Below are positions 1 to 64,000 of a stretch of 64,000 nt of DNA, piece after piece. The position numbers and the translations under genes were made by a program. Below the pieces are notes generated by a model. That model searched no databases, was not told where the DNA came from, and saw nothing but the letters and a program-made list of their open reading frames with translations. This stretch comes from Verrucomicrobiia bacterium (GTDB lineage Bacteria; Zixibacteria; MSB-5A5; DSPP01), in assembly GCA_035574275.1 (NCBI GenBank), contig DATLYY010000042.1, forward strand, positions 1 through 64,000, written 5' to 3'. Numbering within the stretch: the stretch's first letter is position 1; the number at the start of each line of letters is the position of its first letter.

Positions 1-66
1 ACGCCCCCGCAACCCCTCCAAAACTACTTTCGCTTTGGTCTTGCCATCAAAGACCCGCTTCCGCAT
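1..66 (-). CDS. IS3-family transposase OrfA, N-terminal fragment (cut by window edge)
   Basis: Only the first 22 codons are present. The start is ATG at 66-64, preceded by AAGGAGG nine bases upstream. The visible peptide contains KAKVVLEGLRG, matching the (F)KAKVALEALRG stretch that opens the helix-turn-helix DNA-binding domain of IS3-family OrfA proteins. OrfA normally binds the inverted repeats and, by -1 frameshifting into OrfB, yields the DDE transposase. Whether this copy is intact cannot be seen. The family call rests on a short match and its position just inside a putative IS end. Confidence 0.65.
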   Translation of the reverse strand, partial: MRKRVFDGKTKAKVVLEGLRGR

Positions 67-136
67 CGCTGAATCCTCCTTGTGAATTCAGCCACAATCT
101 ACTCCATTCATCCTACCCTGTCACTAATGGGGAGCA
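1..136 (-). mobile_element. Right-hand end of an IS3-family insertion sequence (partial)
   Basis: Seen: a reverse-strand reading frame starting at 66 resembles IS3 OrfA, with an AAGGAGG ribosome site at 75-81. Read on the minus strand from 136, the tip is TGCTCCCCATTAGTGACAGG, with the terminal TG and the CCCCA..AGTG..ACA pattern of IS150/IS3-group inverted repeats. Downstream of 136 the plus strand runs straight into the FG-GAP frame (VYDYFVGAF), so 136 is the best estimate of the junction. The rest of the element lies outside the window, so neither the other repeat nor a target duplication can be checked. Confidence 0.65.
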
Positions 137-1570
137 GTATATGATTATTTCGTTGGAGCTTTTAACAGCTACGTCCCTTACTACCCACCCACGGGTGCCC
201 AAAGGGTTTATCTTTTTTACGGTAGGAAAAGTGAAGTAGATACAATTCCTGATTTGGTAATAGAACATAAAGCCCAACTGGAATTTCTTGGCGATTTGAA
301 TGGAGACGGAAACAGCGATTACGCAATGCGGGAAACTAATCAAAAGTATCGTATGTCAATTTATTTTGGTGGTAGTGCTTTGGATACCATTCACGATGGC
401 TCTGTAATGGGCGAAATTTTAGATGAATTTTCCGACTGCTACGGTTGCCAAATATCAGCGGGGAAATGGGCTAATCCCACAGACAAGCAAATAGTGGTTG
501 GTACAACACAGCCACGCTATGACAGCTTGCGTTTTTATTTTTACAATGTCCGCGAAGGTGTTATTGATTCGATTCCATTGTTGCGGTGGGATGTCCGAAA
601 AAGATACGGTATTGGAGATCAAAGAATGCAATTCTTGGATGACATCAATGGCGATGGATTTGATGATTTAGCCCACGCATTGCCAGGTGGTACGGATACT
701 TCTATAGGGATAGTAAATATTCATCTTGGGGGAACGTCCCTTGATACTATACCTGATATAATTCTTCGTCCACCGCCAAATTTAACAGGATTGGCAGCCG
801 CTCACTTTGGGGAAAATGTGACGCCAGTTGGTGATTTGAATAATGATGGGTTTTCAGAGTTTGTAGTTGGTGTAGGAAGAACCCCATTTACATACTTTGG
901 CGGTTCACCGTTGGATACTTTGCCCAGGTTCAAACTAGATCGGATTGCCGATCACTTTGTTAATGGTGGTGATATCAATCATGATGGCTACAATGACCTT
1001 TTGGTAGGCCGGGACGACCATCCGCTTACAGGGTCTGTATATGTTTATTTCGGCGGTGTGGCGATGGACAGCGTAATGGATCTTTATATTAGCGAATTTG
1101 ATTTACGTTATCCGTCAGATGGTTTTGGTCAAACGGTTGCTGGATTGGGAGACATTGACGGTGATGGCACCAATGATTTTGCCGTTGGCTCTCGTAACTC
1201 GACCTTTGACGATCAAGACCGAGGCTATCTATACCTTTTCAAAGGATTTTCATCATCTACAGGTTTGGAAGATGCCAACTCGCGTATTCCGCGCGATTTT
1301 GAGCTAATGCAAAATTATCCAAACCCCTTTAATTCTTCCACAGTTATTCAATATTCTCTTTCAAAACGCGCCCAAATATCTATTGAAATTTTGAACATTA
1401 CCGGTCAGCGGGTCAGGGTTTTAGAGGAAAGGGAACACGCCGCCGGTACTTACAAGGTGAATTGGGATGGCAAAGATTTTTTGGGGAAACCGGTTTCCAG
1501 CGGAGTCTATCTTTATCGTTTGAAAGTGGGAGAAGAAGTAACTACAAAAAAGATGATGCTGGTTCGTTAG
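137..1570 (+). pseudogene. FG-GAP/VCBS-repeat secreted surface protein, 5' end removed by IS insertion
   Basis: The frame is open from 128, and coding similarity begins right at the IS junction (VYDYFVGAF). The first usable start is an internal TTG at 254, inside the first repeat, so the gene lacks its signal peptide and start. At least five FG-GAP units with calcium-loop motifs are visible: DLNGDGNSD, DINGDGFDD, DLNNDGFSE, DINHDGYND and DIDGDGTND. The last ~95 residues hold a YPNPFN motif followed by a FlgD-like/type-IX-style sorting domain ending KKMMLVR. Such proteins form extracellular beta-propellers in FCB-group bacteria. Base composition is clearly more AT-rich than its neighbours. It is convergent with the PBP gene, leaving 7 bases between stops. 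An unseen promoter in the IS could still drive a fragment. Confidence 0.75.
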
Positions 1571-1577
1571 GTTTTTC

Positions 1578-3635
1578 TCACCGGTGCTTCTGGCACCGTT
1601 CCGTCGGCACGGTCTTTTCCGTAAAAACCTCCCGAATCGTCTCCGGACAGCGGTCGGTGGCGAGTTGGCCGGTTTCCGGGTCCACGTCCCGGAACAAAAT
1701 GCCGGAGGGAATCTCGAAATCCTTGTAGGGATAATACTGCGTTGCGGCCAGCATAAAGCTGGTCCAAATCGGCAAGGCGTTGGAAGCCCCCGTCTGGTTG
1801 GCGCCGATGGAGGTCTTGTCGTCAAACCCCACCCAGGCGCCCGCCGTTATCTGCGGCGTGTAGCCGATAAACCAGTTGTCGGAAAAATCATCCGTCGTGC
1901 CGGTCTTGCCCGCCGCGGGACGGTCGAACCCCGCCCGCCGCGCCGCGGAGGCGGTGCCGTTGTTAATCACCGAAGTCATCAAATTGACCATGATATACGC
2001 CGTCTGCGGGTTCAAAACCTCCTTGCGCGAAGTGGTCTCGTGCTGTTCCAAAACGTTCCCGTCCTTATCCTCGATTTTCAAAATAAACCGCGGCTCCACT
2101 TTCACCCCGAGGTTCGGAAAAACGGAATACGCCGAAACCATTTCCAACAAATTGCAGTCGGAGGTGCCAATCGCCAGCGAGGGGACGGCCTTGAGCGGCG
2201 AGGTAATTCCCATCTTGCGGGCGTATTCCACCGCCTTTTCCGCCCCGATTTTCTGCATCAGCTTGATGGCAATCAAATTTCGCGACCACGCCAGTCCCCG
2301 GCGCACGGTCATCTCCCCCCAAAACTTGTTGTCCACGTTCTCCGGCCGCCACTCCCCGAATCCGGGGACGTTTATCACAATGGGGGCGTCGAAAAGCCGG
2401 TCGGTCGGCTTGGTTCCCGATTCAATGGCCGCGGTGTACACGAACGGCTTGAAAGCCGACCCCGGCTGGCGGTAGGCCTGCACGGCCCGGTTGAACTTGG
2501 TCAAAACAAAATCCCGCCCGCCGACCAGCCCCAAAATGTTGCCGTTCGAATTGTCGATGGCCACAAAGGCGGCTTGCAGTTGTTTATAGACCCGCTTCTG
2601 GCCGATTTTGATTTTCCCCTCCACCTTGGTCGTCTCCGGCACCAGAATGGTGTAGTTGGGATCCTCCGGCGAATGGGTCAGCTCCATATTCTTCTGCAGC
2701 GAATCGACCCCGGAATTCACCGCCGCCTCGGCCACTTTTTGCAAGGTGGCGTTCAACGTTGTATATATCTTCAGCCCCCGCTCGTAGAGCGCATCCTCCC
2801 CGTAAAAGGTCTCCAGGTATTGCCGCACCATCTCGGTGAAGTACGGCGCCAGCCCCACGTCGTCATGCCCTTCCCCCAGCCCCAGCGGCAGTTGCTTCAA
2901 ACTGTCCGCCTTCTTTTCGGAAAGCTTGCCGTAATTCACCATGTTCCGCAGAACCAGATTCCGCCTTTTCGTGGCCACCTCCGGCTTGCGGAAGGGGTTG
3001 TAGCGCTCCGGCGCCTGCAAAAGCCCCACCAAAAGGGCGCACTCCTCGATTTTCAATTCCTGGGCGTTTTTGCCGAAGTAGGTCTGCGCGGCGGCCTGTA
3101 TGCCGTAGCTCCCCCGCCCGAAGTAATGCTGGTTCAAATACATCTCCAGAATTTCATCCTTGGAATAGGTCCGCTCGATTTTGATGGCGGTCAAAATCTC
3201 CTTGATTTTGCGGGTCAAGGTCTTTTCCCGCGTCAAAAAAAGATTTCGGGATAGCTGCTGGGTCAGCGTCGAAAACCCCTGCGCCCATTCCCCCCGCTGC
3301 AGATTGACCAAAAACGCCTTCGGCACCCGGATTAAATCCACCCCCCAGTGGCTGTAGAAGCGCTTGTCCTCGGTGGAAAGCAGCGCGTCCACCATGTACG
3401 GCGGGATCTCCTTCAGCGGCACCAAAATCCGCCGCTCGCTGTAAAAATCCTTAAGCACCGAGCCGTCGGAGGCAAAAACCCGCGTCACAATGCGCGGCTC
3501 GATGTTGGTCAGCTGCGAAAGGGAGGGGAGCGATTTCTGGTAGTCCCGCACGGTCTGTCCGCCGATTAGAATAAAACCGAAAATCACGAGGGCAAAAACC
3601 ACCAACGATCCGGCTACGAGCTTGCTTTTATTCAT
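1578..3635 (-). CDS. Class A penicillin-binding protein (PBP1A-type, GT51 + transpeptidase)
   Basis: A bifunctional peptidoglycan synthase of about 685 residues, inner-membrane anchored with the catalytic domains in the periplasm. A single membrane segment lies at about residues 7-28. GT51 motifs are STEDKRFYSHWGVD (catalytic Glu), an unusual GFSTLTQQLSRN where most homologues have GGSTITQQ, and EMYLNQHYFGRGSYGI. The transpeptidase shows SAFKPF (active-site Ser), SRN and KTGTTDD. The length is short for the family, with no long C-terminal extension. ATG at 3635 is preferred; a GTG nine bases upstream would add three residues. A TTGACC-N17-TTTATT candidate promoter (minus strand, 3676-3648) lies so close that the leader would be only a few bases. 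It is transcribed divergently from tyrS. Confidence 0.95.
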   Translation of the reverse strand: MNKSKLVAGSLVVFALVIFGFILIGGQTVRDYQKSLPSLSQLTNIEPRIVTRVFASDGSVLKDFYSERRILVPLKEIPPYMVDALLSTEDKRFYSHWGVDLIRVPKAFLVNLQRGEWAQGFSTLTQQLSRNLFLTREKTLTRKIKEILTAIKIERTYSKDEILEMYLNQHYFGRGSYGIQAAAQTYFGKNAQELKIEECALLVGLLQAPERYNPFRKPEVATKRRNLVLRNMVNYGKLSEKKADSLKQLPLGLGEGHDDVGLAPYFTEMVRQYLETFYGEDALYERGLKIYTTLNATLQKVAEAAVNSGVDSLQKNMELTHSPEDPNYTILVPETTKVEGKIKIGQKRVYKQLQAAFVAIDNSNGNILGLVGGRDFVLTKFNRAVQAYRQPGSAFKPFVYTAAIESGTKPTDRLFDAPIVINVPGFGEWRPENVDNKFWGEMTVRRGLAWSRNLIAIKLMQKIGAEKAVEYARKMGITSPLKAVPSLAIGTSDCNLLEMVSAYSVFPNLGVKVEPRFILKIEDKDGNVLEQHETTSRKEVLNPQTAYIMVNLMTSVINNGTASAARRAGFDRPAAGKTGTTDDFSDNWFIGYTPQITAGAWVGFDDKTSIGANQTGASNALPIWTSFMLAATQYYPYKDFEIPSGILFRDVDPETGQLATDRCPETIREVFTEKTVPTERCQKHR

Positions 3636-3813
3636 TCTTCCCACCCGAATAAAGCCGACCTTCCAATCAAGGTCAAGCTTTTATTACTTTTACACCTTTT
3701 GATTATCGGCGTTCGCAGCCGGTTGCTTGTATTGGTTTTTCAGCGCGACGGAAGAGTCCAATCTTCAATTCCCCACTTGCCTTTTTTCCCCAACTCGGTA
3801 ACTTTAATCAAAT

Positions 3814-5067
3814 ATGTTTTTAACGGTTGAAAAACAGCTGGAGATAATCCGGCGGGGGACGGTGGAAATCATCCCCGAAGAGCTGTTGAGAAAAAAGCTG
3901 GAGCGTTCCTACGAGCGGCGCAAGCCCCTGCGCATCAAGCAGGGGTTCGACCCCACCGCGCCGGACATTCACCTGGGGCACACGGTCGGGCTGCGGAAGC
4001 TGAAGCAGTTTCAGGATTTGGGACACCAGATTGTCCTGATTGTCGGCGATTACACGGCCCGCGTCGGCGACCCCTCCGGCCGCTCCGCCACCCGCCCCCA
4101 GCTTTCCGGCAGGGAAGTGGAGGAAAACGCCGCCACCTACCTCGCTCAGTTTTTCAAGGTGCTGGACAAGGGCAAAACCGAGGTGCGCCGAAACGGCGAA
4201 TGGTTTGCCCCGATGAGCTTCGAATACATACTCAAACTCCTGTCCCATTTCACCGTCGCGCGGATGCTGGAGCGGGATGATTTCGAAAAACGCTACAAGG
4301 CCGGCTCCCCCATTTCCGTCCACGAGCTTCTCTATCCCATCATGCAGGCCTACGATTCCGTGGCGATCGAAGCGGATGTCGAAATCGGCGCCACCGAGCA
4401 GAAATTCAACCTCTTGGCCGGGCGGCAGTTGCAGGAGGAATTCGGCCAGGAGCCGCAGGTGATTCTGACCCTGCCGGTTCTGGTTGGCACGGACGGGGTG
4501 AACCGGATGAGCAAATCACTCGGCAACTACATCGGCATTGCCGAGAGTCCGGAAGAGATTTTCGGCAAGACGATGTCCATCCCGGACGGGAAGATTTATC
4601 ATTATTTCGAACTGGCCACCGACCTCCCGGCCTCCGAGCTGGAAAAAATCCGTTCGGCTCTCGAGGAGAAAAGCAAAAACCCGATGGAACTGAAAAAACA
4701 GCTTGGTTTCACCCTCGTCCGGATGTATCACGGCGAGGGGGAGGCCCGGAAAGCGAAAGAAAACTTCGAGCGGGTCTTTTCCAAAAAGGAAATCCCGGAG
4801 GATGTCCCGGTTTTTCCGTTGCCGGCGGGCGCGGACGGCATGCCAATTATCAAATTGTTGACCGAATCCGGGCTGGTGGTCTCCGCCAGCGAGGGGCGGC
4901 GGCTGGTGGAGCAGGGAGCCGTGGAGTTGGACGCCGAACGGGTCTCTGATATCCAGTACAAAGTCCCGGCTCGGTGCTGGCAGGAGCAAAAAATTCTGCG
5001 GGTGGGAAAAAGGCGCTTTTTGCGGCTGATTGAAAACTTGGAGCAGCCCAGGGGGTTGAAGAAATAA
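3814..5067 (+). CDS. tyrS: Tyrosyl-tRNA synthetase
   Basis: Charges tRNA-Tyr in the cytoplasm. It is 417 residues long. The class I signatures are HLGH within [14 protein letters not shown] (about residue 50) and NRMSKSLGN for KMSKS (about residue 230). A C-terminal S4 RNA-binding domain (about 345-410) ends the protein. The N-terminus [15 protein letters not shown] is the form seen in the TyrZ-like branch rather than the E. coli TyrS branch. The start ATG has no obvious Shine-Dalgarno. Its stop codon TAA shares a base with the prfB start (TAATG), which suggests translational coupling and a tyrS-prfB operon. Confidence 0.96.
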
Positions 5068-6201
5068 TGCCCTCCGTGTACAACCGGACGCTGGTGGACG
5101 TTTCCGGAAAGCTTTCCAAACTGCGGAGCTATCTTTGACCCGGCCAAACGGAAAGAATCGCTGGCGTTGCTCAAAAAGAAAACCGAATCACCCGATTTCT
5201 GGGCCGACCCGGCCGCCGCGCAGAAAATTTTAAAACAGATAAACGCCGAAGAAAAGATGCTTTCCACGCTGGAAAAACTGGAAAAAAAATCCGCCGACTT
5301 GCAGGGATTGCTCGATTTGGCCGCCGAGGAGAAGGACGAGGCCACCCGTACGGAGGCGGAGCGGGAAATCGAGGAACTCTCGCGCGAGCTCTCCGCGTTC
5401 GAACTCTTGACTTTGCTTTCCGGTGAGGATGACGCCAAAAACGCCATTTTGACCATCCATCCGGGCGCCGGCGGCACGGAGTCGCAGGACTGGGCCCAGA
5501 TGCTTTTGCGGATGTACACCCGCTTTCTGGAGCGCCGCGGCTTCAAAGTCGAAATGCTCGACTTTCAGGCCGGGGATGAAGCCGGGATAAAAGACGTTAC
5601 GCTCGAAGTGACCGGTGAGTACGCCTACGGCTTTCTCAAGTCGGAATCGGGCGTCCATCGACTTGTAAGGATTTCTCCTTTCGACGCAAACAAAAGGCGG
5701 CACACCTCCTTTGCCTCCGTGTTCGTCCTGCCGGAAATCGAGGATAAGCTGGAAGTGGAAATCAAGGACGAGGATATCAAGCTGGACACCTTCCGGGCCT
5801 CCGGCGCCGGCGGCCAGCACGTCAACAAGACCTCCTCCGCCGTCCGCATCACCCACCTCCCGACCGGGATCATCGTCCAATGCCAGACGGAGCGCTCCCA
5901 GCATAAAAACCGGGAGTCCGCGATGAAGGTTTTGCGGGCCCGTCTCTATCAGTACCACCGCGAAAAGGAAGAGGCCAAGCTTTCCGAAATGGAAAAAACG
6001 AAAAAGAAAATCGAATGGGGCAGCCAGATCCGCTCCTACGTCTTCCAGCCCTACACGCTGGTGAAAGACCACCGCACGGGATTCGAAACATCCGATGTGG
6101 AGGGTGTGATGGACGGGGAAATCGACAAATTCATAGAGGCGTATTTGTCAAAACCGAACAACCAGCCCATGCTTGAAGAGAAGGAAAATGAGCCCGACTG
6201 A
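5067..6201 (+). CDS. prfB: Peptide chain release factor 2, with programmed +1 frameshift
   Basis: Recognises UGA and UAA stop codons and triggers peptide release. Frame zero starts at ATG 5067 and stops at TGA 5136-5138 after 23 codons. A +1 shift at CTT-TGA-C continues in the frame that ends at 6201, giving about 377 residues. The joined sequence RSYL-DPAKRKESL aligns with the RGYLDYDAKKERL region around the E. coli shift site. RF2 landmarks are present: the SPF anticodon-like tripeptide (VRISPFDANKRRH) and GGQ (GAGGQHVNKTSS). The gene overlaps the downstream aminotransferase start by 14 bases. A start placed after the shift site would lose the conserved N-terminus. Confidence 0.95.
5125..5139 (+). 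promoter_or_regulatory. RF2 autoregulatory frameshift signal
   Basis: Seen: GGAG (5125-5128), one base, TAT, then the slippery codon CTT followed by TGA C. E. coli uses AGGGGG-TAT-CTT-TGA-C; here the internal Shine-Dalgarno-like element is weaker and one base further away, but the TATCTTTGAC core is identical. Known mechanism: low RF2 lets the ribosome pause at UGA and slip +1, so RF2 tunes its own synthesis. Confidence 0.92.
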
Positions 6202-7348
6202 AGTCAAATTATCGCCGACCATAGCCATAGGAACCCGCGCCGCCGAGCTGGCCAGCCAGGGGATCGACGTGATTTCCCTTTCTGCCGGCGAGCCGGACTT
6301 CCCCACCCCTCCCGATGCCTGCGAAGCGGGGATTGCCGCCATACGGGACGGCTTCACCAAATACACCCCGAATAACGGCACCCTGGAACTGCGCAAGGCG
6401 ATTGCCTTGAAGTTGAAAAACGACAACGGACTGGAGTATGCTCCGGATGAAATTCTGGTCTCCAATGGCGCCAAGCAGGCCTTTTTCAATTTGCTCTGGG
6501 CTTTGGTTTCCCCCGGAGATGAGATTTTAATCCCCCAGCCCTACTGGGTCAGCTATCCCGATATGGCCTGTCTCATCGGGGCGGTGGCGCGCTTTGTCCC
6601 CACGCCGAAGGAGAACGGTTTCCGTTTGACGCGCGAAGCACTCGAGGCGGCCTGGACGCCGAAGGCCAAGGTTCTGATTTTGAACTCCCCCTGCAACCCG
6701 ACCGGGGTGGTCTATTCCCAGCGGGAGCTTGATTCCTTTGCTTCCTTTTTGACCGAGAAAAAAATCTGGGCCATCTCGGATGAAATCTACGAGAAGATTG
6801 CCTACACCTCCAACGCCGGCTCTTCCATCGCCCGCTCGCCGAAAATGAAGGAGCAAACGGTCGTGGTGAACGGATTTTCCAAGGCGTACGCCATGACCGG
6901 CTGGCGGTTGGGATACGCCGCCGGGCCGAAGGACGTGATTCAAAAGGCCTCCGCCATCCAGAGTCACATCACCACCAACGCCTCCTCCATCTCCCAAAAA
7001 GCCGGCGTGGGGGCTTTGAAAGGGGATCAAAAAGTGCAGGCGGAGATGGCCAAGGAATTCAAAGCCCGGCGGGATTACCTGGTGGAGGCGTTGCGCAGGG
7101 CCCCCAAGCTTTCATTCCCGGTGCCGGAGGGGGCCTTTTATCTCTGGATGGATGTTTCGGCCTATCTGGGAGGAAAAATCGCCGATTCCATCGAGCTTTG
7201 CCGGTATTTGCTGGAAAAACACAACGTTGCCCTGGTCCCCGGCGAAGCGTTCGGCTCCCCCGGCTATGTCCGGCTGGCCTACGCCATTCAGCAGGGGCGG
7301 CTGGAGGAAGGGGTGCGCCGAATCATCTCCGGACTTTCGGCGCTTTAA
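6188..7348 (+). CDS. Class I PLP-dependent aminotransferase, probable aspartate aminotransferase
   Basis: Fold-type I transaminase of 386 residues, cytosolic, most like the AspB/AspC-1b group that transfers the amino group of aspartate to 2-oxoglutarate. Seen: SAGEPDFPTP near the N-terminus, NSPCNPTG (PLP/substrate loop), SDEIYEKI, the PLP-lysine segment NGFSKAYAMTGWRLGY, and the C-terminal VRLAYA substrate-arginine region. ATG 6188 has AAGGA four bases upstream. An upstream start at 6173 would add five residues with no better site. The frame overlaps the end of prfB by 14 bases, so it is probably co-transcribed. Exact substrate is inferred from family only. Confidence 0.88.
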   Translation: MSPTEVKLSPTIAIGTRAAELASQGIDVISLSAGEPDFPTPPDACEAGIAAIRDGFTKYTPNNGTLELRKAIALKLKNDNGLEYAPDEILVSNGAKQAFFNLLWALVSPGDEILIPQPYWVSYPDMACLIGAVARFVPTPKENGFRLTREALEAAWTPKAKVLILNSPCNPTGVVYSQRELDSFASFLTEKKIWAISDEIYEKIAYTSNAGSSIARSPKMKEQTVVVNGFSKAYAMTGWRLGYAAGPKDVIQKASAIQSHITTNASSISQKAGVGALKGDQKVQAEMAKEFKARRDYLVEALRRAPKLSFPVPEGAFYLWMDVSAYLGGKIADSIELCRYLLEKHNVALVPGEAFGSPGYVRLAYAIQQGRLEEGVRRIISGLSAL

Positions 7349-7366
7349 GGGGTAAGAAAAAGAACT

Positions 7367-7666
7367 ATGCCGACCTACGAATACGAATGCAACACCTGCC
7401 GGTACGCCTTCGAGGCGTTTCAGGGGATTTCCGAATCACCGCTTGCCGAATGCCCCCGCTGCAAGGGGCCGGTGAAGCGGAAAATCTCCGGCGGCGCCGG
7501 GCTGCTCTTCAAGGGGAAGGGTTTTTACATCACCGACTACCGCAGCGAGAACTACAAGAAAAAAGCGGCCGAAGAGAAGCCGAAAAGCGAAAATTCCAAG
7601 GAAAAAAAAGAGGCGAACAAGCCGAAATCGGAAACCGCCAAACCGCCCAAGCCGCCGGCCGAATAA
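7367..7666 (+). CDS. FmdB-family zinc-ribbon protein
   Basis: 99 residues. The first ~45 form the FmdB/CxxC_SSSS zinc ribbon: MPTYEYEC, CNTC and CPRC are visible, followed by KRKISGGAGLLFKGKGFY, the usual end of the domain. The remaining ~50 residues are a low-complexity Lys/Glu/Pro tail that is probably disordered. The family was named for a putative regulator of formamidase, but the function is not firmly known. It sits 18 bases after the aminotransferase and two bases before the NYN nuclease, so the three are likely one transcript. Confidence 0.9.
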   Translation: MPTYEYECNTCRYAFEAFQGISESPLAECPRCKGPVKRKISGGAGLLFKGKGFYITDYRSENYKKKAAEEKPKSENSKEKKEANKPKSETAKPPKPPAE

Positions 7667-7668
7667 AA

Positions 7669-8172
7669 ATGGTTGTTGTGGACGGCTATAACTTGATTGG
7701 CGGGGAGGCCGGAGTTCTGTCCGGCCTTTCGCTTGAAAGGGAGCGGGAGGGGCTGATTCACCGTCTGGAGCAGTTGTCCGCCGTGACGGGGGAGCGGTTT
7801 TTGATCGTGTTTGATGGCGCCGCAAAGCCGGACAACAACGCCCGGAACGCCAAAAACTCAAGCGGGAAACACCCGGTCGCGGTGGCCTTCAGTAAACCCG
7901 GTGAGTCCGCCGACGACTGGATTGTCAAATATTTTTCCCGCCGGGCCGGCAAATCCGCTCGATTGATCACGCGCGACCGGAAGCTGGCAGATAAGGTGCG
8001 GAAGCTGGGGTTTGCGGTGGAAGCGGATTTGCGCGGGCCGGAATCCCGCGCCGAAGGTTGTCTCTCCCAAGTGCTTATCCCTTCCATGGCCGGCGGGGGT
8101 CTCTTTTCCTCCCTTTCCCGCCAAAGCCGCGAGGCGCTGGCGCAGGCCCGCAAGAAGGCAAAAAAACAATAA
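7669..8172 (+). CDS. YacP/Rae1-like NYN (PIN-fold) ribonuclease
   Basis: 167 residues. The N-terminal VVDGYNLIGG is the signature of NYN-domain nucleases of the YacP group; further acidic positions occur in ADDWIVKYF and TRDRKLADKVRKLGF, which places the Asp residues of the metal site in the expected order. Characterised Bacillus Rae1/YacP cleaves mRNA in the ribosomal A site, so an RNase role in the cytoplasm is likely but not shown here. The C-terminus is basic (ARKKAKKQ). The start ATG lies two bases after the FmdB stop, consistent with coupled translation. Confidence 0.82.
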   Translation: MVVVDGYNLIGGEAGVLSGLSLEREREGLIHRLEQLSAVTGERFLIVFDGAAKPDNNARNAKNSSGKHPVAVAFSKPGESADDWIVKYFSRRAGKSARLITRDRKLADKVRKLGFAVEADLRGPESRAEGCLSQVLIPSMAGGGLFSSLSRQSREALAQARKKAKKQ

Positions 8173-8246
8173 AAAATACGGTCTTTTCGGGCTGGAACGC
8201 TTGACGGAAATCAAGTGTTTTAACCGGCGGAAAGGGGTTGTTTTGA

Positions 8247-8275
8247 TTGACATTTGGTTTGGCGGTCGATATACT
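8247..8275 (+). promoter_or_regulatory. Sigma-70-type promoter for the LeuA-family gene
   Basis: TTGACA at 8247-8252 and TATACT at 8270-8275, with a 17-base spacer. Predicted start of transcription is near 8282, leaving a leader of about 54 bases before ATG 8336. Confidence 0.8.
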
Positions 8276-8335
8276 GAATAGAGGATTTGAATTGACGTTT
8301 TGGCTGGCCATAAAAAATACAACGAGCGAGGATCT

Positions 8336-9745
8336 ATGTTGAAAGTGGACAAACAAAAACATTTGCTCTCCCGCGCGGGATACAAATTCGAGCTCGTGGA
8401 CACCGCCGAGCCGAACCTGCTCCGAGAGCAGTTCCCGTACACCGATCCGCCCAGGGTGTATTTCCACGGGCGGCTCTACCCGATGGAAACCCCGGAGGAT
8501 TTCTGGGTGACCGACACGACCTTCCGGGACGGCCAGCAGGCCCGCCCCCCGTACACGGTGAAGCAGATCGTCGACTTGTACGACCTCTTGCACCGCCTCT
8601 CCGGCCCCAACGGCGTGGTGCGCCAGTGCGAATTTTTCCTCTACTCGGAAAAAGACCGCGAGGCGGTCGAAAAATGCCGTGCCAAGGGCTACCGCTATCC
8701 GGAAATCACCGGCTGGATCCGCGCGGTCAAGTCCGACTTCCAGCTGGTCAAGGATATGGGGCTGAAGGAAACCGGCATCCTCACCTCCTGCTCGGACTAC
8801 CACATCTTTTTGAAGCTGAAGAAAAACCGCCGGCAGGCGATGGATGACTACCTGGGGGTGGTAAAGGCCGCCCTGGAGCAGGGGATCGTCCCGCGCTGCC
8901 ACCTCGAGGATTTGACCCGCGCCGATGTCTTCGGCTTCGTGGTCCCCTTCGTGCAGGCCCTGATGAAGCTCTCCGAGGAGTCCAGGATTCCCATCAAAGT
9001 CCGCCTCTGCGACACGATGGGATACGGCACCCCCTATCCGGGGGCGGCCCTGCCGATTTCCGTGCCGGAACTGGTGTATACGATGCGCCATTACGGCGGC
9101 GTCCCCGCCGAGCGGCTGGAATGGCACGGCCACAACGACTTCCACAAGGTGTTGATCAACGCCACCACCGCCTGGCTCTACGGCTGCTCGGCGGCCAACG
9201 GAACGCTTCTGGGGTTCGGCGAGCGGACCGGCAACACCCCGGTGGAGGGGCTGGTGATGGAGTACATCCTTTTAAAAGGGGATTACAATGGCGTGGACAC
9301 CACCGCCATCACCGACATCGCCCGCTATTTCGAGGAGGAGATCGGATACGCCATTCCGCCGATGTATCCTTTGGTCGGCAAGCAGTTCAACAAGACCTCC
9401 GCCGGCATCCACGCCGACGGCGTTTTGAAATCGGAGGAGATCTACAACGTCTTCGACACGAACAAGGTTTTGAAGCGCCCGATCGCCGTCGGCATCACGG
9501 ACAAGTCCGGCATCGCCGGCATCGCCTTCTGGGTGAACCAGCAGCTCGGGCTCTCCGGCGACAAGCAGATCGACAAGCGTCACCCCGGAATGACCAAGAT
9601 TCTGGAATGGGTGGACAAGCAGTACGCCGGCAAGCGCACCACCTCCATCTCCGATGAGGAGATGCAGGAACAGGCCAAGCAGCACCTGCCGGAATATTTC
9701 GGCGACGGCCAGCCCGCACGGGTCAAGGCCAAAGTCACGGCGTAA
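8336..9745 (+). CDS. LeuA/homocitrate-synthase-family acyltransferase; possible Re-citrate synthase
   Basis: 469 residues in one HMGL-like TIM barrel. Seen: DTTFRDGQQARPPYT (family DxTxRDGxQ with the metal Asp), ETGILTSCSDYHIF, CHLEDLTRADVFGF, VRLCDTMGYGTPYPG, EWHGHNDFHKVLINATTAWLYG (metal His-x-His), and GERTGNTPVEGLV. These enzymes condense acetyl-CoA with a 2-oxoacid. There is no C-terminal LeuA allosteric domain of normal size, and the gene is not beside leuBCD. This sequence type includes proteins annotated as 2-isopropylmalate synthase and the Re-citrate synthases of anaerobes; the choice cannot be made from sequence alone. ATG 8336 follows GAGGATCT; an in-frame TTG at 8300 is less likely. 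It is a single-gene unit with its own promoter and terminator. Confidence 0.8.
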   Translation: MLKVDKQKHLLSRAGYKFELVDTAEPNLLREQFPYTDPPRVYFHGRLYPMETPEDFWVTDTTFRDGQQARPPYTVKQIVDLYDLLHRLSGPNGVVRQCEFFLYSEKDREAVEKCRAKGYRYPEITGWIRAVKSDFQLVKDMGLKETGILTSCSDYHIFLKLKKNRRQAMDDYLGVVKAALEQGIVPRCHLEDLTRADVFGFVVPFVQALMKLSEESRIPIKVRLCDTMGYGTPYPGAALPISVPELVYTMRHYGGVPAERLEWHGHNDFHKVLINATTAWLYGCSAANGTLLGFGERTGNTPVEGLVMEYILLKGDYNGVDTTAITDIARYFEEEIGYAIPPMYPLVGKQFNKTSAGIHADGVLKSEEIYNVFDTNKVLKRPIAVGITDKSGIAGIAFWVNQQLGLSGDKQIDKRHPGMTKILEWVDKQYAGKRTTSISDEEMQEQAKQHLPEYFGDGQPARVKAKVTA

Positions 9746-9766
9746 GTAACGGTTGCAGAAAAACAA

Positions 9767-9800
9767 AAAGGCCCCGGTTCTCCGGGGCCTTTGTTTTTTT
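9767..9800. terminator. Bidirectional rho-independent terminator
   Basis: AAAGGCCCCGG (9767-9777), loop TTCT, CCGGGGCCTTT (9782-9792), then GTTTTTTT. On the other strand the stem is followed by TTTTTGTTTTTC, so it can serve both the LeuA-family gene and the convergent cytochrome gene. Confidence 0.9.
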
Positions 9801-9814
9801 GGTCTTTTCCCGTG

Positions 9815-10174
9815 TCACTTTTCCTGCCGCAGGGCCCTCGGCCGCGGCTTGCCGTCGTGGCAGAAAACGCAGCTTATCTGCGGCGCCTCCTTGTAGCTGA
9901 AAAACTGGCTGTTCACCGTGTTGACCATCGTCTGCATCCGCCGCGCGGTCGTGAACTTGTCGTTATGCTCCTTGGCCCAGTCGTTCGGGTCGTGGCAGTA
10001 CTCGCACTTCACCCCCAGTTCCTTGTTGTAGGCCGCCATAATCCGCATCAGCTCGGCCTTGTCCGCCGGTTTCAAAACCTTCAAGTTCTTGAACCCCAAA
10101 TCCTGCGGAATGATCTGACGGGAGAAAAAGAGGGTTGCGGATAAAAGCAGAAGGGCAACGAGCGCTTTCTTCAT
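9815..10174 (-). CDS. Small periplasmic di-heme c-type cytochrome
   Basis: 119 residues with an N-terminal signal peptide (MKKALVALLLLSATLFFS). Two heme c motifs are present, CEYCH and CVFCH, about 50 residues apart, with LGVKCEYCHDPNDWAKE and RRMQTMVNTVNSQFF between them. This layout matches the family often labelled photosynthetic reaction-centre cytochrome c subunit-like, which is widespread in non-photosynthetic soil and sediment bacteria. It should be exported and act in electron transfer. Nothing in the neighbourhood identifies its partner. Its start lies 10 bases downstream of the rlmN stop on the same strand, so it may be co-transcribed with rlmN. Confidence 0.82.
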   Translation of the reverse strand: MKKALVALLLLSATLFFSRQIIPQDLGFKNLKVLKPADKAELMRIMAAYNKELGVKCEYCHDPNDWAKEHNDKFTTARRMQTMVNTVNSQFFSYKEAPQISCVFCHDGKPRPRALRQEK

Positions 10175-10184
10175 AATCCTCTCC

Positions 10185-11270
10185 TTAGGTTGCGAGGGCC
10201 GGGGTCAAAAAGTTTTTGGGCAGGTGATTCAACGGATAGGAGGCCGCCAGCTGCCCGCAGGCGGCCTCCACTTCCCCCCCTTTGCTGAAGCGCACCGTGA
10301 CCGCCGGCGTCCGGGGAAAAAGAATCTCACGGAAGCGGTTGATCCGCTCCATCGAAGGGCGTTTGTACGGCGCAAAGGGGGTCGGGTTGTACGGGATCAG
10401 GTTTATCTTGCAGGGAATCTGGGCCACTTTTTTGGCCAAAAGCATGGCATCCTCCGGCGTGTCGTTCAGCCCCTCGATAAGGATGTACTCAAACGTGATC
10501 CTTCTATTCCGCTTGCGGGCAAACTCCTCCGCCGCCGGCAAAAGCTGCTCAAGCGGATACTTTTTGTTCAGCGGCACGAGCAGATTCCGCTTCTCGTTCG
10601 TGGCCGCATGCAGGCTGACGGCCAGTTTTAACTTGATGCTCTCGCCGGCCAGCTCCCGGATTTTCGGCACCACGCCGGCCGTGGAAAGGGTTATCCTCCG
10701 GGCCGAAAGGCCGGGCCCTTGTTCCGAGGTGATAATCCGCATCGCCTTGAGCGTTTGCTCGTAATTCAAAAGCGGCTCCCCCATCCCCATCAACACAATA
10801 TTCCGCACCCCCTCGCCGGGCTTCAGATATTTTTGGGCAAAAAGAAACTGCCCCACGATTTCCCCCGCCGAAAGATTTCGTTTGAACCCCATCGCCCCGG
10901 TCATGCAGAAGGTGCAGCCGAGCGGACAGCCGATTTGGGTCGATAAACAGAGGGTGATTTTCCCCCGGTCCCGGATAATCACCCCCTCGGCCTCCTGCCC
11001 GTCGGCATATTGCAAAAGCAATTTTGTGGAGCCGTCGGAAGCAGCCGTGGTGGATTTTACAACCTTGGGAAGCCCGATGGGAACCGCCTTCTTCAGGGTT
11101 TCCCGCAAGCTTTTGGGGAGGTCGCTCATCTGTTCAATATCAAACACCCCCCGCTGGTTCACCCAGCGGAAAATCTGGTGCCCGTGAAACGGCTTCCCGC
11201 CGAAGGCGGCCACCCGCTCCGCCAGTTCCTCCGGCGTTTGCCCCAGTATCCCGTTTGTTTCAATGGCCAT
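10185..11270 (-). CDS. rlmN: Dual-specificity RNA methyltransferase RlmN
   Basis: Radical SAM enzyme that methylates C2 of A2503 in 23S rRNA and A37 in some tRNAs. It has 361 residues. The [4Fe-4S] motif CPLGCTFCMTG (CxxxCxxC) sits near residue 120, and the catalytic C-terminal Cys occurs in EVEAACGQLAASY. Also present are GMGEPLLNY, STAGVVP, LAVSLHAATNEKRN and LIEGLNDTPEDA, all typical. The ATG at 11270 has no clear Shine-Dalgarno, but a perfect TATAAT (minus strand, 11287-11282) lies only 11 bases upstream, so the mRNA may have almost no leader. Confidence 0.96.
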   Translation of the reverse strand: MAIETNGILGQTPEELAERVAAFGGKPFHGHQIFRWVNQRGVFDIEQMSDLPKSLRETLKKAVPIGLPKVVKSTTAASDGSTKLLLQYADGQEAEGVIIRDRGKITLCLSTQIGCPLGCTFCMTGAMGFKRNLSAGEIVGQFLFAQKYLKPGEGVRNIVLMGMGEPLLNYEQTLKAMRIITSEQGPGLSARRITLSTAGVVPKIRELAGESIKLKLAVSLHAATNEKRNLLVPLNKKYPLEQLLPAAEEFARKRNRRITFEYILIEGLNDTPEDAMLLAKKVAQIPCKINLIPYNPTPFAPYKRPSMERINRFREILFPRTPAVTVRFSKGGEVEAACGQLAASYPLNHLPKNFLTPALAT

Positions 11271-11419
11271 ATCTTAACCTAATTATACGCCAATTTTCCG
11301 CCAATCACTAATCGCTTCTCCCGTCCCGCCGGGGTGGGCGGGGGGTGGTTTTCCCCCGATTAAAGAAACTTCCCGTTCCGCCGAAAACTAACAACAGGGG
11401 GGCAGCGCCCCGGGAGCGT

Positions 11420-11827
11420 ATGACAACGGGAACCGGAAAGATAAAAGTCAGCACCGCCAAAATCCTGGTCGTCGACGACGAACCGGAAATAACCGAAATC
11501 ATCCAGGTTTTTCTGGAAAACGCCGGCTACCAGGTGATGGCCGAAAACTCCGCCGTCATGGGGGTGGAGCGGGCCCGCAACTTCAAGCCCGATTTGATCC
11601 TGTTGGACATCTCCATGCCCCACATGGACGGCTACGACGTCTGCAAGGAGCTCAAAAAGTCCAAAGTCACCACCGGCATCCCGGTGGTTTTCCTATCCGG
11701 CAAAGACCCCAAGGAGGACGGCGGCAAAAGCTTCCAGTCCGGCGGCGATATGTACATCAAAAAGCCCTTCTCCTGCGAACGGCTCCTGGATATCGTCCGC
11801 ATCGTCCTTTCCTCCATCAACCGGTAG
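11420..11827 (+). CDS. Single-domain response regulator (CheY-like receiver)
   Basis: 135 residues, essentially only a receiver domain. The acidic pocket VVDDEPE, phospho-acceptor Asp in LILLDISMPHMDGYDV, the Ser of VFLSGKD and the Lys of KKPF are all in place. There is no output domain, so it would act by protein-protein contact or phosphotransfer. No histidine kinase is nearby. ATG 11420 is chosen because the 25 residues added by the upstream GTG at 11345 are Pro/Arg-rich and look non-coding. It is divergent from rlmN and followed by a T-tailed palindrome. Confidence 0.9.
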   Translation: MTTGTGKIKVSTAKILVVDDEPEITEIIQVFLENAGYQVMAENSAVMGVERARNFKPDLILLDISMPHMDGYDVCKELKKSKVTTGIPVVFLSGKDPKEDGGKSFQSGGDMYIKKPFSCERLLDIVRIVLSSINR

Positions 11828-11856
11828 TTTTTCAACGGCCATCTTTATCGCGTAGC

Positions 11857-11880
11857 GGAGGTTTTAAGGCCTCCATTTTT
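11857..11880 (+). terminator. Palindrome with T-tract, probable terminator of the response regulator gene
   Basis: GGAGGTTTTAAGGCCTCC at 11857-11874 followed by ATTTTTTTTC. It is also a member of a dispersed 17-19-base palindrome family (flank GTAGC...CCAT) found elsewhere in this window at 22082, 29848, 30653 and possibly 12711 and 45044. Confidence 0.65.
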
Positions 11881-11910
11881 TTCTTCCCAACTTCCGCTAT
11901 ATTCCAAACC

Positions 11911-12696
11911 GTGCGAACATCCCGGTTCCTCTTATTCTCATTCCTGATTTTCACTTCCACTTTCTCCCAAGAATACCCCGCCCCCACCGGTGCGGTCAAC
12001 GACTTCGCCTCCCTGATGAGTTCCTCCCAAAAAGAAGAGCTGGAACAATCCCTCCGAACCTTTTTCGACCGCACCGGCGCCGCCATCGTGGTGGCCACCT
12101 TCGAATCACTGGAGGGCGTCCCCATCGAAGATTTCGCCGTCGGATTGTTTGAAAAATGGAAACCCGGCAAAAAGGGGCTGGACAACGGCCTCTTGATTCT
12201 GGTCGCCAAGGAAGAGCGCAAAATCCGCTTCGAAGTGGGCTACGGGCTGGAGCCGGTGCTTCCCGACGGCCGTTGCGGCGAAATCATCCGCACGGAGATG
12301 ACCCCCCGCTTCCGCGAGGGGGATTTCTACGGCGGCATCGCCGCCGGCGCCGCCGAGGCGGCAAGAATTTTGGAAAAATATTACGCCACCGGCGAAATCG
12401 AAAAGCCAAAAACCGGCCCGCCCGCTTGGTTTGTGATTCTCCTCCTGTTTTTTGTAGGCGGCATCATCCTCGTTTTCGTCTTTTCCGCCATCCGCAAGGC
12501 CAACCAGCCCGGCTATATGAGCGGCAGCCACTGGCAAAAGGGCTGGCACGGCATCCCCTGGTGGCTTATTACAGGGAAACGCTCTTCCGGCGGCTGGTCA
12601 AGTGGGGGCAGCGGGGGAGGGGGCGGTTTTGGCGGCGGCTTCGGCGGCTTCGGCGGCGGCTCCTCCGGCGGCGGCGGCGCAACCGGGGGCTGGTAA
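11911..12696 (+). CDS. TPM-domain (YgcG/Psb32-like) membrane protein
   Basis: 261 residues. Signal peptide at 1-20 (cleavage near TFSQ-EY), a TPM domain at about 25-150 beginning APTGAVNDFASLMSSSQKEELE and including EKWKPGKKGLDNGLLILVAKEERKIRFEVGYGLE, a membrane helix around 165-190, and a Gly/Ser-rich tail with GGFGGGSSGGGGATGGW. The family is widespread and tethered to the membrane with the TPM domain outside; its biochemical role is not settled. The start is GTG 11911. A TATATT at 11898-11903 is only 7 bases before it, which points to a leaderless transcript rather than a Shine-Dalgarno start. Confidence 0.88.
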   Translation: MRTSRFLLFSFLIFTSTFSQEYPAPTGAVNDFASLMSSSQKEELEQSLRTFFDRTGAAIVVATFESLEGVPIEDFAVGLFEKWKPGKKGLDNGLLILVAKEERKIRFEVGYGLEPVLPDGRCGEIIRTEMTPRFREGDFYGGIAAGAAEAARILEKYYATGEIEKPKTGPPAWFVILLLFFVGGIILVFVFSAIRKANQPGYMSGSHWQKGWHGIPWWLITGKRSSGGWSSGGSGGGGGFGGGFGGFGGGSSGGGGATGGW

Positions 12697-12710
12697 TTTT
12701 GCCTTTGTAG

Positions 12711-12729
12711 GGGTGGGGTCACCCCGCCC
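12711..12729. repeat. Intergenic palindrome
   Basis: GGGTGGGGTCACCCCGCCC with an 8-bp stem (one G-T pair) and a 3-base loop, preceded by TTTGTAG. It belongs, with lower similarity, to the dispersed short-palindrome family of this window. Confidence 0.6.
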
Positions 12730-12846
12730 GTCTCTTTGTCACCCCTGGCAAGGGAGAAGAGACTCCAGACCGGAGGAAGTGATTTTTCTTGCTTATTTTC
12801 GTGTCGATTCAACTATATTATCCACAACCAGCGGGAAAAACAGCCA

Positions 12847-14442
12847 ATGACCCGCCTTTCAAAATTTCCGGCCAAAATCGCCTTCTCCTTTTGCACCCTG
12901 TTTTGCCTGTATTCACCCTTTGTTTTTTCGCAACCGGTGGATACGGCCTGGGTACGGCGGTTTGATGGGCCACCTTACAGTGGCGATGTGGCAGAAGACA
13001 TAGAGGTGGATGCTGCCGGTAATTCGTACGTTACTGGATGGAGTGTTCGAGAAATTGGGGGTTCAGGTTCATGGAGAACTGTATACGCTACCATAAAATA
13101 TTCTTCCAAAGGAGATTTACTTTGGGCACAGAGATGTTGCGATACACCGAGCATGTCAGGGGAGGCCACATCTGTTGCCGTAGATAAATCAGGGAATGTA
13201 ATTGTCACGGGTTATATTTTTGACGGTGGCACAAGCACAGATTTTGGAACTGTAAAGTATGATTCCATCGGCAATCAACTTTGGGCGGTTCGCTATAATG
13301 GTCCTAGGGATAGTAGTGATGGCGGTATTGCGGTAGCAGTAGATAGTGGTGAAAATATTTACGTAGCAGGTTCAAGCATGGGAGTCGGAACGAACTATGA
13401 TTACACTCTAATCAAATACAGCTCCGATGGTAACGAACAGTGGATAGCTCGGTATAACGGTCAAGCGAATGACTTGGACGTTGTTGTTGCAATGGCTATT
13501 GACCAGCGTTCAAATATTTATGTCACCGGTTATAGTGTAGCAGATTCAAACACGTTTGCTGACTATTACACTGTTAAGTATGATTCCTCTGGGAATGTAC
13601 TGTGGTCTTCTCGTGAAGACGGTCCCGCGAATGGCATAGATGCAGCAGTAGACATTGCGGTCGATGGATTCGAAAATGTATATGTGACCGGTCATAGTCG
13701 GCGAGATAGTAGTAGTTCGGATTGCACGACTATTAAGTATGATTCCAACGGAAATAAAATTTGGGCACAACGCTATATTGCACCCGGAGGAAGCTCTGGC
13801 GGAAACGCAATTTCAGTTGATGCGGCAGGAAATGTTTATGCAGCTGGTTCAGCTTTTACCTTTGATATGTATGGTGACAAAACTTTAGGTTATTTGGCCG
13901 TTAAATATGACGCATCGGGAAATCAGCTTTGGGCAAATATTTATACCAATGAAAACGGGTATGACAATTATAACGATAATGCATTTGCTCTTGCAGTAGA
14001 TTCGGCGGGAAGTGTTTACATTACTGGCCGGACCTATTTACCACCGGGGAAAGAATATTACGGTACCATCAAATATGATACTCGGGGAAATTTTATATGG
14101 GAAAAATTTTACGAAGGACCGGTGGGCGGTCGCAATTGGGCAACCGATATAGCCGTTGACGGTCAAGGCAATGTTCTTGTAACGGGGCGAAGCGATGGTC
14201 TCGTTTTTTCAGATATTGCGACGATCAAATACTCCCCCATTCAGTTTACAAAGGGAGATTTAAATTTGGATGGTGTCTTGACTGCTGCGGATATTGTTTT
14301 AGTACTTGGTTGCACTTTTTCTGCTGAATATCCCCCTGCAACTTTCACGGCCTGTGACCTTAATTGCGATGGGAAAGTAACGCCGGCGGATGTGGTGATT
14401 TTGCTGAATATGGTTTTTGCGTCAACTATTGCACCATGTTAG
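12847..14442 (+). CDS. Secreted SBBP beta-propeller protein with C-terminal dockerin
   Basis: 531 residues. Signal peptide at about 1-30 (ending CLYSPFVFSQ). Then come about eight SBBP-type repeats of 45-55 residues built on VDAAGNVYVTG ... TIKYDSNGNQLW ... RYNGP, predicting an extracellular propeller. The last ~65 residues are a dockerin with two EF-like calcium loops, DLNLDGVLTAADI and DLNCDGKVTPADV. Dockerins bind cohesins, but none is visible in this window. ATG 12847 is picked because it opens the signal peptide; the in-frame sequence upstream is not signal-like. It is AT-richer than adjacent genes, like the FG-GAP gene at 137. Confidence 0.88.
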   Translation: MTRLSKFPAKIAFSFCTLFCLYSPFVFSQPVDTAWVRRFDGPPYSGDVAEDIEVDAAGNSYVTGWSVREIGGSGSWRTVYATIKYSSKGDLLWAQRCCDTPSMSGEATSVAVDKSGNVIVTGYIFDGGTSTDFGTVKYDSIGNQLWAVRYNGPRDSSDGGIAVAVDSGENIYVAGSSMGVGTNYDYTLIKYSSDGNEQWIARYNGQANDLDVVVAMAIDQRSNIYVTGYSVADSNTFADYYTVKYDSSGNVLWSSREDGPANGIDAAVDIAVDGFENVYVTGHSRRDSSSSDCTTIKYDSNGNKIWAQRYIAPGGSSGGNAISVDAAGNVYAAGSAFTFDMYGDKTLGYLAVKYDASGNQLWANIYTNENGYDNYNDNAFALAVDSAGSVYITGRTYLPPGKEYYGTIKYDTRGNFIWEKFYEGPVGGRNWATDIAVDGQGNVLVTGRSDGLVFSDIATIKYSPIQFTKGDLNLDGVLTAADIVLVLGCTFSAEYPPATFTACDLNCDGKVTPADVVILLNMVFASTIAPC

Positions 14443-14450
14443 AAACAAAA

Positions 14451-14470
14451 GGGCACAATATATTGTGCCC
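14451..14470. terminator. Perfect 20-base palindrome after the dockerin gene
   Basis: GGGCACAATATATTGTGCCC, eight bases after the stop codon. It is followed by TCTTCCCC, with only a weak T-rich tail on the plus strand, and by TTTTGTTTC on the minus strand. Probably a terminator, possibly in both directions. Confidence 0.55.
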
Positions 14471-15148
14471 TCTTCCCCCTCCAAAATCGCAACCAAATCG
14501 GAGTGAATTTCGCAGGGTGGGCCTATAGTAGAGGGACGCGGTTGGGGCCAACCCCCAAGCCGCCATCCCTCTTTAACAGGGGTGGAGCGGAGAGGACGAA
14601 TCTCCAATCTCCAGTCTCTGTCGTGCAACGGGTCGGTGTTGGCGCCACGGGCGTGCCGCCGCCGAACCCCAAAAGGGAAGTGGGAGCCGGTAAGACAAGG
14701 AACACGGATTCCCCTCCCTTTCGGGGTTGATTTCCCCCATTGTCTTGGGGAAAGAACGGCCGATTTTTTTCAACCGCCGGTACTCCCGCCTGTTCTTGAA
14801 AGGGGCAGGCGGCCCTAGACCCGCAGCGCCTTCGCGGGGCCTGCCGCGCGCAGGGCGGAACAGATAAACAGGCAGGCCGGAAGGAGAGGACCGCCATACG
14901 GGGTTATGAGGCCCCGCTTCAGAGGCAGGTTCCGTCTCCCACTTTCACGGCTGTTTTAAAACCCGTCGCACGTAAAAAAAAAGAAACAAAAAAAGGAGAG
15001 GCGAGAGGGCAGAGCTCCCGCTCTGCCCCTCCCTCTCCTTAAAATAACCTCTTGTCCCCTCTCCTTGTAGGAGAGGGTCAGGGAGAGGTTGCATTTCCAC
15101 TTGCAAAATCTCCCCGATTTTTCAAACCCAAAGGAGGTCCTTCTACCC
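14471..15148. other. About 680 bases without a convincing gene; GC-rich inverted repeats
   Basis: No frame here has convincing protein character; the open frames are Pro/Arg/Gly-rich and lack ribosome sites. Several nested inverted repeats occur between about 14780 and 14935, for example CGCCTG/CAGGCG at 14787-14811 and CGGGG/CCCCG at 14899-14916. A compact GCGCCACGGGC palindrome lies near 14642. At 15056-15092 there is a CCCTCTCCTTGTAGGAGAGG type intergenic repeat. It may include a structured RNA or decayed repeat sequence; the evidence does not decide. Confidence 0.5.
14973..15040 (-). terminator. Strong minus-strand terminator, probably for the liv operon
   Basis: Left arm 14993-15014 and right arm 15021-15040 pair over about 20 bp (AAGGAGAGG...CCTCTCCTT and GGGCAGAG/CTCTGCCC) around a 6-base loop. 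On the minus strand it is followed by TTTTTTTGTTTC and then nine T. It lies about 410 bases beyond the livF stop. Confidence 0.75.
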
Positions 15149-15457
15149 GTGCGCCCAAAAATTCAAAACCAAAGCCAACCCCGCCCCAATCCAAGACACT
15201 GCCAAAAATGCGGGCGGGATCCCAAAGAAGTCATTCAATGGCTCAATATCAAAACCAGCCGCCGCCGCATTTATGCCGGGCTGTATTCCGTTATTGAATC
15301 GGACAGGGACGGGGAAAGACTCCTGAAGGTCTGCCGCAGCTGCTGCGTGGAGGGGAGAAATCTCCGCTTTCTGCGGGTTGCCCTTCCTGCCGGCGCCGCC
15401 GCCCGCAAACACTGCAAAATCACAATCAAAACAGAGGGGTTTTTGCGGAAAAACTAA
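15149..15457 (+). CDS. Small putative zinc-ribbon protein, function unknown
   Basis: 102 residues, not recognised. Two cysteine pairs, CQKCG (about residue 18) and CRSCC (about residue 65), are separated by a segment with IQWLNIKTSRRRIYAGLYSVIESD, suggesting a zinc knuckle. The rest is basic. The start is GTG 15149, with AAGGAGG at 15131-15137; the 11-base spacing is long but usable. Its stop overlaps the livF stop on the opposite strand by a few bases. The two cysteine pairs and the ribosome site argue it is real, but there is no family support. Confidence 0.6.
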   Translation: MRPKIQNQSQPRPNPRHCQKCGRDPKEVIQWLNIKTSRRRIYAGLYSVIESDRDGERLLKVCRSCCVEGRNLRFLRVALPAGAAARKHCKITIKTEGFLRKN

Positions 15458-16176
15458 CCCCCCAGATACGCTTTTTTCAACTGCTCGTTGGTGGTCAAAT
15501 CCTCCGCGGTGACGGTCATCGTAATCTTGCCGGTTTCCAGAACGTACCCCCGCGTGGCAATCTTCAACGCCTGATAGGCGTTCTGCTCCACCAAAATTAT
15601 CGAAACCCCCTTGGCGTTGATTTCCTTGATAACCTCGAAGATGGCCTTCACCAATAGGGGAGCAAGGCCGAGCGAAGGTTCATCCAAAAGCAAAAGTCGC
15701 GGCGAGGACATCAAGGCCCGGCCAATCGCCAGCATCTGCTGCTCCCCGCCGGAAAGGGTGCCGGCGTTCTGCTTGATCCGTTCTTTTAATCGGGGAAAAA
15801 GCTCAAACACCCGCTCCATATCGGCGGCGATGGCGGCTTTGTCTTTCCGCAAATAAGCCCCCAGCTCCAGATTTTCCCGCACGGTGAGATTGGCAAAAAT
15901 TTTCCGCCCCTCCGGCGCGTGCGAAATCCCCTTTTTCACCACCTCGTGCGGCAGGGTGTTTTTGAGCGACGTTCCCTCAAAGAGAATTTCCCCCTCCTTC
16001 GCTTTCAAAAGCCCGGAAATGGCCCGCAGGGTGGTGGATTTCCCCGCGCCGTTGGCCCCGATTAAGGTGACGATTTCCCCCTTTTTGATGCCGAAGGAAA
16101 TTCCCTTCAAGGCCTGGATGCCGCCGTAGAATACGGAAAGGTTTTTGACCTCGAGCAGAAAGCCGTTTTCGCTCAT
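15454..16176 (-). CDS. livF: Branched-chain amino acid ABC transporter, ATP-binding protein LivF
   Basis: 240 residues. ABC ATPase with Walker A GANGAGKSTT, Q-loop, signature LSGGEQQMLAIGRAL and Walker B LLLLDEPSLGLAP. The LivF hallmarks HAPEGRKIFANLTVRENLELGAY and IILVEQNAYQAL are present, with a C-terminal DLTTNEQLKKAYLGG. It drives import of leucine, isoleucine, valine or related substrates together with LivG, LivM, LivH and the binding lipoprotein. ATG 16176 overlaps the livG stop by four bases (ATGA). It is the last gene of the operon. Confidence 0.95.
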   Translation of the reverse strand: MSENGFLLEVKNLSVFYGGIQALKGISFGIKKGEIVTLIGANGAGKSTTLRAISGLLKAKEGEILFEGTSLKNTLPHEVVKKGISHAPEGRKIFANLTVRENLELGAYLRKDKAAIAADMERVFELFPRLKERIKQNAGTLSGGEQQMLAIGRALMSSPRLLLLDEPSLGLAPLLVKAIFEVIKEINAKGVSIILVEQNAYQALKIATRGYVLETGKITMTVTAEDLTTNEQLKKAYLGG

Positions 16177-16958
16177 ACGGCTTCCTCTCCCAGATATGCC
16201 TCGATGACCTTGGGGTTTTTGCGGATTTCTTCCGGCTTCCCCTCGGCAATCGTCACCCCGTAGTCCAGAACCAGAATCCGCTCGCATATCCCCATCACCA
16301 CCTGCATGTCATGCTCGATGAGCAGAATGGTCAGCTTGAATTTATCCCGAATCCAGCGGATCAAATCCATCAGCTCGCGGCTCTCCTGCGGGTTCGCCCC
16401 CGCCGCCGGCTCGTCCAAAAGCAAAAGTTTTGGGTCGGTCGCCAAAGCCCTTGCAATCTCCAGCTTCCGCTGCTGGCCGTAGGGAAGACCGGCGGCCTTT
16501 TCCTTGCACAACGGTTTCAAGCCGAATAGCTCGAGCAGCGCCTCGATTTTTTCGTGCTGGCGGGCTTCCTCCTCCCGGTATTTTTTCCCCTTCCATACCG
16601 AACCGAAAAGGGAGGTTTGGTAATGCAGGTGGCAGGCGATTTTGACATTGTCCTCCACGGAGAGATTGCCGAAAAGCCGGATGTTCTGGAACGTGCGGGC
16701 CAGCCCGCAGGCGGTGATTTGATACGGCTTTTTCCCGTCCAGAACTTTGCCGCAAAAGCGGATTTCCCCCTCGGTCGGGCGGTACACGCCGGTAATTAGA
16801 TTGAAGACCGTGGTTTTTCCCGCGCCGTTGGGGCCGATAAGCCCCACCAGCTCGCCGGGGAGGAGTTTCAAATTAAAACTGTCGACCGCCTTCAGCCCGC
16901 CAAAGTTGATGGAGGCGCGGGCCAGTTCAAGCAGCGGTTCGCTGGAAGTCGGCGGCAT
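16173..16958 (-). CDS. livG: Branched-chain amino acid ABC transporter, ATP-binding protein LivG
   Basis: 261 residues. Walker A GPNGAGKTTVFNLITGVY, LivG-specific CGLARTFQNIRLF, signature-like LPYGQQRKLEIARAL, Walker B LLLLDEPAAGANP, switch His in LLIEHDMQVVM, and a C-terminal AYLGEE. It forms a heterodimer with LivF on the cytoplasmic face. The insertion between Walker A and the signature is typical of LivG. It is separated from livM by only seven bases and overlaps livF by four. Confidence 0.95.
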   Translation of the reverse strand: MPPTSSEPLLELARASINFGGLKAVDSFNLKLLPGELVGLIGPNGAGKTTVFNLITGVYRPTEGEIRFCGKVLDGKKPYQITACGLARTFQNIRLFGNLSVEDNVKIACHLHYQTSLFGSVWKGKKYREEEARQHEKIEALLELFGLKPLCKEKAAGLPYGQQRKLEIARALATDPKLLLLDEPAAGANPQESRELMDLIRWIRDKFKLTILLIEHDMQVVMGICERILVLDYGVTIAEGKPEEIRKNPKVIEAYLGEEAV

Positions 16959-16965
16959 CGGAAAT

Positions 16966-17955
16966 TTACGAAACGGGCTTTAGTTTTTTGAACGGCCACC
17001 AGCGGCGGAAATCGGGCTGCCAAGTACCAAATAGCCCCTGCGGGCGGGTGAGCATCAAAACAATCAAGGCCAGCGAATAAATGACCATCCGCCAGTCCTT
17101 CACCGGTCCCAGATAGCGCAAGGCCTCCGGCAGGAGCGTCAAAATTACGGCGGCAATCACCGAGCCGAATATGGAGCCCAGCCCGCCGACGATGATCATA
17201 ATTATGATTTCGAACGATTTTATGAACGTGAAGGAGTTGGGGTGCAAAAGCTGGAGGTAATGTCCGAATAGGCAGCCCGCGACGCCGGCGAAAAAAGCGC
17301 CGATGACGAAGGCGGTTACCTTGTAATAGGTGGTGTTGATTCCCATCGCCTCGGCGGCGATTTCATCCTCCCGCACGGAAAGGAAGGCCCGGCCGTGGGA
17401 GGAGTTGGTCAAACTGGTGACGGCGGCGATGGTCAAAGCGGTCAGGGAGATTAGCCAGAAGAGATTCGTGTAGGCCGGAATGCCGGAAAAGCCGCGCGCC
17501 CCCCCGATTGCCTCCACGTTCAAAATCAAAACCCGCACAATTTCCCCCATCCCAAGCGTTACAATGGCGAGATAATCCCCCCGCAGGCGGAGGGAGGGAA
17601 TGCCGACCAGAAGTCCGAGCAGGGCGGCGGAAAGCCCGCCCCCCAAAAGGGCGAGCAGAAAAACAAAATTCTTGGCCAAAACGGCGGGAAGAAAATCGAG
17701 TGCCAAAACAAGCTTCGGCCCCAGATAATAGGTTAAGGTTGCCGACGTGTAACCGCCGACCGCCATAAAGCCGGCGTGCCCCAGCGAAAACTGGCCGGTG
17801 GTGCCGTTGATCAGATTCAAACTCACGGCCAAAATGATGTTGATGCAGGAGAGGGTGAGGAGGTGGATGTAGTAGCTGTCGATCACTTCCGGCAGGAAGC
17901 GGTTGGCCAGAAGGATCAATACGAACAGGCCGATGAATGTTAGAAGCCGCTTCAA
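16966..17955 (-). CDS. livM: Branched-chain amino acid ABC transporter permease LivM
   Basis: 329 residues with 8-10 predicted membrane segments. Characteristic LivM stretches: LINGTTGQFSLGHAGFMAVGGYTSA, RLRGDYLAIVTLGMGEIVR (about residue 145), and IIVGGLGSIFGSVIAA. It forms the translocation path with LivH. ATG 17955 overlaps the livH stop by four bases. The C-terminus is basic and cytoplasmic (TWQPDFRRWWPFKKLKP). Confidence 0.95.
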   Translation of the reverse strand: MKRLLTFIGLFVLILLANRFLPEVIDSYYIHLLTLSCINIILAVSLNLINGTTGQFSLGHAGFMAVGGYTSATLTYYLGPKLVLALDFLPAVLAKNFVFLLALLGGGLSAALLGLLVGIPSLRLRGDYLAIVTLGMGEIVRVLILNVEAIGGARGFSGIPAYTNLFWLISLTALTIAAVTSLTNSSHGRAFLSVREDEIAAEAMGINTTYYKVTAFVIGAFFAGVAGCLFGHYLQLLHPNSFTFIKSFEIIIMIIVGGLGSIFGSVIAAVILTLLPEALRYLGPVKDWRMVIYSLALIVLMLTRPQGLFGTWQPDFRRWWPFKKLKPVS

Positions 17956-18854
17956 ACTTTTTCCCCCACCCGGCTTCCCAAGAGGCCGGTCGGCTTGACG
18001 AGAAGAATTACCACGAGCAGGGCGAAGGCGATGGCATCCCGCAGGGTGGATGAAATGTAGCCGGCGACCATTGTTTCCGAGACCCCCAGAATCATGGCCC
18101 CCAGAACGGCGCCGGGGATGTTGCCGATGCCGCCCAGAACGGCGGCCACGAAGGCCTTCAGCCCGGGCAAAAGCCCCATCAAGGGATCTATTTTAGGATA
18201 GGTCAAAGCGACCAAAATCCCCCCCGCCCCGGCCAGAGCGGAACCCAAAAGAAAGGTGAAGCTGATGACGTTATTGGTGTTTATCCCCATCAAGCTGGCG
18301 GCCTCCCGGTTGAACGCCACCGCGCGCATCGCCTTGCCAATGGTTGTTTTCATCACGATAAACCGCAAAAGGAGCATCAGGGCGATGGAGACCGTCAGAA
18401 TAATCACCGGCAGGTTGGAGACGACCAAGCTGGCGGATTCGTACAGCCGGCTTTCCGGAATCAGGGAGGGGAAAAACTTGGGGTCGGCGCCGAAAACCAG
18501 CTGCCCGCCGTTTTCCAGCAAAAGGGAGACGCCGATGGCGGTAATCAAAACCGTCAGGCGGGGGCGGGCGCGCAGGGGCTTGTAGGCGGCCCGCTCAATG
18601 ATAATCCCCACCAAGGCGCAGGCGGCCATGGCAAAAAAAAGGGTGGCAAAGAAGCCCAAGAGAGTCGGCTCCTGGGCGATTTTGGTCCAGCGGGAGAAGT
18701 AGTAGCCAAAAAAAGCCCCGAGCATAAAAACGTCGCCGTGGGCGAAATTGATCAACTGCAAAACCCCGTACACCATCGTGTAGCCGAGGGCAATCAGGGC
18801 GTAAATCGAGCCCCAGGAGACGCCGTTGACGAGCTGCTGGAGAAACTCCTGCAT
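17952..18854 (-). CDS. livH: Branched-chain amino acid ABC transporter permease LivH
   Basis: 300 residues, about eight membrane segments. Family signatures: NGVSWGSIYALIALGYTMVYGVLQLINFAHGD at the N-terminus, LMGINTNNVISFTFLLGSALAGAGGIL in the middle, and AAVLGGIGNIPGAVLGAMILG. It is the partner of LivM. It starts 10 bases after the binding-protein stop. Confidence 0.95.
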   Translation of the reverse strand: MQEFLQQLVNGVSWGSIYALIALGYTMVYGVLQLINFAHGDVFMLGAFFGYYFSRWTKIAQEPTLLGFFATLFFAMAACALVGIIIERAAYKPLRARPRLTVLITAIGVSLLLENGGQLVFGADPKFFPSLIPESRLYESASLVVSNLPVIILTVSIALMLLLRFIVMKTTIGKAMRAVAFNREAASLMGINTNNVISFTFLLGSALAGAGGILVALTYPKIDPLMGLLPGLKAFVAAVLGGIGNIPGAVLGAMILGVSETMVAGYISSTLRDAIAFALLVVILLVKPTGLLGSRVGEKV

Positions 18855-18864
18855 CCAAAAAAAG

Positions 18865-20001
18865 CTACGGGTTCACGGTAGCCGTGTACTCGTATTTCCC
18901 GCCTTCGGCGATTTTCAAAACCACGAGCGGCTTGCGAGCGTTGCGGGCGGAATCGATCGTGGTGGAACCGGCGACGCCGGGGAAATCCTTGGTCTGCGCC
19001 AAAGCATCCCGGATTTTGGCCCCTTCGGTGGAACCGGCCCGCTTGATGGCGTCGTAGAGAATATTCGCCGCGTCGTATCCCAAAACGGCCATGGCGTCCG
19101 GCACTTCGTTGTATTTAGCCTGATATTTCTTGATAAAATCCTGAATCACCGGGTTGGGGTCGTCGGCGGCGTAGTGGTTGGAAAAGTAGCAATCCTTAAG
19201 CGCATCCCCCGGCTTTTTAATGGTGGCGATTTCGGTCAGCTTGGGGGAGTCCCAGCCGTCCCCGCCCAGAAGCGGAATATTCAGCCCCAGTTCGCGGGCC
19301 TGGCGGGCGATCAGCCCCACTTCGGTATAGTATCCGGGAATGAAAATCGCCTCGGGCTTTTTTCCCTTAATCGAGGTCAGCTGGGCCTTGAAATCCTGAT
19401 CCCCTTCGAAGTAGGATTCCTCCGCCACGATTTGCCCCCCCAGTTTTTGAAACGTTTCGGCGAAATACTGGGCCAGCCCCACGGAGTAGTCGTTTTTGCT
19501 GTCCTTGAAAATGGCGGCTTTCTTCACCTTCAGGTTATCGAAGGCGAACTTGGCCATCGCCTCCCCCTGGAACGGGTCGATGAAGCAGACCCGGAAGATG
19601 TAATCGCCGATTTCGGTCACCTTGGGATTGGTGGAGGAGGGGGTGACCATCGGGATTTTGTTTTCCTGGCAGATCGGGGCGCCGGCCAAAGAGCGGCTGG
19701 AAGCCACTTCCCCCAGCACCGCCACGACCTTGTCCTGCGTCACCAGTTTCTTCACCGCGCTGGCGGCTTCTTCCGCCAGGGAGCGGTCGTCTTCCACAAT
19801 CACCTGCACTTTTTTCCCCAGCAAACCGCCCGCGGCGTTCAGTTCTTCCGTGGCCATGTCGATGCCGTTTTTGGTGGAAATGCCGAAGGTGGCCGTGCTA
19901 CCGGTGAGCCCGCCGAATTCGCCGATTTTGATGACGTCCTCTTTTTTGGCGCAGCCGGAAAGTGCGGCAAGAATCAATCCGAAAATCACCCATTTACGCA
20001 T
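18865..20001 (-). CDS. livK: Branched-chain amino acid ABC transporter, substrate-binding lipoprotein (LivJ/LivK type)
   Basis: 378 residues, first gene of the operon. The signal peptide ends in a lipobox LSGC (Cys17), so it should be a lipid-anchored periplasmic receptor. Type I periplasmic-binding fold: IKIGEFGGLTGSTATFGISTKNGIDMATEELNAAGG, EVASSRSLAGAPICQE, ITTTP-like VTPSSTNPKVT, and GYDAANILYDAIKRAG. The start has GGAGGAG eight bases upstream. Real substrate could be leucine-type amino acids or another small compound, as this family is broad. Confidence 0.93.
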   Translation of the reverse strand: MRKWVIFGLILAALSGCAKKEDVIKIGEFGGLTGSTATFGISTKNGIDMATEELNAAGGLLGKKVQVIVEDDRSLAEEAASAVKKLVTQDKVVAVLGEVASSRSLAGAPICQENKIPMVTPSSTNPKVTEIGDYIFRVCFIDPFQGEAMAKFAFDNLKVKKAAIFKDSKNDYSVGLAQYFAETFQKLGGQIVAEESYFEGDQDFKAQLTSIKGKKPEAIFIPGYYTEVGLIARQARELGLNIPLLGGDGWDSPKLTEIATIKKPGDALKDCYFSNHYAADDPNPVIQDFIKKYQAKYNEVPDAMAVLGYDAANILYDAIKRAGSTEGAKIRDALAQTKDFPGVAGSTTIDSARNARKPLVVLKIAEGGKYEYTATVNP

Positions 20002-20090
20002 CGTTTTTCTCCTCCATAGTGTGCAATCCTTCTTGAGTGCGTCAATTTGCGCCGACTTGACGGGATTGTCAAGCCGTTTATCTTGGCGGC

Positions 20091-20828
20091 GTGTTTCTGA
20101 ATCCCGCCGAAATTTTTTTCTGCCTGGCCGCCGCTTTGGCCACCCTGCTCGGAGGATTTTTGGTCACCGCGGCGGGGAAACGGTACCGGGGATCGGTGAA
20201 ATACTTCATGGCCGTCGGCGCGGGGTTTCTGCTCGCCCTGGTGTTCGCCGAAGTGGTTCCCAGCACCTACCGCATCCTCAAGGGGAATTTCGTCTGGTGG
20301 TTTTTGGGGGGGTATCTCGTAATCCATCTGGTCGAACGGGCCTGGGTTTCGCATTTCCATTTCGGCGAGGAGGTGCATCCGGAAAAAATCTGGCTGGCGG
20401 GGGCGCCGGCCTCCGCCGGGCTGGCGTTGCATTCTTTTTTTGACGGCGTTTCCATTGCCGCGGCCACGCAGACTTCGCTGGTTTTGGGGAGTTTGATGTT
20501 CGTGGCCATTTCGCTCCACAAGCTGCCGGAGGGGTTCACCGTCGCTTCCTTGAATTTGGCTGCGGGGCATTCCGAAAAGCGGGCCTTGGGGTGGGCGGGG
20601 ATTTTGGGACTGGCCACCCTGCTCGGGATGTTCGTTTCGGGTTTTCTTTATGAATTCCGAATCCCGCTCTTAGCTTTTTCAGGCGGGGTGGCGCTCTACG
20701 TCGCGGCTTCCGATCTGGTGCCGGAGGTGAACCGGGAGCCGGGGGCCAAAATTCCGATTCTGGTTTCCGTCGGGGTTCTTCTGTTTTACTTCACGGAGCG
20801 GCTTTTGCATCACTGGCTGGAGGGGTGA
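20091..20828 (+). CDS. ZIP-family divalent metal transporter
   Basis: 245 residues with about eight membrane helices. The metal-site helices are HSFFDGVSIAAA (helix IV, His and Asp) and SLHKLPEGFTVA (helix V, HxxPE), as in GufA/ZupT-like ZIPs that import zinc or related metals. A His-rich patch HFHFGEEVH is in the central loop. The start is GTG 20091. There is no Shine-Dalgarno, but TTGACG at 20057 and TATCTT at 20079-20084 (16-base spacer) would start transcription at about the GTG itself. It is divergent from the liv operon. Confidence 0.88.
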   Translation: MFLNPAEIFFCLAAALATLLGGFLVTAAGKRYRGSVKYFMAVGAGFLLALVFAEVVPSTYRILKGNFVWWFLGGYLVIHLVERAWVSHFHFGEEVHPEKIWLAGAPASAGLALHSFFDGVSIAAATQTSLVLGSLMFVAISLHKLPEGFTVASLNLAAGHSEKRALGWAGILGLATLLGMFVSGFLYEFRIPLLAFSGGVALYVAASDLVPEVNREPGAKIPILVSVGVLLFYFTERLLHHWLEG

Positions 20829-20838
20829 TGCTTTTTTA

Positions 20839-20882
20839 CCCCCTCCGGCCCTAAGGGCCTCGTCCCCCTTGTAAAGGGGGAC
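20839..20882. repeat. Two-hairpin intergenic repeat, copy 1
   Basis: ACCCCCTCCGGCCC, then AAGGGCCTCGTCCCCC and GTAAAGGGGGAC. Two adjacent hairpins: GGCCC/GGGCC and GTCCCCCTT/AAAGGGGGAC. A near-identical unit occurs at 24490-24536. Confidence 0.75.
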
Positions 20883-20915
20883 AAAAAAACAAAGCAAGAA
20901 TCGTTTGAGGGAATT

Positions 20916-22070
20916 TTGCTTAAAAACATAAAAGAAAAACTTTCCAAAAACGTCGTCGTTCTTGGGGTGGTCAGTTTTCTGAACGATCTTTCCTCGGACA
21001 TGGTGGTTCCCTTTCTGCCGGTTCTGTTCACGTCGGGATTGGGAGGGTCAACCGCTTTTTTGGGATTGGTGGAAGGGGTGGCCAAATCCTCCGCCAGCTT
21101 GCTGCAGCTTTTTTCCGGATATCTGTCGCAGGCGACCGGCAAACGGAAAAGTTTGGCGTTTGCCGGGTACTTTTTTTCCAGCGTTACCAAGCCGCTTTTC
21201 TTTTTTGCCGGAAGTCCCTTGGTCGGTTTTTTGATCCGGGTATGCGACCGGGCGGGGAAGGGGTTCCGCACGCCGCCAAGGGATGCTCTTTTGTCCGATT
21301 CCACCACTAAGGAGACCATCGGGCTGGCGTTCGGCTTCAACCGGGCAATGGATTCGGCCGGGGCGGTTCTGGGCCCCTTGATAGGGTTTGCCCTGCTTTC
21401 CTTGACCGCGATGGATTACCGCTGGCTGTTTTTGATTGCGGCGGTGCCGAGCGTTTTTTCGCTCTGGGCTTTGGGAGCAGGGGTCAAGGAAATACCTGGC
21501 ACCGTTTCTCCTGTGCGCGTAAAATTTTTCAGCACGCTCCCTTCGGGAAAGTTTCTTTTGTTTTTGGCCGCCGTTTTCCTTTTGTATCTGGGAACGCTGC
21601 CGGAGCTTCTGGTCATTCTACGGGCGCAGGAGCTGGGGGCGGCGACGGCAAACTTGCCTCTTTTTTGGGTTTTGTTCAACCTTTCCGGCTCGTTTTTCGC
21701 CGCACCGTTCGGGCATGCCTTTGACCGCATCCCCAAAAAGGTTCTGGTCGGCGGGTGGCTCGCTTATCTGGCTACGCTGGCGGGGTTCGGCGCATTGTCC
21801 AGGGAATTTCTGCCGTTCATGTTTTTGCTTTTCGGAATTTTCGACGCCGCCACGGACGGGCCGATGCGGGCGGCCGTCGTGCGCATTGTCCCCGCCGACC
21901 AGAGGGCTTCCGCTTTCGGCTGGTATCACGCCGTCCGCTCGGCGGCTTTTCTTCTGGCCGGGAGTTTAATCGGTTGGGGGTGGCAGAATTTTGGCGTGAC
22001 GGATACGTTTATGGCGGCCGGGGGGGTGACGGTTTTGGGGCTTTTGCTCCTTTTGAGAATTCGGCTTTGA
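20916..22070 (+). CDS. Major facilitator superfamily transporter
   Basis: 384 residues, 11-12 membrane helices. The loop 2-3 motif appears as SGYLSQATGKRKSL (degenerate GxxxDrxGRR), followed by RVCDRAGKGFRTPPRDALLSDST, which is typical of an uncharacterised MFS branch (COG0477-type, the YfkF/multidrug-like set). Substrate unknown. The start is TTG 20916, just after GAGGGAATTT; the next ATG is much further in and would delete helix 1. It is followed by a palindrome of the dispersed family. Confidence 0.85.
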   Translation: MLKNIKEKLSKNVVVLGVVSFLNDLSSDMVVPFLPVLFTSGLGGSTAFLGLVEGVAKSSASLLQLFSGYLSQATGKRKSLAFAGYFFSSVTKPLFFFAGSPLVGFLIRVCDRAGKGFRTPPRDALLSDSTTKETIGLAFGFNRAMDSAGAVLGPLIGFALLSLTAMDYRWLFLIAAVPSVFSLWALGAGVKEIPGTVSPVRVKFFSTLPSGKFLLFLAAVFLLYLGTLPELLVILRAQELGAATANLPLFWVLFNLSGSFFAAPFGHAFDRIPKKVLVGGWLAYLATLAGFGALSREFLPFMFLLFGIFDAATDGPMRAAVVRIVPADQRASAFGWYHAVRSAAFLLAGSLIGWGWQNFGVTDTFMAAGGVTVLGLLLLLRIRL

Positions 22071-22081
22071 CGTGAAGGAAT

Positions 22082-22099
22082 GGAGGTCTAAAGACCTCC
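22082..22099. repeat. Intergenic palindrome of the dispersed family
   Basis: GGAGGTCTAAAGACCTCC, a perfect palindrome apart from the central AA, flanked by AAT on the left and GCTACAC on the right. Its reverse complement lines up with the element at 11857 including the GTAGC flank. Confidence 0.8.
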
Positions 22100-22129
22100 G
22101 CTACACTCCTATTCATTCTGAAAAAAAGT

Positions 22130-22158
22130 TTGACAGCGGTATCGGGCGGGGTTATTTT
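22130..22158 (+). promoter_or_regulatory. Sigma-70-type promoter for the OMP gene
   Basis: TTGACA at 22130-22135 and TATTTT at 22153-22158 with a 17-base spacer. The leader to ATG 22206 would be about 40 bases and contains a strong GAGGAGG ribosome site. Confidence 0.65.
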
Positions 22159-22205
22159 GCCGCCGGTTTGGAAGACGGTGGAGACAAATTCATAGAGGAG
22201 GTCGA

Positions 22206-22859
22206 ATGAGAAAGTTATCCGCAATCGTTTTGGTTCTCCTGTTTGCCACAACCGCCCGGGCGCAGCTTTTGGGGCAGTTGACGGACGCGCGGGTGCAGGA
22301 GCAGGGGCACAGCCAGTTGGGCGGGTACGTGGGTATTTACAGCGACGACGTTTTATCCTTTTTCGGGCAGTGGCGGTACGGGTTTTCCAACGCGATTGAC
22401 GGGGGCGCGAAACTCGGGTTTGTCGATTTGAACGGCGGGGAATCGGGAATCGCAGCGGCCGGGGATGTGCGCTACCAACTGCTCCACCAAAGACCCCGCA
22501 GTCCCCAGCAGCCGGGCGACGCGGTCGATTTGTCGCTCGGAGGCGGGCTTGAATTCTACTTTGGCGACGTGATTTCCATTTTTTCCATCCAGTTCAACGG
22601 AATGGTGTCCCATCGTTTTGTTTCCGCCAACGGACGGGGAATAACCCCTTACGGCCGGGCGCAGATTCGTTTTGAGCGGGTAAGCGTGGATTTTGGACCT
22701 CCGTTCGGCGACCAGAGCGATACGGACGGGGAGTTCGGCATCAACGCGGGTGCCGAGTTTGAGTTCGCTCAACAGCTTTCGGCCGTGGGGGAACTGCAGC
22801 TCGATTCGAGCGAACTGGCGGATTTCGGGCTGCTTTTCGGCTTGAATTACCGGTTTTAA
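22206..22859 (+). CDS. Putative outer-membrane beta-barrel protein
   Basis: 217 residues, family not recognised. Signal peptide at 1-20 (ATTARAQ-LL). The mature part alternates aromatic and hydrophobic residues as beta-hairpins (GQWRYGFSNAIDGGAKLGFVDL, SLGGGLEFYFGDVISIFSIQFNGMVSHRF, GEFGINAGAEFEF), and the protein ends LLFGLNYRF with a terminal Phe, the usual signal for BAM insertion. Probably a small porin-like or structural barrel of 8-10 strands. GAGGAGG lies 5 bases before the ATG. It has its own promoter and a strong terminator. Confidence 0.7.
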   Translation: MRKLSAIVLVLLFATTARAQLLGQLTDARVQEQGHSQLGGYVGIYSDDVLSFFGQWRYGFSNAIDGGAKLGFVDLNGGESGIAAAGDVRYQLLHQRPRSPQQPGDAVDLSLGGGLEFYFGDVISIFSIQFNGMVSHRFVSANGRGITPYGRAQIRFERVSVDFGPPFGDQSDTDGEFGINAGAEFEFAQQLSAVGELQLDSSELADFGLLFGLNYRF

Positions 22860-22874
22860 GCAACCCTTTGCAAA

Positions 22875-22908
22875 AAATCCCCCCGGTTTCGGGGGGATTT
22901 TTTATTTT
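22875..22908 (+). terminator. Rho-independent terminator
   Basis: AAATCCCCCC (22875-22884), loop GGTTTC, GGGGGGATTT (22891-22900), then TTTATTTT. Confidence 0.92.
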
Positions 22909-22915
22909 GGCGCCG

Positions 22916-24490
22916 ATGCCTGAAAGAATTTTGGTCATTCGATTTTCCTCGCTGGGGGACGTGGTTCTGGCCGAGCCGGTTTTTCGGGCGCTGAAGCAGA
23001 AACATCCACGGGCGAAAATCGGCTTTGCCACGAAACGGGAGTATGCCGGCCTTTTTAAGGGACATTCCGCCATCGAAGCAATTTTTTCATTGGATAAAAG
23101 CTTTGAAAGCTTTGCGAACGAAGTGCGCGGATTTAATCCGGATTTGATAATCGATTTACACAAAAACCTCCGCTCGCGAAAACTGGCCGGGCAATTCCCA
23201 AACGTGCTAAAGCTCGCCTATCCAAAGGCGCGGTGGGAACGATTTTTGAAGGTTTTGACCAAATCCCGAAAGCCGGTGGCGCATACGATGGAGCGGTATT
23301 TGCAAACGGTCGGGGCTGATGGTGTTTCTTTCTTTCCGCAGTTACACTCATCTCAAACGGAAAGCCAACGACGTTTGATTGAGCCATCCAGCTTTACTAT
23401 CGGCTTTGGGCTCGGTGCAAAGTGGGAGACCAAGCGCTGGCCGGTGGAGCATTTTGCGCAATTGGCACAAAGAGTATCAAATTCGTTCCCAGTCAGCCGG
23501 TTCGTTTTGTTTGGTTCGGAGGAAGAATATGAGTTAGGGAGTGGATTCAAAAAACACTTTTCAGGGACACCCTCCACCGTTTTTGTTTTCGGCCAGCCGT
23601 TGGAGCGGGTGAAAAACTGCCTTTCCAAATTGGATTTGCTGGTCTCCAACGATTCCGGACTGATGCATCTGGGGGCCGCTTTGGGCGTTCCGACTTTGGG
23701 GCTTTTCGGGCCGACCCATCCGGTTCTGGGGTTTGCGCCGTTGGAGGAAAAATCGAAGGCGTTGACGCTCGATTTGTACTGCTCCCCCTGCAGCCTGCAT
23801 GGCAAGGTCCCTTGTTTTCGTTCGCGACGGTTTTGTCTGGAGGATTTGATGCCAGAAAAAGTTTTTTTGGAAGTGCAAGCCGTTCTGAAGTCCGTCAAGG
23901 CGAAACCGGTTCTGGAGCCGGCGCCGGCGGTTTTTCTGGATAGGGACGGCGTAATCATTCAGGAACGGAACTTCGATTACACAGCGGAGAATATCGAGAT
24001 TCTGCCGGGGGCCATCGAAGCGATAAAAAAGCTGAAGTCGGCCGGTTTCAAAACGGTCGTGGTTTCCAACCAGTCGGGTATAGGGCGGGGCCTGTTGACC
24101 GTTGACAGCGTCGACGCCGTGCATTCGGCGATACGGGAGAAGCTGAAGAAGGGAGGGGCGGAGATTGACCGGTTTTATTTTTGCCCGCACTGGCCGGAGG
24201 GAAGCGTAAAAAAATTCCGGAAGGAATGTGTTTGCCGCAAGCCGGAAACGGGAATGCTGGAGATGGCGGATTTGGAGCTGGGGATCGACTTTTCCCGTTC
24301 GTTCGTCATCGGCGACCGGGTTTCCGATTTGGAATTGGGGTGGAGAAAGGGGATGCGGTCGATTCTGGTCCTGACGGGGCAGGGGGGGAAGGCGAATGGG
24401 CAGCTGGGAACGGCAGGAGAGAGGCCGGTGGTCGTTAAAGCGAATATTTTGGAGGCGGCGGAGAATATCGTTGCGCCGCAAACTTTCTGA
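22916..24490 (+). CDS. Fusion: GT9 heptosyltransferase-like domain + GmhB-type heptose-bisphosphate phosphatase
   Basis: 524 residues in two parts. Residues ~1-335 are a glycosyltransferase family 9 (WaaC/WaaF-like) domain: ILVIRFSSLGDVVLAEPVF at the start, DLHKNLRSRK, GLGAKWETKRWP, and VSNDSGLMHLGAALGVPTLGLFGPT near its end. Residues ~345-515 are a HAD phosphatase like GmhB: FLDRDGVI (nucleophile), SNQSGIGRG, the zinc loop CPHWPEG..CVCRKPETGM, and IGDRVSDLE. GmhB removes the 7-phosphate of D-glycero-D-manno-heptose bisphosphate; GT9 enzymes add heptose to LPS core. Joining them in one chain couples precursor and transfer steps of one pathway. ATG 22916 is used, within 10 bases of the preceding terminator tail. 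Confidence 0.9.
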   Translation: MPERILVIRFSSLGDVVLAEPVFRALKQKHPRAKIGFATKREYAGLFKGHSAIEAIFSLDKSFESFANEVRGFNPDLIIDLHKNLRSRKLAGQFPNVLKLAYPKARWERFLKVLTKSRKPVAHTMERYLQTVGADGVSFFPQLHSSQTESQRRLIEPSSFTIGFGLGAKWETKRWPVEHFAQLAQRVSNSFPVSRFVLFGSEEEYELGSGFKKHFSGTPSTVFVFGQPLERVKNCLSKLDLLVSNDSGLMHLGAALGVPTLGLFGPTHPVLGFAPLEEKSKALTLDLYCSPCSLHGKVPCFRSRRFCLEDLMPEKVFLEVQAVLKSVKAKPVLEPAPAVFLDRDGVIIQERNFDYTAENIEILPGAIEAIKKLKSAGFKTVVVSNQSGIGRGLLTVDSVDAVHSAIREKLKKGGAEIDRFYFCPHWPEGSVKKFRKECVCRKPETGMLEMADLELGIDFSRSFVIGDRVSDLELGWRKGMRSILVLTGQGGKANGQLGTAGERPVVVKANILEAAENIVAPQTF

Positions 24491-24536
24491 CCCCCTCCGG
24501 CCCTTCGGGCCTCGTTCCCCTTCGTAAGAGGGACGG
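24490..24536. repeat. Two-hairpin intergenic repeat, copy 2
   Basis: Same unit as 20839-20882: ACCCCCTCCGGCCC, TTCGGGCCTCG, then a TTCCCC..AGAGGGA hairpin. It overlaps the stop of the GT9-GmhB gene. Differences fall mostly in loops. Confidence 0.75.
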
Positions 24537-24576
24537 GAAATTCGAACCTATGTTGCGGCTTTTGTTGGATGCGTAA

Positions 24577-24604
24577 TTGACAGAGCGAAATAGTTGATTA
24601 GATT
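24577..24604 (+). promoter_or_regulatory. Candidate promoter for the aminotransferase-ROK pair
   Basis: TTGACA at 24577-24582 and TAGATT at 24599-24604, 16-base spacer. The leader would be about 12 bases. Confidence 0.45.
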
Positions 24605-24622
24605 GAAAGAAATGAGGCGTCC

Positions 24623-25837
24623 GTGAAGACCATTGACCGGGTGATTCCCGACATTTCCCGCCGGGCGCGGCTGCAGCCCGCCAGCCCGATTCGCAAACTG
24701 GTGCCGCTGGCGGATGCGGCCAAGAAGCGGGGCATTACCGTCCATCATTTGAACATTGGCCAGCCGGATCTGCCGCCGCCGGCGGATTTCATCAAGGCGG
24801 TCAAAAACTGGAGCAAGCCGGTTTTGGAATACGGCAACTCCAAGGGGGATTTCCGACTCATCAACAAGGTCATCCGCTACTATAAACAGGAGCTGGACGT
24901 CGATTTGACGGAGCAAAACGTGCAAATCACCACCGGCGGGAGCGAGGCCTTGCTTTTTGCGATGATGGCAGTGACGGTCCCCGGGGACGAAATCGTGGTG
25001 TTCGAGCCGTTTTACACGAATTACAACGGATTTGCCGTGATGGCGGGGATTACGCTCAATCCGGTTGTGACCTACGGCGACAACGGGTACCATTTACCCT
25101 CCGCCGGGGAAATCGAGAAACATATCAATTCCCGCACGCGGGCAATTCTGGTCTGTTCGCCGAACAATCCGACCGGCACGGTCTATTCCAAAAAAGAGAT
25201 GGAAATGGTTGCGGAGCTTTGCCGCAAGCATTCCCTCTTTATGCTTTCCGATGAACCGTATCGCGAATTTATTTACGAAGGGGAGTTTTTTTCCGCTTTG
25301 CATCTCAAGGAAATGGAGGAGCAGGTCATCGTTCTGGATTCCGCCTCCAAGCGGTTTTCCCTCTGCGGGGCGCGGGTCGGCTTCCTTGTCAGTAAAAACA
25401 CAGAGGTTGTGGACGCCGCTTTGCGGATGGGGCAGGCGCGGCTTTCCTCGCCGACCATCGAGCAGGAGGCGGTGACGGCGGCCTTCGACATACCACCCGA
25501 TTACTTTGCCAAAATGGCGGCGGAGTACAAAAAACGGCGGGATTTGCTTTTTTTGCGGCTGGGACAAATGGGCGGCGTTTCCTGTGAAAAGCCGGAAGGG
25601 GCTTTCTATTTGATGGCGCGGCTGCCGGTCGAAGATGCCGAAGATTTCTGCCGCTGGCTTTTGACCGACTTTTCCGTCCAGGGGGAGACCGTGATGATGG
25701 CGCCGGGGAGCGGGTTTTACGCCACGCCGGGAAAGGGAAAGGATGAAGTGCGGATCGCCTACGTTTTGTCCACCGAAAAACTGGACCGGGCCATGAACAT
25801 CCTTGCGGCCGGCCTTTTGAAATTTGCCAAAAAGTAA
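24623..25837 (+). CDS. Class I PLP-dependent aminotransferase
   Basis: 404 residues, fold-type I. NIGQPDLPPP near the N-terminus, EYGNSKGDFRLI, TTGGSEALLFAM, CSPNNPTGTVYSK, SDEPYREFIYEG, the PLP-lysine motif DSASKRFSLCGARVGF, and the C-terminal VRIAYVLS arginine region. It belongs to a different branch from the aminotransferase at 6188; the closest functional labels would be aspartate/aromatic-type, but substrate is not determinable. The start is GTG 24623 with GAGG nine bases upstream. Its stop overlaps the start of the ROK kinase gene by 14 bases, so the two are translated together. Confidence 0.86.
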   Translation: MKTIDRVIPDISRRARLQPASPIRKLVPLADAAKKRGITVHHLNIGQPDLPPPADFIKAVKNWSKPVLEYGNSKGDFRLINKVIRYYKQELDVDLTEQNVQITTGGSEALLFAMMAVTVPGDEIVVFEPFYTNYNGFAVMAGITLNPVVTYGDNGYHLPSAGEIEKHINSRTRAILVCSPNNPTGTVYSKKEMEMVAELCRKHSLFMLSDEPYREFIYEGEFFSALHLKEMEEQVIVLDSASKRFSLCGARVGFLVSKNTEVVDAALRMGQARLSSPTIEQEAVTAAFDIPPDYFAKMAAEYKKRRDLLFLRLGQMGGVSCEKPEGAFYLMARLPVEDAEDFCRWLLTDFSVQGETVMMAPGSGFYATPGKGKDEVRIAYVLSTEKLDRAMNILAAGLLKFAKK

Positions 25838-26741
25838 GACCGCGGTTTTCATCGGGCTGGATTTGGGGGGGACCGACCTCAAATACGGGCTGGTCGGTTC
25901 CGCCGGCAAAATTCTGGTTTCAAAAAAAATCCGCGCAAAAATCAACGAAGGGCAAAGAGCGCTGGTTGAACAGTTGCGCTCTTCTGCGCGGGAACTTCTT
26001 GCCGTTGCATCCGAAAAGAAGTGGAACGTCAAGCGGATTGGAATCGGCAGTCCGGGAGCGGTGAATTTTGAAACCGGCAGGGTGGTCGGCAATTCCCCCA
26101 ACATTCCCGGCTGGGAGGGAGTCAACCTCAAAAAAAGTTTGCGCATTTCCGGCATCCCGGCGTTTGCGGACAACGATGCCAACTGTGTGGCGGTGGCAGA
26201 GCTTATTTTTGGCGCGGCAAAGAATTCCAAGTCCGCCTTGTGCGTGACGGTCGGCACCGGAATCGGGGGCGGGCTGGTTCTGAACGGAAAAGTTTATCGC
26301 GGCTCGTCGTATTCCGCTGGAGAAATCGGGCACACCACGCTCGTTTTCGAAGGAAAACTGTGTACCTGCGGCAGTCGGGGCTGTCTGGAAAAATATGCCT
26401 CGGTCTCCGCGTTGATGGAGAATGCTTCGAAACGGGGGTTCGACAGCGTTCGAGCGTTGACGGATGCCGCCAAGACCGATGATGCGGCTGCGATCGAGCT
26501 TATCTCCCAACAAGCGGCATATTTGGGAGCGGGGTTGGCCTCGGCGGTGAACCTCTTGAACCCGGAAAGGCTTATTTTGGGAGGTGGGTTTGTGGACGTA
26601 TATCCGCAAATTTTGAAATTAGTTGAGGAAGAAATAAGGAAAAGAGCTTTTCCGGCGGCGTTGCTGAAGTTGCAGGTCGTAAAAGCGAAACTGGGGAACG
26701 AAGCGGGGTTGGTAGGGGCGGCTTTTTTGGGAAACAGATAA
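25824..26741 (+). CDS. ROK-family sugar kinase (glucokinase-like)
   Basis: 305 residues. ATP-binding IGLDLGGTDLKYGLV at the N-terminus, catalytic Asp in FADNDANCVAVAE, TVGTGIGGGLVLNGKVYRG, the ROK zinc site GHTTL...CTCGSRGCLEKYAS, and ILGGGFVD near the C-terminus. It phosphorylates a hexose such as glucose or N-acetylmannosamine; specificity is not resolvable, though GHTTL with CxCGxxGCLE is normal for glucokinases. The TTG start at 25824 lies inside the aminotransferase gene; the first downstream ATG would delete the nucleotide-binding site. Confidence 0.9.
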   Translation: MPKSKTAVFIGLDLGGTDLKYGLVGSAGKILVSKKIRAKINEGQRALVEQLRSSARELLAVASEKKWNVKRIGIGSPGAVNFETGRVVGNSPNIPGWEGVNLKKSLRISGIPAFADNDANCVAVAELIFGAAKNSKSALCVTVGTGIGGGLVLNGKVYRGSSYSAGEIGHTTLVFEGKLCTCGSRGCLEKYASVSALMENASKRGFDSVRALTDAAKTDDAAAIELISQQAAYLGAGLASAVNLLNPERLILGGGFVDVYPQILKLVEEEIRKRAFPAALLKLQVVKAKLGNEAGLVGAAFLGNR

Positions 26742-26832
26742 AAATTTCAGGCAATAAAGGGGCTTGATTAATCAAATCTCCGCTTCCGGTTTGACGGCGG
26801 GGAAATTAGCGTATATTTAGAGTGGAAGCAGT

Positions 26833-27360
26833 ATGCGAGGGAAAATCGTCGTCGCCCCGATGGGGGAAATGGATTTCTACCAAATCAACAAGCTCGCGAG
26901 CCAGCTTTCGGCCATTTTCGGTTCCTCCGTCGATATTTTGCAGGGGATGCGGCTGCCGGAGGAGGCGTTTTCGGAGCGCCGGGGACAGTACTATTCCACC
27001 GTCATTCTGGCCAAGTTGGAGGTTTTGAAATCGAACGACCGGGAAAAAATTCTGGGGATTTTGGATGAGGATTTGTACACTCCTTCCAGCTCCAACATCA
27101 TCGGCGAGGCGGACCGGCTGGGGGCGGTCGCCTTGATTTCGCTCTATCATCTCAAGCAGGATTTTTTTGCCGGCGGGGAGGAAGACCGGGTGGTGTATCA
27201 TCGCCTGCTGAAAAAATCGGTGCAGGAGGTGGCGTATTTGTTTGGGCTTTCCTACTGTCATAACCCCAAATGCGTGATGTACAAGGCCTCCAGCGTTTTG
27301 GAATTGGACCAGCTTTCCGACCGGTTCTGCGACAATTGCCAGCGGAAGCTGGGGTGGTAA
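26833..27360 (+). CDS. Archaemetzincin-family protein with degenerate catalytic motif
   Basis: 175 residues, full family length. N-terminal IVVAPMGEMDFYQINKLASQLSAIF and later RRGQYYST and LGILDEDLYTP match archaemetzincins. The region that should read HExxHxxGxxH reads QEVAYLFGLSY: Glu and Gly stay, but all three zinc-binding His are replaced (Gln, Tyr, Tyr). The second, structural zinc site (C-HNPKC-VM ... FCDNC) is intact. So the fold is probably kept while metalloprotease activity is lost, unless another residue binds the metal. A TTGACG (26791) / TATTTA (26814-26819) pair lies just upstream with a very short leader. No obvious operon partner. Confidence 0.85.
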   Translation: MRGKIVVAPMGEMDFYQINKLASQLSAIFGSSVDILQGMRLPEEAFSERRGQYYSTVILAKLEVLKSNDREKILGILDEDLYTPSSSNIIGEADRLGAVALISLYHLKQDFFAGGEEDRVVYHRLLKKSVQEVAYLFGLSYCHNPKCVMYKASSVLELDQLSDRFCDNCQRKLGW

Positions 27361-27496
27361 TTTAAAAGCGCCAATTCTTTTGTCCCTTTCCCGAAACGGA
27401 AAGAAGGAACCACAATTTTCTTGATTTCCGACTGAAAATGCGTTTCATTTTCTACCCTGTGAATAGGAAGCGGCCGCTTTCAGAGGAGATGAAACA

Positions 27497-29773
27497 ATGA
27501 ATCTACCCCAGATGATTGATTGGCTGAAAGCCGAGCGGTCTTTCACCGAAAACGTGGTTTTTTGGCGGACTTTGGCGGCCAAGCCCGGGAACTACGTTCC
27601 CTTTCCGGAAAGAATGGAGGGGCGGATTAAGTCGGTATTGCAAAAGCGGGGGATACACCAACTTTATTCGCACCAAGTGGAGGCGTTTGAGAAAGCCTCC
27701 TCCGGCAGGAATTTCGTAGTCGTGACGCCGACGGCCTCCGGAAAGACGTTTTGTTACAACCTGCCGGTTTTGGATGCCATCGCCAAGGAGCACCGCCACC
27801 GGGCGCTCTACATATTTCCCACCAAGGCCTTGGCGCAGGATCAACTGGCGGAGCTGCACGACTTCATCACGCAATTGGAACTGGACATCAAGACTTACAC
27901 CTTCGACGGGGACACGCCCCAGAATGCCCGGCGGGCCGTCCGGTCGGCGGGACATATCGTGGTGACCAACGCCGATATGCTGCACGCCGGGATTCTGCCC
28001 CATCATACCAAATGGATAAAACTTTTCGAGAATTTGAAATTCATTGTTCTGGACGAGTTGCATCAATACCGCGGGGTTTTCGGCAGCCATCTGGCCAACG
28101 TATTCCGCCGGCTCAAACGGATCGCCAATTTCTACGGCTCGAAACCGCAGTTCATTTTTTCTTCCGCAACAATAGCCAATCCAAAAGAACTGGCGGAGAA
28201 GATTTGCGAAGAGCCGGTGGAGTTAATCGATAAAAACGGCGCGCCTTCCGGCACCAAGCATTTTGTCCTCTACAATCCGCCGGTCGTCAACAAAGAACTG
28301 GGGCTGCGGCGCTCTTCCTGGGGGGAGGCGGAGCGGCTGGCTTCCCATTTCATTGAGAATCAAATTCAAACCATCGTTTTCGCCCCCTACCGCCTGTCGG
28401 TGGAAATTATTCTGGCCGGTTTGCAGAACCGTTTGAAACGCTCCGGCATTTCGGAGGAGAAGGTTTCCGGCTACCGGGGGGGGTATCTGCCGCTGGAACG
28501 ACGGGCGGTCGAGCAGGGGTTACGCCGCAAATCACTTCTCGGTGTTGTCACGACCAATGCTTTGGAACTGGGGATTGACATCGGGGAACTGGAGGTTTCA
28601 ATTCTGACCGGCTATCCGGGGACGGTGGCTTCGACTCTCCAACAGGCGGGGCGGGCCGGGCGGAAGAAGGACGTGGCATTGTCCATAATGGTGGCCAACA
28701 GTTCGGCGTTGGACCAGTTTCTGACCTCCAACCCGGATTATCTTTTCGGCTCTCCGCCGGAAGCGGGAATCGTCGACCCCAACAATTTTTCCATTCTCAC
28801 CAGCCAGTTGAAATGCGCCGCGTTCGAGTTACCGTTCGATTCGGAGGAACGGTTCGGCATCGACCCAACCAGGCCGTTTTTGGAAAAACTTTCCGCCGAG
28901 CGGGTTTTGCATCCGGCGGGAAACCGGTACCACTGGACCTCGGACATCTATCCGGCGTCGGAAGTTTCGCTCCGCTCGGCAACGATCGAGAATTTCGTCA
29001 TTTTGAACCGTTCCAACGAGAACAAGGTCATCGGGGAGGTGGATTATCCTTCCGCGCCGATTTTCCTGCATCCCCGGGCGATCTACCTGCACGGCGGGGA
29101 GCGGTATCAGGTCGAAGAACTGGATTGGGAGGGGCGGAAGGCGTACGTCAAGGAGGCGCCGGTCGATTACTACACGGACGCCGAGACCAAAACGGAGGTC
29201 AAAGTTCTCTCCGAAGCGCGAAGCGCCGGTTTCTTTTCGGACAAAGCGTACTGCGGGGAGATTGCGGTCAGTTCCGCCACCGTGCTTTTCAAAAAAATCA
29301 AATTCGGCACGGGGGAAAACATCGGTTCCGAGCACATCAACCTGCCCGAACTGACCATGCACACCACCTCCTTCTGGGCATCGTTTTCCGAAGATTTGGC
29401 GCAAAATGCGGGGATTTCCGCCGGCTCGCTCGGCGCCAGCCTGCGCGGGGTGGCCAATCTTCTCCAAAATCTCGTCCCGCTCTGGGTGATGGCGGACCGG
29501 CGGGACGTCCGGGCCTTTTCGCAGGTGAAGTCCCCGTTCCTCGACCGGCCGGCGATTTTCATCTACGACAACATTCCGGGCGGGGTGGGGTTTGCGGAAA
29601 AAATTTTTGCGATGCGGGAGGAGATTTTCAAAGCCGCCCTCTCGCTGGCCCGCGGCTGCAGTTGTTCCGATGGCTGTCCTTCCTGCGTGGGCCCGACTTT
29701 GGAAGTGGGAAGGGTAAGAAACGACACGGTTGCGATTCTGGAATATATGCTGGGGACGGGGGTGCCGGTTTAG
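27497..29773 (+). CDS. MrfA/YprA-type DEAD/DEAH-box helicase with DUF1998 (MZB) zinc domain
   Basis: 758 residues. Motifs in order: Q-like IHQLYSHQVEAFEKA, Walker A TPTASGKT, TKALAQDQL, DELHQYRG (DExH), SATIANP, TTNALELGIDIG, and QQAGRAGRKKD. The C-terminal third carries DUF1998 with the four-cysteine site CSCSDGCPSC. Bacillus MrfA works with the exonuclease MrfB to remove mitomycin-type adducts; no MrfB-like gene is adjacent, so a DNA-repair helicase role is inferred from the family alone. ATG 27497 follows AGAGGAGATGAAACA. A single-gene unit. Confidence 0.92.
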   Translation: MNLPQMIDWLKAERSFTENVVFWRTLAAKPGNYVPFPERMEGRIKSVLQKRGIHQLYSHQVEAFEKASSGRNFVVVTPTASGKTFCYNLPVLDAIAKEHRHRALYIFPTKALAQDQLAELHDFITQLELDIKTYTFDGDTPQNARRAVRSAGHIVVTNADMLHAGILPHHTKWIKLFENLKFIVLDELHQYRGVFGSHLANVFRRLKRIANFYGSKPQFIFSSATIANPKELAEKICEEPVELIDKNGAPSGTKHFVLYNPPVVNKELGLRRSSWGEAERLASHFIENQIQTIVFAPYRLSVEIILAGLQNRLKRSGISEEKVSGYRGGYLPLERRAVEQGLRRKSLLGVVTTNALELGIDIGELEVSILTGYPGTVASTLQQAGRAGRKKDVALSIMVANSSALDQFLTSNPDYLFGSPPEAGIVDPNNFSILTSQLKCAAFELPFDSEERFGIDPTRPFLEKLSAERVLHPAGNRYHWTSDIYPASEVSLRSATIENFVILNRSNENKVIGEVDYPSAPIFLHPRAIYLHGGERYQVEELDWEGRKAYVKEAPVDYYTDAETKTEVKVLSEARSAGFFSDKAYCGEIAVSSATVLFKKIKFGTGENIGSEHINLPELTMHTTSFWASFSEDLAQNAGISAGSLGASLRGVANLLQNLVPLWVMADRRDVRAFSQVKSPFLDRPAIFIYDNIPGGVGFAEKIFAMREEIFKAALSLARGCSCSDGCPSCVGPTLEVGRVRNDTVAILEYMLGTGVPV

Positions 29774-29847
29774 CCGGGTTGAGAGGCCGGCTGCGGCATT
29801 TTGAGGGGTTCCATTACGCCGTGTTTTAACAGCTTTACAAGATGGAT

Positions 29848-29865
29848 GGGAGTTTTTATACTCCC
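29848..29865. repeat. Intergenic palindrome of the dispersed family
   Basis: GGGAGTTTTTATACTCCC, 6-bp arms, flanked by GAT on the left and GCCACG on the right. It lies just upstream of the CADD gene's ribosome site. Confidence 0.7.
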
Positions 29866-29883
29866 GCCACGAGGAGGAAAAAA

Positions 29884-30570
29884 ATGGAAAAAATAAAAGA
29901 ACTGAAAAATTTGATTCAAGAGAGAAGCATACTCAAGCATCCTTTCTACAAGGCCTGGGCGGCGGGGCTTTTGTCGCAGGAGGATTTGCGGCGGTACGCC
30001 TGCCAGTACTACCACCACGTGCGGGCGTTTCCGACCTACGTGGCGGGCATCATCGCCAACTGTGAAAATCCGCGGCTGCGGTCGGTCCTTTTGGAAAATT
30101 TGAACGACGAGGAGGGTTCCACACCCACCCATCTCGATTTGTGGGTCGATTTCGGCCGCTCGCTCGGGTTGTCCCGGGGGGATATGGAAGGTTCGGAGGT
30201 TTACCCGGAGACGCGCCATTTTGTCAATACCTTCAAGCATTTGACCCGCAACCAGTCCGCGCCGGTGGGGGCTTCCGCTTTGTACGCCTACGAGTCCCAG
30301 ATTCCGGCCGTGGCGGCGGAAAAAATCGATGGATTGAGGAAGTATGAATACGGCGCCAATCTGGACGTCACATTCTTTGCCGTGCACCAGGAAGCGGACG
30401 TGAAACATACGGCAGATTTGGAAAAAGTGCTGGCGGGCTCCGGAGTGCAGGAAAAGGAGAAGGCGGTTTTGGCCGTCGGCCAGGTCTTGAACGGCTGGTG
30501 GGGGCTTTTGGACGGGGTTTTGGCGCGGTCTCCGGAATTGAAAGAAAAAGTGGCCGCCTGCGGGATGTAG
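29884..30570 (+). CDS. CADD-type self-sacrificing p-aminobenzoate synthase (PqqC/TenA fold)
   Basis: 228 residues, helical diiron fold. It matches Chlamydia CADD along its length: SILKHPFYKAWAAG, YACQYYHHVRAFPTYV, LENLNDEEG...THLDLW, ALYAYESQIPAVAAEKIDGL, FFAVHQEADVKH. The metal ligands (Glu of NDEE, His of THLDL, Glu of YES, and H..D..H of the last motif) and the candidate donor Tyr and Lys are all kept. CADD uses one of its own tyrosines to make the p-aminobenzoate ring of folate in bacteria lacking PabABC. ATG 29884 follows GAGGAGG; a start at 29842 would add a non-homologous stretch. fhs at 53358 also fits a folate need. Confidence 0.88.
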   Translation: MEKIKELKNLIQERSILKHPFYKAWAAGLLSQEDLRRYACQYYHHVRAFPTYVAGIIANCENPRLRSVLLENLNDEEGSTPTHLDLWVDFGRSLGLSRGDMEGSEVYPETRHFVNTFKHLTRNQSAPVGASALYAYESQIPAVAAEKIDGLRKYEYGANLDVTFFAVHQEADVKHTADLEKVLAGSGVQEKEKAVLAVGQVLNGWWGLLDGVLARSPELKEKVAACGM

Positions 30571-30591
30571 GGCCTGACAACTGAAAGGATA

Positions 30592-30628
30592 AAAGGGTGT
30601 CAATACTTTGAAGGTATTGACACCCTTT
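30592..30628. terminator. Long perfect hairpin after the CADD gene
   Basis: AAAGGGTGTCAATAC (30592-30606), 7-base loop, GTATTGACACCCTTT (30614-30628). A 15-bp perfect stem 21 bases after the stop codon. A T-tract is absent apart from TTTG, so termination is likely but not certain. Confidence 0.6.
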
Positions 30629-30652
30629 GTCATTCAGCGTATATACAAAGGC

Positions 30653-30670
30653 GGGGGCTTATAAGCCCCC
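30653..30670. repeat. Intergenic palindrome of the dispersed family
   Basis: GGGGGCTTATAAGCCCCC, a perfect 18-base palindrome, preceded by ACAAAGGC and followed by TTGGTGG. It lies in the leader region of the nuo operon. Confidence 0.8.
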
Positions 30671-30733
30671 TTGGTGGAAAGGAGAGCAGGCGACTGCGGT
30701 TTTTTTTGAGCCGGTTTGTGAAAAAAATCACTT

Positions 30734-31080
30734 ATGTTTGAAACCTATTTTCCTTTAGCGGTGATGATAGCGGCGGCGACAGTGATCGGCGTCGGGCAAA
30801 TAGCGCTGTCGCACGTTTTGGGGCGGAAATCCAAAAGCCCCAAAAAGCTTATCCCCTACGAATGCGGGGTGGACCCGGTGGGCGGGGCGCACGAACGGTT
30901 TCCGGTCAAATACTATTTGATAGCGATGCTTTTCATCATCTTCGACATCGAGGTGGTGTTTTTGTTCCCCTGGGCGGTGGTGTATAAACAACTGGCGTGG
31001 TTCGGATTCATTGAGATGGCAATTTTTATTTTCATCTTGTTTGTGGGGTATGTGTACATCGTTAAAAAAGGAGCCCTGCA

Positions 31081-31090
<10 letters not shown>
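30734..31090 (+). CDS. nuoA: NADH-quinone oxidoreductase subunit A
   Basis: 118 residues, three membrane helices, part of the membrane arm near the quinone site. Conserved loop [44 protein letters not shown] is the classic NuoA region between helices 1 and 2. It opens the 14-gene complex I operon. No clear Shine-Dalgarno is seen. It overlaps nuoB by 10 bases. Confidence 0.96.
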
Positions 31091-31617
<527 letters not shown>

Positions 31618-31661
31618 TTCGAGGTTCTCTTCGGCACCGGAGGGGACCCAATACATAGATT

Positions 31662-32162
31662 ATGGGATTTGAGCCGATTGAGAAACTGGAAAATAGATTT
31701 GGCGACCGGGTCGGGGAGGTTGTGAACTACCGGGATGAGTGGTCGGTCTATGTTCCGAAGGCCGACCTCATCGAAGCGTTGCGGTTTCTCAAGACCGAGG
31801 TGGGATGCGAGTTCAATTTTCTCTCCGACATCACCTCGGTCGATTTGTTTTCGCAAAAGCCCCGTTTTGAAGTTCTGTACCACCTCTTTTCCATTCCGCT
31901 GCATCACCGCTTGCGGGTCAAGGTCAAAATTGAAGACGGGGAGAAAGTCCCCACGGCGACGGTGCTTTGGGACGCCGCCAACTGGCACGAGCGGGAAATA
32001 TATGACTTGATGGGGATTGAATTCGAGGGGCATCCCGACTTGCGGCGGATTTTGATGCGGGAGGAATGGATCGGCCACCCCTTGCGCAAAGATTATCCCC
32101 TGACCTACGAAGCGCCGCAGTTTTCGTTCAACAAGGATTTGCCGCCGGAGATTATCAAGTAG
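31662..32162 (+). CDS. nuoC: NADH-quinone oxidoreductase subunit C
   Basis: 166 residues, hydrophilic arm. Signature WHEREIYDLMGIEFEGHPDLRRILMREEWIGHPLRKDY near the C-terminus. Not fused to nuoD, unlike E. coli. A 44-base gap separates it from nuoB. Confidence 0.96.
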   Translation: MGFEPIEKLENRFGDRVGEVVNYRDEWSVYVPKADLIEALRFLKTEVGCEFNFLSDITSVDLFSQKPRFEVLYHLFSIPLHHRLRVKVKIEDGEKVPTATVLWDAANWHEREIYDLMGIEFEGHPDLRRILMREEWIGHPLRKDYPLTYEAPQFSFNKDLPPEIIK

Positions 32163-32164
32163 CG

Positions 32165-33337
32165 ATGGCCAAGACCGAAATGATGACCATCAACATGGGG
32201 CCGCAGCACCCCTCCACGCACGGGGTTTTGCGCCTCATTCTGGAGCTGGACGGGGAGACGGTGGTCAAAATCACCCCGGTGATGGGGTATCTGCACACGG
32301 GCATCGAAAAAAACGCGGAAGACAAGAAATACATGCACGTTTTGCCGATGACCGACCGGATGGATTATCTGGCGCCGATGTCCAACAATCTGGTCTTTTG
32401 CCTCGCCGTCGAAAAACTTTTGGGAATCGAGATTCCGCCCAAGGCCCAGTGGCTGCGGGTGCTTTTGGCGGAGCTCACCCGCATCGCCTCCCACTGCGTC
32501 TGGGTCGGCACGCACGCCATGGATATCGGAGCGATGTCGATGTTCCTCTACGCCTTCCGGGAGCGGGAACGGGTTTTGGAAATTTATGAGATGGTCTCCG
32601 GCCAGCGGATGATGTCTTCTTATTTCCGCATCGGCGGGGTGATGGAAGACGTGCCCCCCGATTTCGAGGAAAAGGTGCGCGCCATCCTGCGGGATTTTCC
32701 GGCGCGGTTCGACGAGTACGAGGCGCTTTTGACCAAGAACAAAATCTGGCAGAACCGTACCAAGGGGGTGGCGGTCATCTCCGCCGAGGAGGGCATCAAC
32801 TGCGGTCTTTCTGGGCCGTCCCTGCGCGGCTCCGGGGTGAACTGGGATATGCGCAAATCGAACCCCTACTCCAGCTACGAAAAATTTGACTTCAACGTGC
32901 CGGTGGGGCAAAACGGGGATGTTTTCGACCGCTATATCGTGCGGATGGCCGAGATGCGGGAGAGCTTGAAAATCGTCCGTCAGGCCCTGGACGGGCTGCC
33001 GGAAGGTCCCTGGATGGCGCGCGTTCCCGGCGTCACCCCGCCGCCGAAGGAAGAGGTTTTGCACAAAATGGAGGCGTTGATTTTCCAGTTCAAAATCTAT
33101 ACGGAAGGTTTTTCGCCGCCGCCGGGAGAGGTGTATCAGGCGATTGAGTCGCCCCGCGGTGAGCTCGGCTATTATGTCCGCAGCGACGGGACGCCGAAGC
33201 CGTACCGGATTCATTTCCGCACACCTTCTTTCTGCAATTTGTCGGCTCTCTCCAAGATGGTGGAGGGGCGTTTGATTGCGGACGTGGTGGCGGCCATCGG
33301 CTCCATCGACATCGTTCTGGGGGACGTGGACCGGTGA
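32165..33337 (+). CDS. nuoD: NADH-quinone oxidoreductase subunit D
   Basis: 390 residues, the 49-kDa subunit that forms the quinone pocket with NuoB. It starts MAKTEMMTINMGPQHPSTHGVLRL, followed by GYLHTGIEKNAE (quinone-site His), RMDYLAPM, and ends with the family IGSIDIVLGDVDR. ATG 32165 is two bases after the nuoC stop; an upstream in-frame start would lie inside nuoC. Confidence 0.97.
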   Translation: MAKTEMMTINMGPQHPSTHGVLRLILELDGETVVKITPVMGYLHTGIEKNAEDKKYMHVLPMTDRMDYLAPMSNNLVFCLAVEKLLGIEIPPKAQWLRVLLAELTRIASHCVWVGTHAMDIGAMSMFLYAFRERERVLEIYEMVSGQRMMSSYFRIGGVMEDVPPDFEEKVRAILRDFPARFDEYEALLTKNKIWQNRTKGVAVISAEEGINCGLSGPSLRGSGVNWDMRKSNPYSSYEKFDFNVPVGQNGDVFDRYIVRMAEMRESLKIVRQALDGLPEGPWMARVPGVTPPPKEEVLHKMEALIFQFKIYTEGFSPPPGEVYQAIESPRGELGYYVRSDGTPKPYRIHFRTPSFCNLSALSKMVEGRLIADVVAAIGSIDIVLGDVDR

Positions 33338-33855
33338 GCGTGCAAACCGTCTATCCGACCGTGGAAAAAGCGGGGATTAAAATCGCCGTTTTGTCCCCGG
33401 CAACAGTTGAAAAAATCAAGAAGGCGATGACCCGCTTTCCCAAGCCGCTTTCGGCTGTCCTGCCCGCCTTGCATGCCTGCTACGAGCAGTTCGGTTATCT
33501 CGACGAACCGATGTATGAGGCGATTGCCGAGATTCTGGGGGTCACCCGGGCCGAGGTGGCCGAAGCGGCCACGTTTTACACCCTTTTCCCCAAGCAGCCG
33601 GTGGGGAAAAATCTGGTGATGGTTTGCAAAAACATCTCCTGCGCGCTGCGGGGGGCGGATAATCTCGTCTCTTATCTCGAAAAGAAATTGAATACCAAAG
33701 TCGGCGAGACGACGGCGGACGGGAAGTTCACCATCTGGAAGGTGGAATGCCTCGGCTCCTGCGGCACGGCCCCGATGATGCAGGTGAACGACGAGTTCCA
33801 CGAAAATTTGACCCGGGCGAAGGTGGATGCTTTGCTAGAAAAACTTTCAAAATAA
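33334..33855 (+). CDS. nuoE: NADH-quinone oxidoreductase subunit E
   Basis: 173 residues, thioredoxin-like fold carrying the [2Fe-2S] cluster N1a. Ligands are visible as CKNISC and CLGSC. The start GTG 33334 overlaps the nuoD stop (GTGA). Helical N-terminal part includes LHACYEQFGYLDEPMYEAIAEILGV. Confidence 0.96.
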   Translation: MSVQTVYPTVEKAGIKIAVLSPATVEKIKKAMTRFPKPLSAVLPALHACYEQFGYLDEPMYEAIAEILGVTRAEVAEAATFYTLFPKQPVGKNLVMVCKNISCALRGADNLVSYLEKKLNTKVGETTADGKFTIWKVECLGSCGTAPMMQVNDEFHENLTRAKVDALLEKLSK

Positions 33856-33856
33856 C

Positions 33857-35155
33857 ATGGCGGAGCGGATTCTTTTCAAGCATATCGACAACCCAAAACA
33901 GTACCAAGTGGAGACCTACGTCCAAAACGGCGGGTATTCCGCCTTGAAGCTGGCATTGAAGGAAATAAAGCCGGCGGAATTGATTGAGATGGTCAAAAAA
34001 TCCGGCCTGCGCGGACGAGGGGGGGCGGGGTTTCCGACCGGGCTTAAATGGAGCTTCGTTCCGAAGGATTCCCCCAAGCCGAAATATCTGTGCGTAAACG
34101 CGGACGAAAGCGAGCCGGGGACTTTCAAGGACCGACAGTTGATGGAATACGATCCGCATCAGGTTTTGGAAGGAGTGATTCTTTCAAGTTACGCCATCGG
34201 CTGCCACCATGCGTATTTCTACATCCGGGGGGAATTCGGCTTCGGCTACAAACGGATGGCGCAGGCGGTGGAGGAGGCCTATCAGAAGGGTTATTTGGGA
34301 AAGAACATTCTCGGTTCAGGGTTCGATTTGGACGTGACGATTGTGCGGGGCGGCGGAGCGTACATTTGCGGCGAGGAGACGGGGCTTATCGAATCGCTGG
34401 AAGGGAAGCGGGCGATGCCGCGGGTCAAACCGCCGTTTCCGGCGGTTTCTGGTCTTTATAATTGCCCCACAGTGGTCAACAACGTGGAGACCCTGGCCTG
34501 CGTGCCGCACATCGTCAACCGGGGAGCGGAATGGTTTGCCTCCATCGGCCCGGCCAAAAGCCCGGGCACCAAAATCGTCTGCCTCTCCGGCCACGTGAAC
34601 AAGCCGGGGAATTACGAGCTGGAGATGGGAACGCCGCTTCGCGAATTGATTTACACCCACGGCGGCGGGATTTTGGGAGGACGGAGGCTGAAGGCCGCGA
34701 TTCCGGGGGGCTCGTCCGTGCCGATTTTGACCGGAAAACAGATCGACGTGAAACTGGATTTTGACTCGGTGGCGGCGGCTGGCTCCCTTTTGGGCTGCGC
34801 GGCGGTGATCGTGATGGACGAACGGACCTGCATGGTCTGGATGGCCGAGCGCCTTTCCGAGTTTTACGAGCACGAGTCCTGCGGCAAATGCACTCCCTGC
34901 CGGGAGGGAACGTTCTGGCTGGTCGAAATACTTTCCCGCATCGAGGAAGGGCGCGGCACGATGCGTGATTTGGATTTGCTTTTGAACATCTGCGACAACA
35001 TCTCCTTCAAGACGGTTTGCGCCCTGGCGGACGGCGCCGCCGCGCCGGTGGTTTCGGCCATCCAGCATTTCAAGGACGAATTTGTGGCGCACATCGAAGA
35101 GAAACGGTGCCCCTTACCGCACCGGGCGTTCGATTTCGACGGGTTTGTGAATTAG
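33857..35155 (+). CDS. nuoF: NADH-quinone oxidoreductase subunit F
   Basis: 432 residues. Binds NADH and FMN and carries cluster N3. GRGGAGFPTGLKW (FMN/NADH glycine loop), NADESEPGTFKDR, GAYICGEETGLIESLEG, and the [4Fe-4S] motif ESCGKCTPCREG with the distant Cys in LNICDNISFKTVCALADGAAAP. It starts one base after the nuoE stop codon. Confidence 0.97.
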   Translation: MAERILFKHIDNPKQYQVETYVQNGGYSALKLALKEIKPAELIEMVKKSGLRGRGGAGFPTGLKWSFVPKDSPKPKYLCVNADESEPGTFKDRQLMEYDPHQVLEGVILSSYAIGCHHAYFYIRGEFGFGYKRMAQAVEEAYQKGYLGKNILGSGFDLDVTIVRGGGAYICGEETGLIESLEGKRAMPRVKPPFPAVSGLYNCPTVVNNVETLACVPHIVNRGAEWFASIGPAKSPGTKIVCLSGHVNKPGNYELEMGTPLRELIYTHGGGILGGRRLKAAIPGGSSVPILTGKQIDVKLDFDSVAAAGSLLGCAAVIVMDERTCMVWMAERLSEFYEHESCGKCTPCREGTFWLVEILSRIEEGRGTMRDLDLLLNICDNISFKTVCALADGAAAPVVSAIQHFKDEFVAHIEEKRCPLPHRAFDFDGFVN

Positions 35156-35164
35156 AGAGTGAAG

Positions 35165-37744
35165 ATGCATATCACGGTTGAAGGAAAAAAAGTAGAGTTT
35201 TTGCCGGGACAGACGATTCTGGAAGCAGCCCTGGCGGCGGGATTCAAAATCCCGACCTACTGCTGGCATCCAAAACTGGACCCCGTGGGGGCCTGCCGGA
35301 TATGCTTTGTTGAACTTGAAAAATCCCCCAAGTTAGTCGTTTCCTGCTCCACCCCCGCGGTGGAGGGGCAGGTGGTCTGGATTGATTCCGAAAAAGCGAA
35401 AAAAGGACGGGCCGGGGTGACCGAATTTCTGCTCATCAACCATCCGCTCGACTGCCCGACCTGCGACAAGGGAGGGGAGTGCGAACTGCAGGATATCTCC
35501 TGGAAAAACGGCGGGGATGCCAGCCGGTTCGAGGAGCAAAAGTACCGTTTCATCGTGGATCGCAACTCGACGTTTGACGATTTATCCATCGGGCCGATGA
35601 TTGTGCGGAATCAAAACCGCTGTATCCACTGCTACAAATGCGTGCGCTTCAACAAAGAGATTGCTGGAGAGGGGGATTTGGGGGCCTTTCAGCGCGGCTA
35701 TCATACCGAAATCAATTCCATCGGGCCGGAGGGGATTGCCAACGAATACGCCGGAAACACGGTGGAAATTTGTCCGGTCGGGGCGCTCACGGCCAAGGAC
35801 TGGCGCTACAAAATCCGGGTCTGGCTGACGCAGAAAACACCCTCCGTCTGCAACCAGTGTTCGGACGGCTGCAACACGATGCTCTGGACTTCCGCTCAAA
35901 ATTTATACCGTATCACCTCCCGGCGGAACGACGCCGTGGACGAAGGGTGGATTTGCAACAAGGGGCGGTACAACTACCAGCTCGTCAACCACCCGGAGCG
36001 GCTGAAGAGGCCCTTGATTAAAAGGAGCGGAAAATTTGAAGAGGCCAGCTGGGATGAGGCGCTCGACTTTGCCGCCGGGCAGTTGGCCAAAATCCGGGAT
36101 GAGATGGGAGCGGATTTAATTGCCGGCATTACATCTCCCGTGCTGTCCAACGAAGACAACTACATTTTCCAGCGGTTCTTCCGGCAGGTTATCGGCACCA
36201 ACAACATTGATTTTCGGGTGCGGTTCGGGAAAAACGCGCCGCCTTCCGAACTTTTCCGGGACGCCGTACGCATCCGGATGGAAGAGATCGAAAAAGCCAA
36301 AGCGGTTCTGGTTTTGGGGATGGACCCGAACCGGGAGCACCCGATTTTGAATTTGCGGCTGCACAAGGCGAAAGCCCGCAATGGGACGGGGTTGTTTGTT
36401 GCTAACTCTCGCGGAGTCAAGCTCGGAGATTGGGCGGGCAGAAAGGCGGTTTACAAGCCGGGGATGGAACTTGGTTTCTTAAATTCGCTTTTGGCTGTAT
36501 TACTGAACGACAAAGTTTTGAAAGACATATCCAAGGAAACCGCCGGTTTGGCGAAAAAACTTGCTGACTGGTTGCCGGAAAAAACCAAAGAACAAACGGG
36601 CGTTGACGCTACGCAAGTAAAAGCGTGGGCGAAGAGCTGGGCGGCTGCAGGCGAACTCACCATTTTTCTGGGACGGGAAATTGCTTTACATCCGCAGCGG
36701 GAGGAGATTCTAAAAACGTGCCGGTTACTCTCCCATTTGATAAACGGCGCCGATGGGGCCGCCAAAAAAGTCAGCCTGCTCTTTGAAGAGGGAAACACGC
36801 AAGGGACGGCGGATGTCGGCTGTCTGCCGGACGTTCTGCCCGGATACCGCAAGGTCGGAGACAAGACGGGAGATTTTAACGACAAATGGGGGGAGGTTGC
36901 GCTGCCCGAAAAGGCGGGACGGGACGTTTTTGGGATGCTTTCCGCCGCACGAGAGCGTAAGCTTTCGGCCCTCGTGGTGATGGGACAGGATGTTCTCTTC
37001 TCTTTCCCGGACTATCACTTTGCGCGGGAGGCGATGGAGGCGACCGGCTTTATCGTTGTTATCGACCAGTTTATGACCCAGACCGCCAAGCTGGGGCACG
37101 TGGTTTTTCCCGCGGCGGCATACGTCGAAAAGGAAGGAACTTATACCAATTGGGAGCGGCGGGTGCAGCGCTTCCAGCGGGCCTACCGCCCGCTGGGGGA
37201 AGCACGGCCGGAGTGGCAAATTCTGGCCGATTTGGCCGACCGGATGGGGCGGCCATTTGCGCTCCATTCCCCACAAGGAGTTTTTAATGAACTTGCGCAC
37301 ATGATTCAGAGTTATGCAGGGATTACCTACGCCGATTTGGCGGGGGAGGGAAAAATTTGGGAAGGGAACGGCGCCAAGTCCGCCGCTTTCGAGGTTTTCA
37401 GCCCGAAGGAAATCGTCCCGGAAAAGAATTTTTCCATGCTTTTGGCGACCGGCAATTCGCTCCAACACTCCGGGATTCTGCATTTTCCGACCGAAAACCA
37501 GCAGCGCATCGAGCCGGAGCCGTATTTGGAGGTGAACACCGATGAACTTTTGAAAATGAAAAAATACAAGGGGGACCGGGTCAAAATCGTTTCATCCCTT
37601 GGCGAGATTGAAGCGCGCGTGCGGCCGTCGGAGCTTCTGCCCCCGAACGTGGTTTTTTTGCCGGAGAATTTTCCGCAGGCGCAGTTGAACAAATTGATGA
37701 AATGGGACAGACCGTATTTGTGGGTGAGATTGGAAAATGCTTGA
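35165..37744 (+). CDS. nuoG: NADH-quinone oxidoreductase subunit G
   Basis: About 859 residues, the large electron-transfer subunit. N-terminal [2Fe-2S] domain (CWHPKLDPVGACRICFVE, VVSC), NADH-G domain with HPLDCPTCDKGGECELQD, two [4Fe-4S] sites (RCIHCYKCVRF, VEICPVGALT), then a molybdopterin-oxidoreductase-like region starting VCNQCSDGCNT, which may carry cluster N7 (Cxx C xxx C). ATG 35165 gives the usual MHITVEGKKVEF start; GTG 35159 would add two residues. The end overlaps nuoH by eight bases. Confidence 0.95.
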   Translation: MHITVEGKKVEFLPGQTILEAALAAGFKIPTYCWHPKLDPVGACRICFVELEKSPKLVVSCSTPAVEGQVVWIDSEKAKKGRAGVTEFLLINHPLDCPTCDKGGECELQDISWKNGGDASRFEEQKYRFIVDRNSTFDDLSIGPMIVRNQNRCIHCYKCVRFNKEIAGEGDLGAFQRGYHTEINSIGPEGIANEYAGNTVEICPVGALTAKDWRYKIRVWLTQKTPSVCNQCSDGCNTMLWTSAQNLYRITSRRNDAVDEGWICNKGRYNYQLVNHPERLKRPLIKRSGKFEEASWDEALDFAAGQLAKIRDEMGADLIAGITSPVLSNEDNYIFQRFFRQVIGTNNIDFRVRFGKNAPPSELFRDAVRIRMEEIEKAKAVLVLGMDPNREHPILNLRLHKAKARNGTGLFVANSRGVKLGDWAGRKAVYKPGMELGFLNSLLAVLLNDKVLKDISKETAGLAKKLADWLPEKTKEQTGVDATQVKAWAKSWAAAGELTIFLGREIALHPQREEILKTCRLLSHLINGADGAAKKVSLLFEEGNTQGTADVGCLPDVLPGYRKVGDKTGDFNDKWGEVALPEKAGRDVFGMLSAARERKLSALVVMGQDVLFSFPDYHFAREAMEATGFIVVIDQFMTQTAKLGHVVFPAAAYVEKEGTYTNWERRVQRFQRAYRPLGEARPEWQILADLADRMGRPFALHSPQGVFNELAHMIQSYAGITYADLAGEGKIWEGNGAKSAAFEVFSPKEIVPEKNFSMLLATGNSLQHSGILHFPTENQQRIEPEPYLEVNTDELLKMKKYKGDRVKIVSSLGEIEARVRPSELLPPNVVFLPENFPQAQLNKLMKWDRPYLWVRLENA

Positions 37745-38720
37745 GCAGGCGATAATAGCGGTAATCAAAGTCGCCGTGGTACTCTGGGCGATACTTACGG
37801 CCTGCGCCTATATCGTCTGGCTGGAGCGGAAGCTGGTGGCGCGGATGCAGGTGCGGCTGGGGCCGACACGGGTGGGGCCTTTCGGGCTCCTGCAGCCCTT
37901 GGCGGATGCCATCAAGCTTTTCACCAAGGAGGAAATCATCGTGGAACAAGCGGAGAAGTGGCTCTATATCGCCGCGCCCTTGATTGCCTTCATCCCGGCC
38001 TTTATCACCTTTGCGGTTATCCCCTTCGGCGACACGGTAACGCTTTTCGGCCGGCAGATCGACCTTCTGATTTCGGATTTCAACGTAGGCCTTTTGTACA
38101 TCCTCGGCGTCACCTCCCTCGGCGTCTATGGCATCGTTCTGGCCGGGTGGTCCTCCAACAGCAAGTACTCCCTTTTGGGGGCCTTGCGCTCGGCGGCCCA
38201 GATGATTTCGTACGAGATTTCGCTCGGGCTTTCCGTGATCGGGGTTCTGCTTTTGACCGGCAGCTTGAGCTTGGTTGACATTGTGAAAGCACAGGGGTCG
38301 GTCAGTGACTGGTTCATCTGGAAACAGCCGGTCGGGTTTTTGTTGTACTTGATTTCGGCCTTTGCCGAGACGAACCGGACGCCGTTCGATTTGCCGGAGG
38401 CGGAGACCGAACTGGTGGCCGGATACTTCACGGAGTACTCCTCGATGAAATTTGCGATGTTCACCATTGCCGAGTACGCCAATATGGTCACCGTTTCGGC
38501 CCTGGCCACTACCCTCTTTTTGGGGGGTTGGCAGGGGCCGTTTCTGCCGCCGGTGGTTTGGTTTATGCTGAAAGTGATGTTTTTCATTTTCCTGTATATC
38601 TGGGTGCGGGCGACCTTGCCCCGTTTTCGTTATGATCAACTGATGCGCTTCGGCTGGCTCGTGCTTCTGCCTGCCGGGCTGGTAAATGTTCTGGTCACCG
38701 CCTTGGCGGTGGCCTTGTAA
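37737..38720 (+). CDS. nuoH: NADH-quinone oxidoreductase subunit H
   Basis: 327 residues, eight membrane helices, joins the membrane and hydrophilic arms. Conserved [32 protein letters not shown] and [30 protein letters not shown] (quinone-channel loop). Overlaps nuoG by eight bases. Confidence 0.97.
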
Positions 38721-38729
38721 AGGAGTTGG

Positions 38730-39221
38730 ATGGTAGATAAAACCAAAGTTTCCGTCTGGGAGATTCCCTTGGCGATCTTGAAGGGATTTTATACCACCTT
38801 CAAGCATCTTTTCCGCAAGCCAATCACCATCGAGTATCCGGAAAAAATCAGGCCGGCGATGTATCCCCGCTACCGCGGATTGCATTTTCTGGAGCGGTAC
38901 GAGGACGGTACGGAGCGCTGCGTTTCCTGCGGGCTGTGCGCGGCGGCCTGCCCGGCGGACGCCATTTACATGGAGCCGGCGGAGAACGAAAAAGGGGAGC
39001 GGTACGCCAAGGTGTACGAAATCAACGAACTGCGCTGCATTTTCTGTGGTTTCTGCGAGGAGGCCTGTCCGGAGGAGGCCATCTTTTTGGGGAAGGAGTT
39101 TGAATTCTCCGCCGACCACCGGGACAAGTTTATCTACACCAAGGAGGATTTGCTGGTACCCTGGCCGCGCAAAAAACCGTCCGAGGTGGAGTTTAAACGC
39201 AAAAACCGGAGAGTTTTCTGA
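38730..39221 (+). CDS. nuoI: NADH-quinone oxidoreductase subunit I
   Basis: 163 residues with two [4Fe-4S] clusters (N6a, N6b): CVSCGLCAAACPADAI and CIFCGFCEEACPEEAI. It starts nine bases after nuoH behind AAAGGAG; its stop shares a base with the nuoJ start (TGATG). Confidence 0.97.
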   Translation: MVDKTKVSVWEIPLAILKGFYTTFKHLFRKPITIEYPEKIRPAMYPRYRGLHFLERYEDGTERCVSCGLCAAACPADAIYMEPAENEKGERYAKVYEINELRCIFCGFCEEACPEEAIFLGKEFEFSADHRDKFIYTKEDLLVPWPRKKPSEVEFKRKNRRVF

Positions 39222-39748
39222 TGGAAATGGTGGTTTTTCTGGGAGCGGGGTTCGTGGCGCTCGTTTCCGCCATTCTGGTCTTCACCCAGAAAAATCCGGT
39301 CGCCTCAGTCGTGTTTCTTATCGTCACTTTGGCCGCGCAGGCGGTTTTGTTTCTTCTTTTGAACGCGCCGTTCGTGGCTGCCCTGCAAATCATCGTCTAT
39401 GCCGGGGCGATTATGGTTCTGTTTCTTTTTGTTGTAATGCTTCTGAATTTGGGGCGGGACGAGTTCGGGCCGGAGAAGCGGAAATTCATCCGCCCCTTGG
39501 CCATCGTCTTTGCGCTCGTTTTGATTCTGGAAGTTTTGGCCATTTTCAAAACCGGCTTGGCCGATAGCGCCCGCCTGGCTTACCATCCCGATTTCGTCGG
39601 CGATTTTGGCACGGTGGCGGGGGTGGGGCTTTTGCTTTTCACCCGTTACCTGTATCCCTTCGAAATCACCTCCGTATTGCTTCTGGCGGCCTTGGTGGGC
39701 ACGGTAATTCTGGCCAAAAAACTGCCGGGCCGGAAAGGGGAGCTGTAA
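39221..39748 (+). CDS. nuoJ: NADH-quinone oxidoreductase subunit J
   Basis: 175 residues, five membrane helices. Typical [65 protein letters not shown]. The stop overlaps the nuoK start by one base. Confidence 0.95.
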
Positions 39749-40056
39749 TGGCAACGGTGCCTCTCGACTGGTATCTGATTTTGGCGGCATTGCTTTTCGC
39801 CATCGGCACGGTGGGGGTTTTGGTTTCGCGCAACGCCATCGTGATTTTCATGGCGATTGAACTAATGCTGAACGCCGTCAATCTGACTTTGGTGGCGTTT
39901 TCGCACTTTCTGGGGAAAAACGACGGGCAGGTGATGGTGTTTTTGGTGATGACCGTGGCGGCGGCGGAGGCGGCCGTGGGGCTGGCGATTATCCTGAACA
40001 TCTTCCGCACGCGGGAATCGGTGAACATTGACGACATCAATTTGATGAAATGGTAG
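39748..40056 (+). CDS. nuoK: NADH-quinone oxidoreductase subunit K
   Basis: 102 residues, three helices. The conserved glutamates of helix 2 and 3 are present in [17 protein letters not shown] and [15 protein letters not shown]. Overlaps nuoL by seven bases. Confidence 0.96.
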
Positions 40057-41966
40057 AACAACTGGTTCCTTTGATACCGCTTTTGCCCCTTTTGGGCTTC
40101 CTCGTCATTGGTTTGGGCGGGAAGCGGCTGCCCAAAGCGGCGGTCTCGATTATCGGGCCCGGTGTTGTTGCCGCTTCGTTCCTTTTGGCCGTAACTATAT
40201 TCTTCCAGCTTTTTTCTCTTCCACCTTCGGGAAGAAACATCGTCGCCAAGGTTTTTTCCTGGATGGTGGCCGGGAATTTTTCCGTGGACATCGCCTTTCT
40301 TATAGACCCGCTTTCGATGGTGATGACTTTGGTGGTCACAGGCGTCGGGTTCTTGATTCACGTTTACTCCGTCGGCTATATGGGGCACGACCCCGGCTAC
40401 CGGCGGTATTTCGCTTATCTGAACCTTTTCACTTTCTCGATGCTCTGTCTGGTTTTGGGGTCCAATTTCCTTGTGATGTACCTCGGCTGGGAGGGGGTGG
40501 GGCTTTGCTCGTATCTTTTGATCGGGTTCTGGTACGAGAAAAAAAGCGCCTCGGATGCCGGCAAAAAGGCGTTCATCGTCAACCGGGTGGGGGATTTTGG
40601 TTTCGCCCTCGGCGTGATGCTGATATTCAGCACTTTCGGCACGCTCGATTTTGGCGGGGTTTTTTCGCAGGCATCCTCGCTTTCTTCCGAGGGAGGTAGG
40701 AATTTGGCCACGGCGATTACACTTCTACTTTTCCTGGGGGCTACCGGCAAATCGGCTCAGATTCCACTTTACACCTGGCTTCCCGACGCGATGGAGGGGC
40801 CGACGCCTGTTTCGGCCTTGATCCATGCCGCCACGATGGTCACGGCGGGCGTTTATATGGTGGCGCGTTGCCACGCCCTTTTCATTTTAGCACCATTCAC
40901 GCTGGCCATAGTCGCCGTCGTCGGCGCGTTGACGGCAATAATGGCAGCCTCCATTGGATTGGTGCAAAACGACATCAAGCGGGTTTTGGCCTATTCCACC
41001 ATCAGCCAGCTGGGGTACATGTTTCTGGCGTGCGGGGTGGGGGCTTTTTCCGCTGGGATTTTCCATCTGGTCACACACGCCTTTTTCAAGGCCCTGCTTT
41101 TCCTCGGAGCCGGGTCGGTCATTCACGCCCTTTCCGGGGAGCAGGATTTGCGCAAAATGGGGGGGCTTCGAAAATATCTGCCGGTCACCTACGTCACCTT
41201 TCTCATCGCTACCTTGGCCATCTCCGGAGTACCTTTGCTTTCCGGCTTTTTCTCCAAGGACCAGATTCTATCGGCCGCTTTTTTCTCTCCGCACGGGGGG
41301 GGCTGGCTTTGGCTGTTGGGCATCGTCACCGCCTCAATGACCGCCTTCTATATGTTCCGGCTTTTCTTTTTGACCTTCTCCGGGCGCTGCCGGGCCTCCG
41401 AGGAGATGCAGCACCACATTCACGAGTCGCCCCACTCGATGACCGTACCGCTAATGATACTCGCGTTTCTTTCCATCATCGGCGGTTACATCGGCCTTCC
41501 GCACGCGATGGGGGGAGTTAACGCCATCGCCGGGTATTTAGCGCCGGTCTTTTCCGGCCTGCCGCATCATCCGGAGCCCTCGCTCGGGATGGAATATCTT
41601 TTGATGGCCACCTCGGTCATCGCTGCGGCACTGGGGATCAGTATCGCTTACTTTTTCTACATCCGGTCACCGCAGGCGGCGGAAAAACTGAAGAAAAATT
41701 TTATCTATACGCTTCTTTTGAACAAGTATTACGTGGATGAAATCTATCAGGCGCTCATCGTTTCCCCCACTGTGGCGGGCTCGCGCTGGGTGTGGCAGAA
41801 ATTTGATTTGGGAGTCATCGACGGGGCGGTGAACGGCTCGGCCAAGGTAGTGGAAAAGCTGGCGCGGGCGGGGCGGCAGTTGCAAACCGGCTACGTTCGA
41901 CAATATGCGATGGCCGTTGTTATGGGAGTGGTTCTGATTTTCGCCTACTTGGTCTGGTGGATGTGA
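40050..41966 (+). CDS. nuoL: NADH-quinone oxidoreductase subunit L (proton-pumping)
   Basis: 638 residues, Mrp-antiporter-like subunit at the end of the membrane arm. Landmarks: [18 protein letters not shown] (the helix-5 Glu), [74 protein letters not shown], and a long C-terminal lateral helix before the last segment. Nothing unusual seen. Confidence 0.97.
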
Positions 41967-41986
41967 TGAAGAGGTTGGAAAATTAG

Positions 41987-43576
41987 ATGGATGCGCAGAT
42001 TTTAAGCTGGGTTGTTTTCATACCGTTGGCCGGCATCCCCATCCTTTTGCTTTTGCCCAAGGAACGCCCAGAGTTGGTCAAATGGACGGCCTTAGGTGTG
42101 GCCGGTGTCGATTTTTTGGTTTCGCTCTATTTGCCGGCCAATTTTGATTCCGCAAATCCGGGAATGCAGTTTCCCGTCGCGATTCCCTGGATTGAAAGCT
42201 TCGGCATTTATTACCGGTTAGGGCTGGACGGGATTTCGCTCTTTCTCGTTCTCTTGACGACTTTTCTCTCAATGCTGGCGATTTACTCCACGTTTTCGGC
42301 CATCCAAGAAAAAGTGAAGGGATTCTACATCTCCTTTCTGCTTTTGCAAACCGGAATGTTGGGCGTCTTTGTCGCGCTGGATGTTTTTCTTTTCTACGTT
42401 TTCTGGGAAGGGATGCTCATCCCGATGTATTTCCTCATTGGCATCTGGGGGGGGCCGCGAAAAATTTACGCCACCATCAAGTTTGTGCTTTTTACGATGT
42501 TCGGCTCCCTTTTGATGCTGGTGGCGATTTTGGCGCTCTATTTCCTTAACCGCTCGGCTACCGGGAATTACTCGTTCAACCTGTTCGATTACTACCAGCT
42601 CGCCCTGCCGCTCAATTTGCAAATCTGGCTCTTTTTGGCTTTTGCGCTCGCTTTTGCCATCAAAGTGCCGATGTTCCCGTTCCACACCTGGCTGCCGGAC
42701 GCGCATGTGGAGGCCCCCACGGCGGGGTCGGTCATTCTGGCCGGGGTTTTGCTGAAAATGGGAACCTACGGCTTTCTACGCTTCCTGTTTCCACTGTTCC
42801 CGAATGCCACCTTCCAGTTCATTCCGCTTTTAGCCGTTCTCTCCATAATTGGCATCATATACGGGGCTTTGATGGCGATGGTGCAGAAGGACGTCAAATC
42901 GCTGGTGGCCTTTTCCTCCGTTTCCCATCTCGGGTTCGTCACGCTCGGGCTCTTGGCGATGAATCTGCAGGGATGGCAGGGGGGAATGCTGCAGATGCTG
43001 AACCACGGCGTTTCAACCGGAGCCTTGTTTTTGCTTGTCGGGATGATTTACGAGCGGCGGCACACCCGGCTTATCGACGACTTCGGCGGACTTACCAAGG
43101 TGATGCCGGTATTTGCCGTATTCTTTATGATTATTACACTCTCTTCCATCGGGCTGCCGGGGACGAACGGCTTCGTCGGAGAATTTCTGATTCTTGTAGG
43201 CACCTTCCGCACCAACCCGGTCTGGGCGGCCTTCGCCACCACGGGCGTCATCCTTTCGGCGGTCTATATGCTCTGGATGTTCCAGCGGGTGATGTTTGGC
43301 GAAGTGAAAAACCCGGCCAATGCCGGACTTTCCGACCTTAACTGGCGGGAAAAGACGGTGCTCGTTCCGCTGATTGTGTTCGTTTTTTGGATCGGAATTT
43401 ATCCGAACACGTTTTTGAAAAATATGGAAGGCAGTTTGGAAAATCTGCTAAACCAGGTGAACCGGCGGGAGACGGTATTGCGCTCGCTGCCAAAGCAAAG
43501 CTGGTCGGAATTTATGGCGGGCGGCGCTTCCAGTCAGGCCAAAGCTGCCAATCTGCCGGCCAATAACGTTCCATAA
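41987..43576 (+). CDS. nuoM: NADH-quinone oxidoreductase subunit M (proton-pumping)
   Basis: 529 residues, about 14 helices. FYVFWEGMLIPMYFLIGIWGG contains the pumping Glu; FPFHTWLPDAHVEAPTAGSVILAGVLLKMGTYGFLRF and VQKDVKSLVAFSSVSHLGFV carry the conserved His/Lys. The C-terminal ~40 residues are Ala/Ser-rich and extra to many homologues. Confidence 0.97.
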   Translation: MDAQILSWVVFIPLAGIPILLLLPKERPELVKWTALGVAGVDFLVSLYLPANFDSANPGMQFPVAIPWIESFGIYYRLGLDGISLFLVLLTTFLSMLAIYSTFSAIQEKVKGFYISFLLLQTGMLGVFVALDVFLFYVFWEGMLIPMYFLIGIWGGPRKIYATIKFVLFTMFGSLLMLVAILALYFLNRSATGNYSFNLFDYYQLALPLNLQIWLFLAFALAFAIKVPMFPFHTWLPDAHVEAPTAGSVILAGVLLKMGTYGFLRFLFPLFPNATFQFIPLLAVLSIIGIIYGALMAMVQKDVKSLVAFSSVSHLGFVTLGLLAMNLQGWQGGMLQMLNHGVSTGALFLLVGMIYERRHTRLIDDFGGLTKVMPVFAVFFMIITLSSIGLPGTNGFVGEFLILVGTFRTNPVWAAFATTGVILSAVYMLWMFQRVMFGEVKNPANAGLSDLNWREKTVLVPLIVFVFWIGIYPNTFLKNMEGSLENLLNQVNRRETVLRSLPKQSWSEFMAGGASSQAKAANLPANNVP

Positions 43577-43578
43577 CG

Positions 43579-45039
43579 ATGGATATTTTCTCAATCATAG
43601 GAACGGTAAATTATTCGGCTTTCGCGCCGGAGTTGGTCATCTTGGGTTTTGCTCTTCTGGTGATGGTTCTGGAGCCGTTTCTGCCCGAACGGGCCAGGCA
43701 AATAAACTTCTACTTGACCGTGCTCGGCCTGATTGCCGCGGCGGGGGCATCGCTTTGGCTCTGGAACCGGGCCGGCGTGAACTTTGGCGGAATGGCCCTC
43801 TCCGACAATTTCGCCGTCTTTTTCCGCTTGGTTTTCCTTGCCGGGACGTTCTTGGTGATTCTGGCGTCCAAAAATTACCTTGCAGCAGAACGCTTTGCCA
43901 ACGGGGAATATTACTCCCTTCTGCTTTTCTCCACGCTCGGGATGATGTTCATGGCCGGGACTTTGGACTTGATGGTCATTTTCCTTGGGTTGGAGGTGAT
44001 GTCCATCCCGCTTTACATCTTGGCCGGTTTCCGCAAAACGGATGTCCGCTCCAACGAGGCGGGGATGAAGTATTTTTTAATCGGCGCCTTTGCCTCCAGT
44101 TTTTTTCTCTACGGCATCGCCCTTCTGTACGGCGCCACCGGCACCACCCATCTGCAGGAGATTTACAACCAGCTTCCGAACCTGCAGGGGCGCGGGGATT
44201 TTCTGATTTACGCCGGTGCGGCGCTTTTGACCGTGGGATTCGCCTTCAAAGTGGCCGCCGTTCCCTTTCACATGTGGGCGCCGGACGTGTATGAAGGGGC
44301 CCCCACGGCCATTACCGCTTTTATGTCCGCTGGGCCGAAGGCGGCCGGGTTCGCCGCTTTGCTGCGGGTCTTTGCCCTGTTTTTAGGAGATTATAGGGAG
44401 GCAATGGAGGCCGTTTTCTGGGTTTTGGCGGTTTTGACTATGACCGTGGGGAACGTTTTGGCGCTCGTCCAACCCAATATCAAGCGGATGCTGGCGTATT
44501 CCTCAATCGCGCACGCCGGATACATTTTGGTGGCTGTCGTCGCCGGCGGGCCGGACGGGGTCTCGGCCGCCCTGTTCTACCTTCTGGCTTACACGGTGAT
44601 GAATATCGGGACTTTTGCCGTCGTTTTGGCCGTGGAAGCCAAGGAGAGTTCCAACCAAATCGGCGACTACCGCGGCTTGGCCAATCGGCATCCGTATCTG
44701 GCGGCGGCGATGACGATTTTTATGCTCTCCTTGACCGGCATTCCGCCGACGGCGGGATTTATGGGCAAGCTGTACATCTTTTCCGCCGCCGTTTCGGCCA
44801 ACCAGATTCCTCTGGTCGTGATTGCCGTCTTAAATTCGCTCGTTTCGGTTTACTACTATTTGGGGGTGGTTGTGGCGATGTACATGCATCCTTCGCCCGC
44901 TTCCGAGAAAAATCAAAGTTTCTACACGGTGCCGCTTTTGGCCGTTATAATCCTTACGGTTTTGGGCACTCTACAGTTGGGAATTTTCCCACAGGCCCTG
45001 CTACAGGCCGCCAGCGATTCGCTGGTGGGGTTGTTCTAA
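43579..45039 (+). CDS. nuoN: NADH-quinone oxidoreductase subunit N (proton-pumping)
   Basis: 486 residues, last gene of the operon, two bases after nuoM. FLGLEVMSIPLYILAGF (Glu helix), FKVAAVPFHMWAPDVYEGAPTAITAFMSAGPKAAGFAAL, and VQPNIKRMLAYSSIAHAGYIL are diagnostic. Followed by a CCGGGTT palindrome. Confidence 0.97.
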   Translation: MDIFSIIGTVNYSAFAPELVILGFALLVMVLEPFLPERARQINFYLTVLGLIAAAGASLWLWNRAGVNFGGMALSDNFAVFFRLVFLAGTFLVILASKNYLAAERFANGEYYSLLLFSTLGMMFMAGTLDLMVIFLGLEVMSIPLYILAGFRKTDVRSNEAGMKYFLIGAFASSFFLYGIALLYGATGTTHLQEIYNQLPNLQGRGDFLIYAGAALLTVGFAFKVAAVPFHMWAPDVYEGAPTAITAFMSAGPKAAGFAALLRVFALFLGDYREAMEAVFWVLAVLTMTVGNVLALVQPNIKRMLAYSSIAHAGYILVAVVAGGPDGVSAALFYLLAYTVMNIGTFAVVLAVEAKESSNQIGDYRGLANRHPYLAAAMTIFMLSLTGIPPTAGFMGKLYIFSAAVSANQIPLVVIAVLNSLVSVYYYLGVVVAMYMHPSPASEKNQSFYTVPLLAVIILTVLGTLQLGIFPQALLQAASDSLVGLF

Positions 45040-45043
45040 GCGT

Positions 45044-45062
45044 GCCGGGTTGAAAACCCGGC
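45044..45062. repeat. Intergenic palindrome after nuoN
   Basis: GCCGGGTTGAAAACCCGGC, 8-bp stem with a 3-base loop, followed by CTGCAAAATTTCG. Possible member of the dispersed palindrome family and possible weak terminator. Confidence 0.6.
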
Positions 45063-45126
45063 CTGCAAAATTTCGATTTTTATCGGCGCTTGCCAAGTTT
45101 TTGGCTTTTTCATACTTTCATTCTCA

Positions 45127-45912
45127 ATGCCTGACTTGCAAAAATTGGATGAAGCCCTGAATCAGCATATTCACCCGGAAACTTTTCCTTTGGCCATCAA
45201 GATGGCCAAAAGAGGGGAGGCGTTGCCGGAGAAAATCAAGCGGCCAGTAAAAGATTTAGGTGTAGAGGTGGCCACCTGCCAGGGATTTTCGCTGGCACGG
45301 CGCTACGGCTGGTCGCTCGCCATTTTTGGCGAGGATATTTCCTGTCCTTTGACCAAAGTGGCGTTCGGGTTCGAGAAAGAGGTAAAATACTTCACCGACG
45401 GGCTGGCTTGCGAGGGGATGTACACGGCTTCCAGCGAGGCCGGAAAGAAAACGGAGGCCGAAGTTCCCAAATTCGGCTATCACGAATACGAGTCCATCTG
45501 GGTGGCGCCGGTGGGGCGGGCCAATTTCACGCCCGACGTGATTTGCGTTTATGGCAATTCGGCCCAGGTGATGCGGCTTTTGACCGCGTCGCTCTTCAAA
45601 TCCGGCGGATACTTGGTCTCCCGTTCGGCCGGGCGGATTGACTGCGCGGATATCGTTATCGAGACGATGAAAACAGGCCGAGCGCATTACGTTCTACCCT
45701 GCTACGGGGATCGGATTTTCGGGTTGACCCAGGATTACGAGATGGCGTTTGCCTTTCCCTACAGTTTTTCAGACGCACTCATCGAAGGACTGGAAGGGAC
45801 GCACAAAGGAGGGGTGCGGTATCCAATACCGAGCTTTTTGCGGTTTCAGGCGCAGTATCCGGAGAAGTATCAAAAACTGGCGGAGTTTTGGAAAAAGGAG
45901 GGAGGGGAATGA
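45127..45912 (+). CDS. DUF169-family protein
   Basis: 261 residues, cytosolic, no signal peptide. DUF169 hallmarks: ETFPLAIKMAKRGEALPE near the N-terminus, ATCQGFSLARRYGWSLAI, ...VAPVGRANFTPDVICVYGNSAQVMRLL, and the GR.DCADIVIETMKTGRAHYVLPCYGDRIFG region with conserved Cys. No biochemical function is established for the family. ATGA overlap with the next gene (a UroD-family protein) suggests the two are produced together. Confidence 0.85.
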   Translation: MPDLQKLDEALNQHIHPETFPLAIKMAKRGEALPEKIKRPVKDLGVEVATCQGFSLARRYGWSLAIFGEDISCPLTKVAFGFEKEVKYFTDGLACEGMYTASSEAGKKTEAEVPKFGYHEYESIWVAPVGRANFTPDVICVYGNSAQVMRLLTASLFKSGGYLVSRSAGRIDCADIVIETMKTGRAHYVLPCYGDRIFGLTQDYEMAFAFPYSFSDALIEGLEGTHKGGVRYPIPSFLRFQAQYPEKYQKLAEFWKKEGGE

Positions 45913-47027
45913 CGGCAAAAGATAGAATAGACGCGCTTTTGTCCGGCCGGCAGCCGGACCGGACGCCCGTGGCCGCCTGGCGGCATTTTTATCATCTGGA
46001 ATTTTCACCCGAACTGTTCGTTTCCGCCACGGTCGGCTTCCAGCGGAAATTTTCCTGGGATTTCGTCAAAATAAACCCGCGCGCCTCCTATCATGTGGAG
46101 GGCTGGGGCGCGCAGTACGTTCCGCCCAAAAATCCTTTGGACAAGCCGCAGCGCCTTTCTTTTCCCGTGGGTCTGCCGGCCGACTGGGAGAAAATCGAGG
46201 AGCTGCCGCTCGGCTCCGGAGTTCTGGCGGCGGAACTTTTGACCGTTTCCAAAATCGCTAAAAAGCTGGGGAAATCGGTTTACAAGTTTATGACCGTCTT
46301 TTCCCCACTTTCCATCGCCGGGGATTTGGTCGGCACGGAGGCGCAGCTCGTGCGGGATATGCAGGAATCGCCGCTTTTGGTGCAGGAGGCGCTGGAGGAA
46401 ATCACCAAGACGTTTGTGCGCTTCTCCGTCGATTGTCTGAACGCCGGGGCGGACGGGATATTTTTTGCCACCACGGAGTGGGCCTCCAAAAACGTTTTGA
46501 CCGAGGAGGATTACCGCAAATTCGGCCGGCCGTTTGATTTGGAAGTGATTGAGGCCGTCCGCGGAGTCGGCGGCAAACTGATTTTGCACGTCTGCGAGCC
46601 GAACAACATGCTTTCGCAGTTCACCGACTATCCGGTGGATATGATCAACTGGGCGGCCTCCGACCGTTCCAATATCACCCTATCGGAAGGGTACAACCTG
46701 TTCAAAAAGCCGGTCATCGGCGGCATCGACCATACTTCTTCCCTTTTGCTCGGGCGCAAAGAAGCGCTTGTGAGTGCCATGCGGCCGACTTTGGCGCTGC
46801 TGAAAAATCTACCCGCCGTTTTGGGGGCGGAGTGCGCTCTTCCGCCGGCCGTGCCGGAGGAGAATTTGATGGCCTTGCGGCAGCTGGTGGAAAAGTCCGG
46901 CGGCTCCAGAAAAACGACGGTGAAAATCCGGCCCGTACGTAAGGCCAAAAAAGCGGCGAAAGGGAAGAGAAAAGTTTCTAAAACCAAAGGGAAGAAGAGG
47001 CGGGAAAAGCGGGGAAAGAAAAAGTAG
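45909..47027 (+). CDS. Uroporphyrinogen-decarboxylase-superfamily protein with long basic tail
   Basis: 372 residues. Residues ~1-330 match UroD/methylcobamide:CoM methyltransferase-like barrels: RIDALLSGRQPDRTPVAAW at the start, TVFSPLSIAGDLVGTEAQL, DCLNAGADGIFFATTEWASKNVLTEEDYRKF, LHVCEPNNML, VIGGIDHTSSLLLGRKE and GAECALPPAVPEENL. No heme genes are nearby, and the N-terminal Arg pair of true HemE is not obvious, so it is more likely a corrinoid- or methyl-transfer relative. The last ~40 residues are almost only Lys, Arg, Ala, Gly (AKGKRKVSKTKGKKRREKR), which is not part of the family. Confidence 0.8.
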   Translation: MTAKDRIDALLSGRQPDRTPVAAWRHFYHLEFSPELFVSATVGFQRKFSWDFVKINPRASYHVEGWGAQYVPPKNPLDKPQRLSFPVGLPADWEKIEELPLGSGVLAAELLTVSKIAKKLGKSVYKFMTVFSPLSIAGDLVGTEAQLVRDMQESPLLVQEALEEITKTFVRFSVDCLNAGADGIFFATTEWASKNVLTEEDYRKFGRPFDLEVIEAVRGVGGKLILHVCEPNNMLSQFTDYPVDMINWAASDRSNITLSEGYNLFKKPVIGGIDHTSSLLLGRKEALVSAMRPTLALLKNLPAVLGAECALPPAVPEENLMALRQLVEKSGGSRKTTVKIRPVRKAKKAAKGKRKVSKTKGKKRREKRGKKK

Positions 47028-47034
47028 AAAGCGA

Positions 47035-47490
47035 ATGAATAAAAATGTAATGGCAAATGCAGTGGAAGAAATACAGGGCAAAGCCAAGGTGCTTCCGAAG
47101 GAAAAGTTGTTGGAAGAAACGGTCGCCGTTTTGAAAAACAGGTTTCCCAAGTACACCTGGGTCGGTATCTATCTGATGGATGGAGCGGACGAACTGGTTC
47201 TGGGGCCTTTTCTTGGGAAAACCTCCCCACACACCCGGATCAAAATCGATTCCGGAATTTGCGGGGCGGCGGCCCGCGAGAAAGATACGGTCATTGTTCC
47301 CGACGTTAGCGCCGACCCGCGTTATCTGGCCTGTTCAATAGGGACCAAATCGGAAATTGTCGTCCCCATTATGCGCGACGGGAAAGTTTTTGGTGAAATC
47401 GACATCGATTCCGATTTGCCGGACGCCTTTGATGCCGAAGATAAAAAGCTTCTGGAGAAAATAGCCGCAATATTGGGGGAGAAGTTTTAG
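47035..47490 (+). CDS. GAF-domain protein, free-methionine-R-sulfoxide-reductase-like
   Basis: 151 residues, single GAF domain. YTWVGIYLMDGADELVLGPFLGK, GICGAAAREKDTVIVPDVSADPRYLAC and SEIVVPIMRDGKVFGEIDIDSD line up with fRMsr (MsrC). Of the three Cys in E. coli fRMsr, the second (GICG) and third (YLAC, catalytic) are here, but the first (GKxACxR) is replaced by GKTSPHTR. Reductase activity with a two-Cys cycle is possible; a sensor role is the alternative. It follows the UroD-family gene by seven bases. Confidence 0.78.
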   Translation: MNKNVMANAVEEIQGKAKVLPKEKLLEETVAVLKNRFPKYTWVGIYLMDGADELVLGPFLGKTSPHTRIKIDSGICGAAAREKDTVIVPDVSADPRYLACSIGTKSEIVVPIMRDGKVFGEIDIDSDLPDAFDAEDKKLLEKIAAILGEKF

Positions 47491-47497
47491 CGGCCGG

Positions 47498-48340
47498 TTA
47501 TTTTATAGTGACCCGCCAATTCAAGTTGAAGTAGTAAAAGTCCAGAATTTCAAAGTATCTTGCCGCGCCCGGGGCAAAGCTGCGCACCAAGTCGGGTATC
47601 GTGGTTCCCGCGCCGAAACGAAGCTCCCGCAGGGGGGAAATTCCGTCTGCATTGCGGCGGGTGCTGTAGCCGATTCCCAGCGAAACCGGCTGGCGTTCCC
47701 CCCATTTCAACTCGGGGCGATAGGTGCCCCAAAAAATGAAATTATCGAATTGCCGGGCCGTCTGGGAGAAGAGATGATTTTGAGAATCGAAGGGGTTGGA
47801 TTTGGCGCTGGTTTTGATGTCCCAGTCTGCGGGGCGGCTTAGCTTCAAAAGCCCCAAACCGATGCCGGCGTAGTTGGCCAACAAGTCCTCTACGCCAAAA
47901 CCCTGCGTGGTGTTGAAAGCATCCATAGGCACTTCCACGAAGGTCATCAGAATGGCGCTTTCCAACGCGCCGTAGAGGCGGGCTTTTTTTGGAGAGAAGC
48001 CGGCCCAGCGGTAGGCGCGATAGGCCTCCTTGGTCAGCGTGTAGGCCACCGTCAGGTGACTAACTTCGTCATTCTGGGCCAGATAGTCGCCAGACCAGTC
48101 GCTTTTAAAATGAAATTTTCCGGTGGACCCGCCCCAGCTTTTCTGGGTCTGGTCATATGCCACGGCCAACCCGACAACGTGCCCTCCCCCCAAAATCAAC
48201 ATACGGGACGTTTTCGGTTTGTAGAGGGGATAATGAGTCGTCAGTGTCGGGCCATTGGCCAGCGTATCCGGCGGGGCTGAGGTTTCGGCAAAAAGGGGAG
48301 CGAAGGAGAGGCCGAGAAGAACCGGCAAAAGTGACTTCAA
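47498..48340 (-). CDS. DUF2279/YfiM-like periplasmic protein
   Basis: 280 residues. Signal peptide at 1-18. Middle region NDEVSHLTVAYTLTKEAYRAYRWAGFSPKKARLYGALESAILMTFVEVPMDAF and GVEDLLANYAGIGLGLL resemble DUF2279 proteins, predicted envelope proteins of unknown role. It ends in a aromatic/Trp-rich segment (ILDFYYFNLNWRVTIK) that may form a beta-barrel edge. Its start overlaps the stop of the MalK-type ATPase gene (ATGA), so they form a pair. Confidence 0.6.
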   Translation of the reverse strand: MKSLLPVLLGLSFAPLFAETSAPPDTLANGPTLTTHYPLYKPKTSRMLILGGGHVVGLAVAYDQTQKSWGGSTGKFHFKSDWSGDYLAQNDEVSHLTVAYTLTKEAYRAYRWAGFSPKKARLYGALESAILMTFVEVPMDAFNTTQGFGVEDLLANYAGIGLGLLKLSRPADWDIKTSAKSNPFDSQNHLFSQTARQFDNFIFWGTYRPELKWGERQPVSLGIGYSTRRNADGISPLRELRFGAGTTIPDLVRSFAPGAARYFEILDFYYFNLNWRVTIK

Positions 48341-49410
48341 ATCCGTTTCCCCGTTTGCGAGTCGAAAAAGTATAAATCGTCGGGGTTCAGGAAAACGGCA
48401 CCGGGGATTTGGCCGGCTTTTTCCACGGTGCGGACGGAGAGCTTCTGGCCGTCGGGAGTTTCCAGATAATAGAAAAATTCGTGGCCGAAGTTCTCACCGG
48501 CCAGAAATTTTGCCGGCAGTTTCAAGGTGTTATTGGCCGAAGGGGACGAGAGTTTCCCCTTTTCCGGACGGAAGCCCATAACAGGTTTGGCGGATTGCGC
48601 CGCTTTTGTAAGAAGGAGGGACGGCAGCGGGAAGGTCCATCCCTGGAAATTCAGCGCGCCGTTGGAGATCCCTAAACTGGTCAGCGCATTCATTCCGGGA
48701 TGGCCGAAGAATTGGGCCACGAAAAGGGAGCGAGGGTCGTTGTAAATTTGCTCCGGTGTGCCGATTTGCAAAAGCTCCCCCGATTTCATCACGCCGATTT
48801 TGTCCCCCAGGCTCATCGCCTCGGTCTGGTCGTGGGTCACGTAAACCGTGGCGGCGGAAAGTTCCTTTTTAAGCCCCAACAACTCCTGCCGCACCCGCTG
48901 GCGCAGGGCGGCGTCCAAATTCGAGAGCGGTTCATCCAAAAGCAGAACTTTCGGTTCCCGCACCAAAGCCCGTCCCAAAGCCACGCGTTGGCGCTCGCCG
49001 CCGGAAAGCGCTTTGGGTTTGCGTTCCAAAAGGCCGGAGAGTCCCAGAAACTGGGAGGTTTTTTTCACTTTCGAGTCGATTTCACTTTTTGGCGTTTTTT
49101 TCAACTTCAAACCGAAGGCGATGTTTTCGAAAACGGTCATATGGGGGTAGAGGGCGTAGTTCTGAAAGACCATCGCCACTTCGCGTTCTTTGGGAGGAAG
49201 GTTATTCACCTTTTTTTCGGCGATAAAAATATCCCCTTCGGCCGGTTCGGCCAAACCGGAGACCAGCCGTAGAGTAGTGGATTTTCCGCAGCCGGAAGGC
49301 CCCACCAGAACGAGAAAGGTTTTTTCTGAAACTTCAAACGAGATTTTTTTAGGAACCTCCACCCCGTTTTCAAAGCGATAGCTCACGTCTTTCAGCACAA
49401 GGGAAGGCAT
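48337..49410 (-). CDS. MalK/UgpC-type ABC transporter ATP-binding protein (orphan)
   Basis: 357 residues. N-terminal ATPase: Walker A GPSGCGKSTT, FQNYALYPHMTVFENIAFGL, signature LSGGERQRVALGRAL, Walker B VLLLDEPLSNLD and the switch THDQTEAM. The C-terminal ~120 residues form an OB/TOBE regulatory part (PVMGFRPEKGKLS). Such ATPases power uptake of sugars, glycerol-3-phosphate or other compounds, but no permease or binding protein is present here, so it may energise systems encoded elsewhere. ATG 49410 begins MPSLVLKDVSY; a further 12 residues upstream are non-homologous. Confidence 0.9.
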   Translation of the reverse strand: MPSLVLKDVSYRFENGVEVPKKISFEVSEKTFLVLVGPSGCGKSTTLRLVSGLAEPAEGDIFIAEKKVNNLPPKEREVAMVFQNYALYPHMTVFENIAFGLKLKKTPKSEIDSKVKKTSQFLGLSGLLERKPKALSGGERQRVALGRALVREPKVLLLDEPLSNLDAALRQRVRQELLGLKKELSAATVYVTHDQTEAMSLGDKIGVMKSGELLQIGTPEQIYNDPRSLFVAQFFGHPGMNALTSLGISNGALNFQGWTFPLPSLLLTKAAQSAKPVMGFRPEKGKLSSPSANNTLKLPAKFLAGENFGHEFFYYLETPDGQKLSVRTVEKAGQIPGAVFLNPDDLYFFDSQTGKRI

Positions 49411-49450
49411 CGGGGGAGAAAATAGGAAATTGGAGGAAATTGTCAAAGAA

Positions 49451-49470
49451 TGCCGATAAAGTTGTCGGCA
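49451..49470. promoter_or_regulatory. Inverted repeat between the MalK-type ATPase and rrf2 genes
   Basis: TGCCGATAAAGTTGTCGGCA: TGCCGA and TCGGCA arms, eight bases apart. It resembles the element at 49575-49595 (both contain TGCCGA, TAAAG and TCGG) and could bind the same regulator. Confidence 0.4.
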
Positions 49471-49540
49471 ATTTTATCCAGGATTTTTTAGAACGACGTA
49501 TCCTACGGATTGACAAGAGCTTATGGGGATTAAAATTCCA

Positions 49541-49570
49541 TTGACAAGTTGGCTCTAAAGTTCGTATAAT
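49541..49570 (+). promoter_or_regulatory. Strong sigma-70-type promoter of the rrf2 operon
   Basis: TTGACA at 49541-49546 and a perfect TATAAT at 49565-49570, 18-base spacer. Transcription should begin near 49577, inside the inverted repeat 49577-49593. Confidence 0.85.
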
Positions 49571-49574
49571 TAAA

Positions 49575-49595
49575 TGCCGACCTGTAAAGTCGGGA
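49575..49595 (+). promoter_or_regulatory. Candidate Rrf2 operator at the transcription start
   Basis: CCGAC-N7-GTCGG at 49577-49593, covering the predicted start site and the leader before ATG 49600. Rrf2-family regulators commonly repress their own operon; binding here is inference. Confidence 0.45.
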
Positions 49596-49599
49596 TTAT

Positions 49600-50040
49600 A
49601 TGTTTACGCTTAGCAAAAAGACGGATTATGGCCTGATGGCCATCGAGTATCTGCGCGCAGCCGGCAAGGAGCGGCGGGTTTCGGCGCGGGAAATTTCCGA
49701 GCGCTACGACATTCCGACCGAGCTTTTGGCCAAAATTCTGCAGCGTCTGGCGCGTCATGGGATGGTGGAAGCGGTCCCCGGCCCATCCGGCGGGTACCAT
49801 TTGGCGAAAGATGTACGGGAGATCCGGTTGACCGATGTCATCGGCGCGGTCGGCGACGAAGTGGCCTTGATATCCTGCTTGAAGCATGACCATTCGGCCT
49901 GCGAGCAGATCGGCTGCTGCACGGTGCGCAGCCCCCTTGTGCGGGTGCAGGAAAAGCTTTTGGATTATTTGGGACGAATCACGCTGGAGGAACTGTACCA
50001 AACGGAGACGGTTTTTCCGGTAGGCGGACTTAAGGTATAA
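49600..50040 (+). CDS. Rrf2-family transcriptional regulator (Fe-S sensing, IscR/SUF-regulator type)
   Basis: 146 residues. Winged helix with LSKKTDYGLMAIEYLRAAGKERRVSAREISERYDIPTELLAKILQRLARHG and SVPGPSGGYHLAK-like VEAVPGPSGGYHLAK. The three cluster Cys are in CLKHDHSACEQIGCC (C-x8-C-x4-C-C), the spacing used by IscR-like proteins to hold a [2Fe-2S] cluster. It probably senses Fe-S status and controls the genes that follow. Located 12 bases before the HesB/IscA gene. Confidence 0.9.
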   Translation: MFTLSKKTDYGLMAIEYLRAAGKERRVSAREISERYDIPTELLAKILQRLARHGMVEAVPGPSGGYHLAKDVREIRLTDVIGAVGDEVALISCLKHDHSACEQIGCCTVRSPLVRVQEKLLDYLGRITLEELYQTETVFPVGGLKV

Positions 50041-50051
50041 GGAGCAAAAAA

Positions 50052-50414
50052 ATGGCGGAGATGGTTCAGAATACCGGCGTGGAGCCGGAAGGTAAAATTT
50101 TAGTCACGGAAACGGCGGTACGCGAAATCAAAAAAATTCTTTCGCAGCAGGCCCCGGGCACATTTTTGCGCGTTGGCGTCAAGGGGGGCGGTTGTTCCGG
50201 GCTTTCCTATCTGATGAATCTGGACACGCAGACGGGAGAGCTGGACCGGTCGTTTATGTTCGGCGATGTCAAGGTGGTTGTGGACGCCAAGGCGCTCGTG
50301 TACCTGAACGGGCTGACCTTGGATTACACGGGCGATTTGCTAAACGGCGCCTTCCGTTTCAACAACCCGCAGGCCAAACGGAGTTGCGGCTGCGGCAGTT
50401 CATTTTCTGTCTAA
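50052..50414 (+). CDS. HesB/IscA-family iron-sulfur carrier (SufA/ErpA-like)
   Basis: 120 residues. A-type carrier with the three conserved Cys in GGGCSGLSYLM and CGCGSSF. N-terminal ILVTETAVREIKKILS and central VVVDAKALVYLNGLTLDYTGDLLNGAFRFNNPQA are canonical. It should accept Fe-S clusters from a scaffold and hand them to apo-proteins, complex I being a large nearby client. Which subtype (IscA, SufA, ErpA) cannot be told. Confidence 0.92.
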   Translation: MAEMVQNTGVEPEGKILVTETAVREIKKILSQQAPGTFLRVGVKGGGCSGLSYLMNLDTQTGELDRSFMFGDVKVVVDAKALVYLNGLTLDYTGDLLNGAFRFNNPQAKRSCGCGSSFSV

Positions 50415-50416
50415 AA

Positions 50417-50662
50417 ATGGAAGTCATCGATTTTGCTGATTTGGCCTCCGGCGGGGTGGTGCAGGAAGAGTCGTTTGTCAAAACACTTTCCGGACTGGCG
50501 TGGGACAAATATCAAGGCAAGGATGTCCTCATCCGGGGCTGTGCCTCGTTTCCCGTGCCGACTTGGGCTTATATGATGCTTGCAGCCCGGCTGGCGGGGG
50601 TGGCGAAAACCATTGCCTACGGCGAGGAGAAAAACCCGCTTCCCATTTATCAGAAGTCGTGA
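50417..50662 (+). CDS. Compact DUF2480-family protein
   Basis: 81 residues. LSGLAWDKYQGKDVLIRGCASFPVPTWAYMMLAARLAGVAKTIAYG matches the conserved half of DUF2480 proteins, where YQGK...PTWAYMLL is diagnostic. Typical members are about 160-170 residues, so this is a short version. DUF2480 has no known activity; its place between HesB/IscA and ferredoxin suggests an Fe-S-related job. It starts two bases after the HesB stop. Confidence 0.75.
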   Translation: MEVIDFADLASGGVVQEESFVKTLSGLAWDKYQGKDVLIRGCASFPVPTWAYMMLAARLAGVAKTIAYGEEKNPLPIYQKS

Positions 50663-50741
50663 GTGGAAGGTTTTGCGCCTTTCACAGTTGCCTGCCCGTT
50701 CGTAATCGCTTTAATTCCTCCTTCCATTCCTGAAGAGAATA

Positions 50742-51086
50742 ATGCCCAAGGTTCACTTCAAAAATCTGGATAAGACTGTTGAGGCCTTGGAAGGGCAGTC
50801 GATTTTGGACGCTGCCTTGGACAACGACATCCAACTCACTCATGACTGTGGCGGGAACTGCACCTGCTCCACCTGCCATGTGGTTATCCTCGAAGGAATG
50901 GAGCATCTTTCCCCCAAAGACGAAGCGGAGCAGGATCAATTGGAAATGGCGGAAGGGCTGACGCCGACTTCCCGTCTCGGCTGTCAGTCGCGGGTTTTTG
51001 GCGACGTCACCTTGATTGTTCCCAATGGTACTTCGCCGGGGCCTACATCCGACCCCGTTTTCAAAATTGGGTCACCAACGGGATAG
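50742..51086 (+). CDS. Adrenodoxin-type [2Fe-2S] ferredoxin
   Basis: 114 residues. Cluster ligands are in DCGGNCTCSTCHV and RLGCQS (C-x5-C-x2-C...C), the pattern of ISC/adrenodoxin ferredoxins. LSPKDEAEQDQLEMAEGLTPTSRLGCQ matches the usual interaction loop. It supplies electrons for Fe-S assembly or other redox enzymes; the adjacent reductase gene is the natural partner. Preceded by 79 bases with no gene. Confidence 0.92.
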   Translation: MPKVHFKNLDKTVEALEGQSILDAALDNDIQLTHDCGGNCTCSTCHVVILEGMEHLSPKDEAEQDQLEMAEGLTPTSRLGCQSRVFGDVTLIVPNGTSPGPTSDPVFKIGSPTG

Positions 51087-51107
51087 CTTTATATTATTTT
51101 GTAAAAT

Positions 51108-52142
51108 ATGAGCGCAGGTGAAAAAATTTACGACGTGACGGTAATCGGTGCGGGGCCGGTGGGCCTCTTCGCCGCCTATTATGCCGGATTGCGGGATCTT
51201 TCGGTAAAAATCGTCGATTCGCTGCCGTACATCGGCGGGCAAGTGAACACCCTCTATCCCAAAAAGCCGGTTTATGACGTGGCGGGCTGTCCGGCCATTG
51301 TGGGCGAAGATTTGGTCAAAAATTTGGTCGAGCAGGTTCAGCAGTACAAGCCGGCGATTGTTCTGGGGGAGCGGATTACCGAGCTGTATCGTCAAGGGGA
51401 CGGCAGTTATTTGCTCAAAGGCGACCACGGCAGCGAACATCGTACGAAAACAGTGATTATCACCGCCGGCATCGGAGTTTTTGCCCCCCGCAAGCTGGAA
51501 AAACCGGAGGTGGAGGCCTGGCTGGGGAAGGGGTTTTACTACGGGGTGATGGACCCGGAGGAATTCCGCGACAAAAAAGTGCTACTCATAGGCGGCGGCG
51601 ACACGGCGCTCGACTGGGCTTTGGCGCTTCAGCGTATCGCCAAAAGCTTGGTACTCGTCCACCGTTCTGCCAAATTCACGGCGCACGAGGACAGCGTAAA
51701 GAAACTTCACAACTCCGGCATACCGGTTTTCACCACCACGGAAGTGGAGGCGGTCAGCGGAAATTCCAAAATCGAGCGGGCCTCAATTCTGAACAAGCTG
51801 ACGCAGGAGAAAAAGGAATTTGAAGTGGATGCGGTGGTTTGCTGCATCGGCTACGCCGCCAATCTGGGGCCTTTGCGCAACTGGGGGCTGGAATTTGGCG
51901 CAGGGCATACCATCAAGGTCAACGCCCATATGGAAACTAATCTTCCGGGTGTTTACGCTGCGGGAGATATTGCCGGCTTTGAAGGGAAGCTTAAGCTCAT
52001 CGCCACCGGCTTTGGCGAGGCCGCCATCGCCGCCAACTACGCCGCCCACCAAATCAACCCCTCCGCCAAGGTTTTTCCGGGTTATTCCACGAATTTTGTG
52101 GAAGAGAAAAAAGAGAAGCAGGCCCATCCCGCTTCGAAATAG
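51108..52142 (+). CDS. Ferredoxin--NADP+ reductase (thioredoxin-reductase-like, YumC type)
   Basis: 344 residues. FAD-binding VTVIGAGPVGLFAAYYAGLRDLSVKIVDSLPYIGGQ, NADPH-binding KVLLIGGGDTALDWALAL with HRSAKFTAHE, and second FAD motif NLPGVYAAGDIAGFEGKLKLIATGFGEAAIAANYA. There is no CxxC disulfide, so it is not a thioredoxin reductase. It reduces ferredoxin with NADPH; gene order supports the ferredoxin 21 bases upstream as its partner. Confidence 0.94.
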   Translation: MSAGEKIYDVTVIGAGPVGLFAAYYAGLRDLSVKIVDSLPYIGGQVNTLYPKKPVYDVAGCPAIVGEDLVKNLVEQVQQYKPAIVLGERITELYRQGDGSYLLKGDHGSEHRTKTVIITAGIGVFAPRKLEKPEVEAWLGKGFYYGVMDPEEFRDKKVLLIGGGDTALDWALALQRIAKSLVLVHRSAKFTAHEDSVKKLHNSGIPVFTTTEVEAVSGNSKIERASILNKLTQEKKEFEVDAVVCCIGYAANLGPLRNWGLEFGAGHTIKVNAHMETNLPGVYAAGDIAGFEGKLKLIATGFGEAAIAANYAAHQINPSAKVFPGYSTNFVEEKKEKQAHPASK

Positions 52143-52180
52143 TTTTCCTCCCTAAATAGTTAGTTAGTCGTTTTCCCGGC

Positions 52181-52209
52181 TTGACGGGGTCGAGGGGAAA
52201 GCTTATTTA
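52181..52209 (+). promoter_or_regulatory. Candidate promoter of selD
   Basis: TTGACG at 52181-52186 and TATTTA at 52204-52209 with a 17-base spacer. The leader would be about 10 bases and contain GAGGAG. Confidence 0.55.
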
Positions 52210-52226
52210 AACATCGAGGAGATGGA

Positions 52227-53291
52227 ATGACACCAGCGGAAAAGGCCTGCCGGATAACCGCCTTCGCCCGGTCGGGCGGTTGAGCAGGAAAGGTAAGTCC
52301 GGTGGACTTACACGACATCGTCCATAGTTTGGACATACCGAAGAACGAGGCGGTTTTGGTGGGGGTGGAGACCGCCGACGACGCCGGGGTGTATCATCTC
52401 ACCGATGAAATCAACCTGGTGCAGACGGCGGATTTCATCACGCCGCCCGTGGACGACCCGTTTTTGTTCGGCAAAATAGCGGCGGCCAATTCCCTTTCGG
52501 ACGTATACGCGATGGGGGGGCGTCCGCTGACGGCTCTCAATCTGTGCTGTTTTCCTTCGGCCGGCGTTGATAAGGAACATCTGACGGGGATTCTGCGCGG
52601 CGGGCTGGAAGCAATAAAGGAAGCGGGCGCGGCCTTGGTCGGCGGACATACGGTCAAAGACGAGGAGCTGAAATACGGGCTTTCAGTAACCGGCATCGTG
52701 CGCAAAGCGGATATCAAGCGGAATTCAACGGCCAAAGCCGGTGACCAACTAATTTTGACCAAGCCGATTGGCACGGGGGTAATCGTCTCCGGCACGCGCA
52801 GAGGACTTTTGCCTCCCGATGGGGTTATCCGCCGCGCCGCTGAACATATGTCGAAATTAAATGCCACGGCTTCCAAACGAATGGTGGAATTCGGCGTATC
52901 CGCTTGCACGGACGTAACCGGTTTTGGGCTGGCGGGGCACGGTTATGAAATGGCGAAGGGTTCGAAAGTGGGGATTCGTTTTTGGGCGAACAAGGTGCCG
53001 CATTACCCGGAAAGTTTGGAAATGATTCGGCAGGGGGTGCGCACCGGCCTTACCAACCCGAACTTTCATTCAGTCGAAGGACACTTCAAATCTGATTCCT
53101 CGTTGCCGGAAGAACTGGTGGGGCTTTTCTTTGACCCGCAAACGTCCGGAGGGCTGTTGATTTCGATTGCCACCGAAAAAGCCAAAGGGCTTTTGGATAC
53201 CCTGCACAAAGACGGCATTAAAGAAGCATCCATTATTGGTGAGGTTTTTGTCTCTTCCGAGCCGCAAATTCTTCTTGAAATGGCACATTGA
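52227..53291 (+). CDS. selD: Selenide, water dikinase - a selenoprotein (Sec at codon 19, TGA 52281-52283)
   Basis: Makes selenophosphate from selenide and ATP, the selenium donor for selenocysteine and selenouridine. The frame from ATG 52227 (behind GAGGAGATGGA) runs RITAFARSGG-TGA-AGKVSPVDLHDI, so TGA falls exactly where SelD has its catalytic Cys/Sec, three residues before the catalytic Lys. Beyond it follow AVLVGVETADDAGVYHL, LVQTADFITPPVDDPFLFGKIAAANSLSDVYAMGG, LVGGHTVKD, TDVTGFGLAGHGYEMAKGS and FDPQTSGGLLIS, all SelD hallmarks. Total 354 residues including Sec. A start at GTG 52302, downstream of the TGA, would delete the active site. A hairpin fitting a bacterial SECIS follows the TGA. 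Confidence 0.94.
52293..52311 (+). promoter_or_regulatory. Bacterial SECIS element in selD
   Basis: GTAAGTCC-GGT-GGACTTAC: perfect 8-bp stem with a GGU apical loop, starting nine bases after the TGA, loop at 18-20 bases after it. Size, distance and the G/U loop agree with SelB-binding SECIS hairpins. It also encodes residues 23-28. Confidence 0.88.
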
Positions 53292-53357
53292 TTTGAATTC
53301 CGAAGGCCGCATCTTCTATGTTTTTCTCCATCGGATTTGCCACCGTGAAAGGATTTT

Positions 53358-55025
53358 ATGAACGCGGATAATCCCCGGAACCGGATTGACAAACCGATTG
53401 GGGAAATTGCCGCCTCCGCCGGGTTGGCGGGGGACGAATTAATCCTATACGGACAGACCAAAGCAAAAGTACGCTTGGAAACATGGGAACGTCTCAAGAA
53501 CAAGCCTGACGGCAAATTGATTTTGGTAACCGGTATCACGCCGACCCCCGCGGGAGAGGGAAAAACCACCGTTGCCATCGGGATGGCGGACGCCCTGCGG
53601 CGGCTCGGAAAAAAATCGCTGGTAACCTTGCGCGAGCCCTCCTTGGGGCCTGTTTTTGGCATGAAAGGAGGGGCCACGGGAGGAGGAAAGGCCAAAGTTA
53701 TTCCGGAAGATGAAATCAATCTACATTTCACGGGGGACTTTCATGCCGTAACAGCCGCGCACAATCTTTTGTCCGCCCTTTTGGACAACCACCTGCATCA
53801 CGGCAATGTCTTGGATTTCGATATGCGCCGCACGATTTGGAAGCGGGCTTTGGACGTGAATGACCGGGCTTTGCGCCGGATTGTCGTGGGATTGGGAGGA
53901 CGGGAAGGGAGCTATCCCCGTGAGGATCGCTTCGACATCACCGCCGCCAGCGAATTGATGGCCATTTTGTCTTTGGCCAAAAGCCGGGAGGAGTTGAAGG
54001 AGCGAATCGCCAACATCATCGTCGGTTTCACCCGAACGGGCGGCGCCCCCATCCGCGCATCGGAACTGAACGGCGCAGGTGGGATGGCGGCTTTACTGCG
54101 GGATGCCTTGGCCCCCAATCTGGTGCAGACGGCGGAGGGAACTCCGGCCTTCGTACATTGCGGCCCGTTTGCCAACATTGCACACGGCTGCAATTCGATT
54201 CTGGCCACCCGCTTTGCCCTCAAGCTGGGGGATTTCGTCCTGACGGAAGCCGGCTTCGGCTCCGATTTGGGCGGGGAGAAGTTTCTGGACATCTTTTGCC
54301 CGTCAGGCGGTTTTAAACCGGCGGCTGCCGTCCTGGTTGCGACCGTACGCGCCTTGAAATTTCACGGCGGGTGCAAGCGCAGTGAGCTGGACAAGGAAAA
54401 CACGGAAGCGGTGGAGCGCGGGTTTTCCAACCTTGTCCATCATCTGGGAATTTTAGGAACGTTTGGCCTGCCGGCGCTGGTCGCCATCAACCGGTTTACG
54501 AGTGACACGGAAGCGGAGCTGAAAGTTGTCGAGCATCGGCTTGCGGATATGAACCAGCCGACGGCGCGCTGCGAGGCGTTCGCGATGGGTTCCGAGGGGG
54601 CGGTGGAAGCGGCGGAGCAATTGGCAAAACTGGTGGAGACGCAAAAATCGGACTACCATCCGCTTTACACGGCGGAAATGCCCTTGGCGGAAAAAATCGA
54701 GACCGTGGCCACACACATCTACGGCGCCGACGGGGTGCACTACTCCGGGCGCAGCGCCCGCCAGTTGGAGGAATGCGCGGAGATGGGGTTCGGCAATAAT
54801 TTTGTTTGCATTGCCAAAACGCCCTATTCCTTCGGCGACGATCCAAAGAAAGGGCACCAGCCCGCCAAACACAAAATCACGATCCGCGAAGTGCGGCTTT
54901 TGGGAGGAGCCGGGTTTGTGGTGCCGATTGCCGGGGAGATTTTGACGATGCCGGGGCTGCCGAAAGTTCCCGCCGCCGAGCAAATCGATTTGCTCCCGGA
55001 CGGCACCATAGCCAATCTGGTGTAA
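53358..55025 (+). CDS. fhs: Formate--tetrahydrofolate ligase
   Basis: 555 residues. Activates formate with ATP to give 10-formyl-THF. The P-loop-like GITPTPAGEGKTTVAIGMADALRRLGK is diagnostic, as are REPSLGPVFGMKGGATGGGKAKVIPEDEINLHFTGD, HLHHGN, ITAASELMAIL and VRALKFHGG. It feeds purine synthesis or, in acetogens, the methyl branch of the Wood-Ljungdahl pathway; no other pathway gene is here. AAAGGA is eight bases upstream of the ATG. Confidence 0.97.
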   Translation: MNADNPRNRIDKPIGEIAASAGLAGDELILYGQTKAKVRLETWERLKNKPDGKLILVTGITPTPAGEGKTTVAIGMADALRRLGKKSLVTLREPSLGPVFGMKGGATGGGKAKVIPEDEINLHFTGDFHAVTAAHNLLSALLDNHLHHGNVLDFDMRRTIWKRALDVNDRALRRIVVGLGGREGSYPREDRFDITAASELMAILSLAKSREELKERIANIIVGFTRTGGAPIRASELNGAGGMAALLRDALAPNLVQTAEGTPAFVHCGPFANIAHGCNSILATRFALKLGDFVLTEAGFGSDLGGEKFLDIFCPSGGFKPAAAVLVATVRALKFHGGCKRSELDKENTEAVERGFSNLVHHLGILGTFGLPALVAINRFTSDTEAELKVVEHRLADMNQPTARCEAFAMGSEGAVEAAEQLAKLVETQKSDYHPLYTAEMPLAEKIETVATHIYGADGVHYSGRSARQLEECAEMGFGNNFVCIAKTPYSFGDDPKKGHQPAKHKITIREVRLLGGAGFVVPIAGEILTMPGLPKVPAAEQIDLLPDGTIANLV

Positions 55026-55037
55026 AGGAGTAATTTC

Positions 55038-56294
55038 ATCGACATAAAACCATTTTTTGGATTCCGCTACAATCCGCAGAAAGTCGGGTCGTGGGAAAAC
55101 GTGATTTCTCCGCCTTACGACCAATACAATGCCCAAATGGAGCGGGAGTTCCGCGCCAAAAGCCCCTATAATGCTGCTCATCTGATTTTGCCCAAGCCGG
55201 AGGAGGATTCGCTGGTTCCCTATGAGCAGGTTCGGGAACGGTTGAGAGGGTGGCTTAATGACCGAGTAATCCTTCCAGATTCCAAGCCCGCAATCTATGC
55301 TTATAGCATTACTTATAGGGAGGAGGGGATACAGAAGAAGAATCTCGGCTTTTTTGCGCTCGGAAAGCTCGAGGAATATTTGAGCCGCGGGGTGGCGCCG
55401 CACGAAAATATTCTGGCCTCGCCCCGGGAGGACCGGCTGCGCTTGCGGCTTGCCACGCAGGCGGATTTCGGGCCGATATATATGGTTTACACCGATCAGG
55501 AAAAAACCTTTGAAAAGCTGGCAGCCCCACTTCTGAATACATCGCCGTTGGTTACCGTTCGGGATATGGCCGGGGAGCTGCACGAGCTTTGGGCGTTGGC
55601 GGATGAAGCGACGGTTCAGCAAGTTATAAGCTTGTTAGCATCAAAGCCGACCTTGATAGCCGACGGTCACCACCGCTACGATGCGGCCCTGGAATCCCAT
55701 CGCCGAAATTTGGACAAACCTTGGTTCGCCCACCGGCTGATGGCCTTTTTCAATGCGGAGGGAGAGGGGCTTTCCATCCGGCCCATTCACCGCTTGCTGT
55801 ATGAATTAAAGCTTTCTCGAAAAGAATGCTTAGGAAGGTTGTCCGAAAATTTTGAAGTGTCGGTTCTTTATGCCGGAGGCTCGGAAGAAGATTTTCTGAA
55901 TGCTAAAAAACTCGTAAGAGAAAATTCAGATAAAGAGCACCGGTTTGGGCTGTTGCTGGAGGACAGTTTTTACCTGTTGACCCGCCCAAGAAGTGAAAAT
56001 CTGGACGTTTCCGTTCTTAACGAGGAAATTCTAAAGAACACCTTTGGATTTTCAGAAGTGGAATTACGAAAGGTCTTGGACTACTCCAGGGATGCTGGCG
56101 AAGTGGCGGAAAAGGTTGGCTTGGGCAGGGCAAAAGCAGGGTTCATCATGAATGCTACACGGATGGAGGAGATCTGGCGGGTGGTCCAACTCGGGGAAAA
56201 ACTCCCGCCGAAGTCCACCTTCTTCTATCCCAAACTATTGACGGGGCTGGTGATGAACATAAATTCGGATTTTTACAAAAAAAGCAATGGCTGA
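55038..56294 (+). CDS. DUF1015-family protein, apparent ATC start codon
   Basis: 418 residues if begun at ATC 55038. DUF1015 proteins start M-x-IKPFRGLRYNPxKVG...VxAPPYD; here DIKPFFGFRYNPQKVGSWENVISPPYDQY follows the ATC, and AAAGGAG lies seven bases before it. The frame is open upstream only to a stop at 55023. The first standard start (GTG 55101) would remove about 21 conserved residues. Other family marks: ADGHHRYDAALESHR, RPIHRLLY, GFIMNATRMEEIWRVVQLGEKLPPKSTFFYPKLLTGLVM. Function is not established. It lies 12 bases after fhs and overlaps the cysteine synthase gene by eight bases. Confidence 0.82.
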   Translation: MDIKPFFGFRYNPQKVGSWENVISPPYDQYNAQMEREFRAKSPYNAAHLILPKPEEDSLVPYEQVRERLRGWLNDRVILPDSKPAIYAYSITYREEGIQKKNLGFFALGKLEEYLSRGVAPHENILASPREDRLRLRLATQADFGPIYMVYTDQEKTFEKLAAPLLNTSPLVTVRDMAGELHELWALADEATVQQVISLLASKPTLIADGHHRYDAALESHRRNLDKPWFAHRLMAFFNAEGEGLSIRPIHRLLYELKLSRKECLGRLSENFEVSVLYAGGSEEDFLNAKKLVRENSDKEHRFGLLLEDSFYLLTRPRSENLDVSVLNEEILKNTFGFSEVELRKVLDYSRDAGEVAEKVGLGRAKAGFIMNATRMEEIWRVVQLGEKLPPKSTFFYPKLLTGLVMNINSDFYKKSNG

Positions 56295-57195
56295 TATCAA
56301 AGAAAGCATACTCGAAACCATCGGTAAAACGCCGTTGGTGAAAATCAACCGGCTCTGCCCCAATCCAAAAGTGACCATGTGGGCCAAACTGGAATGGGGG
56401 AATCCGCTCGGCAGCGTCAAGGAGCGGGTGGCTTTGGCGATGGTCGAACAGGCGGAGCGGGACGGACGGCTGACCAAGGGCAAAATCATTTTGGAATCCT
56501 CTTCCGGCAATACCGGCATCGGGCTGGCGATGGCGGGGGCACAAAAAGGATACAAAGTTTTAATCACGATGTCGGAAGGGGTCTCCATCGAGCGCCGAAG
56601 GATTATCGAGGCGCTGGGCGCGGAAGTTTTGCTGACGCCGGCCGAACTCGGTTCCGATGGGGCTTGGGATAAAGCGGACGAATTGCATCGCTCCAATCCG
56701 CAGAAGTACTGCCGCTTGTCGCAGTATCGGGAACAATCGAATATCGACGCCCACTATCACGGCACGGCGAATGAAATTTGGGAACAGACCAAGGGAAACG
56801 TGGACGTACTGGTCGTCACTCTGGGGACCACCGGCACGGCGGTCGGCTGCGGACGGCGGCTGAAAGAACTGAATCCCGAGATCAGAATCATCTCCGTTGA
56901 GCCCCAGCCGGGAAAGCACAAACAGCAGGGGATACGGAATATAGAATCCATGCGAACGCCGGAAATCTGGGATGCCTCCGCAGTTGACGAGCGTTTGGTA
57001 TGCAAAGACGAAGACGCCTTTGTATGGGCGAGGCGTTTGGCCAAAGAGGAGGGGCTTTTGGGGGGCATTTCCACCGGATCGGCCTTCTGGGGGGCGTACG
57101 TCACAGCGCAAAAAATGGCCGGCGGCAACCTCGTGGTTGTTTTCCCGGACAACGGCCTTAAATACCTCTCCACCGAGCTTTATCGTTCCATTTAA
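56287..57195 (+). CDS. Cysteine synthase (O-acetylserine sulfhydrylase, CysK/CysM family)
   Basis: 302 residues, fold-type II PLP enzyme. TIGKTPLVKINRL, the PLP lysine in NPLGSVKERVA, SSSGNTGIGLAMAGAQKGY, TLGTTGTAVGCGRRLKE (phosphate loop) and GGISTGSAFW. The active-site loop and length are nearer CysM than CysK, which may allow thiosulfate or other acceptors. Makes cysteine from O-acetylserine and sulfide. Co-transcribed with the DUF1015 gene (overlap of eight bases). Confidence 0.92.
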   Translation: MADIKESILETIGKTPLVKINRLCPNPKVTMWAKLEWGNPLGSVKERVALAMVEQAERDGRLTKGKIILESSSGNTGIGLAMAGAQKGYKVLITMSEGVSIERRRIIEALGAEVLLTPAELGSDGAWDKADELHRSNPQKYCRLSQYREQSNIDAHYHGTANEIWEQTKGNVDVLVVTLGTTGTAVGCGRRLKELNPEIRIISVEPQPGKHKQQGIRNIESMRTPEIWDASAVDERLVCKDEDAFVWARRLAKEEGLLGGISTGSAFWGAYVTAQKMAGGNLVVVFPDNGLKYLSTELYRSI

Positions 57196-57201
57196 GCCCC
57201 G

Positions 57202-57230
57202 TTGACAGCTTGAAACTTCCGGGGTATACT
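57202..57230 (+). promoter_or_regulatory. Sigma-70-type promoter for the M16 protease gene
   Basis: TTGACA at 57202-57207 and TATACT at 57225-57230, exact 17-base spacer. Leader about 53 bases, ending in AAGGAGCAAGGA before ATG 57290. Confidence 0.85.
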
Positions 57231-57289
57231 CGGCGTATTATAGTGGACGCTCAATGACCCCTCAAACCTAAAATCCCAAGGAGCAAGGA

Positions 57290-60106
57290 ATGAAAAAAAA
57301 GGAGTTTTTAACGATGCTTATGGCCGGCTTTTTGGCATTGCCCGCTGCGGCGCAGGCGCAGAAATCGAAAGCAACTGCCGCCGATATCCCCAAATTAAAG
57401 TTTGAAAAATACCAGCTTCCCAACGGGCTGGAGGTGATTTTGTCCGAAGACCACCGGCTGCCGCTCGTGGCGGTCAATTTGTGGTACCATGTCGGGCCGG
57501 CCAATGAAGATCCGGGGCGCACCGGCTTTGCCCATCTCTTCGAGCATATGATGTTCCAGGGCTCCAAGCATGTGGAGGGGGACTCCCACTTCAAGCTTTT
57601 GGAAGCATCCGGGGCCTCCGACATCAACGGCACCACCGATTTCGACCGCACGAATTATTTTGAAACCCTTCCTTCCAATCAACTGGAGCTGGCCTTGTGG
57701 CTGGAAGCGGACCGGATGGGTTTTTTGCTGGATAAGCTGACCCAGGCGAATTTGTCCAACCAGCAGGACGTGGTGCGCAACGAACGGCGCCAGAGCGTGG
57801 AGAACCGGCCCTACGGCATCGTGGAAGAGGAGATGTTTCACCAGCTCTATCCCTCCAACCATCCCTACTATGCCTCGGTCATCGGCTCCCATGCCGATAT
57901 TCAGGCCGCACAACTCGAGGACGTGAAGAAGTTCTTCAAGCTGTTTTACGCCCCCAACAACGCCAGCTTGGCCATCGTCGGGGATATCGACATCGCCAAG
58001 ACCAAAAAACTGGTGGAAAAGTACTTCGGTTCACTCAAACGAGGAGCCGACGTTCCAAAACTGAACGTTACCACCCCGCCAATTACCTCCGAGCGGCGGA
58101 CGGTCGTGGCGGATAGAATCGAACTGCCGCGGGTGTATATGGCCTGGATTACCCCTTCCATTTTCAAAGAGGGGGATGCCGAGGGAGGCGTGGCGGCGCA
58201 GATTTTGGGCGGGGGCAAGTCCAGCCGGTTGTACAAAAAACTGGTTTATGAAAAGCAGATTGCCCAGGATGTTCTGGCTGAACAGTATTCGCTTATTTTG
58301 GGTTCCGTATTCTACGTGCAGGTGACCGCCCGCCCCGGGCATTCGGCCGAGGAGATTGAAGCGGCCATCAACGAGGAGTTGGAACTCTTGCGTTCCCAAG
58401 GCCCGACCGAAGCGGAAGTGGAGCGGGCGAAAAACGTAATTGAAACCGGCATCATCCGCGGGCTGGAGACCTTGGGTGGGTTTGGAGGCGTGGCCGACCG
58501 GCTGAACATGTACAACCATTACCTCGGCACGCCGGACTATTTGCAGCAGGATATTTCCCGTTACCGGAAAGTGACGCCCGTCTCCGTGCAGAACTTCGCC
58601 CAAACTTATTTGAGGAACGAAAACCGCGCCGTCGTTCACGGCGTTCCGGGAACCCCCAATCTGGGGCCGGAGGTGCCGATTCCCCAACTGGACAGCGCGC
58701 AAATGGCCTCCGGGGCGGAATCGATCAATCTGGCCGAGCCGTGGCGCAGCGAAGTTCCCAAAGCGGCCGCCGAGCGAGCGCTCAAGCTGCCGGTGCCGGA
58801 AAGTTTCAAACTCTCCAACGGGTTGACCATTATCTACAACCAACGTCCATGGCTGCCGATTACCTCGGCCCGACTCGTTTTCAAAACCGGCAGCGATGCG
58901 AACCCCCTCGACAAACCAGGCCTGGCAAACTTCACCGTGGCCATGCTGGATGAGGGGACCAAAACCCGCAGCGCCTTGCAAATCGCGGATGAAGTGGCCG
59001 GTTTGGGGGCCAGCTTGAGCACCAGTTCCACGATGGATGCCTCGCAGGTTGCCATCCAGTCTTTGACCAAAAACTTCTCCAAAGTGCTGGATTTGCTTGC
59101 CGATGTCGTTTTGAACCCCAGTTTTCCGGAGGAGGAAATCGAGCGCCAGCGGGCCAGCCGCCTGGCGGGGCTGGTGCAGGAGCGGGAAAACCCTTCCGCC
59201 GTTGCCAACCGGGTGATGGCGCGGGTGCTGTACGGCGCCAACCATCCCTACGGCTACCCGGAAATCGGCACGGAAGCGGCCATCAAGGCCACGACCCGTG
59301 ACGATATGTACGGTTTCTGGCAGAAAAACTTCGTTCCCAACAACGCCGCTTTGGTGGTGGCGGGGAGCATTAGCAAGAATGAATTGAAGGCGCTGGCGGG
59401 AGCTGCATTTGCCAGCTGGAAACCGGGAGCGCCCGCCGCTCCGCAACTGGGAAATCCGGCCACCACGCCGGCGAAAGTGGTGATCGTGGACAAACCGGGG
59501 GCGCCCCAGACCCAGTTGCGGGTGGCCGCCATCGGCCTGCCCCGCTCCACGCCGGAGTATGCCGCCCTGCAGGTGGCTAACGGCATTTTGGGCGGGCTTT
59601 TCTCCAGCCGCATCAATTTGAACCTGCGGGAGCGGAACGGCTACAGCTACGGCGCGTTTTCGACCTTTGTCTACCGCCGCGCGGCCGGTCCATTTCTAAT
59701 TGCCACCGGTGTGCGGACGGATGTGACCGGCCCGGCCGTTGAAGAGATCTACAAGGAAATCAACCGGATGTCCGCCGAGCCGGTAACAGCCGACGAACTG
59801 GCCCTGTCCAAGCAGTCGCTGGTCCGCTCCCTGCCGGGGGATTTTGAAACCAGCTCCAGCGCCGCCGGGACTTTCTCCAACCTGTACATTTACGACCTCG
59901 GTTTGGACTACTACTCCAAATTCCCAGCCATGGTTTCCGCCGTCGATGCCGCCACGGTACAGGCAACGGCCAAAAAGCACCTGCGTCTGGACAAAATGGT
60001 CGTGGTGGCGGTGGGGGACAAGACCAAAATCCGGCCGGAGTTGGAAAAGCTGAACCTGGGTTCGATCGAGGTGCGCGACACGGAAGGGACTTTGGCCCAG
60101 CAATAA
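57290..60106 (+). CDS. Secreted M16-family zinc peptidase (fused double domain)
   Basis: 938 residues with a signal peptide at 1-24 (LPAAAQAQ). Four M16 lobes in one chain. The N-terminal half holds the active site, the inverted motif HLFEH (HxxEH) at about residue 82 and the downstream Glu in VENRPYGIVEEEM. The C-terminal half (VLNPSFPEEEIERQRASRLAGLVQERENP, NLRERNGYSYGAFSTF) lacks HxxEH and helps close the chamber. Periplasmic or outer-membrane peptide degradation is expected, as for other long bacterial pitrilysin-like proteins. It has its own promoter and terminator. Confidence 0.93.
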   Translation: MKKKEFLTMLMAGFLALPAAAQAQKSKATAADIPKLKFEKYQLPNGLEVILSEDHRLPLVAVNLWYHVGPANEDPGRTGFAHLFEHMMFQGSKHVEGDSHFKLLEASGASDINGTTDFDRTNYFETLPSNQLELALWLEADRMGFLLDKLTQANLSNQQDVVRNERRQSVENRPYGIVEEEMFHQLYPSNHPYYASVIGSHADIQAAQLEDVKKFFKLFYAPNNASLAIVGDIDIAKTKKLVEKYFGSLKRGADVPKLNVTTPPITSERRTVVADRIELPRVYMAWITPSIFKEGDAEGGVAAQILGGGKSSRLYKKLVYEKQIAQDVLAEQYSLILGSVFYVQVTARPGHSAEEIEAAINEELELLRSQGPTEAEVERAKNVIETGIIRGLETLGGFGGVADRLNMYNHYLGTPDYLQQDISRYRKVTPVSVQNFAQTYLRNENRAVVHGVPGTPNLGPEVPIPQLDSAQMASGAESINLAEPWRSEVPKAAAERALKLPVPESFKLSNGLTIIYNQRPWLPITSARLVFKTGSDANPLDKPGLANFTVAMLDEGTKTRSALQIADEVAGLGASLSTSSTMDASQVAIQSLTKNFSKVLDLLADVVLNPSFPEEEIERQRASRLAGLVQERENPSAVANRVMARVLYGANHPYGYPEIGTEAAIKATTRDDMYGFWQKNFVPNNAALVVAGSISKNELKALAGAAFASWKPGAPAAPQLGNPATTPAKVVIVDKPGAPQTQLRVAAIGLPRSTPEYAALQVANGILGGLFSSRINLNLRERNGYSYGAFSTFVYRRAAGPFLIATGVRTDVTGPAVEEIYKEINRMSAEPVTADELALSKQSLVRSLPGDFETSSSAAGTFSNLYIYDLGLDYYSKFPAMVSAVDAATVQATAKKHLRLDKMVVVAVGDKTKIRPELEKLNLGSIEVRDTEGTLAQQ

Positions 60107-60121
60107 GTTCGCAGCTTCGAG

Positions 60122-60158
60122 AAAAAGCCCGAAGGGTTTTTCCCCTTCGGGCTTTTTT
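60122..60158 (+). terminator. Rho-independent terminator
   Basis: AAAAAGCCCGAAGGG (60122-60136), loop TTTTTC, CCCTTCGGGCTTTTTT (60143-60158). It can also act on the convergent DoxX transcript. Confidence 0.92.
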
Positions 60159-60170
60159 GTCGCAGGGGCC

Positions 60171-60602
60171 CTATGAGGATGGCGGATTGACTTTGCGTGA
60201 AAAAAGTGCGGCCAGGTTGTACTTCCCCGGGCCGATGAAAACCAGGCTTAAAAGCACGATGCCGTTTTCAACGGCGTGGGCGGCGCCGCGCAGTCCCTCG
60301 CCGCGGCTGAAATGGCTGGTGGCGGCAACGAGCATCGTCAAAGCCATCAAAAGCCCCGCCCAGCCGAAGAAAACTCCGAAAATCAGACAGAGCCCGCCGA
60401 AAAACTCCGCGCAGGCGGCCATAAAGCCCCAGAAGGTGGGAAATAAGTCGATGCCGAAATTATCCATCGCCCCGCCGAGGCGCGCCCAGCGTTCCCGCCC
60501 GCCGGAAAGCTTGGGCCAGCCGTGCCACAGGTACATCCCGCCAAGGCCGATACGCAGAATCAAAAGCCCGGTGTCTCTAAAATTTTGCAGCCGTCCAATC
60601 AT
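60171..60602 (-). CDS. DoxX-family membrane protein
   Basis: 143 residues, four helices. LLILRIGLGGMYLWHGWPKLSGG, FFGGLCLIFGVFFGWAGLLMALTMLVAATSHF and AAHAVENGIVLLSLVFIGPGKYNLA are typical DoxX segments (HGxxK with conserved Glu). The family is linked to respiratory or redox-stress complexes, but its role is unclear. It follows the HAD gene with 26 bases between. Confidence 0.88.
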   Translation of the reverse strand: MIGRLQNFRDTGLLILRIGLGGMYLWHGWPKLSGGRERWARLGGAMDNFGIDLFPTFWGFMAACAEFFGGLCLIFGVFFGWAGLLMALTMLVAATSHFSRGEGLRGAAHAVENGIVLLSLVFIGPGKYNLAALFSRKVNPPSS

Positions 60603-60628
60603 CCTGTCATCCTTTCCTTGATATTCGA

Positions 60629-61306
60629 TTATATCAGCGAGGCGAACGTTTTCAAGTCGGGCACTTCCAAATCGGGCCGGCCTTCGGCTGGAAGCACTGC
60701 GCCGTGTCCCCGTCTGTGCACCAAAACGGTTGCCAGCCCCAACCGTTTGGCTGGGATAATATCATGATAAACGCTTTGAGCGACGTGAAGGATTTTGTCC
60801 GGACTTACCCCGATTTTCTCAATCGCCCGCTCAAAATTGTTCAGCGAGGGTTTGTAGGACTTCACCTGCTCGGCGGTAATCACCCAGTCAAAACGAATCC
60901 GCAAATTCCTTGCGGTTTCGGCAAAGAGATCTTCATCCGTGTTGGAGATTACGGCCAGTTTGAAACACTGTTTCAGCTCCAAAAGGGATTCCAGCGTGTC
61001 AGGAAAGGGTTTCCAGTTTTTCATTGAATCGGGCAGGGCGTTCAATTCCTCCTCGGTGGGGGAGAAGCTGAATTTTTCGCCGAATCCCCGCATCACGTTG
61101 CGCAGAACCTCACGGTATTTGATATACGGCCCGGTTTCTGCTTGAGCTTCCAGTTCCGCATAAAGCCGCAAAATTTCGGCGTCGTTCAAGGCGACGTCTC
61201 GCCGGAACAAGACGGGAAGGATGGCCTTCAAAATCCCTTTTTCCCAGTCAATCAAGGTTCCGTAGCAGTCGAAGGTCAGGACGCGGTATTTTTTCAAGAC
61301 CAGCAA
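60629..61306 (-). CDS. HAD-superfamily hydrolase (haloacid dehalogenase type II-like)
   Basis: 225 residues. Nucleophile motif TFDCYGTLIDWEKG, motif II SNTDE, Lys of KSYKPSLNNFERA and the acidic motif HVAQSVYHDIIPAKRLGLATVLVHR. The cap domain size fits subfamily I. Substrate is unknown; dehalogenase, phosphatase or phosphonatase are all possible. The start is TTG 61306 or TTG 61297; no Shine-Dalgarno supports either. Confidence 0.85.
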   Translation of the reverse strand: MLVLKKYRVLTFDCYGTLIDWEKGILKAILPVLFRRDVALNDAEILRLYAELEAQAETGPYIKYREVLRNVMRGFGEKFSFSPTEEELNALPDSMKNWKPFPDTLESLLELKQCFKLAVISNTDEDLFAETARNLRIRFDWVITAEQVKSYKPSLNNFERAIEKIGVSPDKILHVAQSVYHDIIPAKRLGLATVLVHRRGHGAVLPAEGRPDLEVPDLKTFASLI

Positions 61307-61316
61307 ATTTGGCCCG

Positions 61317-61529
61317 TTACTTTGAATTGGACTCTTTTTCTGCAGCGGCTATCAAATTGGATAAGGCGACGATGGCCATCGGCGGGCGCCAGATGGTGCG
61401 GCCGGCGGCGATATTAATCCGTTTCATCAAGTCAAAAGGGTCTCTGCCTTTAAGATCGGAGAGTTTTTTGACGCCGATAGACTCCAGTCGCTGGACAACT
61501 TTTTCGCCGCAAAGCGGGACTGAGAGCAT
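61317..61529 (-). CDS. Small helix-hairpin-helix protein (Cdd1/pathogenicity-locus-like)
   Basis: 70 residues. CGEKVVQRLESIGVKKLSDLKGRDPFDLMKRINIAAGRTI has the shape of a helix-hairpin-helix domain as in Cdd1-like proteins. ATG 61529 has AAGGAG eight bases upstream, which decides the start; a much longer in-frame start at 61808 would be antisense to nothing useful and overlaps the preceding gene out of frame. Function unknown, perhaps nucleic-acid binding. Confidence 0.65.
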   Translation of the reverse strand: MLSVPLCGEKVVQRLESIGVKKLSDLKGRDPFDLMKRINIAAGRTIWRPPMAIVALSNLIAAAEKESNSK

Positions 61530-61552
61530 TTTTCTTTTCTCCTTTTCCGCAA

Positions 61553-62086
61553 TCACCGCTTGACCCACTTGCCGAGCAAATAGCCGACCAGATAGCCGAC
61601 CGGCATCAAGGCCAACACATAGAAGGGAAGAAAGACAAAAGCGATGACGGCGGTGGAGGAGCCCCCTTGGGGATTGAAAACATCCAGCCAGACGACCAGT
61701 TGGATGAAAAGGGTCATGGCAAAAACGACGAACCCCGCTGCGACGATGCCCCATTTGTGCGGGCGGAAGGTTTTGGCATCCTCGGCGGCGCTCAACCGGT
61801 ACCGCCATCTCGTCAGAAAAGCAAAAACGACGAACGGAATGGCGTTTATCAATCCAAGGAGAAAAAGATTATGCCCGGAGGCGAAAAGGAGGGAGGGAAA
61901 GCGGACGAGAATGGCAAAAATTTGCTCCGGCTTGTAGGCCGCCTCGACCAAAATTCGAACCAACCAGGGCATGACGATTCCGAGAAGAATTACGGCCCAA
62001 AAATTCCTCTTTGAAAAATGGCGCGGCTCGGCGGGCGCGAACGCGGGCGCGGCGCCGTTTATCTCTTTTGCCGTTTGGTTTTGGAT
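61553..62086 (-). CDS. Four-helix membrane protein of unknown function, apparent ATC start codon
   Basis: The first standard start, ATG 61972, falls inside what reads as the first membrane helix (FWAVILLGIVMPWLVRILVEAA). The frame remains open upstream for 38 more codons to ATC 62086, which has AAGGAGG (62098-62092) five bases before it; no ATG, GTG or TTG occurs in between. From ATC the protein would be 177 residues: a short hydrophilic N-terminus (QNQTAKEINGAAPAFAPAEP), then helices near 30-50, 75-100, 120-140 and 150-170, and a basic end KWVKR. It overlaps the Lon-like gene by 28 bases. Family not recognised. Confidence 0.55.
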   Translation of the reverse strand: MQNQTAKEINGAAPAFAPAEPRHFSKRNFWAVILLGIVMPWLVRILVEAAYKPEQIFAILVRFPSLLFASGHNLFLLGLINAIPFVVFAFLTRWRYRLSAAEDAKTFRPHKWGIVAAGFVVFAMTLFIQLVVWLDVFNPQGGSSTAVIAFVFLPFYVLALMPVGYLVGYLLGKWVKR

Positions 62087-64000
62087 AACGGCCTCCTTTC
62101 CTTTGGCCGTCCGGTGCGCTTTTGGACGGGAACTTTCCGAGGAGGTGTTGGCGGTTTGGGGGGTTCTTTTTTGGCCTCCTTTGCGGCCGGTTTTTTCTCT
62201 CCGTTTTCTTTGGAGGGCGGCGCTTCCTTTAACGCTTCGCCGAACTCTTTCAGCCGTTTTTCGACCAGGAAGTTTACCGTTCCTTCCGGATATTTCCCAT
62301 CTTTTCCCCGATTTCCGGCCGGCACGCCGGTTAAAATTTCAATCCCTTCCTCTACGTTTTTGACCCCCCAGATGCGGAACTTCTTGGCCTTCACCGCCTG
62401 CAAAACCTCCTCCTTCAGCATCAGATTTTCGATGTTGCTGGCGGGAATCATCGCCCCTTGGTTGCCGTTCAATCCCCGCGTCTTGCAAAGCTCAAAATGC
62501 CCCTCAATCTTTTCGTTCACCCCGCCGATGGCCTGCACCTCCCCTTTTTGATTCACCGAGCCGGTCACGGCTATTCCCTGCTTGATGGGGAGACCCGAAA
62601 GGGCGGAGAGAATGGCGTACAGCTCCGTCGAAGAGGCGCTGTCCCCCTCGACCCCTTCGTAGCTCTGCTCGAAAACCAGCCGGGCGGAAAGGGGGAGCGG
62701 TTTGTCCTGCGCATATTTTTGGGCCAGATAGCCGCTCAAAATCAGGACCCCCTTGCTGTGAATCGGCCCCCCCAACTGCACCTCCCGCTCGATGTCCATA
62801 ATGCTGCCCCGCCCCGGGGCGACCGAGGCGGTGATGCGGGAGGGTTTGCCGAAGGCGTAGTCCCCCAACTGCAGAACCGAAAGCCCGTTCACCTGCCCGG
62901 CGGCCTCCCCCTCCGTGTCGATGAGCAAACTCCCGCGCACGGTCATCTCCTGCAGCTTTTCCTGAATCAGGCCGGAGCGGTACACCTTTTCCTCCAGCGC
63001 CTTTTCGACGTGGGCCGCGGTGATGTGGGAATTTTTCCCCTTCTGCGCCCAAAAGTTGGCTTCCCGAATCAAGTCGGTCAGCCGGCCGAAATTGGTGGAA
63101 AGCTTTTTCTGGTCCTCCGCCAGCCGGGCGGAGTGCTCCAAAAGTTTGGCGGCCGCGCCGGCTTCGAGCTGCTTCAGCTTTTCTTTGTGGCAGAGGGCGC
63201 AGAAAAAGGAGAGAAACTCTTCCACGGTCTCCTTGGCGGCGTCAATTTTGGTGTCGAAATCGGCGCGGACTTTTACCAACTCGGAAAATTCCTCCTCGTA
63301 GGCGTGCAGGAGATAATACCAAAGCGGCTGGCCGACGAAAACCACCTTGATGTCCAACGGAATAGGTTGCGGGCGCATGCTCTTGGCGGCGGCGAACCCC
63401 AGCCGCTCGCCGATTTCCTCGATTTCAATCTCCCGCCCCCGCAGGGCCCGCTTGATGCCGTCCCAGCTGAAGGCGTTGCGCAAGACATCCTCCACGGGAA
63501 GCACCAAATACCCGCCGTTGGCCCGGTGAAAGGAGCCGGATTTTATCAGTGTGAAATCGGTGTAAAGCGTGCCGAAGCGGGACTCCTTTTCCACCCGCCC
63601 GAACAGGTTGGCGAAATTGGGGTTGAACTCGAGCACCACCGGCGCCCCTTTTTGGCGGGAATTGTCCACCAGCAAATTCACCTCGTACTTGCGGAAGGAG
63701 ACGCCGTCCATAAATCCGGGCGGCAGCCCGAGTTCCTCCGGCCCCGGCATCCGCGGATGCGGCGGTTTGAAGGCGTCGATATTTTCCAGAACGTCCTTCT
63801 GCACCGCCTTCAAATACTCCACCACCGCCGGCGAATCGGCGTAGCGTTCCAGCAAATCCCCCACGAACCCGCCGACGATGAAAAGCGCCACTTCCTGGTC
63901 GAGCTTCGAAAGCTTCTCCTGCGCCGCGCGCTCCAGGTCGCGGATTTTTTTCATCACCCGCTTCACTTCCTCCTGCAGCTCCTCCTGTTTTTTGGAAAGC
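62059..64000 (-). CDS. Lon-like ATP-dependent protease (AAA_32/S16), cut by window edge
   Basis: At least 646 residues; the N-terminus lies beyond 64000. Visible parts: a coiled-coil (SKKQEELQEEVKRVMKKI), a helical insert, the AAA part (GGYLVLPVEDVLRNAFSWDGIKRALR, VVFVGQPLWYYLL with sensor-like residues), and the S16 peptidase domain with the Ser in GVEGDSASSTELYAILSALSG and the Lys in GGVNEKIEGHFELCK. The Walker A must be upstream of the window. The last ~65 residues are Lys/Pro-rich (KKEPPKPPTPPRKVPVQ) and unlike the family. A cytoplasmic quality-control protease of the LonB/LonC-like branch. Confidence 0.9.
   Translation of the reverse strand, partial: LSKKQEELQEEVKRVMKKIRDLERAAQEKLSKLDQEVALFIVGGFVGDLLERYADSPAVVEYLKAVQKDVLENIDAFKPPHPRMPGPEELGLPPGFMDGVSFRKYEVNLLVDNSRQKGAPVVLEFNPNFANLFGRVEKESRFGTLYTDFTLIKSGSFHRANGGYLVLPVEDVLRNAFSWDGIKRALRGREIEIEEIGERLGFAAAKSMRPQPIPLDIKVVFVGQPLWYYLLHAYEEEFSELVKVRADFDTKIDAAKETVEEFLSFFCALCHKEKLKQLEAGAAAKLLEHSARLAEDQKKLSTNFGRLTDLIREANFWAQKGKNSHITAAHVEKALEEKVYRSGLIQEKLQEMTVRGSLLIDTEGEAAGQVNGLSVLQLGDYAFGKPSRITASVAPGRGSIMDIEREVQLGGPIHSKGVLILSGYLAQKYAQDKPLPLSARLVFEQSYEGVEGDSASSTELYAILSALSGLPIKQGIAVTGSVNQKGEVQAIGGVNEKIEGHFELCKTRGLNGNQGAMIPASNIENLMLKEEVLQAVKAKKFRIWGVKNVEEGIEILTGVPAGNRGKDGKYPEGTVNFLVEKRLKEFGEALKEAPPSKENGEKKPAAKEAKKEPPKPPTPPRKVPVQKRTGRPKERRPLSKTKRQKR

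Follow-up and report, generated by a model that had tools for sequence, protein, structure and literature searches.

The locus described here raises the question of what an archaemetzincin can do for a bacterial cell once every histidine of its zinc-binding catalytic motif has been replaced. We know of almost no established biology for archaemetzincins. The gene concerned (Table 1) lies in the window, the term used here for the whole 64,000-nucleotide stretch of DNA that was analysed, and it is the only M54 gene in a genome that is 99.9 % complete.

Fold and catalytic motif of the window protein

The protein matches the Pfam family Peptidase_M54 (PF07998) with 66.2 bits against a cut-off of 24.4, and it scores 134.5 bits with the NCBIfam archaemetzincin model NF033823, which is below the cut-off of 145. 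The four PDB entries found by sequence are all archaemetzincins, as are the best five PDB structure matches of an AlphaFold2 model (mean pLDDT 90.9, computed from a 16-row alignment), which have TM-scores of 0.82–0.86 by query length. AmzA of A. fulgidus (3zvs/4axq) and M. kandleri (2x7m) and the structure 3lmc share the fold at these scores, with a maximum of 0.91 when scored by target length, and carry the same Cys4 residues; however, their catalytic HExxHxxGxxH motif is intact, whereas the window protein lacks this M54 hallmark and has QEVAYLFGLSY in its place. The three zinc ligands are replaced (His131 by Gln, His135 by Tyr and His141 by Tyr), Glu132, the motif glycine Gly138 and Met149 of the Met-turn are retained, and the four cysteines are complete (CX4CXM...CXXC).

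It had been claimed in a preliminary description of this reading frame that all zinc-binding histidines are replaced while the Cys4 site and the rest of the fold are intact, and both statements are borne out by the model and by an alignment to solved archaemetzincins that is gap-free across the motif. The alignment shift that had been named there as a possible objection recovers no histidine: Q131 and Y135 map onto the predicted active-site helix (residues 118–136), and CxNPxC follows directly after the motif. Nor is QEVAYLFGLSY a sequencing error, because a second, independent MAG from this genus (95 % amino acid identity) has the same eleven motif residues despite five synonymous differences over a 19-codon stretch. 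The H, E, H and H columns, like the Met column, are 100 % invariant among 45 M54 proteins whose motif is intact, and the replacement is therefore not chance variation. The window protein is best read as a non-proteolytic archaemetzincin, for which an absence of zinc-dependent proteolysis is predicted.

Table 1. Features of the pseudo-archaemetzincin locus (positions in the window)
Feature	Position	Strand	Basis or remark
Pseudo-archaemetzincin (M54 fold, 175 aa, ATG start)	26833..27360	+	ORF, Pfam, structure prediction
Degenerate catalytic motif QEVAYLFGLSY, residues 131-141, replacing HExxHxxGxxH	27223..27255	+	
Cys4 zinc site, first Cys pair CHNPKC (Cys142, Cys147)	27256..27273	+	Invariant in 66/66 clade members and 135/135 phylum copies
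Cys4 zinc site, second Cys pair CDNC (Cys166, Cys169)	27328..27339	+	Asp167 and Arg171 likewise invariant in the clade
MrfA/YprA-type SF2 DNA helicase, 758 aa (DEAD, Helicase_C, MrfA Zn-binding domain), downstream neighbour	27497..29773	+	Pfam, YprA structure 6znp, synteny
ROK-family kinase, upstream neighbour common to only part of the phylum	25824..26741	+	
PLP aminotransferase, upstream neighbour common to only part of the phylum	24623..25837	+	

The catalytic site and selection across the phylum

The source of the window belongs to the Zixibacteria, and the relatives found by sequence came mostly from MAGs of Candidatus Zixiibacteriota. An M54 match was present in 122 of 133 Zixibacteria genomes and in 78 of the 79 of good quality. 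A motif census of 135 copies from 120 genomes of the phylum found a copy with a broken catalytic motif, here called dead, in 101 genomes, 41 of which lack one or both HxxxH histidines. An intact copy was seen in 18 genomes and both kinds in 7, and for 94 of the 101 genomes with a dead copy no intact copy was found. All four cysteines are present in every one of the 135 copies. A tree computed with the motif columns left out places the window gene in a clade of 66 members (SH-aLRT about 92), and HExxHxxxxxH does not occur there once; a smaller tree with the motif columns included has a 30-member counterpart of this clade with support of 100/97. Within the 66-member clade the first histidine changed state at least six times and the second at least seven times, and the catalytic glutamate is absent from 64 of the 66 members, the genus of the window being the only one that keeps it. 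The nearest outgroups have HExxHxxGxxH (family f13), HExxHxxNxxH (family f2, represented by RBG-1 from the order of the window) and HQxxHxxGxxH (f10). As judged from the motifs, loss of the catalytic site is phylum-wide and not private, and dead copies predominate in Zixibacteria.

This bears on two points raised in the preliminary description. The first was whether the Q-E-Y variant is conserved among relatives with a low dN/dS; this holds within the genus, where both genomes (2/2) have the exact motif, but not beyond it, as a wide variety of substitutions removed the site in other lineages. The second was that a relative with an intact HExxH would indicate a private loss of function. Such a relative does exist, since RBG-1, the sole same-order relative, has an intact HELGHTMNLHH upstream of the same helicase, yet with the dead state prevailing in the phylum the loss is not a private one.

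Pairwise dN/dS values, calculated by the method of Nei and Gojobori for eleven pairs of pseudo copies with dS below 1.7, lie between 0.025 and 0.065 (0.061 for the window and its congener) and are as low as those of the adjoining MrfA helicase, which lie between 0.028 and 0.123. In the pseudo clade, the columns of the third histidine and of the glycine are highly variable (97th and 96th percentile of entropy), the cysteine columns have zero entropy, and N144 and the subfamily-specific residues N19, G38, E44, K61, E63, E71, D94, D167 and R171 are wholly or almost wholly fixed; the lower conservation of the 45 intact M54 sequences outside their invariant columns in part reflects divergence, as they span many phyla. 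The same subfamily-specific residues are already found in the intact RBG-1 protein, and the surface that they define is therefore older than the protease loss. These substitution patterns show that the fold and the Cys4 residues of the predicted pseudo-archaemetzincins are under strong purifying selection. The earlier suggestion of a pseudo-protease that is kept, as opposed to random decay, is in agreement with the phylum-wide loss of the site, the low dN/dS, the invariant Cys4 residues and the retained fold; that it is kept for binding or regulation is what we infer from these data. We consider it very probable that the window protein is catalytically dead and has been selected for another role. 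A family in which most copies are dead, which is nearly universal in its phylum and strongly constrained, and which has one intact sister at the same locus, indicates that the conserved role of the archaemetzincin fold can be a non-catalytic one.

The MrfA helicase next door and the proposed role

The downstream neighbour matches the B. subtilis YprA structure 6znp over its full length (residues 15–748, E=1.2e-257) and contains the Pfam domains DEAD, Helicase_C and MZB. YprA, or MrfA, is the helicase member of MrfAB, a pair that acts in mitomycin repair (PMC12458937; PMC11194089). In 27 of 28 genomes that have a dead copy and MrfA on one contig, the helicase gene follows directly downstream on the same strand, and in a larger census the same arrangement accompanies 74 of 101 dead copies; of the remainder, 10 have little locus sequence left. 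The gap between the two genes is 1–28 nt in most lineages measured and 136 nt in the window. At about 45–50 % protein identity the upstream genes switch from the ROK kinase and aminotransferase to DeoC and others while the pair stays, and at many distant loci little or nothing besides the pseudo-archaemetzincin and MrfA is shared with the window. Because the other neighbours change, the pair is conserved beyond general gene order. Furthermore, the pairing is also seen with the intact RBG-1 copy and, with two genes intervening, in a second clade (f11), and the link with MrfA therefore predates the protease loss.

On the other hand, the dead protein is retained where MrfA was not detected, namely in f7 (G007, G022 and G028) and in G059, G071, G087 and G099–G101, and among the 79 good genomes 78 have the M54 gene as compared with 61 for MrfA. 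Its role can therefore not depend wholly on MrfA, and the idea that it is an obligate MrfA subunit is weakened. The archaemetzincin genes of f10 and f13 have endonuclease V in their vicinity instead of MrfA, which together with the MrfA-less lineages makes it probable that the role touches DNA repair without being exclusive to MrfA. At two of these loci (L158 and L164), where the archaemetzincins are those nearest to the dead clade, a radical-SAM gene is found alongside endonuclease V. The persistence of the dead protein in several lineages without MrfA would also be expected if the adjacency were passive, a matter of inherited gene order, with the pseudo-archaemetzincin acting elsewhere. We regard this as possible but doubtful, considering that the pair holds, often with near-zero spacing, through the upstream switch described above.

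We propose descent from a protease that functioned alongside MrfA and on which the subfamily-specific binding surface was already present, and that cutting became dispensable and was then lost. The surface around the Cys4 site would now belong to an adaptor whose partner is MrfA, the complex of MrfA with its repair substrate, or the transcription machinery, and the adaptor would serve a DNA-repair process. That the pseudo-archaemetzincin acts as a protein-binding adaptor is likely; the placement of this role in the MrfA pathway, to which the conserved pairing points, is put forward more tentatively. On balance we favour, with moderate confidence, a Cys4-zinc adaptor that has no proteolytic activity and probably takes part in MrfA-type DNA repair, both its partner and its mechanism being inferred. 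A more far-reaching version, which we can offer only as a speculative possibility, is that the phylum-wide class descends from a repair-associated protease beside MrfA, possibly acting on DNA–protein crosslinks, and is now a zinc-finger adaptor of MrfA repair.

In B. subtilis the gene partnered with MrfA encodes the exonuclease MrfB (YprB), whereas in the window, where the helicase is a close YprA homologue, the dead archaemetzincin has the adjacent place. Complementation by MrfAB is, according to published work, specific to the species. A replacement of MrfB by the pseudo-protease is not supported, since most genomes with MrfA carry an RNase_H_2 gene resembling MrfB at another place; in that of the window such a match is found at G000:C11:19102-19590 (E=4.2e-28), not beside MrfA. 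Membership of a defence system was also rejected, the small protein having no PADLOC match and the helicase only generic helicase matches. The literature searched contained no description of a phylum-wide pseudo-archaemetzincin clade with complete zinc-ligand loss in some lineages or of a linkage to MrfA, and nothing relevant that connects archaemetzincins with helicases, Zixibacteria or DNA–protein crosslinks. The MrfA repair helicase is a testable candidate partner, and an adaptor of its pathway would, if confirmed, represent a novel type of accessory factor in bacterial DNA repair.

Further observations were made on the helicase genes and their surroundings. In f13 (L165, G036:C79; and G056:C134) a divergent MrfA (36 % identity) adjoins an MrfB-like RNase_H_2 gene, while outside f13 genes of this type lie apart from MrfA. 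At one f10 locus (L159; G047:C109:7632-9899) the MrfA gene has two in-frame stops and appears to be decaying or misassembled; the nearby archaemetzincin gene, with HQxxHxxGxxH, is open. In the window, a gene for a CADD-family (TenA/haem-oxygenase-like) protein (29842-30570; 221 bits, NCBIfam cut-off 200) lies between MrfA and genes resembling those for NADH dehydrogenase subunits.

Other explanations and other variants of the motif

Proteolytically dead archaemetzincins are already known. CarG, a myxobacterial archaemetzincin with a Glu-to-Gln change, binds the N-terminal domain of CarD and is needed for CarD-dependent transcription (PMC4374960; PMC3427221); it has been reported from myxobacteria only (PMC4374960). 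CarG of Myxococcus xanthus (NCBIfam NF033824, non-proteolytic archaemetzincin-like protein) resembles the window protein in its relation to M54, in its size and in having a catalytic site that is disabled. It is reported to be zinc-associated, acts by binding another protein and offers by analogy a precedent for a dead archaemetzincin as a binding partner. The window protein could then be a CarG-like transcription adaptor that binds an RNA-polymerase-interacting domain of the CarD/RID type or another transcription factor, with the adjacency to MrfA reflecting co-regulation only, which would fit its retention where MrfA is absent. However, as described, only the glutamate is changed in CarG, whereas all three zinc histidines are replaced in the window protein, which belongs to another clade, one that spans the phylum and adjoins MrfA. 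It is not a CarG orthologue, scoring 97.4 bits against a family cut-off of 250, and no CarD/CdnL was found in its genome, where the single RID-domain match lies in a 1165-aa frame whose size fits Mfd. We therefore think a CarG-like role in transcription unlikely.

Less probable still is that the clade has a remodelled metal site, HQxxHxxDxx(E/D), with a new activity in some lineages, and that the lineage of the window has lost it secondarily. Among the 66 clade members, His131 is kept in 43 and His135 in 41, the third histidine has become Glu or Asp in 30, and Asp, Glu or Asn is common at the position of the glycine, all of which would suit such a site. Yet the catalytic glutamate is lost from nearly all members, and the genus of the window, along with many others (the 41 genomes that lack one or both HxxxH histidines), is equally constrained without having such a set of ligands.

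Many pseudoenzymes regulate an active paralogue, and the seven genomes with both kinds of copy would allow for this. For the genome of the window it is rejected, given the single M54 gene there, and for the phylum it is very improbable, as almost all genomes with a dead copy are without a detected intact one and the intact paralogues adjoin response regulators, not MrfA. The HExxH paralogues beside a response-regulator gene (L024, L036, L037, L040, L049 and L053) therefore differ in neighbourhood from the dead copies. A pseudogene or private loss heading to decay, as the absence of all ligands beside an intact same-order relative might suggest, is hardly credible for a near-universal gene with invariant cysteines whose frame is open throughout and which has a dN/dS of 0.06 when the two members of the genus are compared.

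Taken as one family, the motifs HExxHxxNxxH, HQxxHxxGxxH, HQxxHxxDxxE and QExxYxxGxxY form a natural experiment in the passage from enzyme to pseudoenzyme, and, if the speculative version given above is true, an unusually complete natural progression in which an active protease turned into a full pseudoenzyme. In the largest subclade (L083, L092, L096, L113, L117 and others; f9 and f19) the motif is HQxxHLFDLx(E/D), with two histidines kept, the catalytic glutamate changed to Gln or Arg and the third ligand to Glu or Asp; possibly this is a metal site that has been remodelled and is non-catalytic. A second Zixibacteria clade (L011, L012, L014, L016, L018, L029 and L039; f4, f5, f11 and f14) has the third histidine replaced by Asn (HExGHxxGxxN), several of its members having Gln for Glu in addition. 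Mammalian AMZ1, like the window protein, has a natural change at a zinc ligand, the third histidine, but it keeps HExxH, and its Asn-type change is better matched by this second clade. Outside the phylum, archaemetzincins of Thermodesulfobacteriota (L139 and L146) have RSFGHxxGxxH or RAIGHxxGxxP, and L139 contains a degenerate and an intact copy in one locus, which suggests an independent loss.

Follow-up and report, generated by a model that had tools for sequence, protein, structure and literature searches.

The selD gene of the window is almost certainly a selenoprotein gene. By the window we mean the whole stretch of DNA that was analysed (64,000 nucleotides, contig DATLYY010000042.1). Translation of this gene would begin at ATG 52227, and UGA 52281 would be decoded as Sec by means of a hairpin at 52293-52311. 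The Sec system of the lineage likely serves SelD and, at least partly, an undescribed family of selenoproteins, represented in the same genome by a small membrane protein named here the C75 protein.

The selD gene and its in-frame TGA

The selD locus presents the following features.

52216..52221, + strand: Shine-Dalgarno-like GAGGAG, 5 nt before ATG 52227
52227..53291, + strand: selD, selenide water dikinase (selenophosphate synthetase), 354 residues with the predicted Sec at position 19
52281..52283, + strand: in-frame TGA, predicted to be read as Sec19, at the catalytic Cys/Sec column of SelD; TGA there in relatives
52290..52292, + strand: AAG, Lys22, the K of the UxxK motif; column invariant in the alignment of class SelDs
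52293..52311, + strand: hairpin predicted to act as a bacterial SECIS, with a stem of 8 bp and, 17 nt after the UGA, a GGU loop (52301-52303)
52293-52300 (GTAAGTCC) and 52304-52311 (GGACTTAC), + strand: arms of the hairpin, loop GGT 52301-52303
52302..52304, + strand: GTG, start picked by a standard gene caller and judged false; it sits within the hairpin and omits the catalytic residue and Lys22

In the read-through translation, TGA 52281-52283 (codon 19) is the sole interruption of the frame opened by ATG 52227. After this codon, the frame is open down to its own stop, TGA 53289-53291. The protein matches TIGR00476 with 357.5 bits (cut-off 125), over profile positions 1-310 of 311. Two SelDs of solved structure match it as well, 2yye (E 2e-73) and 3u0o (E 5e-68). 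The similarity to SelD flanks the TGA on both sides.

The context of the TGA is S-G-G-U-A-G-K-V-S-P-V-D-L. Its U column aligns with the C of R-S-S-G-C-A-A-K in 2yye and of G-A-G-C-G-C-K in 3u0o, and in the latter the K of GCGCK corresponds to Lys22. The Sec/Cys-x-x-Lys of the SelD N-terminal loop is present as GG-U-AGK. The original prediction had placed the TGA at this catalytic position, with similarity on either side. Translation, profile and structure alignments show that it was correct to the base. It had also stated that a gene caller would choose GTG 52302 and lose the active site; the mechanical ORF list does start there.

Several observations concern the neighborhood of the gene. At window 50414-50662, an 82-aa ORF matches DUF2480 over the final third of the profile alone (positions 100-165 of 165). 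It lies between an IscA-type gene and a ferredoxin, and represents a shortened or split DUF2480 protein. A formate-tetrahydrofolate ligase gene occupies window 53358-55025, between selD and a DUF1015 gene. The congener does not have it at this spot, and presents about 2.8 kb extra immediately upstream of selD.

The hairpin after the TGA

A perfect 8-bp hairpin, GUAAGUCC-GGU-GGACUUAC, begins 9 nt after the TGA, and all its pairs are Watson-Crick. Such a hairpin, with a GGU loop and nine bases past the TGA, had been described beforehand and is confirmed in the sequence. The published bSECIS criteria consist of a loop of 3-9 nt, a stem of 4-16 bp, a G in the first two loop bases, a distance of 16-37 nt from the UGA and an MFE <= -7.5 (PMC13188914 Fig. 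2A). The values of the window hairpin lie within all these constraints (loop 3 nt, stem 8 bp, GGU, spacing 17 nt). The fold energy is -10.4 kcal/mol from the UGA to +40, and -9.0 for the bare hairpin.

Among the 1593 TGA triplets of the window, 7 (0.4%) are followed by a perfect Watson-Crick stem of at least 8 bp with a G in the first two loop bases and SECIS spacing. A hairpin of equal or greater stability is found after 3.3% of them. Dinucleotide shuffles of the 40-nt hairpin stretch give z = -1.9. This stability is only moderately unusual, so the hairpin by itself is weak evidence. It is convincing because it is conserved across relatives and placed at the catalytic column.

Conservation of the TGA and the hairpin in relatives

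We made a class-wide protein search for SelD in 133 genomes and obtained a match in 125. A copy of selD with the in-frame TGA is present in about 110 of the 133 (count from the search table). We inspected 30 loci. The TGA is at the catalytic column in 28, and the other two (L043 and L049) are Cys copies that read CACK. Among 80 named SelDs of many phyla, a sample biased towards the query, the column consists of 63 U and 17 C. In relatives, this column is therefore Sec or Cys. The SelD of a Candidatus Zixiibacteriota genome (L132, JAUVAR010000026.1) has 61-66% identity to class members and shares the signature KLTAEV.CAGUASK. From this resemblance, the class probably belongs to Zixiibacteriota.

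The hairpin region of 12 relatives from four families was aligned. The cells of the 8-pair stem are paired in 91.7% of cases, versus 83.6% in shuffles, and 0 of 500 shuffles were as high. When the partners are slid one column, pairing falls to 51%. Two-sided changes occur at 3 of the 8 stem pairs, with a covariation score of 0.33 versus 0.17. Part of this conservation may be driven by the protein, since the stem partly encodes the conserved S/G-P-V-D-L motif. In the L033 hairpin, a U-A pair is replaced by C-G; the first change is silent, and the second one turns Asp into Gly. There, the base pair is kept at the cost of the protein motif.

In more distant families of the class, the hairpins of Sec-SelD are in a register 3 nt further on. 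They often have GGU or GUU loops, as in GCCAGC-GGU-GCUGGC and GGCCAAA-GUU-UUUGGCC. Neither of the two Cys-SelD copies examined (L043, L049) presents a stable hairpin.

The Sec-decoding machinery

The window genome is a draft of 2.51 Mb in 79 contigs, 99.9% complete. It carries selC, selA and selB in a row at G000:C22:68869-72181. selC (68.4 bits) is a tRNA-Sec, for which ARAGORN gives the anticodon TCA. selA is an ORF of 477 codons (E 1e-124), and selB encodes 619 aa with 354 bits summed over its stretches (cut-off 242). With selD, the Sec-decoding trait is complete. The prediction that this lineage encodes SelA, SelB and tRNA-Sec is borne out by these adjacent genes. The absence of selB or selC from the genome would have spoken against a selenoprotein; both are present, as they are in the congener (G001).

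Binding of SelB and Sec-tRNA-Sec to bacterial SECIS elements, and UGA decoding by them, are established. In the window gene, SelB carrying Sec-tRNA-Sec would bind the hairpin, and the UGA would become Sec at the catalytic position of SelD. SelD would then make selenophosphate from selenide and ATP, and SelA would use the selenophosphate to produce more Sec-tRNA. From what is known of the family, we infer both the Sec insertion itself and the enzyme activity. This system would be autocatalytic, since the production of SelD needs its own product. Likewise, selD expression would depend on selenium and on earlier SelD, because SelD supplies the selenophosphate needed by SelA. The only rhodanese in the window genome is a 110-aa protein with no SelU-type match, and gives no sign of selenouridine use. 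So, selenophosphate is likely used mainly for making Sec.

Alternative explanations

It is very improbable that GTG 52302 is the true start and that the upstream part is untranslated, even though this codon is the default start in the standard ORF list and AGGAAAGG lies at a usable distance before it. Codons 1-18 of selD evolve as coding sequence. Compared with the congener, they present four substitutions, all third-position and synonymous; the 54 nt that precede the ATG carry 13 changes. ATG 52227 is preceded by a strong Shine-Dalgarno, and the congener keeps GAGGAGATGGA-ATG (Shine-Dalgarno and start) despite the upstream divergence. A start at GTG 52302 would also drop the catalytic column and Lys22, which is invariant in SelD. 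Moreover, the upstream segment and the TGA are kept in families where the context of GTG 52302 differs. An intact stop followed by a downstream start in close relatives had been named as the observation that would contradict the Sec reading, and no such form was found among them.

An in-frame stop is the usual mark of decay or error, and the assembly is a draft. Nevertheless, we give hardly any weight to a pseudogene or to a sequencing error at the TGA. The identical TGA column in independent genomes throughout the class refutes both. Apart from this codon the frame is uninterrupted, and the hairpin shows covariation. Still less credible is a genome-wide reassignment of TGA (for example, to Trp), which would likewise yield an open selD frame and make the SECIS unnecessary. 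The use of TGA as a stop refutes it: of 376 long non-overlapping ORFs counted over 461 kb, 128 terminate in TGA, and so does selD. In homologues, the SelD column is Cys or Sec, never Trp, and the complete Sec machinery is present. Decoding of UGA 52281 as Sec is the reading that we retain.

Search for other selenoproteins

In the window genome, the searches with PF00578, PF00581, PF00374 and TIGR01591 gave no member with a TGA. The FdhA, NiFe hydrogenase, rhodanese and peroxiredoxin families, among the commonest bacterial selenoprotein carriers, have no such member there, and NiFe hydrogenase is absent. A formate dehydrogenase alpha match at window 35159-37744 corresponds to a NuoG-type subunit, whose frame contains no TGA. 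The best-scoring other TGA-bridged frame of the window, at 20826, resembles two distinct genes that share a frame. The one at 9817 is intergenic, and its hairpin, of 11 bp, is terminator-like. We discarded both. An Rfam gathering scan of the window returned no matches. The congener encodes a peroxiredoxin (L150:4077-4550, G001:C5) whose catalytic Cys position is a TGA (S-W-T-G-V-U-T-A-E-M), with a hairpin that may be a SECIS. This protein has no orthologue in the window genome.

We also scanned 461 kb (18%) of the genome, free of homology, for TGA-bridged coding frames with a hairpin. The scan yielded selD and one further convincing case, outside the window.

G000:C75:73292-73651 (= L162:13292-13651): C75 protein, 119 residues, TGA at 73484

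By hydropathy only, the C75 protein has about three hydrophobic stretches. The class search found relatives, of about 110-120 residues, in nine other genomes: eight have the TGA, and one (G094, L179) has Cys (TGT) in the same column. The family motif is (E)KT-U/C-V...RG.RN(L/M)D. All nine TGA members, the window genome included, present a hairpin of 5-6 bp whose loop lies 17-18 nt past the UGA, and several of these bare hairpins are weaker than -7.5 kcal/mol. In the Cys member, the corresponding hairpin is disrupted, and a different weak hairpin can be drawn. Between the window genome and the congener, this gene varies most at third codon positions on either side of the TGA (29/53 and 20/34). 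One relative (L184:1501-1740, G111) shows three in-frame TGAs and an early stop. It may be a decayed copy, or a protein with several Sec residues.

The C75 protein has no Pfam match, and its NCBIfam scores are only sub-threshold and unrelated to selenoproteins; the models of these two collections represent most of the 119 catalogued selenoprotein families. No entry of this catalogue of prokaryotic families fits it (PMC13188914). A search of 50 named genomes of other lineages, made with no positive control, gave no match to the family. The C75 protein thus probably belongs to a selenoprotein family not described before, for which a membrane-bound thiol/selenol redox role would be a guess. The original prediction had expected other hidden selenoproteins in this lineage. 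The C75 protein is one strong candidate in the window genome, and the congener has the Sec-peroxiredoxin.

Relation to known systems and significance

The window selD adds a member to the already known Sec-SelD family. Sec-SelD with UxxK is an experimentally verified and widespread selenoprotein family, the second most widespread in bacteria (PMC13188914), so its presence here is unsurprising. In a reference set of 223 genomes, 19% of SelDs carry Sec (PMC4561486). The window gene shares with the known Sec-SelD (TIGR00476) the family, the Sec column, Sec-A-G-K, a hairpin right after the UGA and the machinery. It differs in lineage and in hairpin details, and no functional difference was found. 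Compared with the bSECIS consensus (PMC13188914 Fig. 2A), the hairpin is alike in its 3-nt loop starting with G, its 8-bp stem, its 17 nt and its fold below -7.5 kcal/mol. However, the stem sequence is lineage-specific, and other class families are shifted by 3 nt.

Some genomes of the class have, beside Sec-SelD, a second SelD domain of Cys type in a long frame (fusion type; L043, L049). The class copies with no stops are mostly within such frames, of 730-780 aa. Their SelD domain is homologous to the window SelD, but it has Cys at the column (CACK), lacks the hairpin and is part of a long frame. They can be compared with the reported NADH dehydrogenase-SelD fusions (PMC4561486).

A literature search on selenoproteins in Zixibacteria yielded only a passing mention of both. 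In this large uncultured bacterial class, Sec decoding with a SelD that is itself a selenoprotein is nearly universal. Standard annotation there would remove the catalytic N-terminus of SelD. Finally, the follow-up of selD opened the way to another gene of this genome, which likely represents a new selenoprotein family.
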